DNA from: Roseimicrobium sp. ORNL1
GTDB lineage: Bacteria; Verrucomicrobiota; Verrucomicrobiia; Verrucomicrobiales; Verrucomicrobiaceae
Length of the DNA stretch: 64,000 nucleotides
Reading direction: 5' to 3'
Assembly (NCBI RefSeq): GCF_011044495.1
Contig: NZ_CP049143.1
Location: forward strand, 3,596,001 to 3,660,000
Under the pieces are notes generated by a model. The model saw only the letters and a list, made by a program, of their open reading frames with translations, was not told where the DNA came from and searched no databases. How positions within the stretch are numbered: the first letter of the stretch is position 1; every line of letters starts with the position of its first letter. This document shows, piece after piece, positions 1 to 64,000 of this stretch. The position numbers and the translations under genes are program-made.

Positions 1-927
1 GATGCCGCTGAAGGAATCTCCACCGGCATCAGCGCTCCCGATCGGGCAAAGACCATTTCCGTGCTGGCGAATCCCGCCAGCAAGGAGGGCGACCTCGTGC
101 AGCCGGGACACGTGTTTCCTCTTGTCGCGAAGAACGGCGGCGTGCTCCGCCGAGCTGGCCACACAGAAGCGGCGGTTGACCTCGCCCAGATGGCAGGCCT
201 GGAGCCAGCGGGCGTGATCTGCGAGATCATGAACGATGACGGCACCATGGCCCGGTTGCCGGAGTTGGTGAGGTTCGCCAAAGAGCACGACCTGAAGATC
301 TGCACCATCGAGAGCCTGATCCGCCATCGACAAGAGCGCGAGAAACTCGTTGAGCGTGAACAGGTCATCAAGATGCCCACCGACTACGGCACCTTCGATT
401 TGCACCTCTACCGGAGCAAGCTGGATGGCGAGCACCACCTCGCGCTGGTGAAGGGCCAGATCGATGACGGCGAGCCGGTGCTGGTGCGCGTTCATAGTGA
501 GTGCCTTACAGGCGACGTCTTCGGCTCCCGCCGCTGCGACTGCGGCGGTCAGCTTCACGCTGCCTTAGAGCGCATCGAGCAGGAGGGCAGGGGAGTCCTG
601 CTCTATATGCGCCAGGAAGGGCGTGGCATCGGGCTGCCCGCCAAGATCCATGCCTACAAGCTTCAGGAAGAAGGGCTCGATACGGTGGAAGCCAATCTCA
701 AGCTCGGCTACCCCATGGACCTCCGTGACTATGGCTTGGGAGCCCAGATTCTCTTCGATCTCGGCGTGCGCCAGATCCGACTCATGACCAACAACCCGCG
801 CAAGGTCGTGGGCTTGGAAGGCCACAAGCTGCACATCGTAGAGCAGTGTCCGATCCGCGTGGAGCCAAACGAGCACAACGCCAAGTACCTGGAGACGAAG
901 CGCACCAAGATGGGGCATGATTTGTGA
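1..927 (+). CDS. ribBA: Bifunctional DHBP synthase / GTP cyclohydrolase II (RibBA), 5' end outside window
   Basis: The frame is open from base 1, so the N-terminus lies outside the window. The first ~80 residues are the end of the RibB domain ([12 protein letters not shown]-like block near the start), which makes 3,4-dihydroxy-2-butanone 4-phosphate from ribulose 5-phosphate. The rest is GTP cyclohydrolase II, which opens GTP at the start of riboflavin synthesis. It shows the zinc cysteines of [18 protein letters not shown], the RQEGRGIGL catalytic loop, the [12 protein letters not shown] block and the MTNNPRK block. ribH follows 89 bp downstream on the same strand, consistent with a flavin operon. 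Both domains look intact, so a true bifunctional enzyme is likely. No FMN riboswitch is visible because the leader is outside the window. Confidence 0.95.
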
Positions 928-1016
928 AGGGGCGGCTTGCCGAAATGTGGGATTCCGTAGGGACAACCGCTTCCACGGTTGATCTGCAACCCATTCGCCA
1001 GTAAGTCTCCCGCCCC

Positions 1017-1517
1017 ATGTCCGAAGCCGCCCCTCCACGCCCGCGCAGTTCTTCCTCGCGCGCGAACATCGCCATCGTAGCCAGCCTGTACAACGAGCCC
1101 TACGTGAATGCGATGCTGGACGCGGTCCGCACCGAAATTCAGGAGCTCATGCCGGACGCCCAGGTAGTGACCTACCGTGTGCCTGGCGCATTTGAGATTC
1201 CCGTCTGCGCGGAGTTCGTGCTGCGCAATACCGGAGCCGATGCGCTGGTGGCCCTCGGCGTCATCATCCGCGGCGAGACTGAGCACGGCGACCTCGTAGG
1301 AGCCTCTGTTACCGATGCCCTCATGCGCATGGCCGTGGCTCACGTGACCCCGGTGGTGCATGAAGTTCTGCTCGTGGACAGCGAAGAGCAGGCTGAGGAA
1401 CGCACCATGCGCGAACGCCTCAACCGCGGCACTGAAGCCGCCCGTGTCGCCGTGAATATGGTGCAGCTCTTTGAAAAGCTGCGCGTCACCTTTCCCTTTC
1501 CCCAAACTCCGGCGTAA
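1017..1517 (+). CDS. ribH: 6,7-dimethyl-8-ribityllumazine synthase (RibH)
   Basis: RibH condenses the RibB product with the diaminouracil intermediate to give lumazine, the penultimate step of riboflavin synthesis. The 166-residue length fits the family. The phosphate-binding and catalytic segment reads GVIIRGETEHGDLVG, where the usual form is GxVIRGxTxHFDYV, and the catalytic His is kept. The PGAFEIP block before it is also canonical. The first ~15 residues are Ser/Pro-rich and look like a disordered extension. It lies between ribBA (89 bp upstream) and nusB (9 bp downstream). The rib-nusB order is common in bacteria and supports co-transcription. Confidence 0.95.
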   Translation: MSEAAPPRPRSSSSRANIAIVASLYNEPYVNAMLDAVRTEIQELMPDAQVVTYRVPGAFEIPVCAEFVLRNTGADALVALGVIIRGETEHGDLVGASVTDALMRMAVAHVTPVVHEVLLVDSEEQAEERTMRERLNRGTEAARVAVNMVQLFEKLRVTFPFPQTPA

Positions 1518-1526
1518 CACGAATCG

Positions 1527-1961
1527 ATGGCAAAACCACCAGGAAAACGCCGGGAAGGCCGTCAGTCGGCCATGCAGTATCTCTTTGCCAATGACTTGCA
1601 TGGCGAAGTGAGCGACACGGAACGCAATGCGTTCTGGGATCTTCACATGGCAAAGAACGACGTGCGTGAATACGCCGAGCGCCTCATCAAGGGTATCCTG
1701 ACCTTCCGCGAGGAGATCGATGCCCGCATCGCCAGCGTGCTGCAGAACTTCAGTTTCGAGCGCCTAGGCACCGTGGATCGAAACATCCTGCGGCTCGCCG
1801 TGTACGAGCTGCTGCATGAGCAGGACGTACCCCGCCCTGTGGTCATCAACGAAGCCATCGAAATCGCGAAGGTCTTCGGCGATACCCAGACGCGCGTGTT
1901 TGTGAACGGCGTGCTCGATCGCATCGCCAAGACGCTGCCTCCTGTCACTACCGCAGGCTAA
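1527..1961 (+). CDS. nusB: Transcription antitermination factor NusB
   Basis: NusB with NusE (S10) binds boxA in rRNA leaders and supports antitermination. The 144-residue protein starts with the family hallmark, a basic RREGRQSAMQYLF stretch equivalent to RRxAReaAlQxLY. It ends with the ILRLAVYELL...PRPVVINEAIEIAKVFG block and a C-terminal FVNGVLDRIAK, all typical of NusB. The ATG is 9 bp after ribH, so translation is probably coupled to the riboflavin genes. ftsY follows after 74 bp. Confidence 0.95.
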   Translation: MAKPPGKRREGRQSAMQYLFANDLHGEVSDTERNAFWDLHMAKNDVREYAERLIKGILTFREEIDARIASVLQNFSFERLGTVDRNILRLAVYELLHEQDVPRPVVINEAIEIAKVFGDTQTRVFVNGVLDRIAKTLPPVTTAG

Positions 1962-2035
1962 CGGGAGACCTGCCTGCACCCGTACTGGCAGCCAACTCAC
2001 CGCTCAACCACAGCAACCAATCGCCAACTTCCTTA

Positions 2036-2884
2036 ATGGCCGGCTTCTTCACCAAACTCGTTCAGCGTTTCACCAAGGCGGAAATCGACTGGGATGATCT
2101 CGAAGAACAACTCATCGCCGGTGATTTGGGAGTGAAGCTCTCCATGCAGATCGTGGAGGATCTGCAGGCCCAGGCGAGGAAGCTGCATGATGTGGACATC
2201 GTGGAGGTGACGAAGAAGCACATCCGCGCGCTCCTGCCGGCGTACACCCCGCCGTTGCCGCCGCTGATCTCCGGCAAGCCCAAGGTGGTGCTTGTGGTCG
2301 GCGTGAACGGCACCGGCAAGACCACCTCGACGGCCAAGCTGGCCAATTTCCTCAAGAAACGCGGCAACAGCCTCGTGCTCGCCGCAGCCGATACTTTCCG
2401 CGCCGCGGCCGTGGAGCAGCTCGAAGTCTGGGCCAAGCGTGTGGACGTCCCGCTGGTGAAAGGCCCGCCGAATGCAGACCCCGCTGCCGTGTGCTTCGAT
2501 GCCTACACGTCCGCGACGGCGAAGCATGCGCAGTTCCTGATCTGCGACACCGCAGGCCGCCTTCATACCCGGCACAATCTCATGGAAGAGCTGCGCAAGG
2601 TGCAGCGCATCGTCGGCAAGAAGGACACCACGGCACCGCATGAGGTGCTGCTGGTCGTGGATGCCACCACGGGTGGCAATGCCTTGCAACAAGCACGAGA
2701 GTTTCACAAGGCCGTGCCTCTTACCGGCATCATCGCCACCAAGTTGGACGGCAGTGGCAAGGGTGGGGTGGTCGTGGCTATCCAGCAGGAGCTCGGCATT
2801 CCTACCCGCTTTGTAGGCACGGGCGAGCAGGTGGACGACTTCGCCGCCTTCAATGCGGATACCTATCTCGACCAGATGTTGTAG
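2036..2884 (+). CDS. ftsY: Signal recognition particle receptor FtsY
   Basis: FtsY is the SRP GTPase receptor that docks ribosome-SRP complexes at the membrane. The 282-residue protein has the compact NG architecture without the long acidic A domain of E. coli. After a short helical N domain come G1 [15 protein letters not shown] (about residue 90), the insertion-box [13 protein letters not shown]3 [15 protein letters not shown]4 [10 protein letters not shown] and a C-terminal GTGEQVDDF. The more usual TKLDGTAKGG is altered to SGKGG. The closing block [10 protein letters not shown] separates FtsY from Ffh, which continues into an M domain. It lies downstream of nusB on the same strand with a 74 bp gap. 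Confidence 0.95.
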
Positions 2885-3070
2885 GATGTCCTAGGTGCCC
2901 TTCCTTGGAAGGATGGCGCTGCTTCAATCGTTTGAATATGATGGATTCACCCACATTCTTTTGCGATTCACCTCTGCTGCCATGCGCGCAGGATCGCAAG
3001 GAATGCGCTGCAAGCCTCCTCGTGAGGCCGTAGTGATCCCAAAGACTGGAACTATTTCTGACTATCCCCC

Positions 3071-4210
3071 ATGACTGCCACTGAGAATTCCACCCTTGTT
3101 CCAACGGAACACACGGATCCCATCAACGCCCAGATCCTGGCCGTGTCGGAGGACCAGATAAAAGGCTTCCACAAGCATCCGTTCCAGTTCGTGGCGGAGA
3201 AGAGTGGGTTGCCTCTTGAGACCGTCCTTGAGCGCGTACAGGCCATGCTGAGCGCGGGCGTGATTCGTCGCGTGCGCCAGACCCTGCTGGCCAACAAGCT
3301 CGCCGACGGCGGGCTCGTGGCGTGGAAGATGAACTCGAATGACAAGCTGGATGCCGCCTTTGACTTCATGTTCAAAGAAGATCCCTTCAGTGGTCACGTG
3401 GTGCTGCGCTCTACCGACCGCGAAGTGAGTGGTTCCGACTTCCGTCTCTGGACGACGGTGAAGGTGCCGCAGGGCAAGGAGATCTCCGAGCATTGCGATG
3501 CCTTGAAGCGTCTGGTGGGCGCTGAGCAATACATCATCATGCAGCCCAAGGGCATCTTCGCCCTCGGCGTGGGCCATGTGCGCCGCAAGACCATGGAGAT
3601 TGGCTCCAAGGCAGACGAACCTGCCGAGATGATCACGCCGGACATCGTGGACCTCACCCAAGAGGAGTGGGACGTGCTCATCGCCATGAAACGCGACTTC
3701 AAGCCGGAGGAAATCGTTCCAGAAATCTGGGCCGCTCGCGCGAAGGAAGCTGGAGTGAGCCTTGACCGTTTCTGTGAAGTGGCGCGTGGTTTTGAAACGA
3801 AGGGCATCCTCGGTCGTTTCTCCACCTTCCTGGAGCACGTGAAGCCCTCGCAAACGGGCGTGCGCGTGACACGCTTCAACGCACTCTTCCACTGGCGTGT
3901 GCCGGAAGGCATGCAGGCTCGTGCCGGCAGCGAAGTGGGACGCCACGACATCATGACCCACGCCTACTGGCGCGAAGGTGGCCCCCGGTTCGCCAATGCG
4001 AACATCATGGGCGTGGTCCACGGCACCGACAAGCAGCGCGTGCTCGAGCACAAGGCCGCCATCGACCGCCACCTGGAAAGCATCGGCATTCCTGTGCTTT
4101 ACACGAACGTCTTCTGGGGCGGTCGCAGCGAGATCAAGCCGAGCGAAATCTCACCCAAGGTCTATGCCGAATGGCACACCAAGTGGGCGGGGAAAGCGGA
4201 TGTGATCTAA
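3071..4210 (+). CDS. Two-unit Lrp/AsnC-family protein resembling fused AhbA/AhbB (NirD/NirL) siroheme decarboxylase
   Basis: 379 residues built from two related halves. Residues ~20-170 hold an AsnC-type helix-turn-helix (PFQFVAEKSGLPLETV then GVIRRVRQTL) followed by an RAM-like fold. Residues ~205-360 repeat the plan (EEIVPEIWAARAKEAGV, GILGRFSTFLEHV, FNALFHWRVPEG, THAYWREGG, NIMGVVHG). The second half matches the AhbB/NirL pattern, including the His of the SHCYxR-like block (here THAYWRE). In known family members the two subunits remove carboxylates from siroheme in haem d1 or alternative haem synthesis. No nir, ahb or haem gene lies beside it, so a regulatory or other haem-related role is also possible. 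A strong terminator follows. Confidence 0.6.
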   Translation: MTATENSTLVPTEHTDPINAQILAVSEDQIKGFHKHPFQFVAEKSGLPLETVLERVQAMLSAGVIRRVRQTLLANKLADGGLVAWKMNSNDKLDAAFDFMFKEDPFSGHVVLRSTDREVSGSDFRLWTTVKVPQGKEISEHCDALKRLVGAEQYIIMQPKGIFALGVGHVRRKTMEIGSKADEPAEMITPDIVDLTQEEWDVLIAMKRDFKPEEIVPEIWAARAKEAGVSLDRFCEVARGFETKGILGRFSTFLEHVKPSQTGVRVTRFNALFHWRVPEGMQARAGSEVGRHDIMTHAYWREGGPRFANANIMGVVHGTDKQRVLEHKAAIDRHLESIGIPVLYTNVFWGGRSEIKPSEISPKVYAEWHTKWAGKADVI

Positions 4211-4230
4211 CCGCAGACGCAGAGCCAAAA

Positions 4231-4285
4231 CGCGACATTTCACTTTAAGGAGCGGGGGCATTCTTGCCCCCGTTTTTGTGTCGCG
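4231..4285 (+). terminator. Rho-independent terminator nested in a larger inverted repeat
   Basis: A perfect 8-bp stem CGGGGGCA / TGCCCCCG (4253-4260 and 4265-4272) with a TTCT loop is followed by TTTTT. It lies 42 bp after the AsnC-like gene. An outer 7-bp perfect repeat CGCGACA / TGTCGCG (4231-4237 and 4279-4285) encloses it, so the structure is a nested hairpin. It ends transcription of the + strand gene and separates it from terC, which converges on it. Confidence 0.85.
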
Positions 4286-4302
4286 GAATCTTCGGTACAG
4301 AA

Positions 4303-4385
4303 GGGACCAGAAGGTCCCAAGTGACACGTTGGAATTCCGATACACTTGCACGGCTTGCCAGCCGAATGGGGACAAAAATGTCCCC
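4303..4385. repeat. Pair of perfect small palindromes (REP-like intergenic element)
   Basis: Two hairpins sit in the gap between convergent genes. One is GGGACC-AGAA-GGTCCC at 4303-4318. The other is GGGGACA-AAAA-TGTCCCC at 4368-4385 (7-bp stem, 4-nt A loop). Neither has a downstream T tract on either strand and both lie beyond the terminator. Similar GGGGACA/TGTCCCC hairpins occur in repetitive extragenic elements of several bacterial groups; that link is recalled, not tested here. Confidence 0.5.
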
Positions 4386-4424
4386 ACTCCTTGGCACGTC
4401 GCCTCCTACAAGAGGCAACAACAC

Positions 4425-5411
4425 TTACGCCGCCGGTGGCGCCGTGACATCGTCTGCCTTCTCTTCGGGAACCTCTACCTCCTTCTTGGGCCACTTCAGT
4501 GAAGCAATGACAGAAGTGGCAAGCACTGCGAAGATCACGGCCAGGGAAATGCGCGTGTCGATCTTGATGACATCCGCCAGCACCATCTTGGTACCCACAA
4601 AGCCGAGGATGATGGCCAGGCCATAGTGGAGCAGGTGGAACTTGTGCAGGATACCGGAGAGGGCGAAGTACATGGAACGCAGGCCGAGGATGGCCATGAC
4701 GTTCGAGGTGTACACAATGAAGGTGTCCTTCGAGATGGCGAGGATGGCCGGGATGGAGTCCACCGCAAAGACGAGGTCAGTCCACTCCACAAACACCAGC
4801 ACCACGAAGAGCGGCGTGGCAGCCTTCACCCCGGTGGGCAGGCGGGTGAAGAAATTCTGGCCTTCCAGCGAGGGACTCACAGGGAAGAATTTCCGCACCA
4901 GCTTGAGCACGGGATTATGCTCGATTTCGAGGTGCTGTTCCTCGGAGCGCCACATTTTGATCGCGCTGTAGATCAGAATGCCGCCGAAGAGGTAGATGAT
5001 CCAGTGGAACTGGTTGATGAGCGCCACACCGGCCACAATCATGATGGCCCGCATCACCAGCGCACCCAGAATGCCCCAGAAGAGCACGCGGTGCTGGTAC
5101 ATCGCCGGGATCCGGAAGTATTTAAAGATCAGCGCGATGACGAAAATGTTATCCACGCTGAGCGACTGCTCGACCAGATAGCCGGTGAGGAATGTCAGCG
5201 CCGCTTCACCACGATGAACCGGGTCATAGCCGCCCACAACACCGAGGTAAATCAGCAGACAGAAGATGAGCGCCAGGGTGACCCATACGCCTGTCCAGAC
5301 GAGCGCCTCCTTCGTCTTCACCTCGTGCGCCTTTCGGTGGAACACACCAAGGTCGAGGGCCAGAATCAAAAGGACGAAGACGTTAAAGACGATCCACCAG
5401 GTACCTGTCAC
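4425..5411 (-). CDS. TerC/Alx-family integral membrane protein
   Basis: 328 residues with about seven transmembrane segments. TerC-family hallmarks are present: VDNIFVIALIF with an acidic residue in the membrane (about residue 87) and VFVEWTDLVFAVDSIPAILAI near residue 205, the conserved acidic membrane motif. The family is linked to tellurite resistance and, in Alx and MeeF/MeeY-type members, to Mn2+ export or metal loading of exported proteins. The C-terminal tail is charged and Pro/Ala-rich. It converges on the AsnC-like gene. The 177 bp upstream leader was read for a yybP-ykoY manganese riboswitch and no match was seen. Confidence 0.9.
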   Translation of the reverse strand: MTGTWWIVFNVFVLLILALDLGVFHRKAHEVKTKEALVWTGVWVTLALIFCLLIYLGVVGGYDPVHRGEAALTFLTGYLVEQSLSVDNIFVIALIFKYFRIPAMYQHRVLFWGILGALVMRAIMIVAGVALINQFHWIIYLFGGILIYSAIKMWRSEEQHLEIEHNPVLKLVRKFFPVSPSLEGQNFFTRLPTGVKAATPLFVVLVFVEWTDLVFAVDSIPAILAISKDTFIVYTSNVMAILGLRSMYFALSGILHKFHLLHYGLAIILGFVGTKMVLADVIKIDTRISLAVIFAVLATSVIASLKWPKKEVEVPEEKADDVTAPPAA

Positions 5412-5588
5412 GGGTTATTGAGAAGTAGTAGTTGAGGTTGATTCGAGCGCAGTGGGAGCTGCGGTCTGGATGTTTAAGGAGAAACTGCGGAAAAGAAAAC
5501 TTAAGGCGCCAGGAGGGCGGCCAGGCTCCGGGCATCATTGCCGCGGTTGGCCGTCACCTCAAGGCGCCAGTTGGGGGAATTGGGAAGC

Positions 5589-6281
5589 TTATTCGTCGCT
5601 GCTGCGTCCGCCCACGAGCAGGGGAAGCAGGTGCCAGATCATGTAGGCGAGTGACGTGATGAAGGCGGCCACGTAAGTCCAGGCAGCGGCGTTGAGCACG
5701 CTGCTCACGGCACTGGCCTCCTCCTGGGTGCGTACAATGCCGAGGTCATTCAACACCAGCTTGGCTCGCCGGGTGGCGTCGAACTCGACTGGAAGGGTAA
5801 TCAGGTTGAAAAGCATGATCACACCCCAAGCCACCCCCATGATCATGAACATGGTGGGCATTTTAATCATGCCGGTGAACAGGCCCAGAATCGGCAGCCA
5901 CATTACGATCTGGCTTGCAATCGTGGTCACGCCCACAGCAGCCATGCGCCAGTGGAGGGGAGCATAGGCCACTTTGTGCTGGATGGCATGTCCGGCTTCG
6001 TGTGCAGCCACACCGACAGCGGAGGCAGAGCGGCCATGGTAGTTGTCTGAGCTCAGCACCAGACGCTTGTTCGTGGGATCGTAGTGGTCGCCGAGCATCT
6101 CCTGATGCTCGAAGATCTGCACATCCCGGATGTCCGCGCGCTGAAGGATGAGCGCGGCAGCCTCCGCGCCCGTCATGCCGTTGGCCACGGGGGTTTGTAG
6201 GTGCTTGCGATAGACGCTTTTGACACGCCAGGATGCCCAGAGGGACAGTCCCAAGGTGCCAAGGAAAAGAATCCAAATCAT
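5589..6281 (-). CDS. Neutral zinc metallopeptidase, YugP-like (PF04298 type)
   Basis: 230-residue membrane protease. An N-terminal membrane helix (residues 1-18) is followed by DHYDPTNKRLVLSSDNY, the typical block before the active site. The zinc motif HEAGHAIQH (HExxH form with Glu, about residue 92) and two or three hydrophobic segments in the C-terminal half follow. This order matches the YugP/Zn_peptidase_2 family, whose substrates are mostly unknown. It is transcribed towards terC, 177 bp away, and diverges from the NhaR-like regulator across a 141 bp gap. Confidence 0.88.
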   Translation of the reverse strand: MIWILFLGTLGLSLWASWRVKSVYRKHLQTPVANGMTGAEAAALILQRADIRDVQIFEHQEMLGDHYDPTNKRLVLSSDNYHGRSASAVGVAAHEAGHAIQHKVAYAPLHWRMAAVGVTTIASQIVMWLPILGLFTGMIKMPTMFMIMGVAWGVIMLFNLITLPVEFDATRRAKLVLNDLGIVRTQEEASAVSSVLNAAAWTYVAAFITSLAYMIWHLLPLLVGGRSSDE

Positions 6282-6401
6282 AGGGTTGGGGGATTAAGGT
6301 TGAGGTATTTATCTAACAATGAGTACGCTCTTTTCAGAAGAAGCGGACGTGTACATTAGTGCCACCATCTCGTTGGATGTTGATGAAGAAAATTCTATGC
6401 A

Positions 6402-6424
6402 ATTCTTAGGATTAAACTAAGAAT
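6402..6424. promoter_or_regulatory. Perfect inverted repeat overlapping the nhaR-like start codon (candidate operator)
   Basis: ATTCTTAG (6402-6409) and CTAAGAAT (6417-6424) are perfect 8-bp arms separated by 7 bp. The right arm overlaps the ATG at 6423. The element is AT-rich in a GC-rich genome and has the dyad symmetry of LysR-type binding sites. A regulator bound here would block initiation of its own gene. No T tract follows, so it is not a terminator. Confidence 0.5.
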
Positions 6425-7337
6425 GGATGCCAAACCGATGGAATGGCTGAACTATCATCACCTGCGATATTTCTGGAGTGTGGCCAAGGAGGGGAGCATG
6501 CGCGCCGCGGCGGAGAAGCTGGGCGTCTCGCAACCCTCCATCAGTACACAGATCCACCAGCTCGAGGAGTCGCTGGGTACCGAGCTGTTTCGCAAGAAGG
6601 GAAGGACCCTGGTGCTAACTGATACGGGGCGCACAGTCTTCAACTACGCCGAGGAGATCTTTGCCCTGGGTCGCGACTTGTTGGGCGCGGTGCGGCATGG
6701 ACCGCTGAGCCGGCTCGCGCCCTTTCACGTGGGCCTCACGGACACACTGCCGAAACTCGCAGCTGCAGAAATTTTGCGTCCGGTATTCCAGCTTCCGCAA
6801 CCAGTGCGCGCAGTGTGTCATGAAGACGATCTCGAAGACCTGCTGCCCATGCTTGCTACGCACCGGCTGGACATTATTCTGGCGGATGAACCGTCTCCCA
6901 GCAGCGCCAAGTTCAAAACCTTCAATCATTCACTGGGCACGTGTGGGGTGACGCTTTGCGCTCCGCCGAAGGTCGCGGCCAGACTGCGGCAGGGCTTTCC
7001 CAAGTCTCTGGATCGCGCTCCGGCACTGCTGCCTGCGGAGCATTCCCCACTGCGGAGAATCCTCGATCCATGGTTCGATGAGCATCAGGTGCGGCCTGAA
7101 GTCATCGCAGAGTTCGATGACCCGGCGCTCATGCAGGTGTTTGCGCTGGACGCTCCGGGATTTTTCCCCCTGCATGCTGTAGCGGTTGATGAAGCGGTGA
7201 AGCGGTATGGCTTCCGCACCATCGCCACGCTGGAGGGCGTGCGCAGTGAATTTTTCGCAATAACCGCGGAGCGCAAGCTCAAGCACCCTGCGACCGTGGC
7301 CGTGACCCAAAACGCTCAGGAACGTCTGTTGGGTTGA
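6423..7337 (+). CDS. LysR-family transcriptional regulator, NhaR-like
   Basis: 304 residues. The N-terminal helix-turn-helix (HHLRYFWSVAKEGSMRAAAEKLGVSQPSISTQIHQLEESLGTELF) is close to NhaR, including the WLNYHHLxYFW start, and is followed by a LysR effector domain. NhaR activates the Na+/H+ antiporter gene nhaA in E. coli, but no nhaA is nearby, so the target is unknown. The first ATG overlaps a palindrome. An in-frame ATG at 6438 (MEWLNY) matches the usual NhaR start and is a plausible alternative. It is divergent from the peptidase gene and is followed by a ribosome hibernation factor gene 51 bp downstream. Confidence 0.88.
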   Translation: MDAKPMEWLNYHHLRYFWSVAKEGSMRAAAEKLGVSQPSISTQIHQLEESLGTELFRKKGRTLVLTDTGRTVFNYAEEIFALGRDLLGAVRHGPLSRLAPFHVGLTDTLPKLAAAEILRPVFQLPQPVRAVCHEDDLEDLLPMLATHRLDIILADEPSPSSAKFKTFNHSLGTCGVTLCAPPKVAARLRQGFPKSLDRAPALLPAEHSPLRRILDPWFDEHQVRPEVIAEFDDPALMQVFALDAPGFFPLHAVAVDEAVKRYGFRTIATLEGVRSEFFAITAERKLKHPATVAVTQNAQERLLG

Positions 7338-7388
7338 CGCGCTTCACGCGATTCACTATTAAAAAACAAACACCAACGCTTCACTCAC

Positions 7389-7742
7389 ATGCAACTACAT
7401 CTTAGCCCTCGCAATCTCAAGCTCACCGCTGCTATCCACCAATACGCCGCCGAGAAGGTCCTGCACCTCGAAGACCTCGCCGAGGAGATCATGGCCGCAC
7501 ACGTGGTGCTCATCAACGATGAAGCGGCTCGTGCCCAGAAGAAATTCACCGTAAAGGCCCACCTCGCGGTGCCCGGCCCGGACATCCACGCCCAGGAATC
7601 TGGTGAGGATCTCTATGCTGCACTTGATAAAGTGACTGCAAAGCTCGCACGCCAACTCCGCAAGCGCCACACAGCGCTGATCGACAAGAAGCGCCAGAAG
7701 AAGCAGCGCCTCAAGGAAGCCGCCAAGAAGCGGGGTGCGTGA
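7389..7742 (+). CDS. hpf: Ribosome hibernation-promoting factor, short form (HPF/RaiA/YfiA family)
   Basis: 117 residues. The start MQLHLSPRNLKLTAAIHQYAAEKV, the middle VKAHLAVPGPDIHAQESGEDLYAALDKVTAKLARQLRKRH and a basic tail (KKRQKKQRLKEAAKKR) follow the HPF/RaiA pattern. The protein binds the 30S decoding and mRNA channel and stabilises inactive ribosomes in stationary phase. It lacks the C-terminal dimerisation domain of long HPF, so it is the short type. It follows the NhaR-like gene, with which it may be co-transcribed. Confidence 0.9.
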   Translation: MQLHLSPRNLKLTAAIHQYAAEKVLHLEDLAEEIMAAHVVLINDEAARAQKKFTVKAHLAVPGPDIHAQESGEDLYAALDKVTAKLARQLRKRHTALIDKKRQKKQRLKEAAKKRGA

Positions 7743-7868
7743 GCATTTTTGCCAAACCATGTTCGTTCGTAATACAGGGTTTGGCGCCTGAGACATGCAG
7801 CAAGGCGACTCTGGTTTGTTGCCAGAGCGTTTTGCGTCGCGGAGTGCGGCCACCGCCTCATTCGGTGG

Positions 7869-8264
7869 TCAGGTCTTGTTCCGTATGCCGGCTTCGATGT
7901 TGTTTCCGTCCGGATCCAGCAGATAGGCGGCATAGTAGCCGTCCCCGCCATCTTCCGGCGCACCGTTATCCTTGCCTCCATGTGCCAGCCCAAGGGCGTA
8001 AAACTCGTCCACGGCCATTTTGCTTGGAGCAGTGAACGCGAGATGGATCGGACGATGGGTGGAGGGTGAAAGGGATGCGCCGTAGTAGTCACCACGGGCA
8101 GGTCCCACCCACAAGAATGGAAACTCTGATGTGCCAGCAAAAATGACGGCATCCCACTCCGGCTGACGCTCCACGATATGGATTCCGAGGGGAGCCAGGC
8201 AGCGCTCGAAAAAGGGAACGCTCCGTTTGGGTTCTGAGACAAAAATGCCGATGTGATCAAACAT
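7869..8264 (-). CDS. VOC-family (glyoxalase/bleomycin-resistance fold) protein
   Basis: 131 residues from the ATG at 8264. Longer in-frame starts exist, but the fold begins at MFDHIGIFVSEPKRSVPFFERCLAPLGI, which is the first beta-alpha-beta unit. The C-terminal YAAYLLDPDGNNIEAG is the hallmark metal-site strand with its Glu. A metal-binding His is present near the start (DHIG). Specific substrate unknown. It lies convergent with the hpf gene and divergent from the first sulfatase. Confidence 0.85.
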   Translation of the reverse strand: MFDHIGIFVSEPKRSVPFFERCLAPLGIHIVERQPEWDAVIFAGTSEFPFLWVGPARGDYYGASLSPSTHRPIHLAFTAPSKMAVDEFYALGLAHGGKDNGAPEDGGDGYYAAYLLDPDGNNIEAGIRNKT

Positions 8265-8400
8265 CTGTTTGTGGAGTGTCGGGTTGAGGTGACCAGACGA
8301 GAGCGTGTCGCCTGACTCTCGCAACTATGGCGCAACGCGAGAGGTTTCCACCAGTGAATTTCACGCAAGGAAGAAGAGCGGAGCACGTTGAAAAAGGCGC

Positions 8401-9690
8401 ATGCGTGCTTTCTCCACACTCGTCCTCCTCGTCGCCACCTGCCTATGCTCCGCAGTTACCATCCGCGCGGAAACTCCGCCCAATGTGGTGCTCATCATCT
8501 CCGATGACCACCACTGGGGCGACTACAGTTTCATGGGGCATCCTGAGGTGAAGACGCCGCACATGGACAAGCTGGCCTCCCAGAGCCTGCTGTTCACGCG
8601 CGGCTATGTGCCCTCCAGCCTCTGCTGCCCCTCGCTGGCCACCATCATTTCCGGCCAGTTTCCGCACCAGAATTACATCACCAGCAATGATCCTCCCGGC
8701 TCATCCGATCAGAAGCTGAAGCAGAACGATCCCGTCTTCATCGAAGGACGGGAGAAGTTCAACAAACACATGGATCAGCTCAACACCCTGCCGCGGGTGC
8801 TGGGCAAGCAGGGGTATCTCAGCTTCCAGACGGGCAAGTGGTGGCAGGGGAATTTCGCCCGTGGGGGCTTCACCCACGGCATGACGAAGGGCAGCCGTCA
8901 TGGAGACGATGGGCTCAAGATTGGTCGCGAGACCATGCAACCCATGTATGACTTCATGAAGATGGCGAAGGATGAGAAGAAGCCCTTCTTCCTCTGGTAC
9001 GCGCCCTTCCTGCCGCACACCCCGCACAACCCGCCGGATCGCCTGCTCGCGAAGTACAAGGACAAGGCACCTTCACCGACCATCGCCAAGTACTGGGCCA
9101 TGGTCGAGTGGCTGGATGAAACCTGCGGCGACCTGATGAAGCACCTCGATGAGCAGGGACTCGCGGAGAACACCATCGTCATCTACGTCGCGGACAACGG
9201 TTGGATTCAGGATCCTGAAAAGCCCAAGTACGCCCCGCGCTCCAAGCAGAGCCAATATGATGGCGGTCTGCGCACACCCATCATGGTGCGCTGGCCGGCA
9301 AAGCTGAAGCCCAGCAAGAGCCAGGCTCTCGCGAGCAGCATCGACATTGCGCCCACCGTGCTGCGCGCTGCGGGCATCGAGGCACCCAAGGAGATGACCG
9401 GACTCAATCTGCTAGACACCGCCGCAGTAGACGCGCGGAAGACCATCTACGGTGAAATCTTCACGCATGACTCGCAGAACATCGATGTACCCGCCGCGAG
9501 CCTCCGCTGGCGCTGGATGATTGATGGAGACTACAAAATTATCGTCCCGGATTCCAAGAACGAGCCCGATGCGAAGGTTGAACTCTACAAGATTACCACA
9601 GACATCAACGAGGAGAGGGATCTCTCGCTGACGCAAACGGAGCGCGTGAAGGAACTGACGGCAAAGCTGGACGCGTGGTGGAAGCCGTAG
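8401..9690 (+). CDS. Secreted sulfatase (alkaline phosphatase superfamily) with variant signature CCPSL
   Basis: 429 residues with an N-terminal signal peptide (residues 1-24, ending ...TIRAETP). NVVLIISDDHHWGDYS holds the first metal-binding Asp pair. The region around residue 80 reads SSLCCPSLATIISGQFPHQ, the formylglycine signature, but Leu replaces the Arg of canonical C-x-P-S-R. The later IYVADNGW (Asp-Asn metal ligands) and the C-terminal ELYKITTDINEERDL are typical. Such enzymes remove sulfate from polysaccharides in the periplasm. The signature change could affect formylglycine maturation or mark a subfamily with Leu at this place. A second sulfatase with the canonical signature lies 2.8 kb downstream. 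Confidence 0.88.
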   Translation: MRAFSTLVLLVATCLCSAVTIRAETPPNVVLIISDDHHWGDYSFMGHPEVKTPHMDKLASQSLLFTRGYVPSSLCCPSLATIISGQFPHQNYITSNDPPGSSDQKLKQNDPVFIEGREKFNKHMDQLNTLPRVLGKQGYLSFQTGKWWQGNFARGGFTHGMTKGSRHGDDGLKIGRETMQPMYDFMKMAKDEKKPFFLWYAPFLPHTPHNPPDRLLAKYKDKAPSPTIAKYWAMVEWLDETCGDLMKHLDEQGLAENTIVIYVADNGWIQDPEKPKYAPRSKQSQYDGGLRTPIMVRWPAKLKPSKSQALASSIDIAPTVLRAAGIEAPKEMTGLNLLDTAAVDARKTIYGEIFTHDSQNIDVPAASLRWRWMIDGDYKIIVPDSKNEPDAKVELYKITTDINEERDLSLTQTERVKELTAKLDAWWKP

Positions 9691-9698
9691 GGAAGTTT

Positions 9699-9750
9699 TC
9701 AGTAAGCAGTGGCCAGTGTTCAGCAATCATAACTGACTACTGGTTACTGA
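9699..9750. repeat. Imperfect 19-bp inverted repeat after the first sulfatase gene
   Basis: TCAGTAAGCAGTGGCCAGT (9699-9717) pairs with ACTGACTACTGGTTACTGA (9732-9750) at 16 of 19 positions around a 14-nt loop. It starts 8 bp after the sulfatase stop and lies between convergent genes. There is no T tract, so it may be a dispersed intergenic repeat or a factor-dependent terminator. Confidence 0.45.
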
Positions 9751-9777
9751 CCTGCTGGATACTCTGGCGAGCAGCTT

Positions 9778-10128
9778 CTAGAACGCCATCTTCCTGCCTT
9801 CCTCATCCACCCGCACCTGCGTCACCGTGGTGCTGAAGACGAGATCTGCCGCGCCGGTTTGCAAAGACTCTGCGTAGACCTCCACGAGATAGCTTACCGA
9901 AGTGGTGCCGGCGCGTGATTTCGTGGCCTCGAAGCGCAGCACCGTGCCGCTATGCACGCTTTTGCGGAAGACCACTTCATCCATCGCCACCGTGACGAGG
10001 CGGCAGCCGGGATGTTCGTGACTGGCGGCGATCCAGGCTATCTCATCCACCCACTGCAGAAGATGCCCGCCAAAGAGGAAACCGTAGTGATTGAGGTGCT
10101 CGGGCAGAACGAGGCGGCGGTTTTCCAT
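9778..10128 (-). CDS. Acyl-CoA thioesterase, hotdog fold (YciA/BACH-like)
   Basis: 116 residues. The [25 protein letters not shown] segment is the hotdog helix with the conserved N-x-x-GxxxGG...Asp arrangement of acyl-CoA hydrolases. [17 protein letters not shown] and [16 protein letters not shown]-like strands complete a single domain. Enzymes of this type hydrolyse acyl-CoA to the free acid and CoA, usually as hexamers. It stands alone, convergent with the sulfatase. Confidence 0.85.
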
Positions 10129-10199
10129 GGGGTATTCTGCGTTGTGGAATGGTCGATGTGCAAGGTGAATTGGGGGGCTGGTCTCTGGTGATAGTGTTT

Positions 10200-10300
10200 A
10201 AGTTCTCAATCACCGAAGCTCCTCTGCGTCTCCGCGTTTCATTCGTCCTGCCGTCCTCACCCTTCGGGCTGCTTCGCAGTCGTCTCGCTCCGCTCGGCAC
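10200..10300. repeat. Copy of a dispersed CTCCTCTGCGTCTC-type intergenic repeat
   Basis: The stretch with CTCCTCTGCGTCTCCGCGTT near 10220, followed by CATTCGTCCTGCCG and CCTTCGGGCTGC, closely resembles the sequence at 52558-52647 (TTCCTCTGCGTCTCTGCGTT, ATTCGTCATTGCC, CCTTCGGGCTGCGG). It fills the gap between the thioesterase and GNAT genes. No coding capacity is evident. Confidence 0.4.
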
Positions 10301-10399
10301 TGTGTTGAATCCAATGCACTCGACCACACCCATGATAGCAGCCGAATTGAAGAACCCAGTTGCTTCATCCACGCTCCCGCTCACTGTCACTTACCGACT

Positions 10400-11002
10400 A
10401 TGCCAGAAGGATTGACCTACCATGAACTCCAGGGACCCGCGCTTGAGCCGTGGCTGGATCAGCTTGGGAGCCTGCGTATCGCCGTGTTTCACGACTATCC
10501 GTACCTCTATGATGGTTCACTGGAATACGAACGCGAGTACCTGCGCACCTATTCCCAGTCTCCAAACAGCCTCGTGGTGCTGGTGACCAATGCTGGCAAT
10601 GAAGTCGTGGGCGCCACCACGTGCATCCCGCTGACCTGTGAAGGACCGGAATTCCAGGCTCCCTTCATCGAGCACGGTTTTGAGGTGCGTGAGGTCTGCT
10701 ACTTCGGTGAATCCATCCTGTTGCAGGAGTTGCGGGGACAAGGGGTGGGGAAGGAATTCTTCCGCCGTCGCGAGGCCCACGCTACGAAGCTCAGGGCACG
10801 ATGGACCGGATTCTGCGCCGTGGACCGCGACCCCGCAGATCCGCGCCGCCCGGCTGGCTACCGCCCCCTGGACACCTTCTGGATCTCCCAAGGCTACACG
10901 AAGCGTCCCGAGATGAAGGCCACCTTCGTATGGAAAGAAACAGACGAAGAATCTGAATCTCCCAAGACCCTTACTTTCTGGCTCAAGGAATGGACACGCT
11001 GA
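10400..11002 (+). CDS. GNAT-family N-acetyltransferase
   Basis: 200 residues. The acetyl-CoA loop reads ESILLQELRGQGVGKEFFRRREAHA, the R/Q-x-x-G-x-G/A pattern of motif A, preceded by a beta strand carrying VCYFGE. The C-terminus has FWISQGYTKRPEM, a typical GNAT beta-bulge region. Substrate cannot be told from sequence. Its stop codon overlaps the start of the nitrilase-family gene by 13 bp, so the two are almost certainly translated from one mRNA and may act on related substrates. Confidence 0.85.
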   Translation: MPEGLTYHELQGPALEPWLDQLGSLRIAVFHDYPYLYDGSLEYEREYLRTYSQSPNSLVVLVTNAGNEVVGATTCIPLTCEGPEFQAPFIEHGFEVREVCYFGESILLQELRGQGVGKEFFRRREAHATKLRARWTGFCAVDRDPADPRRPAGYRPLDTFWISQGYTKRPEMKATFVWKETDEESESPKTLTFWLKEWTR

Positions 11003-11850
11003 ACATCGATCTCTGGACCTGTGACGTGGGCGCTGAAGCAGCATCGCCGCAGGCCTTCGCCAATCTACTGAAGGAACGCGTGCTCGAAAGCTGGAGCAAG
11101 GGCGCTGACGTGGCCGTGCTGCCCGAGTACTCGTGGATGGGACTGGAGCGCTTCGTCAGCGGCGAGGACAAACTGGCAGGTGTGGCGGATCTCTTTTGGA
11201 ATGAAATCTGGCCTGGGCTCAAAGCAGAGCTTTCACGCAAGGATCGAGCCGTGGTGCTGGGCACGGTGCCCTTTCGCACACCCAATGGTACCTGGAGAAA
11301 CCGTGCACCGATTCTGTGTGGCGAAAGGGAACTACACCAGGATAAGCTCTGCCTTACTCCCTGGGAGAAGGTCTTTGAAGGAGGCGAGGCCCTGCACGTA
11401 TGGACGCTGCACGGCGTGAAATTTGCCGTTGTGATCTGTCTCGATATCGAGGTGCCGGAGATCTCGGTGGCCCTGCGGGGCAGGCAGGTCGACTGCGTCC
11501 TGGTGCCCAGCGCCACGGAGAGCATCCTGGGCGTGGAGCGAGTGGGCCGCTGTGCCTCGGGACGTGCCGTGGAGTTGTGTGCTTTTGTTGGTGTATCACA
11601 ACTGGTGGGAAAGGCTGAGTCGGAACTCGTGGATGAAAATGTGGGCAAGCTGGCGTGGCATGCGCCCTCACAGTCCGCCTTCAAGCACAGCCTTAGAGAA
11701 ACGATCAGCCCGGTCTTGCTTGAAGATGGTTTCCACTGCCTGCGGGGAGAACTGCATGCGAAATCCCTGCGCCGTGCTCGCAAGATGTTGGTGGAAACCA
11801 ATCCTGCACACTTGACGCCGGGAACGATTCTCGTGCAGGATGACGCCTGA
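10990..11850 (+). CDS. Carbon-nitrogen hydrolase (nitrilase superfamily)
   Basis: 286 residues with the complete nitrilase catalytic triad in order: Glu in [11 protein letters not shown] (about residue 42), Lys in [12 protein letters not shown] (about residue 119) and Cys in [13 protein letters not shown] (about residue 150). The Cys is preceded by hydrophobic residues as in amidases and N-carbamoyl hydrolases. It overlaps the preceding GNAT gene by 13 bp. Members hydrolyse amides, nitriles or carbamoyl compounds. The pairing with an acetyltransferase suggests handling of an amine or acylated amine, which is an inference. Confidence 0.88.
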
Positions 11851-11918
11851 TTAGGCATTCTGTGTGCTCACATCATTCAAGGTGCTGTGCCTGGCAAATC
11901 TCAACCAAGGACGGACTC

Positions 11919-12389
11919 ATGAAAAACCTGCTGAATGAATTCAAGACGTTTGCCCTCAAGGGCAATGTGATCGACCTCGCGGTCGGTGTCATCATCGGAG
12001 CCGCGTTCGGAAAGATCGTTTCCTCTGTGGTGGAGGATCTCATCATGCCCGTCGTGGGTGCGATCTGGAAGGCTGACTTCAGCAATATGTATGTGGGGCT
12101 GAGCTCCGAGGTGTACAAGGCGGTGGAGACGGCCGAGAAGGCAGGCGCTCCCTTGTCGCTCGGGGATGCAAAGAAATTCGGACCGGTGTTCGCCTACGGC
12201 AGCTTCATCACCGTTCTGATCAACTTTGCCATCATCGCGTTCTGCGTCTTCCTCTTGGTAAAATTCATCAACAGGCTTGCGAAGAAGAAGGCTGAAGAAC
12301 CTGCACCCGCCGCTCCGGCGGAAGATGTGAAACTGCTGACCGAAATTCGCGACCTGCTGAAGGCTCAGCAGGGAGGCGGAGCCAAGTAG
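11919..12389 (+). CDS. mscL: Large-conductance mechanosensitive channel MscL
   Basis: 156 residues. TM1 with [20 protein letters not shown] is the diagnostic pore helix, and [24 protein letters not shown] is TM2. A charged Ala/Pro-rich cytoplasmic bundle follows ([26 protein letters not shown]). The channel opens under membrane tension to release solutes on hypo-osmotic shock. The ATG at 11919 is preceded by AAGGACGG at a suitable distance, which excludes upstream in-frame starts. The gap to the nitrilase gene is 68 bp. Confidence 0.95.
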
Positions 12390-12455
12390 CAGGCCGGTCC
12401 GTGGAACATCTCATTTCGGCGATAGTTTGAGGTCATCCCGGCGTTTCCGCCTGTC

Positions 12456-14096
12456 ATGACCTTTGCACGTCTTCCCATCCTCGCTCTGGCGCTTGCCACA
12501 GGCCTGCCGGCGGTATCTCCGCGCCCGGCTTCCGCGGCTGAAGCCAAGCCCAAGCAGCCGAATATTCTCTTCATCTTCTCGGACGACCACGCCTACCAGG
12601 CCATCAGTGCCTACAAGGACCCGCGTCAGCTCATCGAGACGCCCAACCTCGATCGCATCGCAAAGGAGGGCATGCTCTTCAACCGGTGCATGGTGCCCAA
12701 TTCCATTTGCGGCCCCAGCCGCGCCGTGGTGCTCACGGGGAAGTACAATCACATCAACGGCTTCCTCAACAACAGCAACTCCCGCTTCGACAACACCCAG
12801 CCCACTTTTGTGCGTGACCTGCATGGAGCCGGCTACCAGACGGCCGTGGTCGGTAAGTGGCACCTCATGACAGATCCGGTGGGCTTCGATTACTGGCACA
12901 TCCTTCCCGGCCAGGGCGTGTACTACAACCCACCGATGATCGACAACGGCAAGCCCGTGAAGCACGAGGGCTATGTGACCGACATCATCACCGACCTCAC
13001 GCTCGACTGGCTGAAGAATCGCGACAAGACCAAGCCCTTCCTCATGATGTGCCAGCACAAGGCGCCCCATCGCGAGTGGGACCCGCCGATCCGCCATCTC
13101 GGGTGGAACAAGGGCAAGCCTTTCGCCGAACCCGCAACGCTCTTCGACGACTACGAGAATCGCGGCCAGGCCGTGCGTGACCAGGACATGACGATTGAGA
13201 AGACTTTCACCCCAAAGGACGCCAAGCTCGCCACGCCTCCGCAGCTCAATGCCGAGCAGAAAGCCGCTTGGGACGCCTACTACGGCCCTCTCAATGCCGA
13301 GTTCGAGAAGCAGAATCCCCAGGGGAAGGACCTCGTGCGCTGGCGCTACCAGCGCTACATGCATGACTATCTGGCCTGCGTGAAGGCAGTGGACGATGGC
13401 GTGGGCCGTCTCCTGAAGTATCTCGATGACGAGGGTCTCGCGGAGAATACCATCGTGGTCTATGCCGCCGACCAGGGTTTCTACCTCGGTGAGCACGGCT
13501 GGTTCGACAAGCGCTGGATCTTTGAAGAATCCCTCCGCACCCCGCTGATGGTGCGCTGGCCGGGGAAGGTGAAGCCCGGCAGCGAGAACAAGGAAATCGT
13601 TTCCACGGTCGACTTCGCAGAGACCTTCCTGGAAGCCGCAGGACTGCCCATTCCGGCGGACATGCAGGGGAAGAGCCTCGTGCCGCTGCTGGCCGGGAAC
13701 ACGCCGTCTGACTGGAGAAAGAGCTTCTACTACCACTACTATGAGTATCCCGTGCCCCATCACGTGCGCCCGCACTACGGAGTAGTGACGGACCGCTACA
13801 AGCTGGTGCACTACTACGCTCCAGATGTGGACTACTGGGAGCTCTATGACCGTGAGAAGGACCCTAATGAACTGCGCAGCTTCTACGGGAACCCGGACTA
13901 TGAGAAGGTGACCGCTGAATTGAAGACCGAAGTGCAGCGTCTCCGCACCGAGCTCAAGGTGCCTGAGAAGGAAGAGCCCTGGTTCTACGGCGGTCGCAAG
14001 CCCGGCCAGCCCGGACCCGGGGAAGGCAAGGGTGGCGCTGGGGGAGGACAGGGGAAGAAGAAAGCGCAGGCTACTGGAGCTGAGCCCGGCAAATGA
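12456..14096 (+). CDS. Secreted sulfatase with canonical CGPSR signature
   Basis: 546 residues with an N-terminal signal peptide (residues 1-28, ending PASAAEA). [14 protein letters not shown] carries the metal Asp residues, [15 protein letters not shown] is a canonical formylglycine C-x-P-S-R signature, KWHL and [11 protein letters not shown] follow, and [21 protein letters not shown] supplies the late metal and sulfate ligands. The C-terminal ~35 residues are Gly/Lys/Pro-rich and look disordered. The layout matches the choline/N-sulfoglucosamine or polysaccharide S1 sulfatases. It lies 66 bp after mscL and needs an anaerobic or FGE-type maturase, which is not in this window. Confidence 0.92.
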
Positions 14097-14242
14097 CCAT
14101 TCATGGTGGATGCCCCAGTGATAGAAATATTGTGCTCGACAGTAATTGTCCCAAGGATCTAACATCCCCATACGTGCAGGAGGTCATCTCCGTAGGTGGC
14201 TGACCTGTAGCGCATTCACCGTTAATACAACCCGACCATCCC

Positions 14243-14431
14243 ATGAAAGCTCTGCTCACCATTCTCACCGTCTCTGCGATGATGACCTCGTTCTCGTTCG
14301 CAGCAGATTCCAAGTACAAAGAAGGCGGCTGCTGCGACAAGGCTGCCAAGAAGGGCGAAAAGTGCCAGCATCCCTGCTGCGTCGATGCCGAGAAGGCTGG
14401 CAAGGTGTGCGAAAAGTGTAACAAGAAGTAG
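14243..14431 (+). CDS. Small exported cysteine-rich protein
   Basis: 62 residues: a clear signal peptide (MKALLTILTVSAMMTSFSFA, cleavage near Ala20-Ala21) and a 42-residue mature part with seven cysteines (C30, C31, C41, C45, C46, C56, C59) and many lysines. CC...C...CC...CxxC spacing suggests metal binding or disulfide bonds. The final CEKC could be redox-active. No family recognised. A strong terminator follows, supporting expression as its own short transcript. Confidence 0.7.
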   Translation: MKALLTILTVSAMMTSFSFAADSKYKEGGCCDKAAKKGEKCQHPCCVDAEKAGKVCEKCNKK

Positions 14432-14462
14432 CCGCCACCTGCTACACCCGGAATCTCTGAAG

Positions 14463-14496
14463 GCCAGTCCATGCGCGAGCAGGACTGGCTTTTTTG
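14463..14496 (+). terminator. Rho-independent terminator after the Cys-rich peptide gene
   Basis: GCCAGTCC (14463-14470) and GGACTGGC (14482-14489) form a perfect 8-bp stem with an 11-nt loop, followed directly by TTTTTT (14490-14495). It lies 32 bp after the stop codon. Confidence 0.88.
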
Positions 14497-14560
14497 TTTA
14501 GGGGATTGCCCTCCGCGCCTGCAACCTACGGTGAGACCTGCTGCGGCGATTCAAGCAGCT

Positions 14561-14968
14561 TTAGACGATGCCGACTTGCCGGTGCAGTTCCTGGAAGTCG
14601 TAGCAGTTCCAACCTTCGTGGATCTGGCCATCGCGCACTACCGCAAAGGTCATTCCCTCGAAATCCACTGGTGCATGGGTCGCCGCCACACCCATACCCT
14701 CGCCGCGATGTGTCCCGGTGACCTTACAGTGGCAGGCGACCAGGTCGCCCTCGCAGACCGTCCTCATGGGAACGATTTTGATGTCGCGAAAACGTGCGAA
14801 GAAGGGTTTGAAGGAGTCAAGTCCCGTAGTCGGACTGCCTTCCGGTACCGGTGGCAGTCCGTGGAAGATGGCGTAAGGGCCATCAGTTCATCAATGGCTG
14901 AAGCGTCTCCCACAAGTCCAAACCCGCTCAAACCATGCCTCGATAATTGCTCGATTGGAATTGCTCAT
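14561..14968 (-). pseudogene. SnoaL-like ester cyclase gene with two compensating frameshifts
   Basis: Read on the minus strand from the ATG at 14968, the product starts MSNSNRAIIEAWFERVWTCG, then a GGG tract shifts the frame. The next segment (DASAIDELM) runs in a second frame until a CCC tract. The rest (PYAIFHGLPPVPEG..., DIKIVPMRTVCEGDLVACH, GTHRGEGMG, DGQIHEGWNCYDF) returns to the original frame and ends at a TAA. The C-terminal part is clearly SnoaL/NTF2-fold. Removing one G near 14906 and adding one C near 14874 restores a ~135-residue protein. Either the gene is decaying or both sites are homopolymer errors in the sequence. Confidence 0.7.
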
Positions 14969-15258
14969 GATGATGAGTGATTGGTGGGTTGCCCGTTTCG
15001 CGAAAATCAGAGCTCCCCAGCTGGGAGAGGAGGTCGGAGCAGGGATGGAGAAATATGCACCGCTGGCAGCACTGTGCAATGGAGTGCCCAGTGGGAGCAC
15101 CGCGTCCCGGAGACGGGGGCCCATAGCGAGCAAGGTTGGTTGTGCCCCGGCCAGTTCACACGGCAGTTCCCAGCTTGAATTTTTCGGCAAATTCCGCTGG
15201 CGCAAAACACGTTGCGAGTTATATAAACCTCCGCCTTGTACGCCAAGCGCAGACAAAG

Positions 15259-15333
15259 GCGCGGTTAGCTCAGTGGTAGAGCACGTGCTTCACACGCACG
15301 GGGTCGCAGGTTCGAACCCTGCACCGCGCACCA
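15259..15333 (+). tRNA. tRNA-Val (anticodon CAC)
   Basis: Acceptor arms GCGCGGT / ACCGCGC (15259-15265 and 15323-15329) pair fully. The D arm TTAGCTCAGTGGTAGAG, the anticodon arm CGTGC-TTCACAC-GCACG with anticodon CAC, and the T arm GGTTCGAACCC are all canonical. The CCA end is encoded (15331-15333). CAC reads the valine codon GUG, abundant in this GC-rich genome. The 290 bp before it (14969-15258) hold no recognisable gene. Confidence 0.97.
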
Positions 15334-15439
15334 TTTCTCCTTTTTAACAGGTGCCTCGCATGGCCCGCCAATCGGAGAGATTCAGGCACCCATTCAGCAG
15401 GTTCTGCGGTCACTTCTGATGGTCGATCTCGACACCGAA

Positions 15440-16303
15440 TCAGTATGTGTTGGCCTCGACAGGCAAACGATAGATTCGGACATCCCGCCGCCGTTCGCTG
15501 TCCCACGCGCGTTGCTCGGAGTTTTGCAGCTCCAAAACAAGATACTCGGATGCCCATGAAAACTCGGCAGTAAAGTAGCTTCCGACTTCCTCCTGAAACA
15601 AAATGGCGTTGTCCTCCGCGCGAAGAATCATGAAGACGTAGGGAACATCGGCCGGTTTAGCAGCAGAGTAGGGGCGAGATCGTGGTCGCGTCCGGTATTG
15701 TTCCGGCGGACGGCAGGCAACGACGAAAATGCAGGAACCTTTTGCCAGAGCGCACCATTGGGGACCTCCCAACTCGAGGCCTTGATCCGAGAGCAATTGC
15801 TCGATGCCCTCATGCGTTTCATTTGAAGTCGGGATGCCTCCATAGAAATACCGGGCGGGGCCGCGTCCCCGCTGGTAATACGACTGCACCTTTTCCCTTC
15901 CGACGACGCGACCGTTTGTCGGATTGAGGATTCGTCCTGCCATGGTTACAATTTGCCCAGTCACAATCTCGCAGGGACCGTCACCCTCGTTTTCGCAAGG
16001 TAGATACTCAAACAGTTTGAGAAGCGGATCAGCCCAGCCACCTAGGCGAGTCCAGAGTTTACGACCCGTATGGTGATCGATAGCATAGATGCCGCTCCCA
16101 TGATCCGTGGTACCAACGATGACGTCTGATTGCAAAGCAAAGAAGCTTCCAGGCTTTCGATGATGCTGCCGCCAAATGACTTCGCCGGTCATGGCGTCGT
16201 ATCGCGTCCACCATCCCCCCAAGCGGGGAACGGTAATGACAGATTGCCCAAGAGCATGACCCACGCGCCCCTCGATCTCTTTCGCCCAAAGCAACGAAAT
16301 CAT
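15440..16303 (-). CDS. Hypothetical protein with PQQ/WD-like beta-propeller repeats
   Basis: 287 residues, no signal peptide. Repeated strands such as SVITVPRLGGWWTRYDAMTGEVIW and IYAIDHHTGRKLWTRLGG resemble single PQQ-type propeller blades, with W at the blade end and a D-x-x-T-G turn. The later half (FMILRAEDNAILFQEEVGSYF, SEYLVLELQN) continues beta-rich sequence. No catalytic motif seen. It starts 126 bp from the end of the bestrophin gene on the same strand, so co-transcription is possible. Function unknown. Confidence 0.6.
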   Translation of the reverse strand: MISLLWAKEIEGRVGHALGQSVITVPRLGGWWTRYDAMTGEVIWRQHHRKPGSFFALQSDVIVGTTDHGSGIYAIDHHTGRKLWTRLGGWADPLLKLFEYLPCENEGDGPCEIVTGQIVTMAGRILNPTNGRVVGREKVQSYYQRGRGPARYFYGGIPTSNETHEGIEQLLSDQGLELGGPQWCALAKGSCIFVVACRPPEQYRTRPRSRPYSAAKPADVPYVFMILRAEDNAILFQEEVGSYFTAEFSWASEYLVLELQNSEQRAWDSERRRDVRIYRLPVEANTY

Positions 16304-16429
16304 TTCCTTGCAATACTACCATCACATACGGCCTTGCGTCAGGTCTATTAATAAACGTCAGTCGATCCCAGGGCCTCTGTCGCCATCCCCGAATGCACTT
16401 TCATGCTGGGTGCCAGTGGAAGTACGACG

Positions 16430-17437
16430 CTACAGCACAATGTTGTTCTTGCTCTCCAAGGTTGGCGGCAGATCGGTTTCCCCCAGCATGGCTCGCAGTT
16501 CAATCTCGGCGGTGCGGCACATTTGGGAGATTGGAACGTCATTCGGGCCTCCGTCAAACGGGCACGCAGTGCTGTCGCCCACTTGTTCCAGGGAGGTGTA
16601 GAGCCAGGACAGCAGGATGCTGAAGGGAATCACCAGCCACACCATGTTTCCGTTCATGACCCCATCGACGCTCTCGTTGAGTTTGTCGAACTCCCGCAAC
16701 AAGCCAAACGGCAGGAGAAAGCAGAACAACTTTACAAAGATGCCATTGATGGTCGCGAACTGCCGTGGGTAGGGGAAGTCCTTGATGCGTTCGCTCTTCC
16801 CTTGCAGCAGAAAGAAATCCCGGAGCGTCTTCTGCATGTCGATGAAGTGAGCCACCACGAATGCCTCCTTGTCCAAGAGCTCTCTGATCGCTTTGCTTTG
16901 CGTACTCATGAGGTGAGTCGCCTTGTTCTGAGAAGAGAGAATCTCCTTCGACTCTTGCGGCGAAACATATTTCGCCAGCTCACTCTCCAGTGAAGTCTCT
17001 CGTTCAGGGACAGAGTACAACCTCGAATACCGGATGTTGTTTGCCTTGTGTGAAGATTCCCAGGACCGGGACTCTCTCATCTGATACCGCAGCGCCACCA
17101 GCCAGGCGAGATGGCGATACACGAGTTCCTTCGACTTCTCGGGATTCTTGAGATAGTCCCGGCTCATGGCTCCCCAGGCCCTGCTGCCGCTCAAGATGTC
17201 CCCCCATATCTGGCGCGCCTCCCAAATGCGGGCGTAGGTCTGCGAGTTCTTGAAGCCGACAATGAACGCCGTGGCGGTGCCAAGCAGCGCCACCACCGTC
17301 CAAGGAATGCCCAGCCATTTTAGTCCCACCATCTCATAGCAAACCACGGGCACGACACCGAGGACGATGAGCAGGTAGATATCCCGCTTGGTCCAGGCGA
17401 TGAACTCTGATAGCTTGTAGGATCTGCCAGTGTGCAT
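16430..17437 (-). CDS. Bestrophin-family (UPF0187) membrane channel protein
   Basis: 335 residues. The start GRSYKLSEFIAWTKRDIYLLIVLGVVP and TATAFIVGFKNSQTYARIWEARQIWGDIL match the bestrophin TM1/TM2 region, including the FxNxxxYxRxxEARxxWG pattern. A second membrane pair (IFVKLFCFLLPFGLL and MVWLVIPFSILLSWLYTSLEQVG) and the PFDGGPNDVPISQMCRTAEIELR block, the conserved bestrophin C-terminus, follow. Family members are pentameric anion or cation channels. A hypothetical propeller protein lies immediately downstream. Confidence 0.88.
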   Translation of the reverse strand: MHTGRSYKLSEFIAWTKRDIYLLIVLGVVPVVCYEMVGLKWLGIPWTVVALLGTATAFIVGFKNSQTYARIWEARQIWGDILSGSRAWGAMSRDYLKNPEKSKELVYRHLAWLVALRYQMRESRSWESSHKANNIRYSRLYSVPERETSLESELAKYVSPQESKEILSSQNKATHLMSTQSKAIRELLDKEAFVVAHFIDMQKTLRDFFLLQGKSERIKDFPYPRQFATINGIFVKLFCFLLPFGLLREFDKLNESVDGVMNGNMVWLVIPFSILLSWLYTSLEQVGDSTACPFDGGPNDVPISQMCRTAEIELRAMLGETDLPPTLESKNNIVL

Positions 17438-17538
17438 GAGTGTTTAGGATAGGAGTCGCCTCTTGGGTAAAGGCCAGCAGACATGCCAAGGTCAAGGCGC
17501 CAGCGTATTGTCAGCTCTTGGAATTGCAGATAAACCTC

Positions 17539-18015
17539 TCATGTAAGGTGTGCCAGGAACTGGGTGAAGCTGAGTGCGACCTCGGCAATATCCTCGAACT
17601 CCGGTTCCCTGCCAGTGACAACTACCCCCGATCGATCTCCCACACGGATCGCATAGAACGAGTAGCCGTCGCCCACTCCTAGACTGATGGGAATGTGCGC
17701 ATCCCAAAACTCCCGAATCTGGGCAACCAGCTGTTCGTCGCCCGCAGCAGATTCGACACTAAGCGTCTCCCATGCATCATGCTGCCAAGCGTGATGCTCG
17801 TGGAGATCGAAATCTGCTGGAGCAAGAATCCAACGTGTTTCGTCAGAGCTGACGCATTCATCCAGCCCCGTGACAAAGTCGATGTAGTCAGGCGGAAGCC
17901 ACGGATACCGGGAGCGCAATGATAGTGGTAAATGGACTGGCTGAGGATGCCATTGGCAAGTCCATCCCAGGCTTCGAAGTCGTGCGATATGGCTAGTGAA
18001 TGCAGATGGATCCAT
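17539..18015 (-). CDS. SUKH/SMI1-KNR4-type protein
   Basis: 158 residues from the ATG at 18015. A TTG at 18024 would overlap the upstream stop codon as TTGA and is an alternative start. LPLSLRSRYPWLPPDYIDFVTGLDE, a central Trp-rich segment and IPISLGVGDGYSFYAIRVGDRSGVVVTGREPEFEDIAEVALSF follow the SMI1/KNR4 (SUKH) pattern. SUKH proteins often serve as immunity proteins against polymorphic toxins, but no toxin gene is next to it. It is the last gene of a three- or four-gene minus-strand group. Confidence 0.7.
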   Translation of the reverse strand: MDPSAFTSHIARLRSLGWTCQWHPQPVHLPLSLRSRYPWLPPDYIDFVTGLDECVSSDETRWILAPADFDLHEHHAWQHDAWETLSVESAAGDEQLVAQIREFWDAHIPISLGVGDGYSFYAIRVGDRSGVVVTGREPEFEDIAEVALSFTQFLAHLT

Positions 18016-18020
18016 GGAAC

Positions 18021-18719
18021 TCAACTAATCAACAACAACCTCATCTCACCCGGCTGCGTCGCAGGCGCTCGGTGGATACAGGGCGGCACAGGACAATCGG
18101 GATACTGGATGGCAATACGCCAGAGATTGCCCAAGCCGAAAGTGTACGGCTGCGCGTGGGGCAGGGGGGCGTAGTGCAGATCGTAGCAATTGTCCTGCAA
18201 GTGTTCGCGAAACCCTTCATCATCTTCGCCACCGAAACGCTCCAGCAATACGGCGCGCGTCTCCGGCACATCCACACGACGCACCGCCTCTTCATTGCGC
18301 AGTCCCTCGGAGGTGGCTCCGAAGTAGGTGCAGAGGTAGGTGTCTGCCATGGTGGTGGCGCTGTCGACGTGGAAGGAATACACATCCGTGGGCACAGGCT
18401 CGCCATCCATCTCACGCAAGCCGGTATGCACACAGTCCAGGTTTGGCTGCAGGTCCCGGGAACGCAGCAGTTCTTGGTCTGAAAGGAGAATGTCTCGCGC
18501 GAGCAGGCCCGCCTCGCTCAGGTTGAGCGCTTGTAGGTCTTCATCGTCCACACTGACAATGCCATCGCTCACTCCAAGGGCGTTGACGATTTCACCGAAG
18601 TCCCCCTGCAGCTCCCGCTGCCAGCAGAGGGCATTGAAGTCTGAACCGAAGGGTGTCGACACCAGTTCCTCGAAACTGTGTACCACCTTGACGCGGAAGT
18701 ATTCGAACTCGGGAAGCAT
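18021..18719 (-). CDS. Hypothetical protein, DUF1826-like features
   Basis: 232 residues, acidic and probably cytosolic. A YSFHVDSATTMADTYLCTYFG segment, then VLLERFGG, and a terminal CIHRAPATQPGEMRLLLIS are reminiscent of Fe/2-oxoglutarate oxygenase-like DUF1826 proteins (HxD, a distal His and Arg near the end). The match is partial and only by eye. It lies 12 bp after the zinc-ribbon-like gene and overlaps the alternative TTG start of the SUKH gene, so the three are one transcription unit. Confidence 0.55.
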   Translation of the reverse strand: MLPEFEYFRVKVVHSFEELVSTPFGSDFNALCWQRELQGDFGEIVNALGVSDGIVSVDDEDLQALNLSEAGLLARDILLSDQELLRSRDLQPNLDCVHTGLREMDGEPVPTDVYSFHVDSATTMADTYLCTYFGATSEGLRNEEAVRRVDVPETRAVLLERFGGEDDEGFREHLQDNCYDLHYAPLPHAQPYTFGLGNLWRIAIQYPDCPVPPCIHRAPATQPGEMRLLLIS

Positions 18720-18731
18720 GATAAGGTGAAG

Positions 18732-19283
18732 TCAGGACGCGTCCTCCACAGACTCCTGAAGGAAAGAGAGGATGTAACTCGCCTCGGGATGATGCGACAT
18801 CCACGACTTGAACTCCGTCACCTTCTGAAAATCTTCTGTTCCCAGGCGCTCTTCCACCGCCGTGTGAAAGGTTCGCTGAAGATCCGCGGCGCGAAGATGG
18901 CGCTGATAGGGAGCGGTGAAAATGAGGTGGAGCTGATCATGGAGCCCTTTGCTCTTGAGCGCCTGCCATTCCCCTTCATCGAGCCAGATGCCTCCGGTTT
19001 TCGGACTGCGCTCGATGCGAAAGGGAAGTCCCTGGCCGACACGATACCGGTGCAGCAGGCATCCACTCTCCGGGCAGAAGAGCGGCTCGGTCGAGTCGTG
19101 CTCAAACGAGGGCTCGTATCCCTCTGGCAGCGGCGCCACGGTGATGGGGCTGCGCGTACGCCAGGTGTGATAGGACTGCAGCGGGATCCAGTAGCCCTTC
19201 GACGTGGGACACTGAAACGCGGAGAATCCTTTTTCAATCTCGACTGAGACCAGAGTTGCCTTGGGATGAAGTGGACTGCGCAT
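18732..19283 (-). CDS. Hypothetical protein with degenerate TFIIB-type zinc-ribbon region
   Basis: 183 residues from the ATG at 19283; an open extension upstream overlaps the next gene antiparallel to codon bias and is less likely coding. The middle reads FCPESGCLLHRYRV...RSPKTGGIWLDEGEWQALK, the outline of a zf-TFIIB motif (CPxC...CxxCGGxWLDxGE), but the second Cys pair is replaced (RSPKTGGIW). The remaining C-terminal ~90 residues are helical. Function unknown. First or second gene of the minus-strand group with the DUF1826-like and SUKH genes. Confidence 0.6.
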   Translation of the reverse strand: MRSPLHPKATLVSVEIEKGFSAFQCPTSKGYWIPLQSYHTWRTRSPITVAPLPEGYEPSFEHDSTEPLFCPESGCLLHRYRVGQGLPFRIERSPKTGGIWLDEGEWQALKSKGLHDQLHLIFTAPYQRHLRAADLQRTFHTAVEERLGTEDFQKVTEFKSWMSHHPEASYILSFLQESVEDAS

Positions 19284-19380
19284 GGGCTGAATGGAAGGGT
19301 GCGGGTGTGAATCCCTCGCCGCAGTGGCAGGTGAAAGCAAGGCGCGACCGAAGGGCGGGGTCAGGCGCGCTACGCCGTAT

Positions 19381-19713
19381 TCACACGTGGTGATAGTCTC
19401 CGACCTTCTCGCTGGCGTAGGCGGCGCGGGAATTGGCGTCGTTCTTTCCGCTACGGGTTTCCAGCCATTGTCTGAACACTTCAGGCTCGATGGGGACTCT
19501 AACCAGCTCAATTCCCTGTTTCCCAAAATTCGCCACCGTCTCGGAGGCTATCGCCTCCCATTCCGCGTAGCTGTTCTCATACCGGTCGGGGTCTTCAGCG
19601 AACGCCTTCATCTCCGCCCAAGTGTGCTCACTGGCGTACCAAGCGACTCCGATGACCGCCTTGGGTCGTTGCTTTCTAGATGCGAATCGTTCGAGGAAAG
19701 GGCGGCGCTTCAT
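19381..19713 (-). CDS. Conserved-looking hypothetical protein, 110 residues
   Basis: Starts MKRRPFLERFASRKQRPKAV, then AVIGVAWYASEHTWAEMKAFAEDPDRYENSYAEWEAIAS with alternating Trp/Glu/Asp residues and ends EPEVFRQWLETRSGKNDANSRAAYASEKVG. The amino-acid pattern is that of a small soluble alpha/beta protein seen as a free-standing hypothetical in many bacteria. No catalytic motif. It stands 97 bp upstream of the zinc-ribbon-like gene on the same strand. Confidence 0.6.
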   Translation of the reverse strand: MKRRPFLERFASRKQRPKAVIGVAWYASEHTWAEMKAFAEDPDRYENSYAEWEAIASETVANFGKQGIELVRVPIEPEVFRQWLETRSGKNDANSRAAYASEKVGDYHHV

Positions 19714-19836
19714 GGGATGCTGAAAGAAATGAGCAAGTAACTTTCGCGCAAGCGCAAAGCCACCCTGCTAGAAATGAAATGCGCGGACATCCTGTGTCCG
19801 CGCATCCCATCGTAAATTACTGCAGCTGCTTGAGCC

Positions 19837-20355
19837 TTACTTTGCAAACGGGCTCAGCACCATGGTCTTGAAAGCTTCCTGCATCTTGGCCACGTCATCC
19901 TTGGGACCGGTGAGCCTGATGAAGCAGGTGGATTGCGGACCATTCAGCACGGCGCCCAGCATGGTGTAGCCGGGGCGGGGAGTCTTCTGCGGGGACATCG
20001 CCGGGCCGTCGAGGAAAGTGCCGGTGGCGGTGAGCAGGGCGATCTTGGTGCCGTCCTTTTCCAAGTCCTCGCGCTTCACTTCTGGAGTGCCTTCGAACAT
20101 GCCCACCCAGCGCTTGACGTTGGCTTCGATGCCGCCGCCGTCGGAGCCAAAGTCAAAGAACTTGGCCTCCAGCGCAGTACCGCCTTCGGGCGCATGCTTC
20201 ACCAGGGCCTTGACCATGGGGCTGGTGCTTTCTGCCTCCTTCCACGGAGAGGGAAGCGCAAAGTTGAACTGGCCGATGGCGAGCTTGGCGTCTTCCGCAC
20301 GCAGAGTGGTAGCAGCGGCGAGACCGAGAAAGGCGGCGATGAGGAATGCTTTCAT
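19837..20355 (-). CDS. Exported hypothetical protein, 172 residues
   Basis: A signal peptide (MKAFLIAAFLGLAAATTLRA, cleavage before EDAK) precedes a ~150-residue soluble beta-rich domain (FNFALPSPWKEAES, LLTATGTFLDGPAMSPQ, PGYTMLGAVLNG, CFIRLTGPKDDVAKMQEAFKTMV). The ending is typical of small exported verrucomicrobial proteins with a PsbP/Mog1-like outline, but the assignment is uncertain. It is 190 bp downstream of the cupredoxin gene, on the same strand, with a terminator between them. Confidence 0.65.
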   Translation of the reverse strand: MKAFLIAAFLGLAAATTLRAEDAKLAIGQFNFALPSPWKEAESTSPMVKALVKHAPEGGTALEAKFFDFGSDGGGIEANVKRWVGMFEGTPEVKREDLEKDGTKIALLTATGTFLDGPAMSPQKTPRPGYTMLGAVLNGPQSTCFIRLTGPKDDVAKMQEAFKTMVLSPFAK

Positions 20356-20470
20356 GGATGGATGAATAATGGAACAGGAATGGATGCTGGCGCGCTTACG
20401 GGCGCCGGAAAGAAACGCTCCGGGTAACGATTCTCACAGGAAAATCTCTCCCGGCGCCTCGGGATTCTGC

Positions 20471-20515
20471 AAAAAGAAAGGAGATGGGCAGCGCATGGCA
20501 GGATCCCATCTCCTT
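20471..20515 (-). terminator. Rho-independent terminator after the cupredoxin gene
   Basis: On the minus strand AAGGAGATGGG and CCCATCTCCTT (20505-20515 and 20478-20488) form an 11-bp perfect stem with a 16-nt loop, followed by TCTTTTTG. It lies 30 bp after the cupredoxin stop codon, so it ends that transcript before the next exported-protein gene. Confidence 0.85.
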
Positions 20516-20545
20516 AGGAGATTCAATCAGTGAATAGCAGGCGGC

Positions 20546-21004
20546 TTATTTTTCCACCTTCATGACACCGTTCATGATCATCCAGTGACCAGGGAAGGTG
20601 CAGAGGTAGACATAGTCACCGGCCTCGGCGGGAGCGGTGAACTCAAGCACGGCCGACTGGCTGGGCTGCACCAGCTTCGTGTGGAAAAGCACTTCAGGAG
20701 ACTCGGGGATGTAGTCCTTCGCAAGAGCCTGCGGATCCGTGAGCAGCGCATTTGCAGCGGCGCCGACTTTCTGCAGAGAGCCGGGCTTGCAGATGAGCAG
20801 GTTGTGCGGCTGGGGGACGGTGGCCTTGTTCTCGAGGGTGACTTTCACCTTCTGACCCGCCTTCACGGTAAAGGTCTTGGAGGCCGCGTCGTAAGCGAGC
20901 GGGTTGGCGTTGTCGGGCTTCAGCGTCACTTCCTTCACGTCTTCGGCGTGGAGTCCGGCGGCAAGCACCAGGGAGCAGGCAGCGGTAAGCAGAGTGCGGA
21001 TCAT
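20546..21004 (-). CDS. Exported cupredoxin (azurin/auracyanin-like blue copper protein)
   Basis: 152 residues with signal peptide ([20 protein letters not shown]). The type 1 copper ligands are visible: His in VPQPHNLLIC (about residue 67), then Cys, His and Met in YLCTFPGHWMIMNGV (about residues 132-142), the C-x-x-x-x-H-x-x-M spacing of azurin and auracyanin. FTVKAGQKVKVTLEN is the typical first strand pair. It probably carries electrons in the periplasm. It is divergent from the DUF1552 gene across a 255 bp gap that shows no other feature. Confidence 0.9.
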   Translation of the reverse strand: MIRTLLTAACSLVLAAGLHAEDVKEVTLKPDNANPLAYDAASKTFTVKAGQKVKVTLENKATVPQPHNLLICKPGSLQKVGAAANALLTDPQALAKDYIPESPEVLFHTKLVQPSQSAVLEFTAPAEAGDYVYLCTFPGHWMIMNGVMKVEK

Positions 21005-21259
21005 TTGTGGATAGGTTCGTAATCTGTGCCGGACTACCCGGCAGTTTCAGGACGCAAAGAACGGACTCTGTCCGGGAGGTTTTGCAAACGAAATGGTACA
21101 TCCAAAAAGAGGCACGATTCTTGCGGAATGAAAAGTTTCCAATGCCGTTCCGGTGGAGGCACAAGCCGCTCACCGTGACGTACCTATCTTTGACGCCGCT
21201 GCGATAGACCAGATGGTTTGGTGACGTTTAACAGTTAACCCCCAAGATCTCCCATCTCC

Positions 21260-22600
21260 ATGTCAGCCCCCTCTTCCGTTTCCCGCCGTTCCTTCCTGCG
21301 CAGCGCCGGCACGTTCATGGCACTGCCCCTGCTGGAGTCGGCTGGTTTTCGTGCCTTTGCAGCGGAGAAGGCGGTGACGACTCCCACGCGCATGGCCTTC
21401 CTGTACATCCCAAATGGGGTGAACGTGCACCAGTGGGTGCCGAAGGGCTCTGGCACGGGGTATGAACTTTCCCCGACCCTCCAGCCCCTCGCGGCCTTGA
21501 AGGGTGACTTCAATATTTTCTCCAACCTCGCCCACGACAAGGCTGAGTCCAACGGCGACGGGGCAGGGGACCACGCTCGCGCCACAGCCACTTTCCTGAC
21601 GGGTTGCCAGGCCAAGAAGACGGCCGGTTCGGATATCCGCATCGGTCAGAGCGTGGACCAGATCGCGGCCACTGCACTGGGAGACCATACCCGCCTGGCC
21701 TCCATGGAGCTGAGCACGGACGGTGAGCGCACCTCCGGTCGCTGCGACTCCGGCTACAGCTGCGCCTACCAGTTCAATCTCTCCTGGAAGACCGAGACCA
21801 TGCCCATGGCCCCGGAAATGGATCCTCGCCTCGTGTTTGAGCGCATGTTCGGCATGGGCTCATCCTCCGGCTCTGCCGCGGAGGCTGAAAAGCGCCGCCG
21901 CTACCAGAAGAGCGTGCTTGATTTCGTGATGGCTGACGCGAAGAGCCTGCAGCGCCGCATTTCCACCTCGGACAATCGCAAGCTGGACGAGTACTTTGCC
22001 TCCGTTCGCGACATCGAAACGCGCATCGAGAAGGCCGAGCGCATGAAGATTGAGGTGCCCAACGGTGTGCACGCTCCCACCGGCATCCCGCAGTCCTCAC
22101 AGGAGCACATCCGCCTGATGTTTGATCTGCTGCTCCTCGCCTTCCAGACGGACAGCACCCGTGTGTCGACCTTCCTGCTGGCGCATGACGGCAGCAACCG
22201 CTCCTTCCCCGAGATCGGCGTGCCGGATTCGCATCACAACATCTCCCACCACCAGAACAATCCTGAGAAGCTGGCGAAGATCGCGAAGATCGACCAGTTC
22301 TACATCTCGCAGCTCGCCTACTTCCTGCAGCGCATGAAGGACTCCCAGGAGAACGGCAAGTCCATCCTGGACAGCAGCATGATCGTGTACGGCGGTGGCA
22401 TCAGCGATGGCAATGCCCATGACCATGATCGCCTGCCGGTAATCGTCGCCGGTCGTGGCAATGGCACGCTCAATCCCGGACGCCACATCCAGCTCGCGGA
22501 AAAGACCCCGATGACGAATCTCTACCTCGCCATGCTCGACCGCATGGGGGTGAAGGCCGAGCGCATCGGTGACAGCACGGGCGTGCTGGAGGGGATTTAA
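21260..22600 (+). CDS. DUF1552 domain protein, Tat-exported
   Basis: 446 residues. The N-terminus has a twin-arginine signal (SRRSFLRSAGTFMALPLLESAG). DUF1552 hallmarks follow: MAFLYIPNGVNVHQWVP, SGSDIRIGQSVDQ, SGYSCAYQFNLSW, DPRLVFERMFG and a C-terminal SSMIVYGGGISDGNAHDHDRLPVIVAGRGNG, recalling the DUF1501/sulfatase-like fold end. In Planctomycetes and Verrucomicrobia such genes usually sit next to a DUF1592/DUF1588/DUF1585/DUF1587 cytochrome-like partner. Here it stands alone. Biochemical role unknown, presumably periplasmic. Confidence 0.9.
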   Translation: MSAPSSVSRRSFLRSAGTFMALPLLESAGFRAFAAEKAVTTPTRMAFLYIPNGVNVHQWVPKGSGTGYELSPTLQPLAALKGDFNIFSNLAHDKAESNGDGAGDHARATATFLTGCQAKKTAGSDIRIGQSVDQIAATALGDHTRLASMELSTDGERTSGRCDSGYSCAYQFNLSWKTETMPMAPEMDPRLVFERMFGMGSSSGSAAEAEKRRRYQKSVLDFVMADAKSLQRRISTSDNRKLDEYFASVRDIETRIEKAERMKIEVPNGVHAPTGIPQSSQEHIRLMFDLLLLAFQTDSTRVSTFLLAHDGSNRSFPEIGVPDSHHNISHHQNNPEKLAKIAKIDQFYISQLAYFLQRMKDSQENGKSILDSSMIVYGGGISDGNAHDHDRLPVIVAGRGNGTLNPGRHIQLAEKTPMTNLYLAMLDRMGVKAERIGDSTGVLEGI

Positions 22601-22646
22601 TACTCCAGCTGGGAATAGGAATTCGCGGCTGGCCGACGAAGCGCGA

Positions 22647-23492
22647 TCACGGTTGCGCGTCGTCCGCTCGCTGTAATACGACCAAGCCCAGCCACAAGGG
22701 CATCATCCACGGCACGATGGGGATCCCGGCAACGAAACCGGGATGCATGTACCAGGGTGTGTCCCCTGCGATGGGCTCAGGGTACGACACCCCTCTGACG
22801 GCGAGCGCTACCAAGGCTGCTACGCTTGCCAGCACGAAGGCGCGCGTCATACCACGCCCAAGCCAAGCGACTCGTCCCATGCACACGGCAAAGATCAGCG
22901 TCGCGAGATAGGTCAGCACACAGGCGATGAACAACAGGGGGTCGAATACCTCGCTCGGCGAGAGGACCGCTGGTAGCGTTTGCATTTGTCTCTGCCCGTC
23001 TTGTACCTCAAGAACGAAGCCACCGAGATGAAAGCTGGCCCAGACGAGATAGGCAGCGCCTGCGAGGATATTCGCGACAGACCCGAGGCTCAGGTAGAGG
23101 CGTTCACCAGCCTCGTGGATCGCCTGCTCCAGGACTGCGAATCCTCCCGTGACAGCAATCGCACCGAGCAGGAGAATAAGGAAGCGCATCTTGTTTTCTG
23201 CTGGAGAGGCCTCCCCGGGAGTGCCCAGTCCGACCCACAGAAGTGCAACGAGAGCAAACGGGATCAACAACAGTCCCCCGACCAACCCCATTCTATGCTG
23301 AGCCTCCGCGCCCGAGCGGAAGGCGCGAGCGACCAAGCCCCAAGCGGCGCCGATGATCGCGCCAAACAACAAGACGCCGAGAGCTTGATAAACCCCCGGG
23401 ATGCGAAGGGCACGCACTCCGACGACGACGGAGACGAGCAATGGCACGCTGCAGAGGAAGATGCAGCTCACTCGCCGGAGGGTGTCACTCAT
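22647..23492 (-). CDS. Hypothetical integral membrane protein, about eight TM segments
   Basis: 281 residues with hydrophobic segments at about 9-27, 37-57, 70-90, 104-122, 137-156, 189-209, 220-238 and 258-275, separated by short loops (for example RAFRSGAEAQHRMG and LEVQDGQRQMQTLPA). No transporter signature or catalytic motif was recognised. It lies between the convergent DUF1552 gene and the lipoprotein gene, 49 bp away on the same strand. Confidence 0.7.
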   Translation of the reverse strand: MSDTLRRVSCIFLCSVPLLVSVVVGVRALRIPGVYQALGVLLFGAIIGAAWGLVARAFRSGAEAQHRMGLVGGLLLIPFALVALLWVGLGTPGEASPAENKMRFLILLLGAIAVTGGFAVLEQAIHEAGERLYLSLGSVANILAGAAYLVWASFHLGGFVLEVQDGQRQMQTLPAVLSPSEVFDPLLFIACVLTYLATLIFAVCMGRVAWLGRGMTRAFVLASVAALVALAVRGVSYPEPIAGDTPWYMHPGFVAGIPIVPWMMPLWLGLVVLQRADDAQP

Positions 23493-23541
23493 GCGCTCTC
23501 CTTTCCGCTGACGGTGGTGCGGTGTTGGGCTGACCTTTCGC

Positions 23542-24003
23542 TCACGGCACCACTACTGTAGCACCCTCAGCATTTGCGGAAATGGAGAAGATGCCAGCAG
23601 GTTGCCCTTGCAGATCCACGGTCACCACGCGCTCAAAGGGGATGATGGCCAGCGTGGCCACGGCATCCTTGGGCCGTGCGGTGATCACGGACAAGGTCAC
23701 ACCTCCAGCCACGCGCTGCTCCCGGATGTCATGGATGCGTGTGGCACCATCGGCCAGCGTGCCGGAGATCACCACGCGAGCATGCGGCGTGGGAGCGGGC
23801 TCGTAGGTGGCGGTGACGTGATCCACATCGGCGAGCTTCAGCGTGAGGTTGGCATCCGGTGCGGAAGCCACGGGGTATTGCAGGGAGGAATCACCCTGAT
23901 CGGCATGGCCTGTGTGCGAAGGATGTTTGCGCGGGCCGGTCGTGCAGCCCACGACACACCCTAACAGAAGCACCGCAAGACAATGGAAGATCTGGCAACG
24001 CAT
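23542..24003 (-). CDS. Putative lipoprotein, 153 residues
   Basis: From the ATG at 24003 the product begins with a lipoprotein signal (MRCQIFHCLAVLLLGCVVGC, lipobox near LLGC or VVGC). The remainder is beta-rich: LTLKLADVDHVTATYEP, ARVVISGTLADGATRIHDIREQRV and GQPAGIFSISANAEGATVVVP. The function is unknown. It is followed 49 bp downstream by the membrane-protein gene, and uvrA begins to overlap the upstream region with its 3' end, 88 bp away. Confidence 0.7.
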   Translation of the reverse strand: MRCQIFHCLAVLLLGCVVGCTTGPRKHPSHTGHADQGDSSLQYPVASAPDANLTLKLADVDHVTATYEPAPTPHARVVISGTLADGATRIHDIREQRVAGGVTLSVITARPKDAVATLAIIPFERVVTVDLQGQPAGIFSISANAEGATVVVP

Positions 24004-24091
24004 TACCTCTAATACGACGCAGAGGGCACGGCTTGTTCGCGCAACGTGTGTCAAAAACAAACATTCCTGTTCCTTGCGGATAGCACTATCC

Positions 24092-27000
24092 CTACGCCAG
24101 CACCTTCGCCAGGAAGCGTCCCGTCGCACTTCGCTCGCTCTCGGCCACCTCTTCCGGGGTGCCTACGGCGACCACTTCACCGCCACCACTACCGCCACTC
24201 GGCCCCAGATCGATGATCCAGTCCGCACACTTGATGACATCGAGATTGTGCTCAATGACCACCAGTGTGTTCCCGGCATCACGCAGACGCATGAGCACAG
24301 TGAGCAGCGTCTGAATGTCCGCGAAGTGCAGACCGGTAGTGGGTTCGTCGAGCAGATACAGCGTGTGTCCGGTGGCCTTCTTGGCGAGTTCCGCAGCGAG
24401 TTTCACGCGTTGGGCTTCACCACCCGAGAGGGCGGCACCGCTCTGGCCCAGCTTCACATAACCAAGGCCCACTTGCTCCAGCGCGTGCAGCTTGGGGAAG
24501 ATGGCCGGGTGCTTCTCAAAGAAACGTGTGGCCTCCGCCACCGTCATGTCCAGCACGTCGGAGATGTTGCGGCCTTTCCAGGTGATCTCCAGGGTCTCCA
24601 GATTGTAGCGGCGCCCGCGGCACTGGTCGCAAGTCACCTGCACATCACTCAGGAAATGCATGTCGATGGTCAGCAGTCCATCGCCGCCACACTTCTCGCA
24701 GCGGCCACCAGCGACATTGAAGCTGAAACGGTTCGGCTGGTAGCCGCGCACCTTGGAGGCGGGAAGCTGGGCGAACAGTTCACGGATGGGCGTAAAAGCC
24801 CCTACATAGGTCGCAGGGTTCGAGCGCGGGCTGCGGCCGATCGGTTCCTGATCGATGACCACCACCTTGTCGATGGAATCCAATCCGCTGATCCGTTCAT
24901 GCTTCCCAGGCTCATCCTTTGCTCCGTAGAAGTGGCGCATGAGCGCGCGACGCAGGATGGTATCCACCAGCGATGACTTCCCGCTGCCGGAAGGGCCTGT
25001 CACGCAGATGAAGCATCCCGGAGGGAAGGAAACGGTGACATTGCGCAGGTTGTGCTCGGACGCCCCGTGAATGGTCAGCGGCTGACCGGAGACCGCGACG
25101 GCACGCTGGAATCGTGAGCGCTTCGCTGCCGCCGGTGCAGACTCCCCCGATTCCAGGGTAAGTTCGTCTCCGCCGCTGGTGCCTTGTGGTGTCCTATTTC
25201 CTATCAGCCCGGCGCTGCGTCGCACCTTGGGCACGGGAATGCCGCTGCGGCCATCCAGCCATGAGCCAGTGAGGGACTCGCGCTGCTTCACCAATTCCGT
25301 TGCAGGTCCCTGGGCAATGATGCGTCCCCCGTGCGGCCCTGCTCCGGGGCCGAGTTCTATCAACCAATCCGCCTCACGAATCGTGTCCTCATCGTGCTCC
25401 ACCACCAGCACGGAGTTCCCCAGATCCCGCAGACGCTTCAGCGTGCCGATGAGTCGTTCGTTGTCCACCGGATGCAGGCCGATGCTGGGTTCATCCAGTA
25501 CATAGAGCACTCCAGCAAGCCCAGCGCCGATCTGGCTGGCAAGGCGGATGCGTTGAGCCTCGCCACCCGAGAGGGAGCCACTCTCACGATCCAGCGTGAG
25601 ATACCCGAGCCCCACTTCATCCAGGAAAGCGAGCCTCTTCAGAATCTCGCGCTGCAGTTCCGTGCAGTACTTCTTCTGCAGATCCGTCAGCACGAGTCCA
25701 TCCATCCAAGGGATGACATCCCGCACCGCCATTCGTGTGAACTCATGGACGTTCACCTTCGAGGCCTCAGCCTCACCCCTTGATTCCAGAGTGACGCCCA
25801 GCACTTCAGGCCTCAACCGCTTTCCACCGCAGGTCTTGCAGGGCAGGGGATTCATCAGACGCGTGAGTTGGGCACGCAGGGATTCACCTTTCACGGTGTT
25901 GTGCATGCGCTCCACCTGATCCAGCAATCCTTCGAAAGGCTTGGCCACGCTCTTCTTGTTCGCATCGATCTTCCAGCCAGTGGGCACGGCCACTTTGCCG
26001 GTGCCGTGGAAGAGGGCATCCTTGAACTTCTCCGGCAGCGCGCGGAAGGGCGTCTCCAGATCCACCTCGTAAAACTTCGCGAGCGCCTCGATGCTCCGCT
26101 GGAGCAGGGCCTTCAGCTTCGGCTGCTTGTTCCACCAGGTCTTGACCGCGCCCGCCTGGATCGACTTCGCCTCATCCGGAACGATGAGCTTAGGATCCGC
26201 CGCCATCACCGTGCCTACTCCTTCGCAGGTGGGACAGGCGCCGAGGTGGGTGTTGAAGGAGAAATGCTTTGGCGTGAAATCCTCCAGCACCGTGCCCGTC
26301 TGCGGATTCGCATACGCCGTGGTGAAGACCCTCAAGTCCGAGGGATCTCCGTCCCCGGTAAGGAAACGCACCTCACGCGGATTCCACTTGAGCGCCGACT
26401 CCAGCGCTTCCATGAGCCGACCCCGCACACCCTCGCGTAGCACGAGACGATCGAGCACCACCTCGATGTCATGCGCCTCCGTGCGTGTGGTCTTCAGCTT
26501 TTCATCGAGCTCGTGGATGACTCCATCCAGTCGCACACGCACAAAGCCCTGCCGCTGCAGCTTCTCAAAGAGCCCACGGAAGTCGCCTTTCTCCTGGGCC
26601 ACCACGGGAGCCAGCACGATGGCGCGGGTGCCTTCCGGGAGTTGCAGCATCTCATCGGCAATCTCTGCCGGGGTCATCTTCCGCAGGGGCTCGCCCGTCA
26701 CCGGATCGTGTGGCTGGCCGGCAGCGGCGTAAAGGACGCGGAGGTAGTCGTAGATCTCCGTGACCGTGGCGATGGTCGAGCGCGGGTTGTGTGCCACGGT
26801 GCGCTGCTCAATCGCCACCGCCGGTGACAACCCATCGATGAAGTCCACATCCGGCTTGTCGAGCTGATCCAGAAACTGGCGCGCGTAGGCTGAGAGGCTC
26901 TGCACATAGCGCCGCTGGCCTTCCGCATAGAGCGTGTCGAAGGCCAGGGAGGATTTCCCCGAGCCGCTCACCCCGGTCAGCACCACCAGCTTCCCGCGGG

Positions 27001-27100
27001 GGATGTCCACGTCCACATTCTGCAGGTTGTGCTGCCGCGCCCCCCGCACCCGGATGTAGCCGGTCGATTGTTCGGTTTGAAGGGGTGGGGATGCGGCCAT
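24092..27100 (-). CDS. uvrA: Excinuclease ABC subunit A (UvrA)
   Basis: 1002 residues from the ATG at 27100; a longer open frame upstream has no UvrA-like sequence. UvrA dimer scans DNA for damage in nucleotide excision repair and loads UvrB. Two ABC halves are clear: Walker [16 protein letters not shown] and [12 protein letters not shown], signatures [16 protein letters not shown] and [15 protein letters not shown], and Walker [12 protein letters not shown] and [11 protein letters not shown]. The C-terminal zinc module has all four cysteines (RCEKCGGDG and [12 protein letters not shown]). The first zinc module keeps only CPTC, because its first pair is YANPQTG instead of CPxC. The hinge between the halves has a ~35-residue Ser/Gly/Pro insertion. 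Whether this is the main UvrA or a second copy is not visible here. Confidence 0.95.
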
Positions 27101-27276
27101 GAGTGGGATGACCAAGATGCCCGCCCACTGCCTGCTCACAAGGCTGGATTTCAAGAGAGAGCCGCAAGGGCACACATATTTTTGCGGATTGGGGTAAAAG
27201 CGAAAATTTTCCTTTCCTGACCGGGAGTCTCCCGCTAAGAGCGGAGCCTTCCTTACCGAAACCCTCACACACCGTT

Positions 27277-27666
27277 ATGTCTTGTAGGAATCATCCCCAG
27301 ACCCAGGCTGTGGCCACCTGCACCGGTTGCGCCGAGCCGTTCTGCCACAACTGCCTCGTGCAGCTCAGTGGACAGAACTACTGCGGATCTTGCAAAGTGC
27401 TCGCTCTGAACGGACGCGAACCCATCTTGGAGAACCGCCTGCGTCCGTGCAAAGAGGCGGCGGATGCCCTGAAATTCGCATTCATCGGACTGTTGTGTTT
27501 CGGCTTCATCTTGGGGCCGATGGCCATCTTTAAAGCCGTTGAGGCGAAAAAACTCATGAGAGATGATCCCACCTTGTTGGGATCCGGAAAATCGACAGCC
27601 GCCCTCGTCGTTGGCATTTTCGCGCTCGCTCTCTGGCTCATGAGTCTTGTTTCGCGCTTGTCCTGA
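27277..27666 (+). CDS. Membrane protein with N-terminal B-box-like zinc finger (first gene of the ubiquitin-like operon)
   Basis: 129 residues. The first 40 residues carry C3, H6, C15, C18, C23, C26, C36 and C39, a C-x2-H-x8-C-x2-C-x4-C-x2-C-x9-C-x2-C pattern like a B-box or treble-clef zinc binder. After a charged linker come two TM helices (about 66-87 and 107-127), so the finger should face the cytosol. Bacterial B-box proteins are recalled from RING/ubiquitin-like neighbourhoods. It lies 176 bp from divergent uvrA and 22 bp before the next gene. It may act as a membrane adaptor in the conjugation pathway, which is an inference. Confidence 0.8.
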   Translation: MSCRNHPQTQAVATCTGCAEPFCHNCLVQLSGQNYCGSCKVLALNGREPILENRLRPCKEAADALKFAFIGLLCFGFILGPMAIFKAVEAKKLMRDDPTLLGSGKSTAALVVGIFALALWLMSLVSRLS

Positions 27667-27688
27667 AAGGTCCCCGCCACCACTCGCC

Positions 27689-28336
27689 ATGAGCCAACTT
27701 TCCGAACCGACACTGACCTGCGGGCGGCACGCCCAGATCCCCGCCACTTGCTATTGTGCCCAGTGCGCCATGCCCTTGTGCGACAACTGCGCCCGGCCGC
27801 AAAGGGATGGGACTTTCAAGTGTCTCACTTGCTCTGTGGGTGCCAGGCTACCGGAGGCCCCCAGGCCTCGCATCCCTGTGCACTCGCCATTGGTCTCACA
27901 CCCGTGTACCCAGCATCCAGAGGTGAAGACCATCAGGCGCTGCAGTGGGTGCGGTGCCCACACTTGCGAGACCTGTAGCTTCACGCTGGAGAGCAATCTG
28001 CACATCTGTCCCACCTGCGCGATGAAAGGGCCCACGGGGCTGTCTTCCTCCCGAAAGACGCTGGTCATCGTCGGGTTGCTCCTGGCCATCTGGAGCACCG
28101 CAGCGACGGGTTTGATGGTCACCGGCTATTTCGCTGAGTCCAGCGAGGCTGCCGCAGGTCTGGCATTCTCTTTCCTGATCTTCTTCCCCGCACTCATTGG
28201 ATTTGCCGTGAGCCTTTCTGCCCAGGAACGCCGGTTGCAAAATCCGGCCCTCGTCTGGGTGGCGGTCACTTGGAACACGTTGTTACTGATCGGATTCGTC
28301 GCGCTCATCGTGATCGGGAATCTGAGCAATGGCTGA
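27689..28336 (+). CDS. Membrane protein with two B-box-like zinc fingers
   Basis: 215 residues from the ATG at 27689. Two zinc fingers stand in tandem: C11, H14, C23, C26, C31, C34, C45, C48 and C73, H76, C85, C88, C93, C96, C107, C110, each C-x2-H...C-x2-C-x4-C-x2-C...C-x2-C. A Pro/Arg linker separates them, and three hydrophobic helices follow (about 120-140, 150-170 and 185-208). It is a larger paralogue of the preceding protein, with 22 bp between the genes and 27 bp to the ubiquitin-like gene. Membrane tethering with cytosolic fingers suggests a scaffold or E3-type partner, which is an inference. Confidence 0.8.
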   Translation: MSQLSEPTLTCGRHAQIPATCYCAQCAMPLCDNCARPQRDGTFKCLTCSVGARLPEAPRPRIPVHSPLVSHPCTQHPEVKTIRRCSGCGAHTCETCSFTLESNLHICPTCAMKGPTGLSSSRKTLVIVGLLLAIWSTAATGLMVTGYFAESSEAAAGLAFSFLIFFPALIGFAVSLSAQERRLQNPALVWVAVTWNTLLLIGFVALIVIGNLSNG

Positions 28337-28363
28337 CGAAATTTTCTGAAACGCGATCAACTC

Positions 28364-28633
28364 ATGGGAGCAACAAGACTTCGAGTACTGGATATCTCGG
28401 GAAGCCGCGCCACGGAAGTGGAGGCACCGGATGATGTGGCCATCAACCGCGTGCTGACCGTTCTGATCGAGCGCATGAACCTGCCGCTGAACAGTCCGGA
28501 TGGGCAGCTGATGAGCTACAAGCTGCATCACCGCAGGAGCGGCCGGCAACTCCTCGATCACCAGACCCTGGCCGATGTCGGCGTGGTGGATGGGGATGAA
28601 CTGCGCCTGCAGCCGGAGATCACCGCTGGCTGA
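28364..28633 (+). CDS. Ubiquitin-like protein with free C-terminal glycine
   Basis: 89 residues. The sequence starts with a beta-grasp strand (RLRVLDISGSRATEVEAPDDV), a helix (INRVLTVLIERMNL) and further strands (SYKLHHRRSG, QTLADVGVVDGDELRLQPE). This follows ubiquitin and YukD/EsaB folds, including the LxDxGVxDGDxLxL close. The last residue is Gly89 (ITAG then stop), the form activated by E1 enzymes, so no proteolytic trimming is needed. The E1 gene begins 7 bp later. It should be the modifier that the operon's E1-E2-RING set transfers to targets. Confidence 0.88.
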   Translation: MGATRLRVLDISGSRATEVEAPDDVAINRVLTVLIERMNLPLNSPDGQLMSYKLHHRRSGRQLLDHQTLADVGVVDGDELRLQPEITAG

Positions 28634-28640
28634 TGCTGCC

Positions 28641-29843
28641 ATGAGCGTGCCGCATCCCGAGGTTGTGTCTCTCGCAGAGGGCAGGTTTGCCCGGCTGGAA
28701 GCCATTGAGTGGTGGGACCAGCGCCGCCTGACAGCGGCGAAGGTGCTGGTGATCGGCGCGGGCGCGCTCGGCAACGAGGTGCTCAAGAACCTGGCCCTGC
28801 TGGGCGTGGGTCACGTGGCGATTGCGGATCAGGACCATGTGGAGCTGAGCAATCTCAGTCGTTCCGTCCTCTTCCGTGAATCGGATGAAGGCCAGCCCAA
28901 GGCCCTCTGCGCCGCGCGGGCGCTCCAGGAAATCTATCCGGGTATCAGGGTGTATCCACTTGTAGGGAATGTCATTGCCGAACTGGGACTGGGCTGGTTC
29001 CGCTGGGCAGACGTGGTGGTGGGTGCGCTCGACAACCGTGAAGCCCGCGTGTTCGTGAACAGCGCCTGCGCCCGCATGGACCGTCCGTGGGTGGACGGCG
29101 GCATCGAGGTGCTGCAGGGCATCGTGCGCGCCTTCTACCCCCCACGCACGCCGTGCTACGAATGCACCATGAGCAAGGTGGACTGGGACCTTATTGACAA
29201 ACGTCGATCCTGTTCGCTGGTGGCCCGCCGGGCGATGGCACAACGCGGCACTCCCACCACGCCCACGTCAGCCTCCGTGATTGGCGCCATCCAGGCCCAG
29301 GAGGTGGTGAAGATTCTTCACGGCATGGATGGCATGCTGGGCCGGGGCTTCTTCTTCGATGGCCAGCACCACAGCTCTTATGGGATCGACTATCAGATCC
29401 ATGAGGACTGCCCGTGGCATGAGGCGCAGCCAGAGATCGTGTCCTCGCCGGACTGGAAATGGGAGAGTCCGCTCGCCATCCTTGCGAAGGAGGCTGAGGC
29501 GCGGCTGGGGGGACTGGATGCGCTGGATTTCGGACGGGAGATCGTGGAGCGCATGGAGTGCCTCGCTTGTGGGCTACACACACCTGTGTGGCGCGCTGCG
29601 GAACAGTTGGGCGAGCATGAGCTGCACTGTTCCTCGTGCGGCGCGGAATGTTCGCCAAGAGTGGTGCATTCTCTCACGCCTGCGCATCCAGCCATGCAGC
29701 GAAGCGCCCGCGAACTGGGCCTGCCCGAGCGGGACGTCCTGTGGGCCCGGCGTGGCGAACGTCAATTGGGCATGGAGCTGGCTGCAGAGTCCGGCTTCGA
29801 GGACCGGTGCCAGCAGCAACAGAATCAGAACATCACGCCATGA
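28641..29843 (+). CDS. E1-like ubiquitin-activating enzyme (ThiF/MoeB superfamily)
   Basis: 400 residues. Adenylation features are GAGALGNEVLKNLALLG (nucleotide loop, residues 39-55) and DQDHVELSNLSRSVLF, with the Arg and Asp pair that holds ATP/Mg. A zinc Cys pair C172-x2-C175 is followed by C191 in KRRSCSL, the position of the thioester cysteine, and IGAIQAQEVVK is diagnostic of E1/MoeB. Two extra CxxC pairs lie at C307/C310 and C330/C333, so the C-terminal part probably binds a second zinc. It starts 7 bp after the ubiquitin-like gene, and its TGA overlaps the JAB gene start as ATGA. Confidence 0.92.
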   Translation: MSVPHPEVVSLAEGRFARLEAIEWWDQRRLTAAKVLVIGAGALGNEVLKNLALLGVGHVAIADQDHVELSNLSRSVLFRESDEGQPKALCAARALQEIYPGIRVYPLVGNVIAELGLGWFRWADVVVGALDNREARVFVNSACARMDRPWVDGGIEVLQGIVRAFYPPRTPCYECTMSKVDWDLIDKRRSCSLVARRAMAQRGTPTTPTSASVIGAIQAQEVVKILHGMDGMLGRGFFFDGQHHSSYGIDYQIHEDCPWHEAQPEIVSSPDWKWESPLAILAKEAEARLGGLDALDFGREIVERMECLACGLHTPVWRAAEQLGEHELHCSSCGAECSPRVVHSLTPAHPAMQRSARELGLPERDVLWARRGERQLGMELAAESGFEDRCQQQQNQNITP

Positions 29844-30982
29844 GCTCTGGAAACAAAGGCAAAGCGCAGAAGGAAACCTCCTCCGAGGTGCAGGTGGGGC
29901 GCTCCGTGACCACCCAGCGAGCCAGGAAGAAGGTGTTTCCCGGGCCGAAAGGGAGCCACGTGCCGCTGCGCGTCGCCATTTCCCGCCAGGCGCACGCCGA
30001 GCTGGCGGCACATGCTCGCGAATCGCTGCAGGCGGAAGTTTGTGGCGTGCTTGTGGGTGAAGTCTGCCAGGATGACGAGGGAATCTATACCGATGTGCAG
30101 GCCATCATTCGCGGCCAGGCTGCCAGCGAAGGGAGCACGCATGTGACCTTCACGCAGGCTACCTGGAATGCCATTCACGAGACCATCGACCGGGAGCATG
30201 CGGACCGTTCCATCGTGGGCTGGTATCACACCCACCCCGGATTTGGTGTGGAGTTTTCTGAGATGGACCTGTTCATCCAGAAGAATTTTTTCTCTGGCGA
30301 GGCACAGGTCGCATTGGTCACGGATCCCATCTCAGGCGAAGTAGCTCTCGCGGCCAATGGCGGCGAGGACGGAGGCATCACCTACCTGCCATGCTATTGG
30401 GTGGATGGCCGTGAGCAGCCTGCTCGCGTGCCGGCTTCCAGCATGCCGGCCACCATGCAGGGGAGCGAGCGCCATCCCGCGACGGCGCGAAGCCTCGAGG
30501 CTTTGGAGAACCGCATCTCCCAGCTCACGCAGTCGCTCGATGAAGTGACTTCCATGTTTTACAAGACCCTCTTCTTCGCCGGAGCGGTCGTGTGCCTGGG
30601 CGTGCTGGTGTTTGCCGGGCTCCTGATCCGGGCGCAGTTCCAGGCGCGCATTGAGCCGCCGCAATTGAACAGCTTCGTTCCTGTGCCGGTAAAGATTGGG
30701 GATAAGAACGTGCTGCTCGGCGTGAGCGTGGTGAACTGGGACGTGCCTCCCGAACTCAACGCCCTGCTGCTGGACCTTGAGAAGGAGAAGCAGGAAGAGG
30801 CTGCAAAAGCCGCCGCCGCGGCGCTCGAGGAAGGACAGCCCGAAAAGAAGGAAAAGGCGAAACCAGCCTCCCAGCCCAAACAGGTGGAACCACCCCACGC
30901 AGCGCCGCAGCCCGCGTCATCACCCTCACCTCCGGCGCAGTCCGCCCCGCAGCCTCCCGCTTCGCCGCCTGCCGCAAAGTAG
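29840..30982 (+). CDS. JAB/JAMM metallopeptidase (deubiquitinase-like) with membrane anchor
   Basis: 380 residues. After a basic N-terminal tail, the JAB domain (about 40-185) has a full JAMM zinc site: E66 in AEVCGVLVGE, and H130, H132, S140 and D143 in WYHTHPGFGVEFSEMD. A helical, perhaps coiled-coil segment (215-240), one TM helix (245-265) and a periplasmic or second domain with Glu/Ala/Lys helix and Pro-rich tail follow. Enzymes of this class cleave isopeptide bonds to release ubiquitin-like modifiers. The start overlaps the E1 stop by 4 bp. It may either process conjugates or remove the modifier at the membrane. Confidence 0.9.
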   Translation: MSSGNKGKAQKETSSEVQVGRSVTTQRARKKVFPGPKGSHVPLRVAISRQAHAELAAHARESLQAEVCGVLVGEVCQDDEGIYTDVQAIIRGQAASEGSTHVTFTQATWNAIHETIDREHADRSIVGWYHTHPGFGVEFSEMDLFIQKNFFSGEAQVALVTDPISGEVALAANGGEDGGITYLPCYWVDGREQPARVPASSMPATMQGSERHPATARSLEALENRISQLTQSLDEVTSMFYKTLFFAGAVVCLGVLVFAGLLIRAQFQARIEPPQLNSFVPVPVKIGDKNVLLGVSVVNWDVPPELNALLLDLEKEKQEEAAKAAAAALEEGQPEKKEKAKPASQPKQVEPPHAAPQPASSPSPPAQSAPQPPASPPAAK

Positions 30983-31000
30983 AGACCAGATAACTTTTCC

Positions 31001-32386
31001 ATGAGCACCGAGAACGACTCCGTCATCCGCATCACCAAGGACGATGCCAACAGCCGTCATGTCGACGATCTGCTCAAGCGGCAGATGAGCCTGCGGGGCG
31101 AGACAGGAATCGCTCGTGATCGTGGCAAGTCCATCTTCCTCCAGAGCTGGGTGGTCCTCATGGTCGTGGGCTGCGTCAGCGCCATCATCGCCTGGGCCAT
31201 TCTTGAGCCCTGGTTTGATGACCATCTGGAACTGAAGGGCACGGTGGAGAGCGTGGAAGTGCGGAGCGATGTGGCGAAATACCGCTTCGGCATGCGAACG
31301 ATCGATACCGAGGTGCCCACCATTGCCAGGTTGGTGGTGAATGGACAGACTATCTGGCTGCCGGACGGGGTGCGGGAAGTGAGGAATAACAAGGCTGTAG
31401 GCTGGCTCGATCCCTCCACCATCCGTGCAGGTCAGAAGGTGATCGCTTTCATCGATGAATCCTACGCCATGAGCGGAGGGGAGTCCGCCATTGCCATCCT
31501 TGTCGAACCCCTGCCGGATGATGCGGTACTGGGACCACCAAAGACCATCGCCCAGCTTCAATCGCAGAACTCCGCAGCGAATCTGCTCTTCTTCCCGATC
31601 ATCGCCGCCTGTATCGGCTTGGGGATTGGTGCGGTGGATGGCATCGTGTGCCGGTTGCCGCGTCGCGCTTTGTTGTGTGGCCTGGTCGGCCTCGTGGTGG
31701 GATTCGTGGGAGGCTTCGTCAGCGGTATCGTCGCGAACATCGCCTATGGACCGATCAGCATGTTTGCGTCGGAGAAAATGGCCAGCGGTGGCGTCAATGC
31801 AGGGGTGGGATTTGGACTGCAGATGATGGGGCGCATGCTCGCCTGGGGGCTGGCAGGCATGACCATGGGAGTGGGGCAGGGGCTGGCATTGCGCTCCACC
31901 CGGCTGGTGACATACGGATTTGTTGGTGGTGTCGTGGGAGGACTGCTGGGAGGGATGTTCTTTGATCCCATCTCCACCATGCTCCTTGGCCATGACCACG
32001 TGGGTGGGGATGTGAGCCGCCTCGTTGCCATCGCCATCATCGGCGCCTGTACGGGGGGCATGATTGGTGTCGTGGAGCTGCTGGCCCGCGATGCCTGGCT
32101 GCGCATGATTCACGGACCACTGAAGGGGAAGGAATTCCTGCTTTACAAGGACGTGATGAATGTGGGTTCCTCCCCCAAGTCCGACTTGTATCTTTTCAAC
32201 GACCCCCGTGTGGCTCCCCAGCACGCCTTGATCCGCACAGTGGGCGAAGGCTACGAGATTGAAGCGCGTCAGGGCACCCAACCCGTGATCATCAATGGCT
32301 CCAGCCAGCAGCGCGCCCGCCTGCGGCATGGGGATGAGATCACCATCGGCGGCACCGTCTTTACCTTCCAGATGCGCAAGAGCTGA
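31001..32386 (+). CDS. Polytopic membrane protein with C-terminal FHA domain
   Basis: 461 residues. One TM helix lies near 48-70, then an extracytosolic-looking domain of ~110 residues (DHLELKGTVESVEV...VVNGQTIWLPDG) with an OB-like outline. About six TM helices follow (190-360, very Gly-rich: GLVVGFVGGFVSG, GGVVGGLLGGMFF). The last ~80 residues form an FHA domain (NVGSSPKSDLYLF, APQHALI, INGSSQQ, GDEITIGG), which binds phosphothreonine. It lies between the JAB gene (18 bp) and the RING gene (6 bp). The FHA domain could recruit phosphorylated targets to the conjugation machinery, an inference. Confidence 0.85.
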   Translation: MSTENDSVIRITKDDANSRHVDDLLKRQMSLRGETGIARDRGKSIFLQSWVVLMVVGCVSAIIAWAILEPWFDDHLELKGTVESVEVRSDVAKYRFGMRTIDTEVPTIARLVVNGQTIWLPDGVREVRNNKAVGWLDPSTIRAGQKVIAFIDESYAMSGGESAIAILVEPLPDDAVLGPPKTIAQLQSQNSAANLLFFPIIAACIGLGIGAVDGIVCRLPRRALLCGLVGLVVGFVGGFVSGIVANIAYGPISMFASEKMASGGVNAGVGFGLQMMGRMLAWGLAGMTMGVGQGLALRSTRLVTYGFVGGVVGGLLGGMFFDPISTMLLGHDHVGGDVSRLVAIAIIGACTGGMIGVVELLARDAWLRMIHGPLKGKEFLLYKDVMNVGSSPKSDLYLFNDPRVAPQHALIRTVGEGYEIEARQGTQPVIINGSSQQRARLRHGDEITIGGTVFTFQMRKS

Positions 32387-32392
32387 TTTGCC

Positions 32393-33007
32393 ATGTCCAC
32401 GGAAAATACCCAGAGCCATGTGTGCAGCATCTGCCTGACGGCGGTCGAGCCCGGTGGCGGCAGTGTCGAGTGCCCGTCATGCACGACCGTCTACCACGAT
32501 GACTGCTGGGCGGAGAATGGTGGCTGCGGAAGATATGGCTGCGTGGAGACGCCTCCCACCGAGCCACGCACCGACTTGGAGATTCCGGTTTCCTTCTGGG
32601 GCCAGGAACACAAGCAGTGCCCCTCGTGCGGCACGCAAATCATGGCGGCCGCGCTACGCTGCAGGAACTGCGGCGCCACCTTCTCTTCCGCGCGCCCGGA
32701 AGATGCCGAGGCTTTCCGCAACCGCGCCACACAACAGTCACGGCGCTCCGGCACCCAGCGCATGGCCATGGTGGTCTTCAGCCTCTGCATCCTGCCCTGC
32801 ACTTCGCCACTGGGACTGTTGATCGCTGCCATCTGGTATCCGCTGCGACGCAAGGAACTGGCCACGCTCCCAGGCTTGTACCGGACCCTCCTGATCATCG
32901 GCATGATCGTAGCGGTGATCCTGATTGTGGGCACCGTGCTGCTGAGCCTGACTTACGCACGCACGCATACGTTGGACTTTGAACTGCTCCCGAACGCCTC
33001 CCAATGA
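32393..33007 (+). CDS. RING-finger (Prok-RING_1-like) zinc-ribbon membrane protein, E3-like
   Basis: 204 residues. The N-terminal finger has C11, C14, C27, C30, H35, C38, C45 and C50 with YHDDCW before the second half, a C-x2-C-x12-C-x2-C-x4-H-x2-C-x6-C-x4-C treble clef like the prokaryotic RING family 1. A zinc ribbon (C76, C79, C90, C93) follows, then two TM helices (about 122-150 and 164-190). RING proteins bring charged E2 to the substrate. Its stop overlaps the E2 gene start by 4 bp (ATGA), which suggests that E2 and E3 are made together. Confidence 0.88.
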   Translation: MSTENTQSHVCSICLTAVEPGGGSVECPSCTTVYHDDCWAENGGCGRYGCVETPPTEPRTDLEIPVSFWGQEHKQCPSCGTQIMAAALRCRNCGATFSSARPEDAEAFRNRATQQSRRSGTQRMAMVVFSLCILPCTSPLGLLIAAIWYPLRRKELATLPGLYRTLLIIGMIVAVILIVGTVLLSLTYARTHTLDFELLPNASQ

Positions 33008-33465
33008 CGCCCCGACTCCGACGACTGACCGCCGACTACCAGCATGTCTGGCACGGACTGCATGAACACCCCGCCATCCGACTGGTGGAGGTGGAAGGGG
33101 ACCCTCCGGAGCGCTACGTGATTGATTTTCATCTCGCGGGGTTGGTGCCCGCCGGGAATGAGTCTTTTTCCCATGGAGGCACGCATCGGGCGGAAGTCTT
33201 CCTGCCGTTGGACTATCCGCGCCGCCCGCCGGTCTGCCGCATGCTCACTCCCGTGTTTCACCCAAACATCGACCCCCAGAAGATCTGCATCGGCGATCAC
33301 TGGAGTGCTGGCCAGACGCTGCTCCAGCTCATTTCCCGCATCGCGGAAATGCTCGCTTTCCAAAGCTACAATGTGAAAAGCCCACTCAACGCCCGCGCTG
33401 CAGCCTGGGCGGAGCAGCATCCAGAGGCGCTGCCGCTGGACACGCGAGACTTCACCTTGGGGTAG
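33004..33465 (+). CDS. E2-like ubiquitin-conjugating enzyme
   Basis: 153 residues with canonical E2 landmarks: YPRRPP (71-76), HPN (86-88), catalytic C95 in QKICIGDHW, W100 and the helix TLLQLISRIAEMLAF, followed by the SPLN turn. The arrangement matches UBC-fold enzymes of eukaryotes and bacterial Bub-type systems, not the atypical E2-like fusions of type II CBASS. The E2 accepts the modifier from the E1 as a thioester and transfers it to a lysine or, with RING help, to the target. The start overlaps the RING gene by 4 bp. It is the last gene of the operon, and a minus-strand membrane gene converges 10 bp further on. Confidence 0.93.
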   Translation: MTPRLRRLTADYQHVWHGLHEHPAIRLVEVEGDPPERYVIDFHLAGLVPAGNESFSHGGTHRAEVFLPLDYPRRPPVCRMLTPVFHPNIDPQKICIGDHWSAGQTLLQLISRIAEMLAFQSYNVKSPLNARAAAWAEQHPEALPLDTRDFTLG

Positions 33466-33475
33466 GGCAGCAGCT

Positions 33476-33919
33476 TTACGGGCTGGTTTCTACGGGCTGA
33501 GATGCCCGGATTCGATGCACGCACATCCACAGCGCTGCCAGGATGGCAATTCCGATGAGAACCCGGGGCTGATGCAGGATCAGGCTGCCTGCCAGAGCAA
33601 GGCTGAAAATCACCACGGCATAGTTGCGCGAGGTGGCGAGAGGAAACAGCGGCAGCACTGCCAGCCCCAGGAGCGTGAGGAGTGCGATTGGCACGAGAAA
33701 AACCGCATACATGGACTGCGGCATCCGGTGTGAGGAAAAAGATTCTGCCATCCCGATCTCCAGCCATCCTACGAAGCCCAGCCAGGATATGATCACCACA
33801 GAAATCGTAATGTATCCCGAGACGGCAATCGAGTATCGGTGCTCGCTCCTGATACCCAAGGCAAGCAAGATGGCCAGCGCAGAGACTCCACAAAGGACAA
33901 TGGACAGGTCGATGAGCAT
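33476..33919 (-). CDS. Hypothetical membrane protein, four TM segments
   Basis: 147 residues, almost entirely hydrophobic with helices at about 3-22, 33-53, 70-94 and 103-132, separated by short charged loops (IRSEHRYSIA, ATSRN, HRIRASQ). No family recognised. The stop codon lies 10 bp from the E2 stop on the opposite strand, so it does not belong to the + strand ubiquitin-like operon. Confidence 0.6.
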   Translation of the reverse strand: MLIDLSIVLCGVSALAILLALGIRSEHRYSIAVSGYITISVVIISWLGFVGWLEIGMAESFSSHRMPQSMYAVFLVPIALLTLLGLAVLPLFPLATSRNYAVVIFSLALAGSLILHQPRVLIGIAILAALWMCVHRIRASQPVETSP

Positions 33920-34052
33920 GGGAGGGTGTCTCGCACGGCAAATTTCTCAGGTTTCCCGGTGGGTCGCAAGCTTTCAAAATGGACTGCTGAGGGGCGGACA
34001 GGAGGCGGAGGGGCATCACTGTAATCCTAGGGCGCAGCGGCGAACTGTAAAT

Positions 34053-34080
34053 CTCCTGCAACCTTTCTAAAGGAGGCAGG
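34053..34080 (+). promoter_or_regulatory. Candidate Shine-Dalgarno-masking hairpin before the sigma factor gene
   Basis: TAAAGGAGG (34068-34076) is a near-perfect ribosome-binding site, but it lies 16 nt from the ATG at 34093. An upstream CTCCT (34053-34057) can pair with AGGAG (34071-34075), and CCTGC (34055-34059) with GCAGG (34076-34080). Either pairing would hide the site. Confidence 0.35.
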
Positions 34081-34092
34081 TTTACACCCCGC

Positions 34093-34761
34093 ATGTCCGC
34101 GGTAACGTTCGCAGCCACCCCACCTTTTTTCGCCTGGAACATGCCGGACTGGACGCCGAGCACCGCAAACAGCAGCGCCCCGGAAGCTTCTCCTGATGAG
34201 GAGAACGTCAGGCTTATGCTGCTCGTGAAGCAAGGGGATGTGAAAGCCTTTGAGCAACTCGTGGATCTCCACCAGCGCGCGGTGATCGGCACGGTGGCGC
34301 GGATGCTCAACAATGTGGATGACGCGCACGACGTGGCCCAGCAGGTCTTTGTGCGTGTGTGGCGCTCAGCCCCGAGGTATGAACCCAGCGCGAAGTTCAC
34401 CACCTGGCTTTTCACCATCATGCGCAATCTCGTCTTCAATGAGATGCGCCGTCGCACGCGGAAGCGTGAGGTCTCCATGGACGAGCAGCAGGAGGACTCT
34501 CACCGGGAGCATGCCGCCTCACCCCGGCATCATCCGGATACCACCGTGGCCCAGAGTGAACTGGAAGAGGCCATTGACCGCGCCATCCAGACCCTGCCGG
34601 AGAAGCAGCGTCTGGCCGTGACCCTTCGCCGCGACCTGGACATGCCCTATGAAGAGATCTGCGAAATCCTCGGCATGTCCCTCTCGGCCGTGAAGAGCCT
34701 GCTCTTCCGCGCCCGCAACGACCTCAAGGAACGCCTCAAGGACCATCTGGACGAGGATTAA
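34093..34761 (+). CDS. ECF-type RNA polymerase sigma factor
   Basis: 222 residues. Region 2 is clear: LVDLHQRAVIGTVARML...DAHDVAQQVFVRVWRSAPRYEPSAKFTTWLFTIMRNLVFNEMRRR. Region 4 follows with LPEKQRLAVTLRRDLDMPYEEICEILGMSLSAVKSLLFRARNDLKERL. The first ~35 residues (Pro/Ala/Thr/Ser) lie upstream of region 2, and MPDW at residue 17 is an alternative start. No anti-sigma gene follows on the same strand. Two minus-strand DUF2007 genes converge on it, the first overlapping its stop by 4 bp. It directs RNA polymerase to a stress or envelope regulon, unknown here. Confidence 0.92.
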   Translation: MSAVTFAATPPFFAWNMPDWTPSTANSSAPEASPDEENVRLMLLVKQGDVKAFEQLVDLHQRAVIGTVARMLNNVDDAHDVAQQVFVRVWRSAPRYEPSAKFTTWLFTIMRNLVFNEMRRRTRKREVSMDEQQEDSHREHAASPRHHPDTTVAQSELEEAIDRAIQTLPEKQRLAVTLRRDLDMPYEEICEILGMSLSAVKSLLFRARNDLKERLKDHLDED

Positions 34762-35084
34762 GCCGTCGCTGGCACAAGGTCGGTCCCGCACGACCAGCAC
34801 ATTTCGAAGTTGCCCGGGTTCTTCTCCTGGCACTTCGGGCAAGCGACTTCCTCCTGACTGGACTCGCTGTCCTTCACGATGCAGTCCCGGATGATCTGGA
34901 CAGCGTCCTCGTAGTCCTCATCATTCATGACACAGAGCGCCGGGTAGAACTCCGGGATGGGGATCTCCGTCATGAAGGTGGTGGTATCCTTGTTCCGTAC
35001 AAAGGTGGGAATACCCTCGGCCTCCAGAACGGTCTGGAAGTAGCCTACGCGGGTGTAATCTCGCTCGCGAAACAGTTCTCTCAT
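34758..35084 (-). CDS. DUF2007 (putative signal transducing) protein with C-terminal zinc ribbon, copy 1
   Basis: 108 residues from the ATG at 35084. MRELFRERDYTRVGYFQTVLEAEGIPTFVRNKDTT, then ALCVMNDEDYEDAVQII, is the DUF2007 fold (GlnB-like ferredoxin-type half-domain). The C-terminus has a zinc ribbon (CPKCQEKNPGNFEMCWSCG). The next gene upstream is a paralogue, 105 bp away on the same strand, showing a local duplication. Its stop overlaps that of the sigma factor gene by 4 bp. Confidence 0.8.
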   Translation of the reverse strand: MRELFRERDYTRVGYFQTVLEAEGIPTFVRNKDTTTFMTEIPIPEFYPALCVMNDEDYEDAVQIIRDCIVKDSESSQEEVACPKCQEKNPGNFEMCWSCGTDLVPATA

Positions 35085-35189
35085 GGGCGATTGCAGCGTT
35101 GAAGTTGGTACCCTGGCCATCCTACCTCTGAACGCCCGCGACGCACCACCACAAAAGTGAGGTGTTGGCTTCAAGGCTCCAAACACTGA

Positions 35190-35525
35190 TCACACCAACC
35201 GTTCGCCCGGCGAAAGCAGATCCGCTCCACAGGACCAGCAGGTCTCGAAGTTTCCTGGATTCTTCTCCTGGCACTTGGGACACACATGCTGCTGCTGGCT
35301 TTGGCGCGCGCCGTAGACGGCATTCTTCTCCAGTACCTCCACGGCGATGTCGTAGTCCTCGTCATTCACCACGCACAGCGCGGGGAAGAACTCGGGGATC
35401 GGCACCATGGTGGTCATCGTCTCGGTATTCTCGTTCATCACGAACGTGGGAATACCCTCGGACTCCAGCATGCCACGGTAGAATCCAACCCGGGTGAAAT
35501 CCTTCTCACGAAACAGCTCTTTCAT
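35190..35525 (-). CDS. DUF2007 protein with C-terminal zinc ribbon, copy 2
   Basis: 111 residues, closely similar to copy 1 in both domains (KELFREKDFTRVGFYRGMLESEGIPTFVMNEN, ALCVVNDEDYDIAVEVLEK, VCPKCQEKNPGNFETCWSCGADLL). The two zinc ribbons are nearly identical over CPKCQEKNPGNFE. A tandem duplication is the simplest reading. The 227 bp upstream gap (35526-35752) shows nothing else. Confidence 0.8.
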   Translation of the reverse strand: MKELFREKDFTRVGFYRGMLESEGIPTFVMNENTETMTTMVPIPEFFPALCVVNDEDYDIAVEVLEKNAVYGARQSQQQHVCPKCQEKNPGNFETCWSCGADLLSPGERLV

Positions 35526-35752
35526 GGCGTGCGTCCCCCATTTTCTTGGTTGATCACAAATGGTCTCGTGGATGAATCGCGCATGCCCATACGGTTGGCT
35601 GCGGGCCTACGCATGAAGACAGGGGGCGCCCTACCAGAAAAGCTCACAGTCTCGTGCCGGGGGCCTCTGCAGGCTTCCTTATGGTATGGCCCTTCTGTTT
35701 GGCCATGCTCTCACCGAGTCCCTCCCTGTTTGGGACCCGTTTCATTCTGGAT

Positions 35753-36112
35753 CTACGTCCCGGCGTTCGTGCGCCATTGCTGCCGGTACTCGCTCGGAGT
35801 CATCTTCAGCTCACGCTCAAAAGCACGGCAGAAGGCACTCATGCTGTGGTAGCCAACGCTGACGGCAATTTCACCGATGCCGCTCTTGGTTTCGCGTAGC
35901 GCCTCGGCAGCTCGATCCATGCGATGACGGCGCAGGAGTCCCGGGATGGTGTAGCCCAGGAACGTTCCAAAAATCCGGCTGAGCTGGAAGGATGTGAGTC
36001 CGACCTCTCGGGCGAGCGCCTCGAGGCTGGGAGGATTCGCGATGTCCTGAAGAAGGAGGGACGCAGCACGCTCGGCAAGCTCGCGGTTGGAATGTTCTGA
36101 GGTGACGGGCAT
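35753..36112 (-). CDS. AraC-family transcriptional regulator (DNA-binding domain only)
   Basis: 119 residues from the ATG at 36112, chosen because AAAGG lies 7 nt upstream; an in-frame ATG at 36154 would add 14 residues. Two helix-turn-helix units of the AraC type are clear: PSLEALAREVGLTSFQLSRIFGTFLGYTIPGLLRRHRMDRAAEAL and SGIGEIAVSVGYHSMSAFCRAFERELKMTPSEYRQ. No ligand-binding domain precedes them. The DUF2239 gene and its repeat-bearing promoter are close by, an arrangement often seen for AraC and DUF2239, so it may control that gene. Confidence 0.85.
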   Translation of the reverse strand: MPVTSEHSNRELAERAASLLLQDIANPPSLEALAREVGLTSFQLSRIFGTFLGYTIPGLLRRHRMDRAAEALRETKSGIGEIAVSVGYHSMSAFCRAFERELKMTPSEYRQQWRTNAGT

Positions 36113-36204
36113 GAACGTGCCTTTATATGCGTAAGGACGCATTAATTCCAGCATGAATGTTAGCCTGCAATTGCGCGCAGAACCTTTGCTTAGCAAGCCC
36201 TCTC

Positions 36205-36561
36205 TTACACCGCCTGTGCGGTGCAACGGTCATCCAGCAAAGTTCGCAAGTAGGCGATGCTTTCGCGGGCCTGGGTATGGTAGATTTCCACATCGGCGTT
36301 CTGGGGCTTGTTCAGCGCTTGAGTCGCCGTCCACGGAGGAATGGCTCGTACAGCGATGGAGAGCTCCAGTCGGGCATCCGCGTAAATATTGTGACGTTTC
36401 AGGCCTTGGTCGATGGCATCCATCAACTGAAATGCGAGCACTCGGGAAGGACCGTGAAGGCGGCCAGGCGTGGCTTCAATGAGCTCTTCCAAGGCGTTCA
36501 GCTCCTGTGCCAGACGCGCCCTGTCGATTCGGCTTGAAATACCAGATGGATTTTGGCCCAT
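36205..36561 (-). CDS. Hypothetical protein, 118 residues
   Basis: Starts MGQNPSGISSRIDRARLAQEL from the ATG at 36561 (a GTG at 36573 is also in frame), then LEELIEATPGRLHGPSRVLAFQLMDAIDQGLKRHNIYADARLELSIAV, and ends near SIAYLRTLLDDRC. Predominantly helical and probably soluble. No family recognised. It runs towards the AraC gene and diverges from the DUF2239 gene across 155 bp that contain the promoter repeat. Confidence 0.55.
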   Translation of the reverse strand: MGQNPSGISSRIDRARLAQELNALEELIEATPGRLHGPSRVLAFQLMDAIDQGLKRHNIYADARLELSIAVRAIPPWTATQALNKPQNADVEIYHTQARESIAYLRTLLDDRCTAQAV

Positions 36562-36662
36562 GTTAAGCCGCACTATACCTAATCTTATATTCAGTTACAA
36601 CTTCTTGACCAAAAAATGCCTGACACTGAAGCGGACTTCAGCTGCGGATTGAACGGTTTGGC

Positions 36663-36713
36663 GTTTATTATCCGGGTATAATTTGACATTCTAATTTTAT
36701 CCGGGTAATAAAC
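36663..36713 (+). promoter_or_regulatory. Promoter and operator-like repeat in front of the DUF2239 gene
   Basis: TTATCCGGGTA occurs twice as direct repeats (36668-36678 and 36697-36707), and the outer ends form an inverted repeat GTTTATTA (36663-36670) / TAATAAAC (36706-36713). Inside lie a perfect TTGACA (36683-36688) and, 17 bp later, TAATAA (36706-36711), a good -35/-10 pair. TATAAT at 36677-36682 is another possible -10. If the first pair is used, transcription starts at or beside the ATG at 36717, which would make a leaderless mRNA. The repeats suit an AraC-type regulator, two of whose sites are usually in direct orientation. Confidence 0.55.
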
Positions 36714-36716
36714 GGC

Positions 36717-37349
36717 ATGATTTTACCGCCCGATGTTCGCCAGACATACACCTGCTTTCATGGTTCCAAGCGCCTCGTGACCGGTTCGCTCACGGAAGTC
36801 GCCTTGGAAACGAAACGTGCCCATGAGGGAGATGCGAGTGCTCCAGTGCTGATCTTTGATAACCGTACAGGCCGCACCGTCGAGGTGGATATGCGGGGTT
36901 CAGAGGCCGAGGTAATCAATCGGCTGAAGCCCATTCAAGACACCCACGAAGCTCCGGAGACATCCGCAATTCTACCAGCAGATGCGGAAACTCCCGCAGA
37001 TGTCACCAAAGGGCGAGGCCGTCCAAAACTTGGCGTGACCGCCCGGGAGGTTACGCTGCTTCCGCGTCATTGGGAATGGCTCGCCACCCAGCCTGGAGGA
37101 GCCTCCGTGGCACTGCGCAAGCTGGTCGAAGAAGCTCGCCGCACCCATGCTGAAAAGGACCGCCTCCGCCAGAGCCGAGAGCGCACCTATCACTTCATCT
37201 CGGTACTCGCGGGGGACCTGCCCGGCTTCGAAGAATCCTCGCGTGCGCTCTTTGCTGGCAACGTGCCGAAGTTCGCGGAGTGCATGGCAGCATGGCCTGC
37301 AGACATGCGCGATCACGCACTGTGGCTCACGGGCGATGTTGCAGGGTAA
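36717..37349 (+). CDS. DUF2239 family protein
   Basis: 210 residues. DUF2239 hallmarks are visible: QTYTCFHGSKRLVTGSLTEVALETKRA, APVLIFDNRTGRTVEVDMRG, KGRGRPKLGVTAREVTLLPRHWEWLATQPGGASVALRKLVEEARR and TYHFISVLAGDLPGFEESSRALF. The RGRPKLGVTxREVTLLPRHWEWL segment is the strongest. Function unknown; the acidic, helical C-terminal part looks soluble. The gene starts beside the direct and inverted repeats that make its promoter, and the AraC gene is 0.6 kb upstream on the other strand. Confidence 0.85.
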   Translation: MILPPDVRQTYTCFHGSKRLVTGSLTEVALETKRAHEGDASAPVLIFDNRTGRTVEVDMRGSEAEVINRLKPIQDTHEAPETSAILPADAETPADVTKGRGRPKLGVTAREVTLLPRHWEWLATQPGGASVALRKLVEEARRTHAEKDRLRQSRERTYHFISVLAGDLPGFEESSRALFAGNVPKFAECMAAWPADMRDHALWLTGDVAG

Positions 37350-37355
37350 GACAGC

Positions 37356-37700
37356 TCACAGCAACTTCGTGCCCAGAGGCACGGGCTTGTCCGGCACGCA
37401 CAGGGCCACGTGTCCCGTAGCGTTGTGAAAGCCTGTGACGAGGCATTCTGATTGAATGGGACCAATCTGCTTCCTGGGGAAGTTCACCACGGCGACCACG
37501 AGTTTGCCCTCCAGTTCCTCTGGCGTGTAGAGCTGGGTGATCTGGGCGCTGGATTTTTTGATGCCCAACTCAGGACCGAAATCCACCTGCAGAATGTACG
37601 CGGGTTTCCTGGCCTCTGGAAAAGGCCGGGCGCTCACGACACGACCCACGCGCAATTCCACCTTGGTGAAGTCGGTCCACTCGATCGTTTCCATCTCCAT
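37356..37700 (-). CDS. csaA: tRNA-binding domain protein CsaA
   Basis: 114 residues. MEMETIEWTDFTKVELRVGRVV and FPEARKPAYILQVDFGPELGIKKSSAQITQLYTPEEL, then GKLVVAVVNFPRKQIGPIQSECLVTGF, are the CsaA/EMAP-like OB-fold signature that binds tRNA and acts as an export chaperone in B. subtilis. It stands alone, stop to stop with the DUF2239 gene (6 bp). The 175 bp region after the gene start, towards 37876, holds a TTTGCGTTCTTTGCGTTCTTTT stretch of unknown role. Confidence 0.9.
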   Translation of the reverse strand: MEMETIEWTDFTKVELRVGRVVSARPFPEARKPAYILQVDFGPELGIKKSSAQITQLYTPEELEGKLVVAVVNFPRKQIGPIQSECLVTGFHNATGHVALCVPDKPVPLGTKLL

Positions 37701-37875
37701 CCAGCGAACCTAGACAGCGGCCACAGTGTCGCAACCAGCGAGCAGCCCAAGCTTCAACCGCTTTACCTCAGTAACCTTTTGCGTTCTTTGCGTTCTTTTG
37801 CGGCCATTCCTTTCAACGTCCCACCCGCCCGCTCCGTCTGCGTCACCATACGAGTAAAAACGTGTGAAAAAGGCC

Positions 37876-38616
37876 CTACGGCAGCTCACGGATGCGCAGC
37901 TTGCGGAACTGGATGGGGGAGCCTTCGCTCTCCAGGCACAGGTAGCCACTCTTGGGATCGCACCCGGTGCCACCGGAGACTTCTTCACCATTCACCCAGA
38001 GACGCACTTCGCCATTGATGGCGCGGATGTAGTACCGGTTCCACTCGCCGTGTCCTTTGCTCAGGTGCTTGCGCGGGAAGCTACGCTGACCGTTGGGCGA
38101 CACGGGCGGGAAAGGAGTCATCTTGATGCCCACGGGGAAGACATCCCCGTTCGTCCCAAACCAGTCGGTGGGCTTGCCCGTCTTGGCCACTTTTTCGGTG
38201 TAGCCGTGATCGAGGATCTGTACCTCAATACCCTGCGGCAGGCCGGGCTTCGCTGCCGTCGTGAGTTTTTCAATGGACTCTGGAGTCGCCCACAGAAACA
38301 CACCGGAGTTGCCGGCGGGCTTCTCGTGCATCCACTCCACCACGAGTTCGAAGTTCGTCACCGGCTTCACCGTGCGCATCACGCTGACGGGAGTTCCCGT
38401 GCAGTGGAGCACACCGTCCTTCCAACTCCACGTGTCATCAGCGCTGTTGACCTTCGTGAAGTCCTCTGCAGTAAGCGCACGCCAGCCTGGCTGGGTATCA
38501 TCGATGACCGCACGAATGGCCACCGTGGCAGGTGACGGATCGGCCGCACGCAGGGGCGAAGTGAAACTCAGACCGGCGGCGAGGATGAGGAGACAGGTGC
38601 GTGGCAGCGGCTTCAT
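37876..38616 (-). CDS. Exported DUF1080 protein (3-keto-disaccharide hydrolase-like, LamG/concanavalin fold)
   Basis: 246 residues from the ATG at 38616 with signal peptide (residues 1-24, ending SPLRAAD). FELVVEWMHEKPAGNSGVFLWATPESIEKL and GIEVQILDHGYTEK are DUF1080 core blocks, together with the late WNRYYIRAINGEVRLWVNGEEVSGG and GYLCLESEGSPIQFRKLRIREL. DUF1080 enzymes cleave 3-keto-glycosides made by GFO/IDH-type oxidoreductases. The oxidoreductase gene immediately upstream (33 bp) fits such a pathway, with the two acting together on a sugar substrate. Confidence 0.85.
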   Translation of the reverse strand: MKPLPRTCLLILAAGLSFTSPLRAADPSPATVAIRAVIDDTQPGWRALTAEDFTKVNSADDTWSWKDGVLHCTGTPVSVMRTVKPVTNFELVVEWMHEKPAGNSGVFLWATPESIEKLTTAAKPGLPQGIEVQILDHGYTEKVAKTGKPTDWFGTNGDVFPVGIKMTPFPPVSPNGQRSFPRKHLSKGHGEWNRYYIRAINGEVRLWVNGEEVSGGTGCDPKSGYLCLESEGSPIQFRKLRIRELP

Positions 38617-38649
38617 GGAATGTAGTACACAAGGACGGCGCATCATTGA

Positions 38650-39855
38650 TCAGGCTTTCAGTCCGCTGAGGTCCGGATTCGCGGATTGCGACTTGCTCAT
38701 GAACTCCTCCCACGTGGCGCCACCGGGGGTCTTCGCGGCGAACTCTCCAAACAAGGTGAGCAGGGTGGACTCGACTGCGCCTTCGACAGTGGGATTGCCG
38801 TTTGGATTCTTCGAAGTGATGGCCACGCGGAACGTCTCAATGTTCTTCTCCGTGCCGGTGCGGTAGAGGTTCTTGGTATCACCGCCACGCCAGAAGCTCT
38901 CCTTGTCTCCGCGGATCATCACACGCCCGCCGAACTCACTGGTGAAGATGCCCTTGTTTCCCACGAAACGATTGCCGCAGGCGAAGGGCGAGCCCCAGCC
39001 GTTGAACTGCCGCGAGCTGAAGGTGACCGCGCCTTTCTCGAACTCGAACAGCAGGGAGAAATGATCAGAAGCGTCGCCGATGTTGTCCGGTCGTGCTCCG
39101 CGTCCGCAGTTCCCGCTGGCACGGACCGGACGGCCAAAGGCCCAGCTCACGATGTCCAGCGCATGGATGTTCTGCTCGGTGATGATGTCACCGCCGAGAT
39201 CACGATGGCGCACCCAGTTCTTCAGCCGGCCTTCCGGATTGCTGTCATCATCGTTGCGGGGAATCAAGTCCGCCTCGTAGTGGCATTCACCGAACATCAG
39301 GTCACCGAGGGCGCCGTCGTGGATGCGCTTGATGCCCTCCTGGAAATGTTCGTTGCCACGCGACTGCACATCCGCCAGGACCACGATGCCCTTGGCTGCA
39401 GCGTCCTTGGCCAGTTGGCGGATCGTTTCGCATCCTTTCACATCGATGGCCATGGGCTTCGCGATGAGCACGTGCTTTCCGGCCGCCACGGCATCGATCG
39501 CCTGCTGCACGTGAAAGTAGGGCGGGCTGTGAATTGCCACAGCATCCACCTGCTCCAGCATCTTCTTGTAGCCATCCAGGCCGGTGAATTGCTGGTCTGC
39601 GGCGATGCCGTATTTCCCGCCAAAAGTCGCTGCGCTGTCCGCGAAGTAGTCATGCGCGGCAGTGATCTTGAAACCCGGGTTCTCCGCGATGATGGCTGAT
39701 ACAAAGTTCCCGCGCCCACCGCAGCCGATATTGCCGATGCGAATCACAGGGCCGTCGTGCACAGCCTTCAGCGGTGCCTCTGCGGAAGCATTGCTGGCGA
39801 GCTGACTAAGGACGGTGGCAAGTCCGGAGGTCTGGAAGAAGGAACGTCGATTCAT
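38650..39855 (-). CDS. Tat-exported Gfo/Idh/MocA-family oxidoreductase
   Basis: 401 residues. The start NRRSFFQTSGLATVLSQLAS is a Tat signal, so the enzyme folds with cofactor before export. IRIGNIGCGGRGNFV is the nucleotide motif, KHVLIAKPMAID is the EKP-like motif (AKP here) and GGDIITEQNIHALDIVSWAFGRP is the conserved substrate region. The C-terminal half has the beta-sheet domain. It precedes the DUF1080 gene by 33 bp on the same strand, a pairing seen in 3-keto-sugar catabolism. The LysR gene is 140 bp further upstream on the same strand. Confidence 0.9.
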   Translation of the reverse strand: MNRRSFFQTSGLATVLSQLASNASAEAPLKAVHDGPVIRIGNIGCGGRGNFVSAIIAENPGFKITAAHDYFADSAATFGGKYGIAADQQFTGLDGYKKMLEQVDAVAIHSPPYFHVQQAIDAVAAGKHVLIAKPMAIDVKGCETIRQLAKDAAAKGIVVLADVQSRGNEHFQEGIKRIHDGALGDLMFGECHYEADLIPRNDDDSNPEGRLKNWVRHRDLGGDIITEQNIHALDIVSWAFGRPVRASGNCGRGARPDNIGDASDHFSLLFEFEKGAVTFSSRQFNGWGSPFACGNRFVGNKGIFTSEFGGRVMIRGDKESFWRGGDTKNLYRTGTEKNIETFRVAITSKNPNGNPTVEGAVESTLLTLFGEFAAKTPGGATWEEFMSKSQSANPDLSGLKA

Positions 39856-39995
39856 GCTTGGTGGGACTCAGTTCGAAGAGACGAGAAGCGAGCAACACCG
39901 AACGAACCGTCACCGTCACGTCTTATGCGATGGACGACGAATGATGCAATGCGTGGCGTATCGATTAGTTTCCGCCTAATGGACGGAGGGACGGC

Positions 39996-41012
39996 TTAAG
40001 AGGCCGTTTCCGTTTCCGTTTTCTCCTGAAACGCCTGCTGCACCAGTTCACGAAAGTCCCTCACATGCTCCGGCTCGAAGCGGCCCTTGCGTTGCACCAG
40101 GAACACATCCTCGTAACCGAAGAGGGAGGAGATGTCGCGCACGACGATTTCAGATTCTCCCGGAGCCCTCTTGGGAGGTCTCACGCTGGCAGCACTCGTC
40201 CCGATGGCGACGCCGAAACCGATGGCCACATAGTTCAAGAGCAGAGCGCGATTCGTGGCCGTCATGATGACATTCATCCGGTCCAGCAGTCCTGCTTGAG
40301 CAAAGACATGGCGGATCTGCCGGTGGGAACTGCTCTCCTGGGGTGCCAGCACCAGCGGCTCCTTCACCAAGTTGGCCAGGGTGATGCGACGTGCCGTAGC
40401 CAGCGGGTGCCCCTGTGGACACATGAGGTGAAAGGTGTGGCGCGTGAGCGGCAGGCACTGGAACTGTGGCATGGGCTCATCTCCGGTCGCCATACCCATC
40501 ACGGCGAGATCGGCGCCATCCTGCTCGATGATCTCCCTTGCCAGCCGGGAAACACGATCCACCAGGACCAGCTTCACCTTGGGATGATGCTGCCGGTACT
40601 GCATGATGGGGCGCCGCAGCAATCCAGAAAGCGAAGGGGAGGGGGCCACGACGGTCAGCGTCCGCGTCGCCATGTTTCGCTTGTCCTCGAACATTTGCCT
40701 CAAGCCGTCGAAGGACTCCACCAGCGGAGCTGCAAGGTCCACGAGCGCCTGACCGTCCTCGGTGAGACGGACCTTGGTTCCATCCGCCAGAGCGAGCTGC
40801 ACCCCGTACTCCTCCTCCAGCGACCGGATCTGCTGCCACACTGATGGCACGGAAAGATCCAGCGCCGCTGCGGTCGCAGCAAAACTGCCGTGACGGGACA
40901 GCTCCACCAGAGAACGAATCTGCCGGAAGCGCACCTCTTTGAAATAACGACGGGCTGAGCCGGCATCAGGTGAGCCGATTCTGCGCGCGGCGGAACGTGG
41001 TTTCTTCGTCAT
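39996..41012 (-). CDS. LysR-family transcriptional regulator
   Basis: 338 residues. After a basic N-terminal tail (TKKPRSAARR) the helix-turn-helix FRQIRSLVELSRHGSFAATAAALDLSVPSVWQQIRSLEEEYGVQL is typical of LysR regulators. The rest is the two-lobed effector domain (TLTVVAPSPSLSGLLRRPIMQYRQHHPKVKLVLVD, HFHLMCPQGHPLA, LLLNYVAIGFGVAIGT). It lies 140 bp upstream of the oxidoreductase-DUF1080 pair in the same direction and could regulate it, but no operator was recognised. It is divergent from a GNAT gene (232 bp). Confidence 0.9.
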   Translation of the reverse strand: MTKKPRSAARRIGSPDAGSARRYFKEVRFRQIRSLVELSRHGSFAATAAALDLSVPSVWQQIRSLEEEYGVQLALADGTKVRLTEDGQALVDLAAPLVESFDGLRQMFEDKRNMATRTLTVVAPSPSLSGLLRRPIMQYRQHHPKVKLVLVDRVSRLAREIIEQDGADLAVMGMATGDEPMPQFQCLPLTRHTFHLMCPQGHPLATARRITLANLVKEPLVLAPQESSSHRQIRHVFAQAGLLDRMNVIMTATNRALLLNYVAIGFGVAIGTSAASVRPPKRAPGESEIVVRDISSLFGYEDVFLVQRKGRFEPEHVRDFRELVQQAFQEKTETETAS

Positions 41013-41244
41013 GTTGCCCGGGTGTCCTGAGGAGCAATGGGGCGGGGGATATCATGGCCGAAAGGAGTTCACCCCCAGCAGCATTGCTGCGAATGCCAGC
41101 GACTCAACGAAGCGGCAACCTGTGGCAGTCTGCCTTTTTGATGTCGCAATGCAAACCCATTTTGTGGTACCGCAGGGGCGTTCCAACCCATTTTTGCCAT
41201 CCTTGTGTCACCCCGCGCCATCTGCCAAGGTGCCGCTCACACTC

Positions 41245-41718
41245 ATGACACCGATGGACACCGCACTTCAGGGGAGAATCAGTTTTGCCCCTGTTTCGCA
41301 GGACGATTTCGAGGAGCTTCTCGCCCTGCGCATCGCCGCCATGCGGGAGAGTTTGGAAGCTGTGGGACGGTTCAATCCCGAACGGGCTCGCGAGCGGCTT
41401 CGCAAGTCCTTCTACCCAGAACACACCGCCTTCATCGCTTTCGACGGACAGCGAATCGGTTTCTACACCTTCCGGCCAGCCGACGGCGGCGGCTTTCAGT
41501 TGGACCACCTCTACGTCCACCCGACCTTCCAATCCCAAGGAATCGGCTCAGAAGTCCTGCGCCACCTCCTTGCCTTGGCCGACGCCCGCGGGATGACCGT
41601 TTCGCTGGGCGCGCTGCGAGACAGCCCCTCAAACCGATTCTATCAGCGCCACGGCTTCGTCCAAACCGCCGAGGACGAGTGGGACATTTATTACCTCCGC
41701 GCACCCCGAGCATGTTGA
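41245..41718 (+). CDS. GNAT-family N-acetyltransferase
   Basis: 157 residues from the ATG at 41245; further upstream in-frame starts would add a low-complexity stretch that does not look like coding sequence. FAPVSQDDFEELLALRIAAMRESL is the N-terminal motif. GGFQLDHLYVHPTFQSQGIGSEVLRHLLALADARGM is motif A with Q-x-x-G-I-G-S, and SPSNRFYQRHGFVQTAEDEWDIYY is the motif B end. The substrate cannot be predicted. The tRNA-Ser gene follows 79 bp later. Confidence 0.88.
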   Translation: MTPMDTALQGRISFAPVSQDDFEELLALRIAAMRESLEAVGRFNPERARERLRKSFYPEHTAFIAFDGQRIGFYTFRPADGGGFQLDHLYVHPTFQSQGIGSEVLRHLLALADARGMTVSLGALRDSPSNRFYQRHGFVQTAEDEWDIYYLRAPRAC

Positions 41719-41797
41719 TGCTGAAACGGTGAAAGCAGGGGCTTGCAATTTTCTCCCTTCCATGCGAAAGCTTCAGCCACCTTTAGAATGGTGAAAA

Positions 41798-41886
41798 GGA
41801 AGGGTGGCTGAGTGGTCTAAGGCACTCGATTCGAAATCGAACGTAGTCAAAAGCTACCGTGGGTTCAAATCCCACCCCTTCCGCCA
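41798..41886 (+). tRNA. tRNA-Ser (anticodon CGA)
   Basis: Acceptor arms GGAAGGG / CCCTTCC (41798-41804 and 41876-41882), a discriminator G, an encoded CCA (41884-41886), the anticodon loop TTCGAAA with CGA in the middle and a long variable arm of the class II type are all present. The T arm GGGTTCAAATCCC is canonical. CGA reads the serine codon UCG. Confidence 0.96.
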
Positions 41887-41899
41887 ATTGTTTCAAAAC

Positions 41900-41919
41900 C
41901 CGCTCACCAAGAGCGGTTT
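41900..41919 (+). terminator. Short hairpin after tRNA-Ser
   Basis: CCGCTC (41900-41905) and GAGCGG (41911-41916) pair around ACCAA and are followed by TTT. The stem is short, but it lies 14 bp after the tRNA and may end its transcript. Confidence 0.5.
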
Positions 41920-42018
41920 CCGTTGATACTCAGCCGGTTTAAGGTGCCTGATGTCACACCAGAGCACCAAGGGACGATGCCAAGGCAACAAGGACTGCTG
42001 AGACGCGGAGGCGTGTTC

Positions 42019-42038
42019 GCTGCAGCGCCAGGTTAGGC
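42019..42038. repeat. attC-like right-end repeat (copy 1)
   Basis: GCTGCAGCGCCAGGTTAGGC at 42019-42038 matches the stretch at 42667-42686 in 18 of 20 positions, with the same GTT-A/C-GGC core. GTTAGGC is the consensus inverse core site GTTRRRY of integron attC. A left half with RYYYAAC was not found upstream, so this copy may be truncated or degenerate. Confidence 0.5.
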
Positions 42039-42091
42039 GTTCCGGCGTCGATAGAAGAAGCTCTCGACATACTGAGATTGATCAACAAAAC

Positions 42092-42547
42092 CTACGGCAA
42101 ACCGACGTGGTTCGGCCATTCGAAAAGGACCTGAAGATCTGTAGTTCCTGTCTCCGCAAAACCGATGCGTCTGTAAAGTGCGATGGCACGTTGGTTTGCT
42201 TTAAATACTCGCAGGCGAACTGGCTTCTGTGGACGGTGAAACTCATTTACGAGTGACCCAAGATAGGCCGCGCCGATTCCCCTGCCTTGGAATTCTCCGT
42301 GCAGAGCAAACTCTCTGAGATGTGTGGCATCGTGAGCGTGCTCGACCGCAGAAAAGCCGACGGGTCGGCCATCGATTTCTATGATGTCATATGGCCATCT
42401 GTCCCAACTCTCTTGAAAGTATCGGTCTTGAAGGCCTTCGTCCCACGCGCCGAACTGATCCACAACCCACTCTCGATAAGAGGAATGATGCACTGCCTTC
42501 GCAAAAGGAAAGTCCTCAACCGTAGCGCGACGCAGCTTAAGAGTCAT
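42092..42547 (-). CDS. GNAT-family acetyltransferase in an attC-flanked cassette
   Basis: 151 residues. LRRATVEDFPFAKAVHHSSYREWV is the N-terminal motif, GEFQGRGIGAAYLGSLVNEF holds the Q-G-R-G-I-G acetyl-CoA loop, and LRVFKANQRAIALYRRIGFAETG is the C-terminal motif. The nearest homologues by pattern are free-standing N-acetyltransferases, commonly carried as integron cassettes. It is flanked by the attC-like repeats at 42019-42038 and 42582-42686. The ATG is 35 bp from the attC-like site, as expected for a cassette gene. The substrate is unknown. Confidence 0.85.
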   Translation of the reverse strand: MTLKLRRATVEDFPFAKAVHHSSYREWVVDQFGAWDEGLQDRYFQESWDRWPYDIIEIDGRPVGFSAVEHAHDATHLREFALHGEFQGRGIGAAYLGSLVNEFHRPQKPVRLRVFKANQRAIALYRRIGFAETGTTDLQVLFEWPNHVGLP

Positions 42548-42581
42548 TTTCAGCAGCGGAATTTCACGAAATGCGAGCGAC

Positions 42582-42686
42582 GCCTAACGCTAAAGCTCAG
42601 CCAACCGCTGGGCGAGACAAAAGTATTCAACCTATTCCCCAAGACACCGCCGCGCCCAGCGGGTTGGCTGCAGCGCCTGGTTCGGC
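42582..42686. repeat. attC-like site (integron cassette recombination site)
   Basis: GCCTAAC (42582-42588, the RYYYAAC core) opens and GTTCGGC (42680-42686, GTTRRRY with one mismatch) closes a 105-bp element. Inside, AGCCAACCGCTGGGCG (42599-42614) pairs with CGCCCAGCGGGTTGGCT (42653-42669) over 16 bp, with one unpaired G at 42661, an extrahelical base as in attC stems. Loop and outer half fit the 57-141 nt range of known attC sites. The site lies 35 bp before the ATG of the acetyltransferase gene on the minus strand. Confidence 0.65.
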
Positions 42687-42943
42687 CTTGTCGGTGGATT
42701 AACACCACGGGCGGAATGGTAGGGAAGTAGAACAGGGGCACGAGCACCAAAGCGCCCACCCACCAGGCTTGCCGCCTTGTGGCTATGGCGGTTTCGTTTT
42801 CGGTCACCAGGATGAATCGTGGGCAAATGCACGCTCGAGCCACTCCATTATGCCAGTGTGATCGGGTTTGCCGATAGTTCGCTCGACGAAATGTTGGGCA
42901 GTTTCTGGCTGCATTTGAGACCGTGGCTACTAAGGTCGCTTTC
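42687..42943. other. Intergenic tail next to the attC-like site
   Basis: A minus-strand frame from a GTG at 42807 encodes a short hydrophobic segment (WWVGALVLVPLFYFPTIPPVV) and then runs through the attC-like stem, ending at 42550. This is typical of truncated cassette ORFs whose C-terminus is read from the attC. No confident gene is called. The region also holds the 5' end of the HXXEE gene's leader. Confidence 0.3.
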
Positions 42944-43705
42944 ATGACGGACCCTGAGCTGCCCAATTGGAACTGGTTCTATCTGAACTTCCCATGGATA
43001 GGCGGTGCTGCGGCCATCGTGCTGCTCATTTTGCTTTTCTGCACCAACCTCCTGCGCGCAGATCAGAGCAGGCCGCGATGGCTCGATTACACATGGTTGT
43101 CGTGGATGGGATTACTGGCTTACCTGCTGCACAACATTGAGGAATACGGCGCTGACATGTTCGGACGTTTGCACCAGTTCCCGAAAGACATAGTCAGGAT
43201 CATGGAGCTTCCATCCTATCCGGACTGCCCCATTCCGCCGCTGTACTTCGTGGCCGTGAACGTCACGATGTTTTGGATCGCGGCGCCTCTCGCCTCGATC
43301 CTGAGTCGGCGCCACCCGCTGGTCGGCCTTTCGGTCTACAGCATCATCATGGTCAACGCTGTCGTGCACATCGTACCATCCGTGGCAGGAGCGGGCTATG
43401 GGGCGGGCACGTTGACGGCGGCCGTGATTTTCATTCCTCTGTCGATCTGGATGATCCGGGCGTGCTTTGGTCCCGGGCGGATGAGCTATGCCACCTTGGC
43501 GTTGCTCGTGGCAGCAGGCATATTGGCGCATGCTGTCCTGATGGTACCGATGCTCCTGTTCCTAAAGGGAACAATCGGCAGCACACTGCTGGTACTGCTC
43601 CAAGTAATGAACCCATTTTTGCTCATGCTTACCCTCTGGCTCGGCGAAAGGTGGCGTGGCGGCAGCCTCGTCCATCAACTTCCCCATGCAGACGAAGGCG
43701 CTTGA
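42944..43705 (+). CDS. HXXEE-type integral membrane protein
   Basis: 253 residues from the ATG at 42944; an in-frame GTG at 42923 is less likely. The HNIEEYGADMFGR motif (about residue 64) is the H-x-x-E-E signature of this family. Seven or so TM helices are predicted, for example AAAIVLLILLFCTNLL, LYFVAVNVTMFWIAAPLASIL, YATLALLVAAGILAHAVLMVPMLLFL. Function unknown. A DUF4440-like gene follows 139 bp further on. Confidence 0.8.
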   Translation: MTDPELPNWNWFYLNFPWIGGAAAIVLLILLFCTNLLRADQSRPRWLDYTWLSWMGLLAYLLHNIEEYGADMFGRLHQFPKDIVRIMELPSYPDCPIPPLYFVAVNVTMFWIAAPLASILSRRHPLVGLSVYSIIMVNAVVHIVPSVAGAGYGAGTLTAAVIFIPLSIWMIRACFGPGRMSYATLALLVAAGILAHAVLMVPMLLFLKGTIGSTLLVLLQVMNPFLLMLTLWLGERWRGGSLVHQLPHADEGA

Positions 43706-43844
43706 CCATACCCTCATCTGACGCTTCACCAGGAGCCACCGTCAAACGCTGTCGCTTCGCGTGTCATCGTGGGACCACGTCGAAAGACAAAACCAGCGAC
43801 AAGCCGCGGGTAGCGTGGTAATCGCCGGGTAACTGCCTACGTCG

Positions 43845-44288
43845 ATGAAACACTTCCTGAAGCTCCTTGCGATCAGCCTCCTGCTGGCCCCGTTTACTTC
43901 CTCTCGTGGGGAGAATGAACTTAACAAAACCCCCGAGCTGGTTGCAGTCACCGCTGCGGACAATGCGCGCGTGGCTGCCTTCAAAAAGCCAACGGCAGAA
44001 AAGCTCGGCGAAATCTTCTCCGACGAGTTGCACTACGCACACTCGACCGGGGCGGTGGATACCAAAGCCTCGTTCATCCCGGTATTGACCTCCGGCAAGA
44101 CGCGCTACCTCGGCATCGACTACGAGAAGCGCGAGTTCACCTTCCCTGCGCCCGGCATTGCGCTGATGACCGGCCGTGCCCGTATCCAGGCTGAGACTGC
44201 GGAGTCACGCATGGACAGCGTGCTGAGCTTCCTCGCCGTCTGGCGGCTGGAGAATGGCCAGTGGAGATTCCTGGCGTGGCAGTCTTGA
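43845..44288 (+). CDS. Exported SnoaL/DUF4440-like (NTF2-fold) protein
   Basis: 147 residues with a signal peptide (MKHFLKLLAISLLLAPFTSSRG). AADNARVAAFKKPTAEKLGEIFSDELHYAHSTGAVDTKASFI is the typical DUF4440 start (ADxxRxxA...). The ending, VLSFLAVWRLENGQWRFLAWQS, matches the final strands of the NTF2 fold. Probably a small-molecule-binding or enzyme-like protein in the periplasm. It is followed by 343 bp without a gene. Confidence 0.8.
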   Translation: MKHFLKLLAISLLLAPFTSSRGENELNKTPELVAVTAADNARVAAFKKPTAEKLGEIFSDELHYAHSTGAVDTKASFIPVLTSGKTRYLGIDYEKREFTFPAPGIALMTGRARIQAETAESRMDSVLSFLAVWRLENGQWRFLAWQS

Positions 44289-44631
44289 AAACTGCCGCCT
44301 CCAGCCAAGCCCTGAGCGGCACGGCACCCACGCAGCGGGCCGCCCGTCGTTTAGGTGGAAAGGGGAGGGGACATGTCTTTTTGTGCCCTCTTGCCGTACG
44401 AATGAGCGGCGGGTCAGGGCAGGCTTGCCATACAGGGTGTTGCCGCTGTTTCCTCGTATTTCCGGGCTTCGCACGGCGGCCGGGATGGTGAATTTGCCTG
44501 ATGGGGGCTTGTGAAATCCTTCACAAACCCCGTTGCCTCGCGTGACAAACTCGCTACACTCGCCGCCTCTTTTTCCGCGCACTGTATTATTTGGCCATCT
44601 TTCGCGTTTAGCCTCCTCCTCACTCCCACAC
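44289..44631. other. 343-bp gap before the pyrophosphatase gene with a hairpin
   Basis: No gene is visible. The strongest structure is GGGGCTTGTGAA-ATCC-TTCACAAACCCC (44504-44531), a 12-bp arm pair with one C-A mismatch and a 4-nt loop, 100 bp before the hppA start. There is no T tract, so it may be a regulatory hairpin or protein site in the leader of hppA. Confidence 0.4.
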
Positions 44632-46704
44632 ATGTCTGACTTCCTCCTCAAACAGGGCATTTACATCTCCATTATCCTGAGTGCCGTAGGCTTGGGCTAC
44701 GCACTCTTGCTGATCAAGCAAATCATGGCCTCTTCCGCAGGGAATGACGCCATGAAGCGGGTGGCTGCGGCCATTCAAGAGGGGGCGAAGGCCTATCTCC
44801 GCCGCCAGGTGACCAGCGTGAGCATCATTGCGGTCATCATCACCATCCTGCTCTTCATCTGGAAGAAGGAGGCTCCGGTTCCGGTCGGTTTCATCATTGG
44901 CGCCGTGTGCTCCATGATTGCCGGGTTCATTGGGATGCGTGTGGCAGTGGTGGCCAATGTGCGCACCACTCAGGCAGCAACCGTGGGTCATATTCAGGCG
45001 TTGCGTGTGGCTTTCAATGGCGGTGCGGTGACCGGTCTGCTCGTCGTGGGTCTGGCCCTGCTTTCCGTGGCCTTGTTCTACATTGTCATGTCGGCGGGTG
45101 GTCATCAGGCACACGCGATTGACTCCCTGGTGGGTCTCGCACTGGGCGCCTCTCTTGTTTCCGTGTTCGCCCGTCTCGGCGGTGGTATCTACACCAAGGC
45201 GGCGGACGTGGGTGCCGACCTCGTGGGCAAGAACGAAAACGCCCTCGACGAAGACGATCCCCGCAACCCAGCGACCATCGCTGACAACGTGGGCGACAAC
45301 GTGGGTGACTGCGCCGGCATGGCAGCGGACGTGTTCGAGACGTATGCCGTGACCCTCATCGGCGCGCTGCTCATTGCCTCTCTTTCGAAGTTCGGCGACG
45401 CCACGCAGGCGGCCCTCATGTATCCGTTCCTGATTGGTGGCATCAGCATCGTGGGTGCGGTCCTCGGGATTCTCTGGGTGAACATCCGCAAGGGTGGCGC
45501 CACCGCGCTGCTCCTGCAGGGCGTGGGCATCTCCGCCCTCGTAACGGCGGCTCTGGCCTATCCGGTGACGCAGGCTTTGTTTGGCCAGGCCAAGGGGCTG
45601 CCTTTCACGGCGAATGCGCTCTATGGCACGGCCCTCATCGGCCTCGTGCTCACCTGGCTGGTGGTGCTCATCACGAACTACTACACGTCCACCGAGTACG
45701 GTCCCGTGCGGAAAATTGCCAAGGCCTCCGAGACTGGCCACGCCACGAACATCATCGCGGGCATCTCCATTGGTAACTACGCCACGGCGCTTCCCGTGTT
45801 CCTCATCTGCGCCTCCATCGCTGGCGGTTACATTCTCGCAGGCCTGTACGGCATCGCCATCGCCGTGATGAGCATGCTCTCCATGGCCGGCATCATCGTG
45901 TCGCTCGACGCCTTCGGCCCTATCACCGACAACGCGGGTGGCATCGCCGTGATGAGCGAACTGCCGAAGGACGTGCGCAAGATTACAGACGACCTCGATG
46001 CGGTGGGCAACACCATGAAGGCCGTGACCAAGGGTTACGCCATCGCCTCCGCCGGTGTGGCGGCGCTGGTGCTCTTCGGTTCCTTCTACCTCGAACTTGA
46101 GAAACACCTCGGGCACGTCGTTGAGTTCTCGCTCAAGGACCCCAGCGTGATTATCGGTCTCTTCATCGGTGGCCTGCTGCCCTTCCTTTTCACCGCCATG
46201 AGCATGAATGCCGTGGGTAATGCCGCTGGCGCTGTGGTGAAGGAAGTACGCCGCCAGATCGCCGCCAAGCCAGGCATCCTCACTGGCAAGGACACCCCTG
46301 AGTACGCCACCTGCGTGGACATCGTGACCAAGGCTGCGCTTCGTGAAATGATTCTGCCGGCCCTGCTGCCCATCATTGGCGTGCTTGGCGTGGGATGGGG
46401 CGTGCAGCTCCTGAAGTCCAGCCATTTCCTTGGCCACACCGCTCTGGGTGGCATGCTCATGGGCACGATTGTGACCGGCCTCTTCCTCGGCCTCAGCATG
46501 ACCAGCGCCGGTGGCGCCTGGGACAATGCCAAAAAGTACATCGAAGAAGGCAACCACGGCGGCAAGGGCAGCGACGCCCACAAGGCAGCCGTAACCGGCG
46601 ACACCGTGGGCGACCCCTACAAGGACACCAGCGGCCCGGCCATCAACCCGATGATCAAGGTCGTGAACATCGTGGCCATCCTCGTGATTCCGCTGCTGTT
46701 CTAG
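44632..46704 (+). CDS. hppA: Membrane-bound proton-translocating pyrophosphatase (HppA)
   Basis: 690 residues with about 16 TM helices. HPPase motifs are complete: [48 protein letters not shown], the acidic cluster that binds pyrophosphate and Mg2+, and [20 protein letters not shown]. The position known to decide potassium dependence reads [13 protein letters not shown], with Lys as in K+-independent proton pumps. The enzyme uses pyrophosphate to pump protons across the membrane. The ATG at 44632 is chosen because the earlier open frame has no membrane protein character. A strong terminator follows. Confidence 0.95.
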
Positions 46705-46735
46705 GACAGCGCGCGAGTAAACACCTCGAATGATT

Positions 46736-46768
46736 CAAAAAGCCCGCCCGTCAAACGGCGGGCTTTTT
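46736..46768 (+). terminator. Rho-independent terminator after hppA
   Basis: AAAAAGCCCGCC (46737-46748) and GGCGGGCTTTTT (46757-46768) form a long stem with a CGTCAAAC loop and a T tract, 33 bp after the hppA stop. The A and T tracts make it function in both directions. Confidence 0.9.
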
Positions 46769-46827
46769 CCTTTTGGTCGACTATTTCATCTTCTGCCCGC
46801 TGAAGCGAGTTATACTCCAAGACATCC

Positions 46828-47094
46828 ATGGCCGTAAGTGTCGACACCATTGCATTTGCTGTGTTCCTCGTGGGATTTGTCCTGGGGCTGATACACATGT
46901 TGGCCTTTTGTGGGATTTTCCTCAACCGCTTGGTGAACGGCGAAACAATGCCTGTTAACCTGAAAGAGATTCGCCAGATTGAGCCGCCATGGCTGCGTCG
47001 GCTCCAGCGCATCGGGCTGGCGTTCATGGGAATTGGCACCATGTTCATTCTTGGGTGCGCTCTATGGAGTTTCTATGGACCCAATCGCGTGTGA
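46828..47094 (+). CDS. Small membrane protein with two TM segments
   Basis: 88 residues: IAFAVFLVGFVLGLIHMLAFCGIFL (residues 8-32), a short charged middle (VNGETMPVNLKEIRQIEPPWLRRLQRI) and AFMGIGTMFILGCALWSF (65-82). No family recognised. The ATG is 59 bp after the hppA terminator, and the VOC gene follows after 12 bp, so the two may share a transcript. Confidence 0.6.
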   Translation: MAVSVDTIAFAVFLVGFVLGLIHMLAFCGIFLNRLVNGETMPVNLKEIRQIEPPWLRRLQRIGLAFMGIGTMFILGCALWSFYGPNRV

Positions 47095-47106
47095 CACACT
47101 CCTGGC

Positions 47107-47487
47107 ATGACACGACGCCTCGATCACATCGACCTGCGAGTGCGCCATCTGGAAGAGGTGCGTGCCTTCTACGAAACCCTCCTGCCAGCACTTGGCTTCG
47201 TCCATGATGCGAAAATCGAAGGCTGGATTCAGTACGATGCGATGGGGGAGGACGGGGACTTGCGCGACTTCTTTGGGGTTACTGAGTCCCCAGCACACAT
47301 TGCGAATGAGAACCGCATCGCCTTCTGGGCAGACACGGATGCCGAGGTGGATCGGCTCGCTGGGATCGTGGTGAATGCCGGAGCAAAGAACGTGGAAGGC
47401 CCGGGCTTCGAGGCGCCGGGCTACTACGCCGTGTTCTTTGAAGACGCTTCAGGAAACCGTTTCGAAATCTGCCACCGGACAAACTAA
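47107..47487 (+). CDS. VOC-family (glyoxalase/dioxygenase fold) protein
   Basis: 126 residues. RRLDHIDLRVRHLEEVRAFYETLLPALGF opens the first VOC module, with His in DHIDL. The C-terminal YYAVFFEDASGNRFEICHRTN is the metal-site strand with Glu. The middle has typical RIAFWADTDAEVDRLAGIVVNAGA. Substrate unknown. The stop is 4 bp inside the convergent SRPBCC gene end. Confidence 0.85.
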   Translation: MTRRLDHIDLRVRHLEEVRAFYETLLPALGFVHDAKIEGWIQYDAMGEDGDLRDFFGVTESPAHIANENRIAFWADTDAEVDRLAGIVVNAGAKNVEGPGFEAPGYYAVFFEDASGNRFEICHRTN

Positions 47488-48041
47488 CCCCGGGAGTCCT
47501 CAGCATGCGCCTTCCAGAAGGTCGGCTGCGGCGGTGCCGGAATGGCTGCGCGGGCCGCTTCATCGAGCGCCCTGCGGCGCAATAGCTCCAGTTTCAGGCT
47601 TTCCTCACCCTTCCGCATGGCCCAGCGGTGATTGGCGGAGAAGACGGGTTTGCAGAGCCACGAGAGCGAGCGCAGGATCGGTTTGTCCGCACGGATGCGC
47701 CAGTCGAAGAGGATTTCCACCTCGTTGTCATCCTTCTGGGCGAACTGCCACTCGCCGGTCCCGGTGAGATCGCCTGCGGCCGCGAGGCTGAAGCTGTCTG
47801 GCCGGTTCACTTCCGTGATGGTGGAGCGCCAGCGAAGCGTGTAGGGCAGCCATCCCTTCGTAAAAAAGTCCATGGACGCACCGACACCATCCGGTCCGCC
47901 CTGATTTACAACGTTCGTCTCCAGATACACCGAAGGCCACCAGCGGGGGAGTGATGTACCATCGTATAAGACATCATACACTTCGGGACAGGTGCCCGGG
48001 ACCGTCCAGTGGGTCAGGAAAGAATATTCGGTGGCTGGCAT
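47484..48041 (-). CDS. SRPBCC-family (polyketide cyclase/START-like) protein
   Basis: 185 residues. EYSFLTHWTVPGTCPEVYDVLYDGTSLPRWWPSVYLET is the first beta-helix segment of the helix-grip fold. The rest, with GASMDFFTKGWLPYTLRWRSTITEVNRPDSFSLAAAGDLTGTGEWQF and EILFDWRIRADKPILRSLS, supports it. It probably binds a hydrophobic ligand; no catalytic residues could be assigned. Its stop overlaps the VOC gene's stop by 4 bp on the opposite strand. Confidence 0.8.
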   Translation of the reverse strand: MPATEYSFLTHWTVPGTCPEVYDVLYDGTSLPRWWPSVYLETNVVNQGGPDGVGASMDFFTKGWLPYTLRWRSTITEVNRPDSFSLAAAGDLTGTGEWQFAQKDDNEVEILFDWRIRADKPILRSLSWLCKPVFSANHRWAMRKGEESLKLELLRRRALDEAARAAIPAPPQPTFWKAHAEDSRG

Positions 48042-48072
48042 GACTTGCAGAATGCGAGCCGGAACGGTTCCG

Positions 48073-48825
48073 CTAGTTCCAACTCATGGTCTCAAGGATC
48101 TTCCCGCGCCACAAAGCGTACGCGCCCTCCGTGAGATGCAAGCCATCATTCGTGAACTCTTTGTTCAATCTTCCCTCACTATCCGCCATGAGGGTATGAA
48201 GGTCGATATAGGTGCACTTGTACTCAGCCGCGAGCCGCTTGAGCCGGGCATTGAATTCCCGCACGGGCGCGTTCTGCTTGTCGTACGCGTCCCGCGTCGG
48301 CAGGACGGATTGCACATGAACGCGAAGTTCGGGAGAGTGTTCGCGAAGCCGCTGGAGCAGAGTGCGATAGCCTGCCTCCATGGAGTCGACTGTCTTCCCG
48401 GAATTCAGGTCGTTGATGCCAATGAGGATGAAAACATCCGTGGCGCCACATTCGAAGACGGAGTTGTCGAGCCGCTGCAGCACGCCTCGAGGATCGTCCG
48501 GAGGCATGTTGTTCCCGATGACGTCCGCGCCGATACCGCGGTTCAGCACGCGGCGTCCGGGGAAGTGTTTGGTGACATCGAACCCCTCCGTGATGCTGTC
48601 ACCCAGCAGGACCACATTCTGAAAGACGAGGTTCTGTTCCTTGAAGGCGCGCACCCGGTTCTGCCAGTGCATCTTGAAAATGGCACCCCAGTCTGGCGGC
48701 GGAGCCTTCGCCTTTTCGTCGGCAGGTTGTTTCTCCTCCTTCTTTTCCTCCGCGGAGATGGCCCCCACGGAAGCCGTCAACAGGACACCTGCGAGGAAGA
48801 TGCGACGGATCAGATGGTATATCAT
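48073..48825 (-). CDS. Exported GDSL/SGNH-type esterase
   Basis: 250 residues with a signal peptide (residues 1-25, ending GAISAEE). VLLGDSITEGFD holds the catalytic Ser (GDSI), VFILIGINDLN is block III, with Asn, and NDGLHLTEGAYALW carries the catalytic Asp-x-x-His. The Arg/Lys-rich linker EEKKEEKQPADEKAKAPPP follows the signal. Substrates are probably acyl esters on polysaccharides. It ends an operon whose first gene is the fatty acid hydroxylase-like gene, 6 bp upstream. Confidence 0.9.
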   Translation of the reverse strand: MIYHLIRRIFLAGVLLTASVGAISAEEKKEEKQPADEKAKAPPPDWGAIFKMHWQNRVRAFKEQNLVFQNVVLLGDSITEGFDVTKHFPGRRVLNRGIGADVIGNNMPPDDPRGVLQRLDNSVFECGATDVFILIGINDLNSGKTVDSMEAGYRTLLQRLREHSPELRVHVQSVLPTRDAYDKQNAPVREFNARLKRLAAEYKCTYIDLHTLMADSEGRLNKEFTNDGLHLTEGAYALWRGKILETMSWN

Positions 48826-48831
48826 AAAATA

Positions 48832-49704
48832 TCAGGAGGGAACTCGGGAACCCTCATCGGCGCCCTCTCGCTGCCCAGCAGTCTCGTCCGTGGACGAAGC
48901 GGGCTTGGGTGTGCCCTTCGGTGAGGTCACCTGGCGGAAACGTTCTTCGTAGTTTGCATGGTTCGTGCCCATGAGCCGGTCCCAGAAGTTGAAGTAGAGT
49001 CCGTAGTTCCCACGCATGGACTCGTGATGCATCACGTGGTTGGTGGGCGTGTTCATCAGGTACTTCAGCGGGGTATTCATCAGCCAGCGCGGATGCACTT
49101 CATAGCCGCTGTGGCCCACGATGTTGTAGGCGATCTGCCAGAGCATGAAGATGCCGAAGGCATAGAGGTGCATGGGCATGACCGTGACCACGATGGGAAA
49201 GATGGCGGCCTGCACGGCAGCCTCCAACGGGGAGAACGCATACGCCGCCCAGGGCGTGGGATTGTGCGAGAGATGGTGCACCCGGTGGAAGACCTTGAAG
49301 AGCTTCCGATGGTGCATGAGCCGGTGCGTCCAGTAGAACCAGGCATCGTGAATGAAGATGGCAATCACAATGCTGAGCACGAACCAGAGCATGCTGTGGT
49401 CCGAGATCTTTCGGTAGATCTGCGTGTAGCCGTGCCGGGAGGCGATGATGGTCAGCGCCCCCACCATGGCAAAGACCACCATGGACATGGCGGAGTATCC
49501 GATTTCCCGCCAGACCTCGCGGCCTTTGGGGAACTTTGCGATGATCTTCCTGGCAAACCACTTCCGCTTGAAGATCACGTAGCACAGCAACCAGGCGATG
49601 CCTGCGAGCAGTGCGTAGCGAACCGTCAGCTCAATCGTACTTCCCGCAGTGAGCTCGAAGAAGTTCCATTTCTTGAAGGGTTTGGCGGCGAGCAACAGCG
49701 TCAT
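48832..49704 (-). CDS. Fatty acid hydroxylase/sterol desaturase-family membrane protein
   Basis: 290 residues from the ATG at 49704, with four TM segments. The iron-binding histidine boxes are present: HDAWFYWTHRLMHH, HRVHH and a late NHVMHH. These hold a di-iron site that hydroxylates or desaturates lipids. The C-terminal ~30 residues are Lys/Pro/Thr-rich. It leads the operon with the SGNH esterase gene (6 bp). The two may modify lipids or acyl groups together, an inference. Confidence 0.88.
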   Translation of the reverse strand: MTLLLAAKPFKKWNFFELTAGSTIELTVRYALLAGIAWLLCYVIFKRKWFARKIIAKFPKGREVWREIGYSAMSMVVFAMVGALTIIASRHGYTQIYRKISDHSMLWFVLSIVIAIFIHDAWFYWTHRLMHHRKLFKVFHRVHHLSHNPTPWAAYAFSPLEAAVQAAIFPIVVTVMPMHLYAFGIFMLWQIAYNIVGHSGYEVHPRWLMNTPLKYLMNTPTNHVMHHESMRGNYGLYFNFWDRLMGTNHANYEERFRQVTSPKGTPKPASSTDETAGQREGADEGSRVPS

Positions 49705-49812
49705 TTGGGGGAATGAGGGCAGAGGTTTCGGATCCCGGCTTTTACCCACGTGCGCCAGCCGCACGAAAGGTTCACTTCACGAAAGACGACGCGGAGCGCC
49801 CGCAGGTTTCCA

Positions 49813-49965
49813 TTATTTTCCGAGCAAGAGCAGGACACCGGCCACCAGGGCTACGATGGCCGTGATGAGTTGCATCTGCAGAAAGCCCACGCCCAGTCCA
49901 GCTAATCCCTGAAGGATGAGAAAGACGGCGAGGAGGAGTGTTCCGATGTTCTTCGTGAATTTCAT
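49813..49965 (-). CDS. Very small hydrophobic membrane protein (50 residues)
   Basis: From ATG at 49965 to TAA at 49813. KFTKNIGTLLLAVFLILQGLAGLG and GFLQMQLITAIVALVAGVLLLLG form two closely spaced membrane helices, giving a typical hairpin protein. Synonymous positions are GC-rich like neighbouring genes. It lies 108 bp upstream of the hydroxylase gene, on the same strand. Function unknown. Confidence 0.6.
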   Translation of the reverse strand: MKFTKNIGTLLLAVFLILQGLAGLGVGFLQMQLITAIVALVAGVLLLLGK

Positions 49966-50205
49966 AGTTCAATCGGTGGATGTTGCGGTTGCTGATGAAA
50001 GGGCGGCACCGAGGATCTGTGTTCCGCCATTTGTGGCGTGATTGTACAAAACCGGCCTGTGCCTGTCATTCTCTTTGGGAAAGGCATCCGTGAAATGCCA
50101 GTCCCCTGCGAAGTCGGAGCCTCTATTTCAGACCCATGCTTGCCTCGCGGTGTGGTCTACCCATCCGCAAATGCAAACGCAGGCGATTTCGAAGGAGAAA
50201 ACGAT

Positions 50206-51630
50206 GTGAATGCGGTTCTAGAAGACAGCCCTGTAGCCTTTTACGCGGATCCTGTGGTCAGGACACGGCTGATGGAGTTTCTGGGTGAAGACATCGCCGG
50301 GCAGACTTCCGCGGTGTATCTGACCAGCTCGGATGGTGTGCAGCTCGATTCCCGGATGTTCCGCCTGCCATCGGAGCTCGACTGGTTCCTCGAAAACAAT
50401 CTGGACATTGCCCGCTCGCTTGCGGATTCGGCAGCCATCCTCATGCATCTGGATGTGGAGTATGTGAGCTTTGAGCATCCGGCAGAGGCGTATGAGGATC
50501 CTGAGCGCGCCTTTGGTCTGCAGGAGCCGGTGGTGCGCTCCATTGAGGCGCAGCTGCTCCGCTGGGGCATCAAGCCGCTGCATCTCATCACCGGGCAGGG
50601 GCACCACTTTGTGTGGAAAATTGATCGCGAATCCGAACTCGCGAAGAAGATTGAAGCCCTGTCTCCCACGCCGGAACTTACCGAGCGCTGCATGGCCCGC
50701 GTGCCGGCCTTCCTGCAGGGCCGCATCACGCCGCAGATGCAGGAGATCTTCAGCGGGGTGGGGCTCATCATGGAGTACGTGGCCCATTGTGTGAAGGAGG
50801 AGGCGGGCGCGGCATGCAGCATTCCGATTGAGCTCACGGCTGTGCATGTGGATCATCGTGGCTCGCGCAGGCGTGAGATCATCTCCATCGACATCTCCGA
50901 GTACGGCGATCCGCTGCACACCCGCATGGTGCGACTGCCCTTTACGAACTACCGCAAGCCGAAGCTGATGGAACTCACCGGTCTGCTACCTTCTGGAGAG
51001 CCAGCCCAGACATTGCGTGCCATCCCGCTTCATGAAATGGATGTGCAGATGGCACTAAAGGTCCGTCGCAATGAGGCGGAAGTGCGTGATCTCGCGCGGC
51101 GTGCCTGTGTGCGCATCCCCGACCAGACTCTGGGTTCCACGAAGCTCTTCAACGAATACATGGCCTCGCGGCTGAGGCACTTCCACGAGTACTACTATTC
51201 CACCCGGCATGATCCCGTGGAGCGCTGGCCGGAAACGTATGACCACACGCCAATGGAGTCACTCCCACCGTGTGTGCGGCACATTGTGCAAAATCCCAAC
51301 GACCTGCTGCTGAAACCTGCTGGCATGCAACTGGTGGCCCGCACCTTCCTGGCACAGGGCTGGCATCCCCGGCATATCGCAGGCTATATCCGCTCCCGCT
51401 TTGAAAAGCCGGAGTTCGGATGGGGCGTGAACTGGAACGACTACGACACGGCCACCCGTGCCGACTTCTACGTGAGAAACTTCATCGGCCAGTATGAGAC
51501 CCGGCTGGACCGTCTGGAGGACTACAACTGCGCTTCCACCCAGGAGAAGGGCTTCTGCTGCGCACCGGATGATCCCGGCTGCTGCCTGCTCCTGCATTAC
51601 GAAGCACTCATCGAACGCCAACACCGCTGA
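50206..51630 (+). CDS. Hypothetical protein with primase-polymerase (AEP)-like features
   Basis: 474 residues from the GTG at 50206, chosen because GGAG lies 8 nt upstream; a longer open frame upstream (from 50038) lacks coding character. LMHLDVEYV (residues 80-88), with D-x-E, and LHLITGQGHHFVW (about 126-138) resemble the metal and His motifs of archaeo-eukaryotic primase-type enzymes. Later, ARTFLAQGWHPRHIAGYIRSRF resembles PriCT helices, and the end has a Cys cluster (YNC...GFCCAPDDPGCC) as for a zinc or Fe-S site. The next gene starts 3 bp later. The assignment is by motif only. Confidence 0.55.
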   Translation: MNAVLEDSPVAFYADPVVRTRLMEFLGEDIAGQTSAVYLTSSDGVQLDSRMFRLPSELDWFLENNLDIARSLADSAAILMHLDVEYVSFEHPAEAYEDPERAFGLQEPVVRSIEAQLLRWGIKPLHLITGQGHHFVWKIDRESELAKKIEALSPTPELTERCMARVPAFLQGRITPQMQEIFSGVGLIMEYVAHCVKEEAGAACSIPIELTAVHVDHRGSRRREIISIDISEYGDPLHTRMVRLPFTNYRKPKLMELTGLLPSGEPAQTLRAIPLHEMDVQMALKVRRNEAEVRDLARRACVRIPDQTLGSTKLFNEYMASRLRHFHEYYYSTRHDPVERWPETYDHTPMESLPPCVRHIVQNPNDLLLKPAGMQLVARTFLAQGWHPRHIAGYIRSRFEKPEFGWGVNWNDYDTATRADFYVRNFIGQYETRLDRLEDYNCASTQEKGFCCAPDDPGCCLLLHYEALIERQHR

Positions 51631-51633
51631 CCG

Positions 51634-52464
51634 ATGAATCCGTTGCTCATAGGCTTGTCCACCGGCTGCTTCTACCGCCGGAACATCATGACCATTCTGG
51701 AGGATGTGAAGGCGAGCGGATTTCATGACATCGAAATCTGCTCCTTTCCCATGCACCTCAACTACCACGCTGAGGATGACGTGCGCCGGGCGGGGGACCG
51801 CATTCGCGAACTCGGGCTGAACGCCTATTCCTTCCACGCGCCCTTCGCGAACCACATCGATATCACCTCGCTCGATGAAGGCGTGCGTGAGAATGCGGTA
51901 CGCGAGCTGGAGATAGCCTGCAAGGCCGCAGCATGGATGGGCGCGGACCATATCGTGCTGCATCCCGGCCCCGAGCGCGAGGGGCGCCCACCTCAGGAGG
52001 AATTCCTGGCTCACATGGAGCACGCGGGAAGATCGCTCAACCGTGTAGCGACCGTCTGCGGGGAACTCGGCGTGAAGCTGATGCTCGAGAACATGCTGCC
52101 GCATCTGCTTTTCGGACACATCAGCGACCTGATGTATCTCCTCGGTGAAATCAAGACACCCGGCGTGGGTATCTGCCTGGACACCGGTCATGCCAATCTC
52201 GCGGGTGAACTTGGTCGTGTGATTCCCACCTTTTCAGGTCACTTGAAGATGCTGCATGTGAATGACAACAAGCGGAACTACGACTCCCACTTGCCACCCG
52301 GCGAGGGCGTGATCGACTGGAAGTGGGTGACGGACGAGCTGCGGTACAACCACTTCGAAGGTGGGCTTATTCTGGAACTCGCGGGAAATGAGCATGAATC
52401 CACCTCCACGATTCTAGAGCGGGCGGTGCGGGCGAAGGAGTATCTGCGTGGAGTGGGGGCGTGA
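51634..52464 (+). CDS. Xylose isomerase-like TIM-barrel protein (AP endonuclease IV superfamily)
   Basis: 276 residues. The barrel shows metal ligands of this superfamily in order: FHAPFANHIDITS, HIVLHPGPEREG, KLMLENMLPH, ICLDTGHANLAGE, LKMLHVNDNKRNYDSHLPPGEGVIDW and LILELAG. They follow the endonuclease IV/sugar isomerase pattern of Glu, Asp and His residues. The family includes DNA AP endonucleases and sugar or inosose isomerases. It is coupled to the primase-like gene (3 bp gap), which makes a DNA-repair role worth testing. Confidence 0.82.
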   Translation: MNPLLIGLSTGCFYRRNIMTILEDVKASGFHDIEICSFPMHLNYHAEDDVRRAGDRIRELGLNAYSFHAPFANHIDITSLDEGVRENAVRELEIACKAAAWMGADHIVLHPGPEREGRPPQEEFLAHMEHAGRSLNRVATVCGELGVKLMLENMLPHLLFGHISDLMYLLGEIKTPGVGICLDTGHANLAGELGRVIPTFSGHLKMLHVNDNKRNYDSHLPPGEGVIDWKWVTDELRYNHFEGGLILELAGNEHESTSTILERAVRAKEYLRGVGA

Positions 52465-52495
52465 GGGGTGAATGGATGTGGCAACCTGCATGGGC

Positions 52496-52647
52496 TTCAA
52501 CGCAGAGACACAGAGACGCAGAGGAACTTCGGAGACTGAAACTGAGACCATGTGGCCGTCATTCGTCATTGCCTTCGGGCTGCGGAGACCAAACTTCCAG
52601 TCCGATTCACCTTAGTCTCCGAAGTTCCTCTGCGTCTCTGCGTTGAA
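52496..52647. repeat. Large inverted repeat with CTCTGCGTCTCTGCG-type arms
   Basis: Arms of 34-42 bp at 52496-52537 and 52614-52647 are identical apart from an 8-nt insertion (ACAGAGAC) in the left one. The 76-bp centre contains ATTCGTCATTGCCTTCGGGCT, like a segment near 10240-10275. The element sits between convergent TIM-barrel and topoisomerase genes. It lacks a T tract next to the stem, so it is more likely a dispersed repeat than a simple terminator. Confidence 0.6.
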
Positions 52648-52701
52648 CACCAGGACTCTCTCCACTCGCATCCTTAGACCGCGGGTCTCCTCAGTACAGC
52701 A

Positions 52702-53817
52702 CTAAGACTTCCGAGCACGCTTCTTCTTCTGCCTCCCCGCATGCAGCCTTTTATCCAGCAGCACCACCACCGCTGCTTCCTCGGCTTTGAGATTCCTCAA
52801 TCCTGAGTCGACAGCCGGATCCAGCTTCTGCTTGATGGTCTCAATCGTGGTACCTTCCAGATAGCAGTCGAGAATGGTGGGGTGCACATAGCACTTGCGG
52901 CATACCGCAGGCGTGTTGCCAAGCATGCTGGCCACAGCCTCGATGGCAGTAACGATATTCTTCTTCGCCTGCGTCACGGAAGTGAAGGACTCAAACTCGC
53001 GCAGCGCAATCGCCGCAAGCACCGTCCCAGCCCAAGTGCGGAAGTCTTTTGCCGTGAAGTCGCTTCCAGAAATCTCGCGGATGTACGCATTCACTTCGGA
53101 GGAGCCCACATCATGCACACCGCCCTCCCTCTCGTAAGCAAACAACTCCTGTCCGGGCAGATCCTGGCAGTGCCGCACGATGCGAGCGAGCGTTGGGTCC
53201 TTCACGTCAATGTTGTGCTTCTTGCCGCTCTTACCGCGGAATGTGAATTGAATCGTGCTGCCGTTCACCTTTGCATGATGATTGCGAATGGTAGTCAGGC
53301 CATAGGAGTGGTTTTGCTTTGCATACTCATCATTGCCGATGCGGATCAGCGTAGCTTCCAGCAGGCGCACAACCGTCGCCAGCACCTTGTTCCTTTCCAT
53401 GCCACGTGCCTTGAGGTCGCGTTTTACACGGCGCCGAATCCTCGGCAGTGCCCGGGCAAAGGCGAGGATGTGATGGAATTTGGTTTCATCCCGCGCCTGC
53501 CGCCAGCGGGGATGGTAGCGGTACTGCTTGCGACCGCGCGCATCACGTCCCGTGGCTTGAAGATGGCCGTTAGCGCGGGGACAGATCCACACATCTGTCC
53601 ATGCGGGAGGGATGACGAGACTCTTGATGCGATCCAGCGTGTCCGCGTCACGCACACGTTTGCCCTTCGCATCCACGTACTGCAGCGCGCGCCCCTTCTT
53701 CACACGCCGAATGCCGGGCTGGTCATCGCTGGTGAAACGAAGCCCCGCTTCCTCCAGCTCTGCCGCAGGTGGTGGTGGTGCCGAATGCAGCGGCAGTTCT
53801 GGCGCCTGCTTATCCAT
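52702..53817 (-). CDS. DNA topoisomerase IB (poxvirus type)
   Basis: 371 residues. RRVKKGRALQYVDAKGKRVRDADTLDRIKSLVIPPAWTDVWICPRANGHLQATGRDARGRKQYRYHP is the typical N-terminal half. RIGNDEYAKQNHSYGLTTIRNHH, with DFTAKDFRTWAGT and CRKCYVHPTILDCYLEG, supplies the Arg, Lys and Tyr catalytic residues (Tyr in CYVHP). A Lys/Arg-rich tail follows. The enzyme relaxes supercoils through a 3'-phosphotyrosyl link. Its start overlaps the SDR gene's stop by 8 bp. Confidence 0.93.
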   Translation of the reverse strand: MDKQAPELPLHSAPPPPAAELEEAGLRFTSDDQPGIRRVKKGRALQYVDAKGKRVRDADTLDRIKSLVIPPAWTDVWICPRANGHLQATGRDARGRKQYRYHPRWRQARDETKFHHILAFARALPRIRRRVKRDLKARGMERNKVLATVVRLLEATLIRIGNDEYAKQNHSYGLTTIRNHHAKVNGSTIQFTFRGKSGKKHNIDVKDPTLARIVRHCQDLPGQELFAYEREGGVHDVGSSEVNAYIREISGSDFTAKDFRTWAGTVLAAIALREFESFTSVTQAKKNIVTAIEAVASMLGNTPAVCRKCYVHPTILDCYLEGTTIETIKQKLDPAVDSGLRNLKAEEAAVVVLLDKRLHAGRQKKKRARKS

Positions 53818-54682
53818 TCACAATTTCTCCGCCGTTGGGGTGCAGTACCTGGCCGGTCATGTACGAGGAGTCGTCACTCGCCAGGAACACATAACACGGA
53901 GCCACCTCGTTCGGTTCTCCCGCGCGTCCCATCGGCACATCCGAGCCGAAGGTCGAGACATGGTCCGCCGGGAAGGTGGAAGGGATGAGCGGCGTCCAGA
54001 TGGGACCCGGCGCCACCGCATTCACGCGAATACCGCGCTTCACCAATGCATGAGCCAGGGAACGGGTGAAGCCCACGATGGCACCCTTTGTGGAGGCATA
54101 GTCCACCAGTGAGGCGCTCCCGCGATATGCCGTGACGGAGGTGGTGTTGATGATCGCTCCTCCCTTTTGCATGTGCGGCAGCACCGCTTTCACGAGGTGG
54201 AACATGGAGAATACGTTCGTGCGGAACGTGCGCTCGATCTGTTCCGTGGAGATGTACTCGAATGTCTCCTGCGGATGCTGCTCCGCGGCGTTGTTCACCA
54301 GGATGTCGATGCGGCCATACTCCTTTGCCACAGCTTCCACTGCTCGTTGGCAGGCCTTTTCATCACCCACATCCGCGGCGTGGGTGATGCAACGATGGCC
54401 GTGCTTCTTCACCAACATGGCGGTTTCGGAGGCATCCTCGTCTTCATCCAGATGGATGATGCACACGTCGGCGCCTTCCTCCGCAAAGGCCAGTGCCACC
54501 GCACGACCGATGCCGCTGTCTCCTCCGGTGATGATGGCCACGCGATCCTTGAGTTTTGGTTCGCGTGCGCGGTGCCGTGGCTCGGCCTGCGGAGCGGGGT
54601 CCATGACGGATTCCAGCCCGGGTTGCCGTGTCTGGATTTGTGGCGGTCGGACCGGCTTTTCCTCTTGCTGCATCTGGGCCAT
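53810..54682 (-). CDS. SDR-family oxidoreductase
   Basis: 290 residues. A Pro-rich N-terminal extension (~40 residues) precedes the Rossmann fold: IITGGDSGIGRAVA (NADP motif), DILVNNAAEQH (NNAG motif), TTSVTAYRGSASLVDYASTKGA (Ser, Tyr, Lys triad). The C-terminal SYMTGQVLHPNGG is typical of glucose-dehydrogenase or YghA/YhdF-like stress SDRs. It overlaps the topoisomerase gene by 8 bp, an unusual gene pair. Substrate unknown. Confidence 0.9.
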   Translation of the reverse strand: MAQMQQEEKPVRPPQIQTRQPGLESVMDPAPQAEPRHRAREPKLKDRVAIITGGDSGIGRAVALAFAEEGADVCIIHLDEDEDASETAMLVKKHGHRCITHAADVGDEKACQRAVEAVAKEYGRIDILVNNAAEQHPQETFEYISTEQIERTFRTNVFSMFHLVKAVLPHMQKGGAIINTTSVTAYRGSASLVDYASTKGAIVGFTRSLAHALVKRGIRVNAVAPGPIWTPLIPSTFPADHVSTFGSDVPMGRAGEPNEVAPCYVFLASDDSSYMTGQVLHPNGGEIVNG

Positions 54683-54890
54683 GATCGTCAGGGAAGGGGG
54701 TGAGTAGGCATCAGGGCCTGCGACTTACAGAGCCCATGACTTCGTCGTCTGTGTCCTGTTATCGGGACAGCACGCAGGCGTGGCTGGGTGCAGTGCGACC
54801 ACCTGAAGTTCCGCATCCCTCTGCGAAATGGCACCGCGTGCAGTCGACACCCATCGCGCAGCCGATTCACGAAGTAACCTCGTTAACGCC

Positions 54891-56141
54891 ATGCAAACCT
54901 ACTCCAATCGAAGGCAGTTTCTCGGCCAGACGTTCGGTCTGGCGGGTGGGACGATTGCAGTTCTCCAGGCGCAGGCCGCCGATGAACCACGCCCCTCGCA
55001 GCCCAAGAGCGCTGCACGCCAAGTTTCGCCAGGCAAGACCAGCAGCGGAGGCGCCGTGCCACTGGCTCCGCCGGACAAGCAGCCACCCAATCTCGAAGTG
55101 CCTGATGCTCCCGAGCGAAAGCTGGGCTGGGCCATCGTGGGACTAGGCCAGCTTGCCCTGGAGGAAATCATGCCGGCCTTCGGAGGCTGCAAACTCTCGC
55201 AGCCCACCGCTCTGGTCAGCGGCCATCCGGACAAAGCACGCTGTGTGGCTCGCGCGTACAACATTCCGGAAGACGCCATCTACAACTACGAGAACTACGA
55301 CAAGCTCGCGGAGGACAAGCGCGTGGACGTCATCTACATCGTGCTGCCCAACAGCATGCACGCGGAGTTCACGATCCGGGGGCTCAAGGCTGGCAAGCAT
55401 GTGCTTTGTGAAAAGCCCATGGCAGGGACGGTGCAGGAAGCGGAGGAGATGATTGCCGCCGCAAATGCCACGGGCAAGAAACTCGGCGTAGCTTACCGCC
55501 TGCACTACGAACCTTTGAATCGGAAGGTGATGTACCTTTGCCAGGAGCAGAAGTTCGGCAAGGTGAAGACGTTCGTGTCCTCCAACTGCCAGGATGTGAA
55601 AGCACCCAACATCCGCTTGAGCGGCACGCTCAAGGGCGGACCACTCGGAGATGTCGGCGTGTACTCCATCAATGCCGCGCGCTATGTGATTGGTGAAGAA
55701 CCGGCTGAGGTGAGCGCCTACATGCACGAACCCACCGATGACGATCGATTCCATGAAGTGCCGGAGAGCGTCACCTTCCAGATGCGTTATCCCTCAGGTG
55801 CACTGGCACATTGCGATTGTTCCTTTGGCACTGCGGAAAGCCGGTTCTACACCGTCCATTGCGCGAAAGGCACCATCGGCATGGATCCAGCGTTCAGCTA
55901 TCGCGGTCTCAAGTTGTGGGTGCAGGATGGCGATCCCAAAGGTGGCGATGCAGAAAAAGCTGATCTCCTCATTCCCCAAGTGAACCACTTCACCGCGGAG
56001 ATGGACGGCTTCTCTGAAGCGCTGCTGCATGAGAAAGCCATCCTCACGCCGGGCTCCATGGGCCTGGCAGACATGCGCATCATTGCTGCAATTGAAGAAG
56101 CCGCAAAGACGGGCCAATCGGTGCCGGTGAATTCCGTATAA
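54891..56141 (+). CDS. Tat-exported Gfo/Idh/MocA-family oxidoreductase (glucose-fructose oxidoreductase-like)
   Basis: 416 residues from the ATG at 54891. The start NRRQFLGQTFGLAGGTIAVLQAQAA is a Tat signal. AIVGLGQLALEEIMPAFGG is the nucleotide motif, IVLPNSMHAEFTIRGLKAGKHVLCEKPMAGTVQEAEEM is the EKP block, and GVAYRLHYEPLNRKV and GGPLGDVGVYSINAARYVIGEEP cover the substrate site. The layout is close to glucose-fructose oxidoreductase. It is not beside a partner enzyme gene, and a VWA gene follows 151 bp later. Confidence 0.9.
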   Translation: MQTYSNRRQFLGQTFGLAGGTIAVLQAQAADEPRPSQPKSAARQVSPGKTSSGGAVPLAPPDKQPPNLEVPDAPERKLGWAIVGLGQLALEEIMPAFGGCKLSQPTALVSGHPDKARCVARAYNIPEDAIYNYENYDKLAEDKRVDVIYIVLPNSMHAEFTIRGLKAGKHVLCEKPMAGTVQEAEEMIAAANATGKKLGVAYRLHYEPLNRKVMYLCQEQKFGKVKTFVSSNCQDVKAPNIRLSGTLKGGPLGDVGVYSINAARYVIGEEPAEVSAYMHEPTDDDRFHEVPESVTFQMRYPSGALAHCDCSFGTAESRFYTVHCAKGTIGMDPAFSYRGLKLWVQDGDPKGGDAEKADLLIPQVNHFTAEMDGFSEALLHEKAILTPGSMGLADMRIIAAIEEAAKTGQSVPVNSV

Positions 56142-56292
56142 CAAGCATACGCGGGCCATTGAAAAGCTGGATAAAAAATGGTCGCAGGACGACCTGACGC
56201 CACAATCCGTGGTCATGCTTTATCCATGGAATAATTAGCGCTCGATCAGCCTTGTTTCTTCAAAGAAAGTGAAGGCATATCCGTAGTGCGCG

Positions 56293-57612
56293 ATGATGAA
56301 TGCTGAAGGTTCCCCCAGTACTCCAAACGAAACTGCAAGCACCAAGCCTGCTGTCACAATCCAAAGCCTGACTCCCACCAGTACGGGAATGATCCCTGAG
56401 TATCCTCAGGCATCGCTTTCCGCACCGGTGATTCCTGCCCCGCAGCAGCATGAGGCGCCAATTCCAGTGGCAGTTGAGAAGACTCCGTTCCACGCAGGCC
56501 CTTCAGTATCGCCCCCCCAGAAGCGCGGTCTCTTTTCGACCTATTGGCAAAAAATAGGCGCAGGCTCCTTCCTATTGAGCCTGGCCATCCACGCGGGATT
56601 GCTGTTGATCGCAACGGTGATTGTCACCACGGTCGTTACCGCGGAGAAGGCGGTAGACTTCCTCCCAGGCGGCGGAAGCAAGTCCGGTCAGGATGCCTCC
56701 CAGGCACTGGCGAGCAAGGTGCAGACAAAGAAACGCAACGCGCTCAGCAAGAGCACGCCCATGCAGAAGATCGTTTCTGCCAACAGCACCGCTGCGATCA
56801 GTCTGCCTGACATGCCCGCGGATGCCATTGATGTGCCAACTCTCAGCAGCACCATGGGAGGCGGCTCCATGGGCAGCGGTGGCTTTGGCTCCTCCGGTTC
56901 AGGCGGTGGATTCGGCACCGGGCAGGGGATTGGTGGGATGAACGGTGTGACCTTCAAGCCCATCGTCATGTTCGGCAAGGATCTGAAGGCGCGCAAAATC
57001 GCGGTAATCCTTGATGTATCAGGATCCATGACACCCCACCTCACCAAGGTGGTGAAGGAACTGGACCGTGTGGCAGCCGGCAGCCGCGTGATGCTCTACG
57101 TTGGCTGCGGGGTGGCCACGCCCAAGGATGGCATGCGCCTGGACAAGGACGCCATCAAGACCGCCAGTAAGAGCAAGGATGAGAGCAAGAACTTCGAGAT
57201 TTTCTGGAGGAGAAGTCATGCCCCCCAGGTTCCTGCCGGAGCTCCTCCGCCTGACCCACAGGAGATCTTGAAGGGACCCATCCAGGCGGAGGACGTTTTC
57301 AGCCTCATGCACACGCGCTCTGAGACCTACTTCTTCAAGAGCCAGGGCATCCAGTACTCCTGGATCGCCTTAGTCGCCCGCGAACTGGCCGAGGCTGATG
57401 CCCTCTACTGGTTCTCTGATTTCCAGGACCAGGTGGATGACAAGCAGATCGAGACCGTCCTGAAGACCCTCAAGCGCCGCAAACAGCGCCTCTTCATGCA
57501 CGCCTCCGTGAAGGGTAATTCCTTTGAAAAGGTGCGTGATGAACTGGTGATTCCCTCGGGTGGTGAGGTGATCGAATCCGAGCCGGAGAAGAAGCCAGCG
57601 CCTGCGAAATGA
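56293..57612 (+). CDS. Membrane-anchored VWA-like protein with Gly-rich linker
   Basis: 439 residues. A Pro/Thr-rich N-terminus (1-75), a TM helix (about 90-118, FLLSLAIHAGLLLIATVIVTTVV), a Gly/Ser linker (STMGGGSMGSGGFGSSGSGGGFG) and a VWA fold with MIDAS DVSGSMTPHL (about 240). The end is charged (ESEPEKKPAPAK). VWA domains bind ligands or partners with a metal ion. The TM type resembles TonB/ExbD-like membrane-tethered proteins in Verrucomicrobia. It is followed by a bidirectional terminator. Confidence 0.85.
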   Translation: MMNAEGSPSTPNETASTKPAVTIQSLTPTSTGMIPEYPQASLSAPVIPAPQQHEAPIPVAVEKTPFHAGPSVSPPQKRGLFSTYWQKIGAGSFLLSLAIHAGLLLIATVIVTTVVTAEKAVDFLPGGGSKSGQDASQALASKVQTKKRNALSKSTPMQKIVSANSTAAISLPDMPADAIDVPTLSSTMGGGSMGSGGFGSSGSGGGFGTGQGIGGMNGVTFKPIVMFGKDLKARKIAVILDVSGSMTPHLTKVVKELDRVAAGSRVMLYVGCGVATPKDGMRLDKDAIKTASKSKDESKNFEIFWRRSHAPQVPAGAPPPDPQEILKGPIQAEDVFSLMHTRSETYFFKSQGIQYSWIALVARELAEADALYWFSDFQDQVDDKQIETVLKTLKRRKQRLFMHASVKGNSFEKVRDELVIPSGGEVIESEPEKKPAPAK

Positions 57613-57644
57613 TGGAATAGGACGCGCGGACTTCTCTGGTCACG

Positions 57645-57674
57645 AAAAAGGGGCAACGATGGTTGCCCCTTTTT
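57645..57674. terminator. Bidirectional terminator between VWA and FKBP genes
   Basis: AAAAAGGGGCAAC (57645-57657) and GTTGCCCCTTTTT (57662-57674) form a 13-bp stem around a GATG loop. A and T tracts on both sides let it serve the VWA gene on the plus strand and the FKBP gene on the minus strand. Confidence 0.9.
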
Positions 57675-57703
57675 CTTGGATGAGTGGAAATGGAAGCAGC
57701 GCC

Positions 57704-58186
57704 CTACTGCACCTTCAGCAACTCCACCTCGAAACGCAGCGTTTGGTTCGGACCGATGTCCGGGGGAGCGCCGCGGGTGCCGTAGGCAAGGTGGGAGGGA
57801 ATCACGAATTCGTACTTCGCGCCTTCCTGCATGAGTTGCAGACCCTCGGTCCAGCCGGGGATGACCTGATTGAGGGGGAACGACGTGGGCTCCATCCGCT
57901 TGTAGGAGCTGTCGAATTCCACGCCATTCAGCAGCGTGCCGCGGTAGTGCACCGTCACCGTGTCTGTCGCGGCAGGGCGGCGGCCGGTGCCTGCACGAAG
58001 TTCCTTGTATTGGAGCCCGGTGGCGGTGGTCGTATAGCCTGCAGTAGTGCTGCCTGCTGAGAGAGGGCCACTGGTAGCTGGAGGAGCCGAGGGCTTCGGA
58101 TCGGGAGCGTCCGTTTCAGGCGAGGTGCAGGAGGACACCAGCGCGGCGGTGGCCGCAGTGGCGACGAGAGCGCAGAGGCGTTTCAT
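57704..58186 (-). CDS. FKBP-type peptidyl-prolyl isomerase, lipoprotein
   Basis: 160 residues. The lipoprotein signal MKRLCALVATAATAALVSSC has its lipobox at Cys20. A Pro/Ser-rich linker and the FKBP domain follow: DTVTVHYRGTLLNGVEFDSS, TSFPLNQVIPGWTEGLQLMQEGAKYEFVIPSHLAYGTRGAPPDIGPNQTLRFEVELL. The enzyme assists folding at the outer or inner membrane. The next gene encodes a cytosolic paralogue, 98 bp away, so the pair arose by duplication. Confidence 0.9.
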   Translation of the reverse strand: MKRLCALVATAATAALVSSCTSPETDAPDPKPSAPPATSGPLSAGSTTAGYTTTATGLQYKELRAGTGRRPAATDTVTVHYRGTLLNGVEFDSSYKRMEPTSFPLNQVIPGWTEGLQLMQEGAKYEFVIPSHLAYGTRGAPPDIGPNQTLRFEVELLKVQ

Positions 58187-58205
58187 GGGGTGGGTATGAG
58201 ATGCG

Positions 58206-58242
58206 GAAAAAAAGAAGCTGCGGAGTTTGGCTCCGCAGCTTT
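58206..58242 (-). terminator. Rho-independent terminator between the FKBP genes
   Basis: On the minus strand AAGCTGCGGAG and CTCCGCAGCTT pair over 11 bp with a CCAAA loop and are followed by CTTTTTTT. It lies 43 bp after the stop of the cytosolic FKBP gene, so the two FKBP genes are separate transcripts. Confidence 0.88.
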
Positions 58243-58284
58243 CTAGCAGATCGTCCTCAGAGGTCGATCCTTATCTTGGAAGGA

Positions 58285-58680
58285 TTAATACACTTTCAGC
58301 AGTTCCACCTCGAAGATGAGGGCCTCGTTCGGACCAATGTCACGACCGGCGCCACGGCTGCCGTAGGCGAGCTTAGAGGGGATGTAGAATTCGTACTTCG
58401 CGCCTTCCTGCATGAGCTGGACGCCTTCCGTCCAGCCTTTGATCACTTGATTGAGGGGAAACTCGATGGGCTCGCGACGGGCGTAGGAGCTGTCGAACTC
58501 GACGCCGCTGATGAGCGTACCGCGGTAGTGCACCAGCACGGTGTCCGTGGCTTTCGGGGACTTGCCAGTGCCGGGGGTGATCACCTTGTACTGCAGACCG
58601 CTGGCTGTGGTGGTCACGCCTTCTTTTTTGCCGTTGTCAGCGAGGAATTTTTCACCTTTGGCGAGTGCGATGTCGGACAT
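58285..58680 (-). CDS. FKBP-type peptidyl-prolyl isomerase, cytosolic
   Basis: 131 residues from the ATG at 58680; the longer open frame upstream has no coding character. MSDIALAKGEKFLADNGKKEGVTTTASGLQYKVI is the FKBP N-terminal helix, typical of the FklB/SlyD-like group. DTVLVHYRGTLISGVEFDSS, EFPLNQVIKGWTEGVQLMQEGAKYEFYIPSKLAYGSRGAGRDIGPNEALIFEVELL follows. No signal peptide or lipobox. It is highly similar to the adjacent lipoprotein copy. Confidence 0.9.
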   Translation of the reverse strand: MSDIALAKGEKFLADNGKKEGVTTTASGLQYKVITPGTGKSPKATDTVLVHYRGTLISGVEFDSSYARREPIEFPLNQVIKGWTEGVQLMQEGAKYEFYIPSKLAYGSRGAGRDIGPNEALIFEVELLKVY

Positions 58681-58805
58681 GGATGGAGGAACGTTGGATG
58701 TTGTTTGGTTTGGAAAAAATGCAGGGCCGAAGGGTAGCGAGGGGGCGGGATTCGGCAAGGACAACGGGCACCTCCTCGTGAAATCACGCGGCAGAGAGGT
58801 GCGGT

Positions 58806-59912
58806 TCAGGCCCGCGGCTTCAGGTCATGCTCCAGTTCGCGGCGGTCCACCGGATTGCGCGCTTTGATCTTGTGGTCGCGCTTGGCACGGCGCTCGATGG
58901 TCATCTGGCGCTTCTTGCGCTGGGCCCGCAGCTTGGCGATCTCGCTGTCGAGCTTCATGTAAGCTTCATAACGGCCGGCATCCAGCGTGCCGGCCTCCAC
59001 TGCGGCGCGGATGGCGCAGCCAGTGTCCTTGCCATGCTTGCAGTCGAGGAATTTGCACTGGGCAGCGAGGTCATCCACGTCCACGAAGCGATCACGCAGA
59101 GTGGTCTCATCCGTCCACATCTGGATTTCCTTGATGCCCGGATTGTCCACCAGGATGCCACCCTTGCGCAGCACCATGAGCTCACGTGCAGTCGTGGTGT
59201 GCCGGCCCTTGCCGGTGAGTTCATTCACTTCACCGGTCCACTGGTACTCATCGCCGAAGATGGCATTCACCAGGGCAGACTTGCCCACACCGCTGGATCC
59301 AATGAGAGCGATGGTCTGCCCTTTCTTGAAGTAGTCTCTCAGCGGGCGGAACTTCTTCACGTTGGTGACGTGCACATCCACCTCGGAGGAAAGTTCGCGA
59401 ATCGCCTCAGCCGCCTCTTCGTTCTCCTGCTTCGAGTAAAGGTCCGACTTGTTTACCAGCACCACCGGCTTCGCCCCGCTGCGGGCGATCACGGCGAAGT
59501 AGCGCTCCATGCGGCGCAGGTTGAAATCAGGCCCCGCATCCGTGACCACCACCACGGTGGACACATTGGCCACGATGACCTGCTCCTCGGCGCTGTTTCC
59601 AGGTGCCTTGCGAGAGAGACAGGTCTGCCGGGAAAGCCGCGCACGGATCACGGTGTCTTCTCCCTCACCGCCGACATCTAGCGCGACCCAGTCGCCCACC
59701 GCTGGTAGAGCGGCATCGGACTCGGCGTCGTGATACACCTTGCCACTCATGACCACTTCCACGTCGTCGAAGCCCTTCGCTCCGTCCTCCATGAGAGCGC
59801 CGTAGGTGATCTTGTTGTCGCGAATCAGGCGCGCGGGCACCCACCCATTCTTATAGAATGGGGCAAACTCCTTCTCAAAGGTGTCGTTCCAGCCAAGGTC
59901 AGCGAGGGTCAT
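58806..59912 (-). CDS. rsgA: Ribosome small subunit-dependent GTPase RsgA
   Basis: 368 residues from the ATG at 59912; a TTG one codon upstream is less likely. An OB domain, then circularly permuted GTPase motifs: VNKSDLYS (G4) first, then G1 GSSGVGKSALVNAI and DNPGIKEIQMW (G3). A zinc-binding C-x5-C-x-H-x5-C in AAQCKFLDCKHGKDTGC follows. RsgA helps 30S maturation and GTP-dependent release of other factors. A Lys/Arg-rich tail is present. It stands 195 bp from the next gene. Confidence 0.93.
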   Translation of the reverse strand: MTLADLGWNDTFEKEFAPFYKNGWVPARLIRDNKITYGALMEDGAKGFDDVEVVMSGKVYHDAESDAALPAVGDWVALDVGGEGEDTVIRARLSRQTCLSRKAPGNSAEEQVIVANVSTVVVVTDAGPDFNLRRMERYFAVIARSGAKPVVLVNKSDLYSKQENEEAAEAIRELSSEVDVHVTNVKKFRPLRDYFKKGQTIALIGSSGVGKSALVNAIFGDEYQWTGEVNELTGKGRHTTTARELMVLRKGGILVDNPGIKEIQMWTDETTLRDRFVDVDDLAAQCKFLDCKHGKDTGCAIRAAVEAGTLDAGRYEAYMKLDSEIAKLRAQRKKRQMTIERRAKRDHKIKARNPVDRRELEHDLKPRA

Positions 59913-60107
59913 CAAGAATAAACGAGGGCGGATAAACTACGGCAAGAGGGGCGAATTCCAACCGGGAAGTGCAAGGTCTAGGGTTGGGTCAAAAGCACGC
60001 GTAACCCCTTGGAGATCGCTTCTCATCGTAGACCGGGATGGCTCACCCCCTCCTGCGGTTCGAAAATAATCATGCGGAAGACAAGTATCTTTGGGCGAGC
60101 ACCATAC

Positions 60108-61250
60108 TCAAGGAGCTCCGGCGCCGAGGGAAGCCGCCTCGCTGGTGACCTTGGGCTCACCAGCGATCGGCAGGGAAGCTGCCGGTTCGCTGGACGATGA
60201 GTTGTTCCTCTGAAAGGCCACTGTGGCGGCGAGGAGTCCCAGCTCCACAAACAACTTGGTGACCGCGAGCTTCACCAACATCAGGGCATCGACCCCGGGC
60301 AAAAGGCGGGCCCAATCGTCCGGATTCACCAGGAACCCAATAGCCAGGTAAGCCACCATGCCGAGGCAGGCCATGAGAAGCGCCCGTCGCCCCATTTGCT
60401 GACGCCATGCTGCCTTGGAGTGCACGCCGAGAATCCGCCCGGCGACCACATGTCCAGCAAACACCGCCGCACGTCCCAGCACCATCGCGAGCCCCAAGCT
60501 GCCTCCACCGATGATCACACACAGGAACACCAGGAAATCTCCCAGCAGCGAAAGCAACTGCACCGACAGGTGCCGCACAAAGACGTAATAGATGCGGATG
60601 GAATCCAACAGGGGATTGAAGTGCGAGTCGCGGTTGTTCTCGATGTAGACCGTGGCAATCGGCACCTGCGTGATGGTCATGCGGTCGCGAGCCGCCATCA
60701 CCAGCATCTGCATTTCGAAATCATAGCCATTGATTCGCACGTGCAGCAGCGAGGCCATCAGCGAGCGTGGGATGGCACGCAGACCAGTCTGCGTGTCCGT
60801 CAACGAGGGGCCCATCAGGCCGCAGTACACCGTGCGGGTGAGGGTGTTTCCGAACCGGCTGCGCAGCGGCACGTCCCCAGAAAACCCACGGGAACCCAGC
60901 ACCAATTCATCCGGCGTCTCCATGGCGCGCGCTCCAACCCTGAGAATGTCCACCGGCAAGTGCTGTCCATCGGCGTCGGCCGTGACCAGGACGCTGTTGG
61001 ACGTGTCCGTGCAGAGGAAGTGATTCATCCCCGTGCGCAGTGCCGCACCCTTGCCCAGATTGGCCGAGTGGGTCAGCAGGATGACTTTCGCATCTTGCAC
61101 GACGGACTCAAAAATCGCGTCGCACTCGCTCGGGCTCCCATCGTTCACCAGAATGATGCGATTCACCCGATCATCCGCAGAGAGGGCGGCGACGACTGAA
61201 AGCAGCTGTCCCGAGGGCTTGAGCGCCGGGATAAGAACGGTGATGGGCAT
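60108..61250 (-). CDS. Glycosyltransferase family 2 protein with GtrA-like membrane domain
   Basis: 380 residues. The GT-A part (1-220) has MPITVLIPALKPSGQL, ILVNDGSPSECDAIF, ADADGQHLPVDI (the D-x-D motif), and TDTQTGLRAIPR. Four TM helices follow (about 230-345), as in polyprenyl-phosphate sugar transferases fused to a GtrA-like domain. It probably links a sugar to a lipid carrier for envelope glycan synthesis. It converges on nothing close; rsgA is 195 bp further down and the next gene upstream is 55 bp away on the same strand. Confidence 0.9.
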   Translation of the reverse strand: MPITVLIPALKPSGQLLSVVAALSADDRVNRIILVNDGSPSECDAIFESVVQDAKVILLTHSANLGKGAALRTGMNHFLCTDTSNSVLVTADADGQHLPVDILRVGARAMETPDELVLGSRGFSGDVPLRSRFGNTLTRTVYCGLMGPSLTDTQTGLRAIPRSLMASLLHVRINGYDFEMQMLVMAARDRMTITQVPIATVYIENNRDSHFNPLLDSIRIYYVFVRHLSVQLLSLLGDFLVFLCVIIGGGSLGLAMVLGRAAVFAGHVVAGRILGVHSKAAWRQQMGRRALLMACLGMVAYLAIGFLVNPDDWARLLPGVDALMLVKLAVTKLFVELGLLAATVAFQRNNSSSSEPAASLPIAGEPKVTSEAASLGAGAP

Positions 61251-61304
61251 TACCGACTGCTTGTAGCAAATGGCCGGAATGCAACAAGGCTATTTTACTT
61301 TCTC

Positions 61305-61769
61305 TCAGTGACCGTTGCCGTTTCGCCCGTCACTGCGCACGTACCACAAGCAGTTGTACCGCAGGGCGTGACGGTCGTGGAGCTGGAAGAACTCCGAGAG
61401 GGAAATCTCGCCACATTCGCGCTTCTCCCCGCCAAACTGGTACTCCGTGGCGAACGCCACGCGGTGCTGGGGAGAGGCCTCCAACAGGCGCTGCATCAGA
61501 TCCATGACGTCATCCCGGGTTTCGGAGCGGAAAAGCAGGGCATCATCACAGGGCCAGTCCATCACCGTGCCGGCGTAGCAGGCACTCTTCGCCCCTTCGA
61601 GTTCCTTGTTGGCGAGGTTCACCATGACCCCATGCATGTTGTCGAAGACCGGCTGGAACAAGCCGCGACGACTGACCAGGTCGGAGGCAGCACGACAGGC
61701 AAAGCTGGGATAGCGCGGCAGTGGTGGCGCTTCAGGACAGTCGATGGAGATGAGTTCGATCGCAGGCAC
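61305..61769 (-). CDS. Hypothetical protein, 154 residues
   Basis: Starts MPAIELISIDCPEAPPLPRYPSFACRAASDLVSRRGLFQP, then MHGVMVNLANKELEGAKSACYAGTVMDWPCDDALLFRSETRDDVMDLMQRLLEASPQHRVAFATEYQF and ends with RYNCLWYVRSDGRNGNGH. Six cysteines are scattered along the chain. No family recognised. It lies 55 bp upstream of the glycosyltransferase gene and 88 bp from the VanX-like gene, all on the minus strand. Confidence 0.6.
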   Translation of the reverse strand: MPAIELISIDCPEAPPLPRYPSFACRAASDLVSRRGLFQPVFDNMHGVMVNLANKELEGAKSACYAGTVMDWPCDDALLFRSETRDDVMDLMQRLLEASPQHRVAFATEYQFGGEKRECGEISLSEFFQLHDRHALRYNCLWYVRSDGRNGNGH

Positions 61770-61857
61770 GTGTGTGGTCGCGGGGATTTGGCGACACGAC
61801 GCGTGTGGCGATCACTTTATTAGTCATTCGGGATGCTGTTTTTTTAGTGACCGATTA

Positions 61858-62616
61858 TTAGCTTTTAGGCGAATCGCGCTCTTCGTACTCTTGTGTTTTT
61901 GGCTGCGACTTTTGTGACATTTTTCGAGCTTTCACATAGTCATCTGGAGAAAAATTTTCGAGCGGGAATTCTTCCCAGCCTTTGGCATCGAAGTGCCACC
62001 ACTCGCTGGGGAAAATCTCAAATCCGTGCTTCACCATCACCTGCTGGAGCAGGGCGCGGTTCTTCAGAGCTTCGGGGGACACGAGCTTGAAATCTGCCGC
62101 AGCCTTCGGAGAGAAATCATCGTAGCCGGTCGGCATGGGAAGCTCCGTTCCCGTCTTCAGATCGATGAGCGTGAGATCCACCGCGGCGCCCCGGTTGTGC
62201 CGTGAACCCTTGGCAGGATCTGCCACATAATTGGGATCGGGAAGCGTCTTCCAGAATTCATACTGCACCGAGCGGGGGCGGTAGCCGTCCCAAATCTTGA
62301 GCCCAAGTCCCTGACCTCCCAGTTCCTTTTGCACGGCAGCGAGTCGATCCACCACCGAGCGACGCAGCAGACAGGTGTTCGATGCATAAAATCTCTTTTT
62401 GAAAAAATTCTGTTCGGTGGCGTACGGCAGTGAAATCACGATGCCCGGAATGACAGAACTGACCTCCACGAACTCGTGGCCCGGTTTGAAGGACGAAGGG
62501 GAGGGAGGTGGCGCGGGCTGGGAGTCATCCGCCGTGACGCGGTGTGTCAGCGGTAGCGCTGACAGCAGAACCAAGTGCACAATGACCAATGGGAGCCGCC
62601 TTGGGAGGGAAGTCAT
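61858..62616 (-). CDS. ddpX: D-alanyl-D-alanine dipeptidase, VanX/DdpX family
   Basis: 252 residues with a signal peptide (residues 1-30). GIVISLPYATEQNFFKKRFYASNTCLLRR is the typical VanX start, GSRHNRGAAVDLTL carries the zinc His and Asp, and PSEWWHFDAKGWEEF carries the catalytic Glu and last zinc His. The enzyme cleaves D-Ala-D-Ala. In this lineage it is more likely for peptidoglycan recycling than for vancomycin resistance, as no vanA/vanH genes are nearby. A basic charged tail (KARKMSQKSQPKTQEYEERDSPKS) ends the protein. Confidence 0.88.
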   Translation of the reverse strand: MTSLPRRLPLVIVHLVLLSALPLTHRVTADDSQPAPPPSPSSFKPGHEFVEVSSVIPGIVISLPYATEQNFFKKRFYASNTCLLRRSVVDRLAAVQKELGGQGLGLKIWDGYRPRSVQYEFWKTLPDPNYVADPAKGSRHNRGAAVDLTLIDLKTGTELPMPTGYDDFSPKAAADFKLVSPEALKNRALLQQVMVKHGFEIFPSEWWHFDAKGWEEFPLENFSPDDYVKARKMSQKSQPKTQEYEERDSPKS

Positions 62617-62729
62617 GGGCAGACCTTAGCACATTTCGTGAGAATCCTGTGTCCAAGGAACCCTCAGAGGTACCTACATGTCTTTGCCGCTTGAAAGTGG
62701 CACCCCGCACCGTTAGCCTTTGATTCCTC

Positions 62730-64000
62730 ATGTCGAAATTTCTCCGCATTCTCCTCTGGTTTGGCATCTCTGCGCTTGGCGCGGGATCGGTGGCGTACTC
62801 TGCCCTGCATCAGGGTGAGACCATCAATGCCCTCTGGCTGGTGGTCGCGGGTCTGTGCACCTTCGCCGTGGCGTACCGCTTCTACTCGAAGTGGCTGGTG
62901 ACCAAGGTACTGGTCCTGGATGCGCAGCGCGCCACGCCTGCCTATACCAAGAAGGACGGCAAGGACTATGTGCCCACGAACAAGTGGGTCGTCTTCGGTC
63001 ACCATTTCGCTGCCATCGCCGGTCCCGGACCGCTCGTGGGTCCAGTGCTCGCCGCCCAGTTCGGCTACCTCCCCGGCATGCTCTGGCTTCTCATCGGTGC
63101 CACCTTGGGCGGCGGGGTGCATGACGCGATTGTGATGTTTGCCTCCATCCGCCGCGGCGGGAAGTCACTCGGCCAGATGTTGAAGGAGGAAATCAATCCC
63201 GTGGTGGGCATCGTGGCCATGATCTCCGTGCTCGGCATCATGACCATCCTGCTGGCTGTGCTGGGCCTGGTGGTGGTGAAGGCGCTGGCAGAGAGCTCCT
63301 GGAGCCTCTTCACGATAGCCATGACCATCCCGCTCGCGCTGATCATGGGCATGGCGCACACCATGTTCAAAGCAAGCGTGCGGAGCGTCACCATCTTCGG
63401 CATCGTCGGACTGCTCGTCAGCGTGTGGGCCGGCAGCAAACTGCCCGAATGGGGCATCGCCCACTATTTCGACCATCCTGGTGAATGGCACGCCTGGTCC
63501 ATCATGATTTACGGCTTCGCCGCGTCGGTGCTTCCGGTGTGGCTATTGCTCGCTCCGCGAGATTACCTGAGCACCTTCATGAAAATCGGCACGGTGGCCG
63601 TGCTCGCCATCGCTATCATCTTCGTGGCGCCCCAGTTGCACATGCCGAAGCTGACCAAGTTCGTTGACGGAACCGGCCTCGTGTTCGCAGGCACTGTCTT
63701 CCCCTTCGTCTTCATTACCATTGCGTGTGGCGCTATCTCAGGATTCCACGCGCTGATTTCCTCTGGTACCACACCCAAGCTGCTGGACCGTGAAGACAAC
63801 ATCCGCAGCATCGCCTACGGCGCGATGATTACCGAGATGCTCGTGGCTCTCATGGCTCTGATCGCCGCTTGCGCACTGATGCCCGGTGAGTATTTCGCCA
63901 TCAACGCCGGCATGAACAAGACACTTCCTCCTGACAAGGTGGTGGAAACCATCACGGCAGCAGGCTTTCCCGTGACGGTGGACGGCATGAACACGCTCGC
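62730..64000 (+). CDS. cstA: Carbon starvation protein CstA, 3' end outside window
   Basis: The frame opens with the ATG at 62730 (MSKFLRILLWFGISALGAGS) and stays open to the last base, giving 423 codons. CstA-family blocks are visible: TKKDGKDYVPTNKWVVFGHHFAAIAGPGPLVGPVLAAQFGYLPGMLWLLIGATLGGGVHDAIVMFASIRRGGKSLGQ, and GAISGFHALISSGTTPKLLD. The protein has many TM helices and takes up pyruvate or peptides during carbon starvation. It is divergent from the VanX-like gene with a 113 bp gap. Confidence 0.93.
   Translation, partial: MSKFLRILLWFGISALGAGSVAYSALHQGETINALWLVVAGLCTFAVAYRFYSKWLVTKVLVLDAQRATPAYTKKDGKDYVPTNKWVVFGHHFAAIAGPGPLVGPVLAAQFGYLPGMLWLLIGATLGGGVHDAIVMFASIRRGGKSLGQMLKEEINPVVGIVAMISVLGIMTILLAVLGLVVVKALAESSWSLFTIAMTIPLALIMGMAHTMFKASVRSVTIFGIVGLLVSVWAGSKLPEWGIAHYFDHPGEWHAWSIMIYGFAASVLPVWLLLAPRDYLSTFMKIGTVAVLAIAIIFVAPQLHMPKLTKFVDGTGLVFAGTVFPFVFITIACGAISGFHALISSGTTPKLLDREDNIRSIAYGAMITEMLVALMALIAACALMPGEYFAINAGMNKTLPPDKVVETITAAGFPVTVDGMNTL

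What the first reader, a model, noticed from the sequence alone, without database searches (positions are those of the whole stretch)
27277..33465. Complete membrane-associated ubiquitin-like conjugation operon: UBL, E1, E2, RING, JAB, FHA and B-box proteins
Eight + strand genes with gaps of 6-27 bp or 4-bp overlaps encode a modifier with a free C-terminal Gly, an E1 with thioester-position Cys, an E2 with HPN and C95, a RING-type zinc finger protein and a JAMM peptidase, so every step of conjugation and removal is present. Five products carry membrane helices. This sets it apart from Bil (four genes) and type II CBASS, and there is no CD-NTase or other defence effector. RING-E1-E2-JAB neighbourhoods were predicted in bacteria earlier by comparative genomics; the B-box and FHA membrane partners and the function are the open questions. 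A role in membrane protein control or stress signalling is an inference.
Basis: partly seen in the sequence, partly recalled or inferred. Interest (0 to 1): 0.95.

Follow-up and report, generated by a model that had tools for sequence, protein, structure and literature searches.

The report
Bacterial membrane ubiquitin-like tagging operon
This bacterium carries a compact set of eight genes that looks like a complete ubiquitin-style protein-tagging pathway tied to the membrane (tag, activating and conjugating enzymes, RING-type ligase, tag remover), and the same set recurs in distantly related bacteria, so a question long answered only by prediction can now be tested.

Summary
Eight close-packed + strand genes (27277-33465) encode two B-box-like membrane proteins, a YukD-type ubiquitin-like protein (UBL), E1, a membrane JAB, a multi-helix FHA protein, a membrane RING protein and an E2. 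Catalytic and zinc residues of E1, E2, JAB, RING and one B-box per B-box protein are invariant in the relatives compared. Of 47 full-length distinct UBLs from related operons, 45 end in Ala-Gly; 29 of the 45 carry an unconserved 1-51-residue tail, as expected of a pro-protein trimmed by a JAB. A same-genus genome has 115 bp between uvrA and a sigma gene where the window has 6.9 kb, so the operon is probably an acquired island. Most likely it is a membrane-anchored, reversible, RING-assisted UBL conjugation pathway; substrates are unknown and no activity is shown. The FHA domain lacks the usual phosphothreonine-binding residues in 10 of 10, which weakens a kinase-signalling reading. It is not Bil or CBASS. 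RING-E1-E2-JAB-YukD systems were predicted in 2011 (recalled; not held): a well-defined variant, not a new kind.

The parts
27277..27666 (+). gene 1: N-terminal B-box-like double zinc site, then 2 membrane helices (DUF4190-like), 129 aa
   Evidence: Pfam zf-B_box 0.002 and DUF4190 6.6e-5, both under cut-off; ligands C3 H6 C15 C18 C23 C26 C36 C39 invariant in 9 of 9 aligned
27689..28336 (+). gene 2: two B-box-like domains, then 3 membrane helices, 215 aa
   Evidence: Pfam zf-B_box 3e-4, two stretches, under cut-off; second box C73 H76 C85 C88 C93 C96 C107 C110 invariant in 9 of 9 aligned, first box not
28364..28633 (+). gene 3: YukD-type ubiquitin-like modifier, 89 aa, ending ...QPEITAG, no tail in the window
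   Evidence: Pfam YukD 8.5e-11; Ala-Gly end in 45 of 47 full-length distinct UBLs
28641..29843 (+). gene 4: E1-like activating enzyme, ThiF/MoeB fold plus a C-terminal domain with two CxxC pairs, 400 aa; candidate thioester Cys191
   Evidence: ThiF 5.5e-54; invariant nucleotide motif, C172/C175, C191, C307/C310/C330/C333 in 9 of 9 aligned; model matches MoeB, ThiF and eukaryotic E1s, Z 21.7-25.7 in the 50 rows shown
29840..30982 (+). gene 5: JAB/JAMM metallopeptidase, one membrane helix near residues 245-263, Pro-rich C-terminal tail, 380 aa
   Evidence: JAB 5e-12; E66, H130, H132, S140, D143 invariant in 10 of 10 aligned
31001..32386 (+). gene 6: multi-helix membrane protein with C-terminal FHA-like domain, 461 aa
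   Evidence: Yop-YscD_cpl 1.4e-13 and FHA 3.4e-9; usual pThr-binding Arg and Ser absent in 10 of 10 aligned
32393..33007 (+). gene 7: RING-type zinc finger (C4HC3), zinc ribbon and 2 membrane helices, 204 aa; candidate E3
   Evidence: Prok-RING_1 1.8e-9; C11 C14 C27 C30 H35 C38 C45 C50 invariant in 11 of 11 aligned (the truncated L009 copy left out); model pLDDT 81.2
33004..33465 (+). gene 8: E2-like conjugating enzyme with HPN and Cys95, 153 aa
   Evidence: UQ_con 2e-14; H86 P87 N88 C95 W100 invariant in 12 of 12 aligned (the truncated L011 copy left out); profile matches 252 distinct PDB sequences at E up to 0.01, the 60 shown being named as ubiquitin-conjugating or ubiquitin carrier proteins
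27152..34057 (.). inserted stretch (island) between uvrA and an ECF sigma gene; same-genus G001 has 115 bp here

Best explanation
A membrane-anchored, reversible ubiquitin-like conjugation pathway. Steps: (1) the UBL is made as a mature or tailed precursor, and the JAB trims tails to expose ...Ala-Gly (inferred from comparative data; the window's UBL needs no trimming). (2) The E1 adenylates that Gly with ATP and holds it as a thioester, probably on Cys191 (inferred from conserved residues and fold). (3) The UBL passes to E2 Cys95, which has a eukaryote-like HPN site (inferred). (4) The two-helix RING protein holds E2~UBL at the membrane and promotes transfer to lysines of membrane or membrane-near proteins (inferred). 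(5) The membrane JAB removes the tag (inferred). The B-box proteins and the FHA protein are constant partners in the operon, most likely scaffold or substrate-recruiting parts of one membrane complex; the FHA part is more likely a structural or protein-binding module than a phosphothreonine reader. The own genome gave no match to the proteasome/HslV family, so the tag probably does not feed a classical proteasome.
For: All catalytic classes lie in one operon with significant family matches. Same eight genes and order in one piece in the window and nine relatives; one more operon is split over two contigs of a genome labelled Deltaproteobacteria (L007 and L077) and one is cut by a contig end (L013). 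Active-site and zinc residues invariant in the sequences aligned. UBL end: 45 of 47 full-length distinct UBLs end in Ala-Gly, 29 of 45 with unconserved tails of 1-51 aa, the pattern of pro-modifiers; in the archaeon Caldiarchaeum a JAMM enzyme cuts such a tail and E1/E2/RING conjugation was reconstituted (PMC5654768, abstract start and passages). Of the five products for which it was measured, UBL, E2 and E1 have the highest mean column identity (71, 69 and 68%, against 62% FHA and 45% RING; JAB and B-box proteins not measured). Five products with membrane helices. No proteasome-family match in the own genome.
Against: No activity is shown for any of these proteins. The UBL ends in Ala-Gly, not Gly-Gly. 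2 of 47 UBLs lack Ala-Gly (L061 has Ala-Ala at that place, L069 differs). YukD of type VII secretion is reported not to be conjugated (PMC1779556, passage). The E1 C-terminal domain gave no sequence match to the E2-recruiting UFD of eukaryotic E1s; in the structure comparison 2 of the 50 rows shown, both SUMO E1, reached into it, at rmsd 13.9. RING and PHD fingers both match the zinc domain, and no structure match was better than E 0.059. The UBL profile met only weak ubiquitin matches in the PDB, best 0.0061. Membrane substrates are a guess from topology.
Confidence: 0.72

Rival explanations
1. Anti-phage or other conflict role: the conjugation chemistry is real but the operon acts as an immune system like Bil, CBASS or the putative Bub pathways.
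For: Patchy distribution (UBL profile in 5 of 387 own-phylum genomes, own included), island with an empty site, and other bacterial UBL conjugation operons are immune systems or share regulators with them (PMC13373217, passages).
Against: No PADLOC match for UBL, E2, FHA or B-box products and only chance-level ones for RING (0.083, 0.099); E1 and JAB match generic E1-E2 and JAB models and, weakly, BilD 4e-6. 31 chosen flanking ORFs of eight relatives matched 5 PADLOC families at 1e-10, each in one ORF. The three located are an ABC transporter ATPase (mad3 2.3e-25, L010) and one class V aminotransferase (SspA and DndA, L012) by Pfam; DrmD and BrxHI lie among the 11 ORFs not rescanned and were not followed. 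A histidine-kinase-type ATPase (L005) and a STAS protein (L010) occur in different loci, so no CapK+CapS pair was seen. The UBL has no match in the phage, plasmid or viral collections. No toxic effector is recognised among the eight products.
Confidence: 0.17
2. Lipid conjugation: E1 and E2 attach the UBL to a phospholipid, as for Atg8, and the JAB removes it; the membrane partners build the site.
For: Five membrane proteins; single C-terminal Gly.
Against: The E2 has the HPN site of protein-conjugating E2s and matches UBC enzymes, whereas Atg3/Atg10 lack HPN (recalled); a RING protein is present.
Confidence: 0.05
3. No conjugation: the UBL is a sulfur carrier or a structural part of a secretion-like membrane complex, as YukD with FHA parts in type VII secretion.
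For: UBL is in the YukD Pfam family; the FHA part resembles secretion-system FHA domains and lacks pThr-binding residues; MoeB and ThiF are the best E1 structure matches.
Against: E2 with invariant HPN and Cys, RING, JAB and tails after a fixed Ala-Gly have no place in such a complex; no WXG100 or FtsK-type ATPase among the eight products.
Confidence: 0.06

Closest known systems
Predicted bacterial RING-E1-E2-JAB systems with YukD-like UBLs (Burroughs, Iyer and Aravind 2011; abstract recalled, paper not held)
   Same: YukD-type UBL, E1, E2, Prok-RING and JAB in one neighbourhood (recalled), RING with membrane helices (recalled)
   Different: Cannot be compared in detail here; the constant eight-gene order with two B-box proteins and an FHA protein, and the Ala-Gly plus tail rule, are established here by own comparison and may or may not be in that paper
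Caldiarchaeum subterraneum ubiquitylation operon (PMC5654768, passages read)
   Same: UBL, E1, E2, RING and JAMM; pro-modifier tail; JAMM trimming and removal shown there
   Different: Gly-Gly end, archaeal, RING there called a small RING finger protein; no membrane partners described in the passages read
Bil (bacterial ISG15-like)
   Same: UBL, E1, E2 and JAB (recalled)
   Different: No RING, FHA or B-box (recalled); of the eight proteins only E1 matches a Bil model, at 4e-6
Type II CBASS and 6A-type E1-E2-JAB modules
   Same: E1 and JAB folds
   Different: No CD-NTase among the eight products, E1 and E2 separate; NCBIfam 6A-MBL match far under cut-off (44.8 of 320 bits)
Type VII secretion YukD/EsaB with FHA parts
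   Same: YukD Pfam family; FHA-like domain on a membrane protein
   Different: Has E1, E2, RING and JAB and a conserved Ala-Gly end; YukD itself is reported not conjugated (PMC1779556, passage)
Bub pathways (Ye 2026, Gong 2025; not held)
   Same: Bacterial ubiquitination-like operons
   Different: Not compared; defining features could not be read

Membership tests
RING-containing prokaryotic UBL conjugation operon (2011 prediction, recalled) | UBL, E1, E2, RING and JAB genes in one neighbourhood | tested here: met
RING-containing prokaryotic UBL conjugation operon (2011 prediction, recalled) | covalent UBL conjugation dependent on E1, E2 and RING | not testable with these tools
   needs biochemistry
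RING finger | Prok-RING_1 model over its cut-off and eight cross-brace ligands | tested here: met
   37.8 bits against 29.1; eight ligands invariant in 11 of 11 aligned, C4HC3; best structure matches Arkadia and EL5 RINGs with E no better than 0.059, PHD fingers close behind
E2 (UBC) enzyme | UBC model over cut-off, HPN and catalytic Cys | tested here: met
E1 of the UBL-E2 type | adenylation motif, catalytic Cys and an E2-recruiting UFD | tested here: inconclusive
   first two present; C-terminal domain has two CxxC pairs; UFD not found by sequence, structure rows reach it in 2 of 50 shown, SUMO E1, at rmsd 13.9
Bil | BilA, BilB, BilC and BilD models | tested here: not met
   of the eight proteins only E1 shows a Bil model, BilD 4e-6, 23.8 bits (for E1 33 families matched, 25 shown)
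Type II CBASS | CD-NTase and fused E2-E1 (Cap2) | tested here: not met
   no CD-NTase match among the eight proteins; E1 and E2 are separate genes
Archaeal (Caldiarchaeum) type | modifier with Gly-Gly end | tested here: not met
   window UBL ends Ala-Gly; Ala-Gly in 45 of 47 full-length distinct UBLs
Type VII secretion YukD | WXG100 and EssC-type ATPase partners | tested here: not met
   none among the eight operon products or the four window neighbours scanned; the rest of the window was not scanned
FHA domain as phosphothreonine reader | conserved Arg and Ser of the pThr pocket (recalled from Rad53 FHA1) | tested here: not met
   positions hold S/A/C/G and A/L in 10 of 10 aligned
B-box zinc finger | Pfam B-box over cut-off | tested here: not met
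   18.7 and 21.3 bits, cut-off 24.1; ligand pattern nevertheless complete and invariant in gene 1 and in the second box of gene 2
Bub | features set out in Ye 2026 | not tested
   paper not held

The most novel reading that the evidence does not exclude
Some bacteria run a true RING-dependent ubiquitination pathway inside a membrane complex: tailed pro-UBLs are matured by a membrane JAB, and B-box and FHA subunits choose membrane-protein targets for quality control without a proteasome. The module spreads between phyla as a self-contained island, and sister operons with several RING-like products have built a small E3 repertoire.
Probability: 0.35. Interest if true: 0.85.

Novelty: new variant of a known kind. 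Interest (0 to 1): 0.64.

Why it matters
Papers differ on whether bacteria have a full ubiquitin toolkit: one survey found none in bacteria (PMC4327156, passage), another found human-E2 homologues only as single instances in four other bacterial phyla (PMC11354881, passage), while a third text mentions some complete operons in bacteria (PMC5654768, passage). A small, self-contained operon with all steps, invariant catalytic residues and many relatives makes it directly testable whether bacteria use RING E3s, what a membrane-bound UBL pathway modifies without a proteasome, and how the eukaryotic system and the type VII secretion YukD relate to it.

Tried and rejected
FHA as evidence for kinase signalling: rejected, because the pThr pocket residues are missing in 10 of 10 aligned. 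UBL-JAB fusion in L017: rejected, because the reading frame runs across an unresolved stretch. E1 UFD: searched with the C-terminal profile, only weak matches, several of them zinc-ribbon proteins, best E 0.12; in the structure comparison the C-terminal part is barely covered by the rows, so it is neither found nor excluded. Defence island: in a comparison of the non-operon ORFs of 12 loci, matches between loci were the ninth gene, the DUF2752 gene and one pair of distant flanking ORFs (L008, L010); PADLOC and Pfam scans of 31 chosen flanking ORFs showed no defence pattern, with DrmD and BrxHI matches not located. Insertion signature: no direct repeat of 8 bases or more at the island edges and no tRNA beside it. 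Foreign composition: GC3 of the operon genes (0.69-0.79) is like uvrA (0.756), so composition does not mark it. Promoter scan at chance level (1 found, 1.0 expected) and terminator scan near it (7 found, 5.0 expected). Phages, plasmids and viral contigs: no relative of the UBL; other operon proteins were not searched there. Exceptions kept in view: L011 has only a truncated E2, and L009 a truncated RING with E2 and none of the rest, and their genomes gave no UBL match; both look like remnants and were left out of the operon count. L002, L003 and L004 are taken as the same loci as L005, L018 and L025 from matching contig lengths and were not counted twice; L007 and L077 are two contigs of one genome. 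Left out of residue counts: L077 and L078 throughout, L013 E1 (partial), L009 RING (truncated), L011 E2 (truncated). Literature searches (open-licence papers only; listings seen) listed no description of this eight-gene set; the 2011 and 2025-26 papers tried are not held.
Full report
What is there. The eight genes lie exactly as described. Families. The products are B-box-like/2 TM, double B-box-like/3 TM, YukD-type UBL, ThiF-type E1, JAB/1 TM, multi-TM/FHA, Prok-RING_1 plus zinc ribbon/2 TM, and UBC-type E2 (TM = hydropathy of the window proteins). The B-box calls are below the Pfam cut-off and rest on their ligand pattern. The window lies in one contig of 7.96 Mb.

Relatives. An E2-based scan of a collection of 84,980 species genomes returned 21 loci: 12 with E2s 58-76% identical and nine distant ones (30-36%). 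Scoring all ORFs with the eight window proteins and then with profiles built from these loci gives the operon Bbox-Bbox-UBL-E1-JAB-FHA-RING-E2, in that order and on one strand, in the window and in L005, L006, L008, L010, L012, L014, L015, L016 and L078: nine relatives in one piece. In five of these a ninth gene stands between gene 2 and the UBL. L077 holds genes 1-6 at a contig end, and L007, from the same genome, holds genes 7-8 at a contig start. L013 starts inside E1. L009 and L011 are remnants, and their genomes gave no UBL match. The E1 tree puts the 11 E1s of this class on one side of a branch with support 100/100; Planctomycetota and Verrucomicrobiota rows do not form two separate groups in it, though several forks inside are unresolved.

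Wider family. UBL profile searches found relatives in 5 of 387 own-phylum genomes, own included, 10 of 13 genomes that hold loci and 32 of 392 genomes of the phylum of G496, the genome of L008 (in 3 of the 32 the score was as high as in the window's class). Where I read the surroundings, the others belong to other layouts, which I call B (UBL-E1-JAB-FHA-RING(s)-E2), C (RING-E1-E2-X-UBL-JAB), D (UBL-E2-E1-JAB in varying order) and E (E1-UBL-E2-JAB). The letters are mine; A (the window's class), C and E come out as single groups in the E1 tree, B and D not clearly. With the E2 as query, 4 of 142 relatives' genomes matched, own included; the same-genus genome G001 did not.

Residues. E2: H86, P87, N88, C95 and W100 invariant in 12 of 12 aligned. 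RING: C11, C14, C27, C30, H35, C38, C45 and C50 invariant in 11 of 11, a C4HC3 set with four residues between the last two ligands; a 2024 review describes prokaryotic RINGs as C4HC3 with a longer insertion in the last pair (PMC11354881, passage). JAB: E66, H130, H132, S140 and D143 in 10 of 10. E1: GAGALG, D65, N71, R74, K87, D131, C172/C175, C191, P205-T206-T207 and C307, C310, C330, C333 in 9 of 9. The spacing of C172/C175 to C191 resembles the zinc pair and catalytic Cys of SUMO E1 (recalled). FHA: G389 is kept but the following Arg and the Ser of the S-x-x-H motif are replaced in 10 of 10. L077 and L078 were not in these alignments.

The UBL end. Of 50 distinct UBL matches, 47 cover the model to its end region; 45 of these have Ala-Gly at the same place. 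The other two are L061 (Ala-Ala) and L069. 16 of the 45 stop there and 29 carry tails of 1-51 residues with no evident shared sequence (listing). The three short matches are L030 (contig end), L070 and L017 (unresolved bases). Conservation up to Gly and none beyond it is the signature of a modifier whose precursor is trimmed. The window's UBL is born mature.

Structures. AlphaFold2 of E1 (9 sequences): mean pLDDT 64.7, with 155-210 and 232-263 under 50; the adenylation part matches MoeB, ThiF and eukaryotic E1s (SAE2, APPBP1, UBA1, UBA6, UBA7) at Z 21.7-25.7 in the 50 rows shown. The E1 profile against PDB sequences scores eukaryotic E1s and ThiF/MoeB alike once single domains are compared (95.7 bits for the better UBA7 domain, 99.6 for ThiF). 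AlphaFold2 of the RING protein (11 sequences): mean pLDDT 81.2; the best Foldseek rows are Arkadia RING mutants (E 0.059 and 0.063) and the EL5 RING (0.34), with PHD fingers close by, and 0 of 195 at E up to 0.001. Sequence profiles against the PDB: E2, 252 distinct sequences at E up to 0.01, best 2.3e-11; RING, best 1wev at 2.7e-4 (a PHD finger, recalled), then EL5 at 0.0055; UBL, only weak matches to ubiquitin, best 0.0061. UBL, E2, JAB, FHA and B-box structures were not predicted.

Island. In G001, of the same genus, uvrA and the ECF sigma gene are separated by 115 bp between the last aligned bases (L101 12632 and 12748), while the window has 6.9 kb there (27152-34057); uvrA and sigma are also next to each other in G012 of another genus. 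Gain in the window's lineage is the simplest account; loss in both others is not excluded. Eight proteins from the window's flanks have no match in the DNA held around any of ten relatives' operons, L005 included, so the operon sits in other places there. GC3 is like that of uvrA, so the gain is old or from a similar donor.

Flanks and defence. Of 31 chosen flanking ORFs of eight relatives, PADLOC at 1e-10 matched five families, each in one ORF. Located: mad3 is an ABC transporter ATPase by Pfam, SspA and DndA are one class V aminotransferase. DrmD and BrxHI were not located. Pfam gave 30 families, each of the 25 shown in one ORF, mostly metabolic or transport.

Mechanism. See the best explanation. 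Shown: gene set, order, conserved catalytic and zinc residues, Ala-Gly rule, predicted membrane helices, island. Inferred: thioester cascade, RING as E3, JAB trimming and removal, membrane targets, scaffold roles of B-box and FHA proteins. The proteasome family gave no match in the own genome, while 10 of 14 control genomes did, E. coli among them, so the tag likely has a non-proteasomal role.

Known or new. RING-E1-E2-JAB systems with YukD-like UBLs were predicted in 2011 (abstract recalled; not held); the Iyer 2006 paper (passages) describes YukD with ESAT-6 (type VII) export genes, unconjugated; PMC5654768 (passage) mentions some complete operons in bacteria. Bil and CBASS membership was tested and not met. 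Bub could not be compared. I therefore file it as a well-defined variant of a predicted kind. Its value is that every step is present in one small operon and can be assayed.

Noticed in passing
window 33476-33919 (-): 147-aa membrane-like ORF inside the island, without a match at the G001 uvrA-sigma junction; only a sub-threshold PRA1 match. Its link to the operon is unknown.
   Followed up: partly
Looks like a small beta-rich, PH-like domain (guess).
   Followed up: partly
L008 10450-10881, L011 10420-10821, L013 4108-4494: Related membrane-like genes directly after E2 in three loci; the L008 copy is DUF2752 by Pfam.
   Followed up: no
L079 11256-17233; also L080-L083: Sister-layout operons carry several RING-like or B-box-like zinc proteins in a row before E2, as if the E3 set had expanded.
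   Followed up: no
L014 with L075 (G502); L010 with L076 (G498): Two operon layouts coexist in one genome: the window's class plus B in G502, and plus C in G498.
   Followed up: no
L086 10084-14679: Operon with two E2-like and two JAB-like genes around one E1 and one UBL.
   Followed up: no
L009 1884-2822; L011 9995-10420: Apparent remnants: truncated RING plus E2, and a lone truncated E2.
   Followed up: yes
window 34758-35186 and 35190-35525 (-): Tandem related genes next to the ECF sigma gene; the second is DUF2007 plus a zinc ribbon; both have matches in G001.
   Followed up: no
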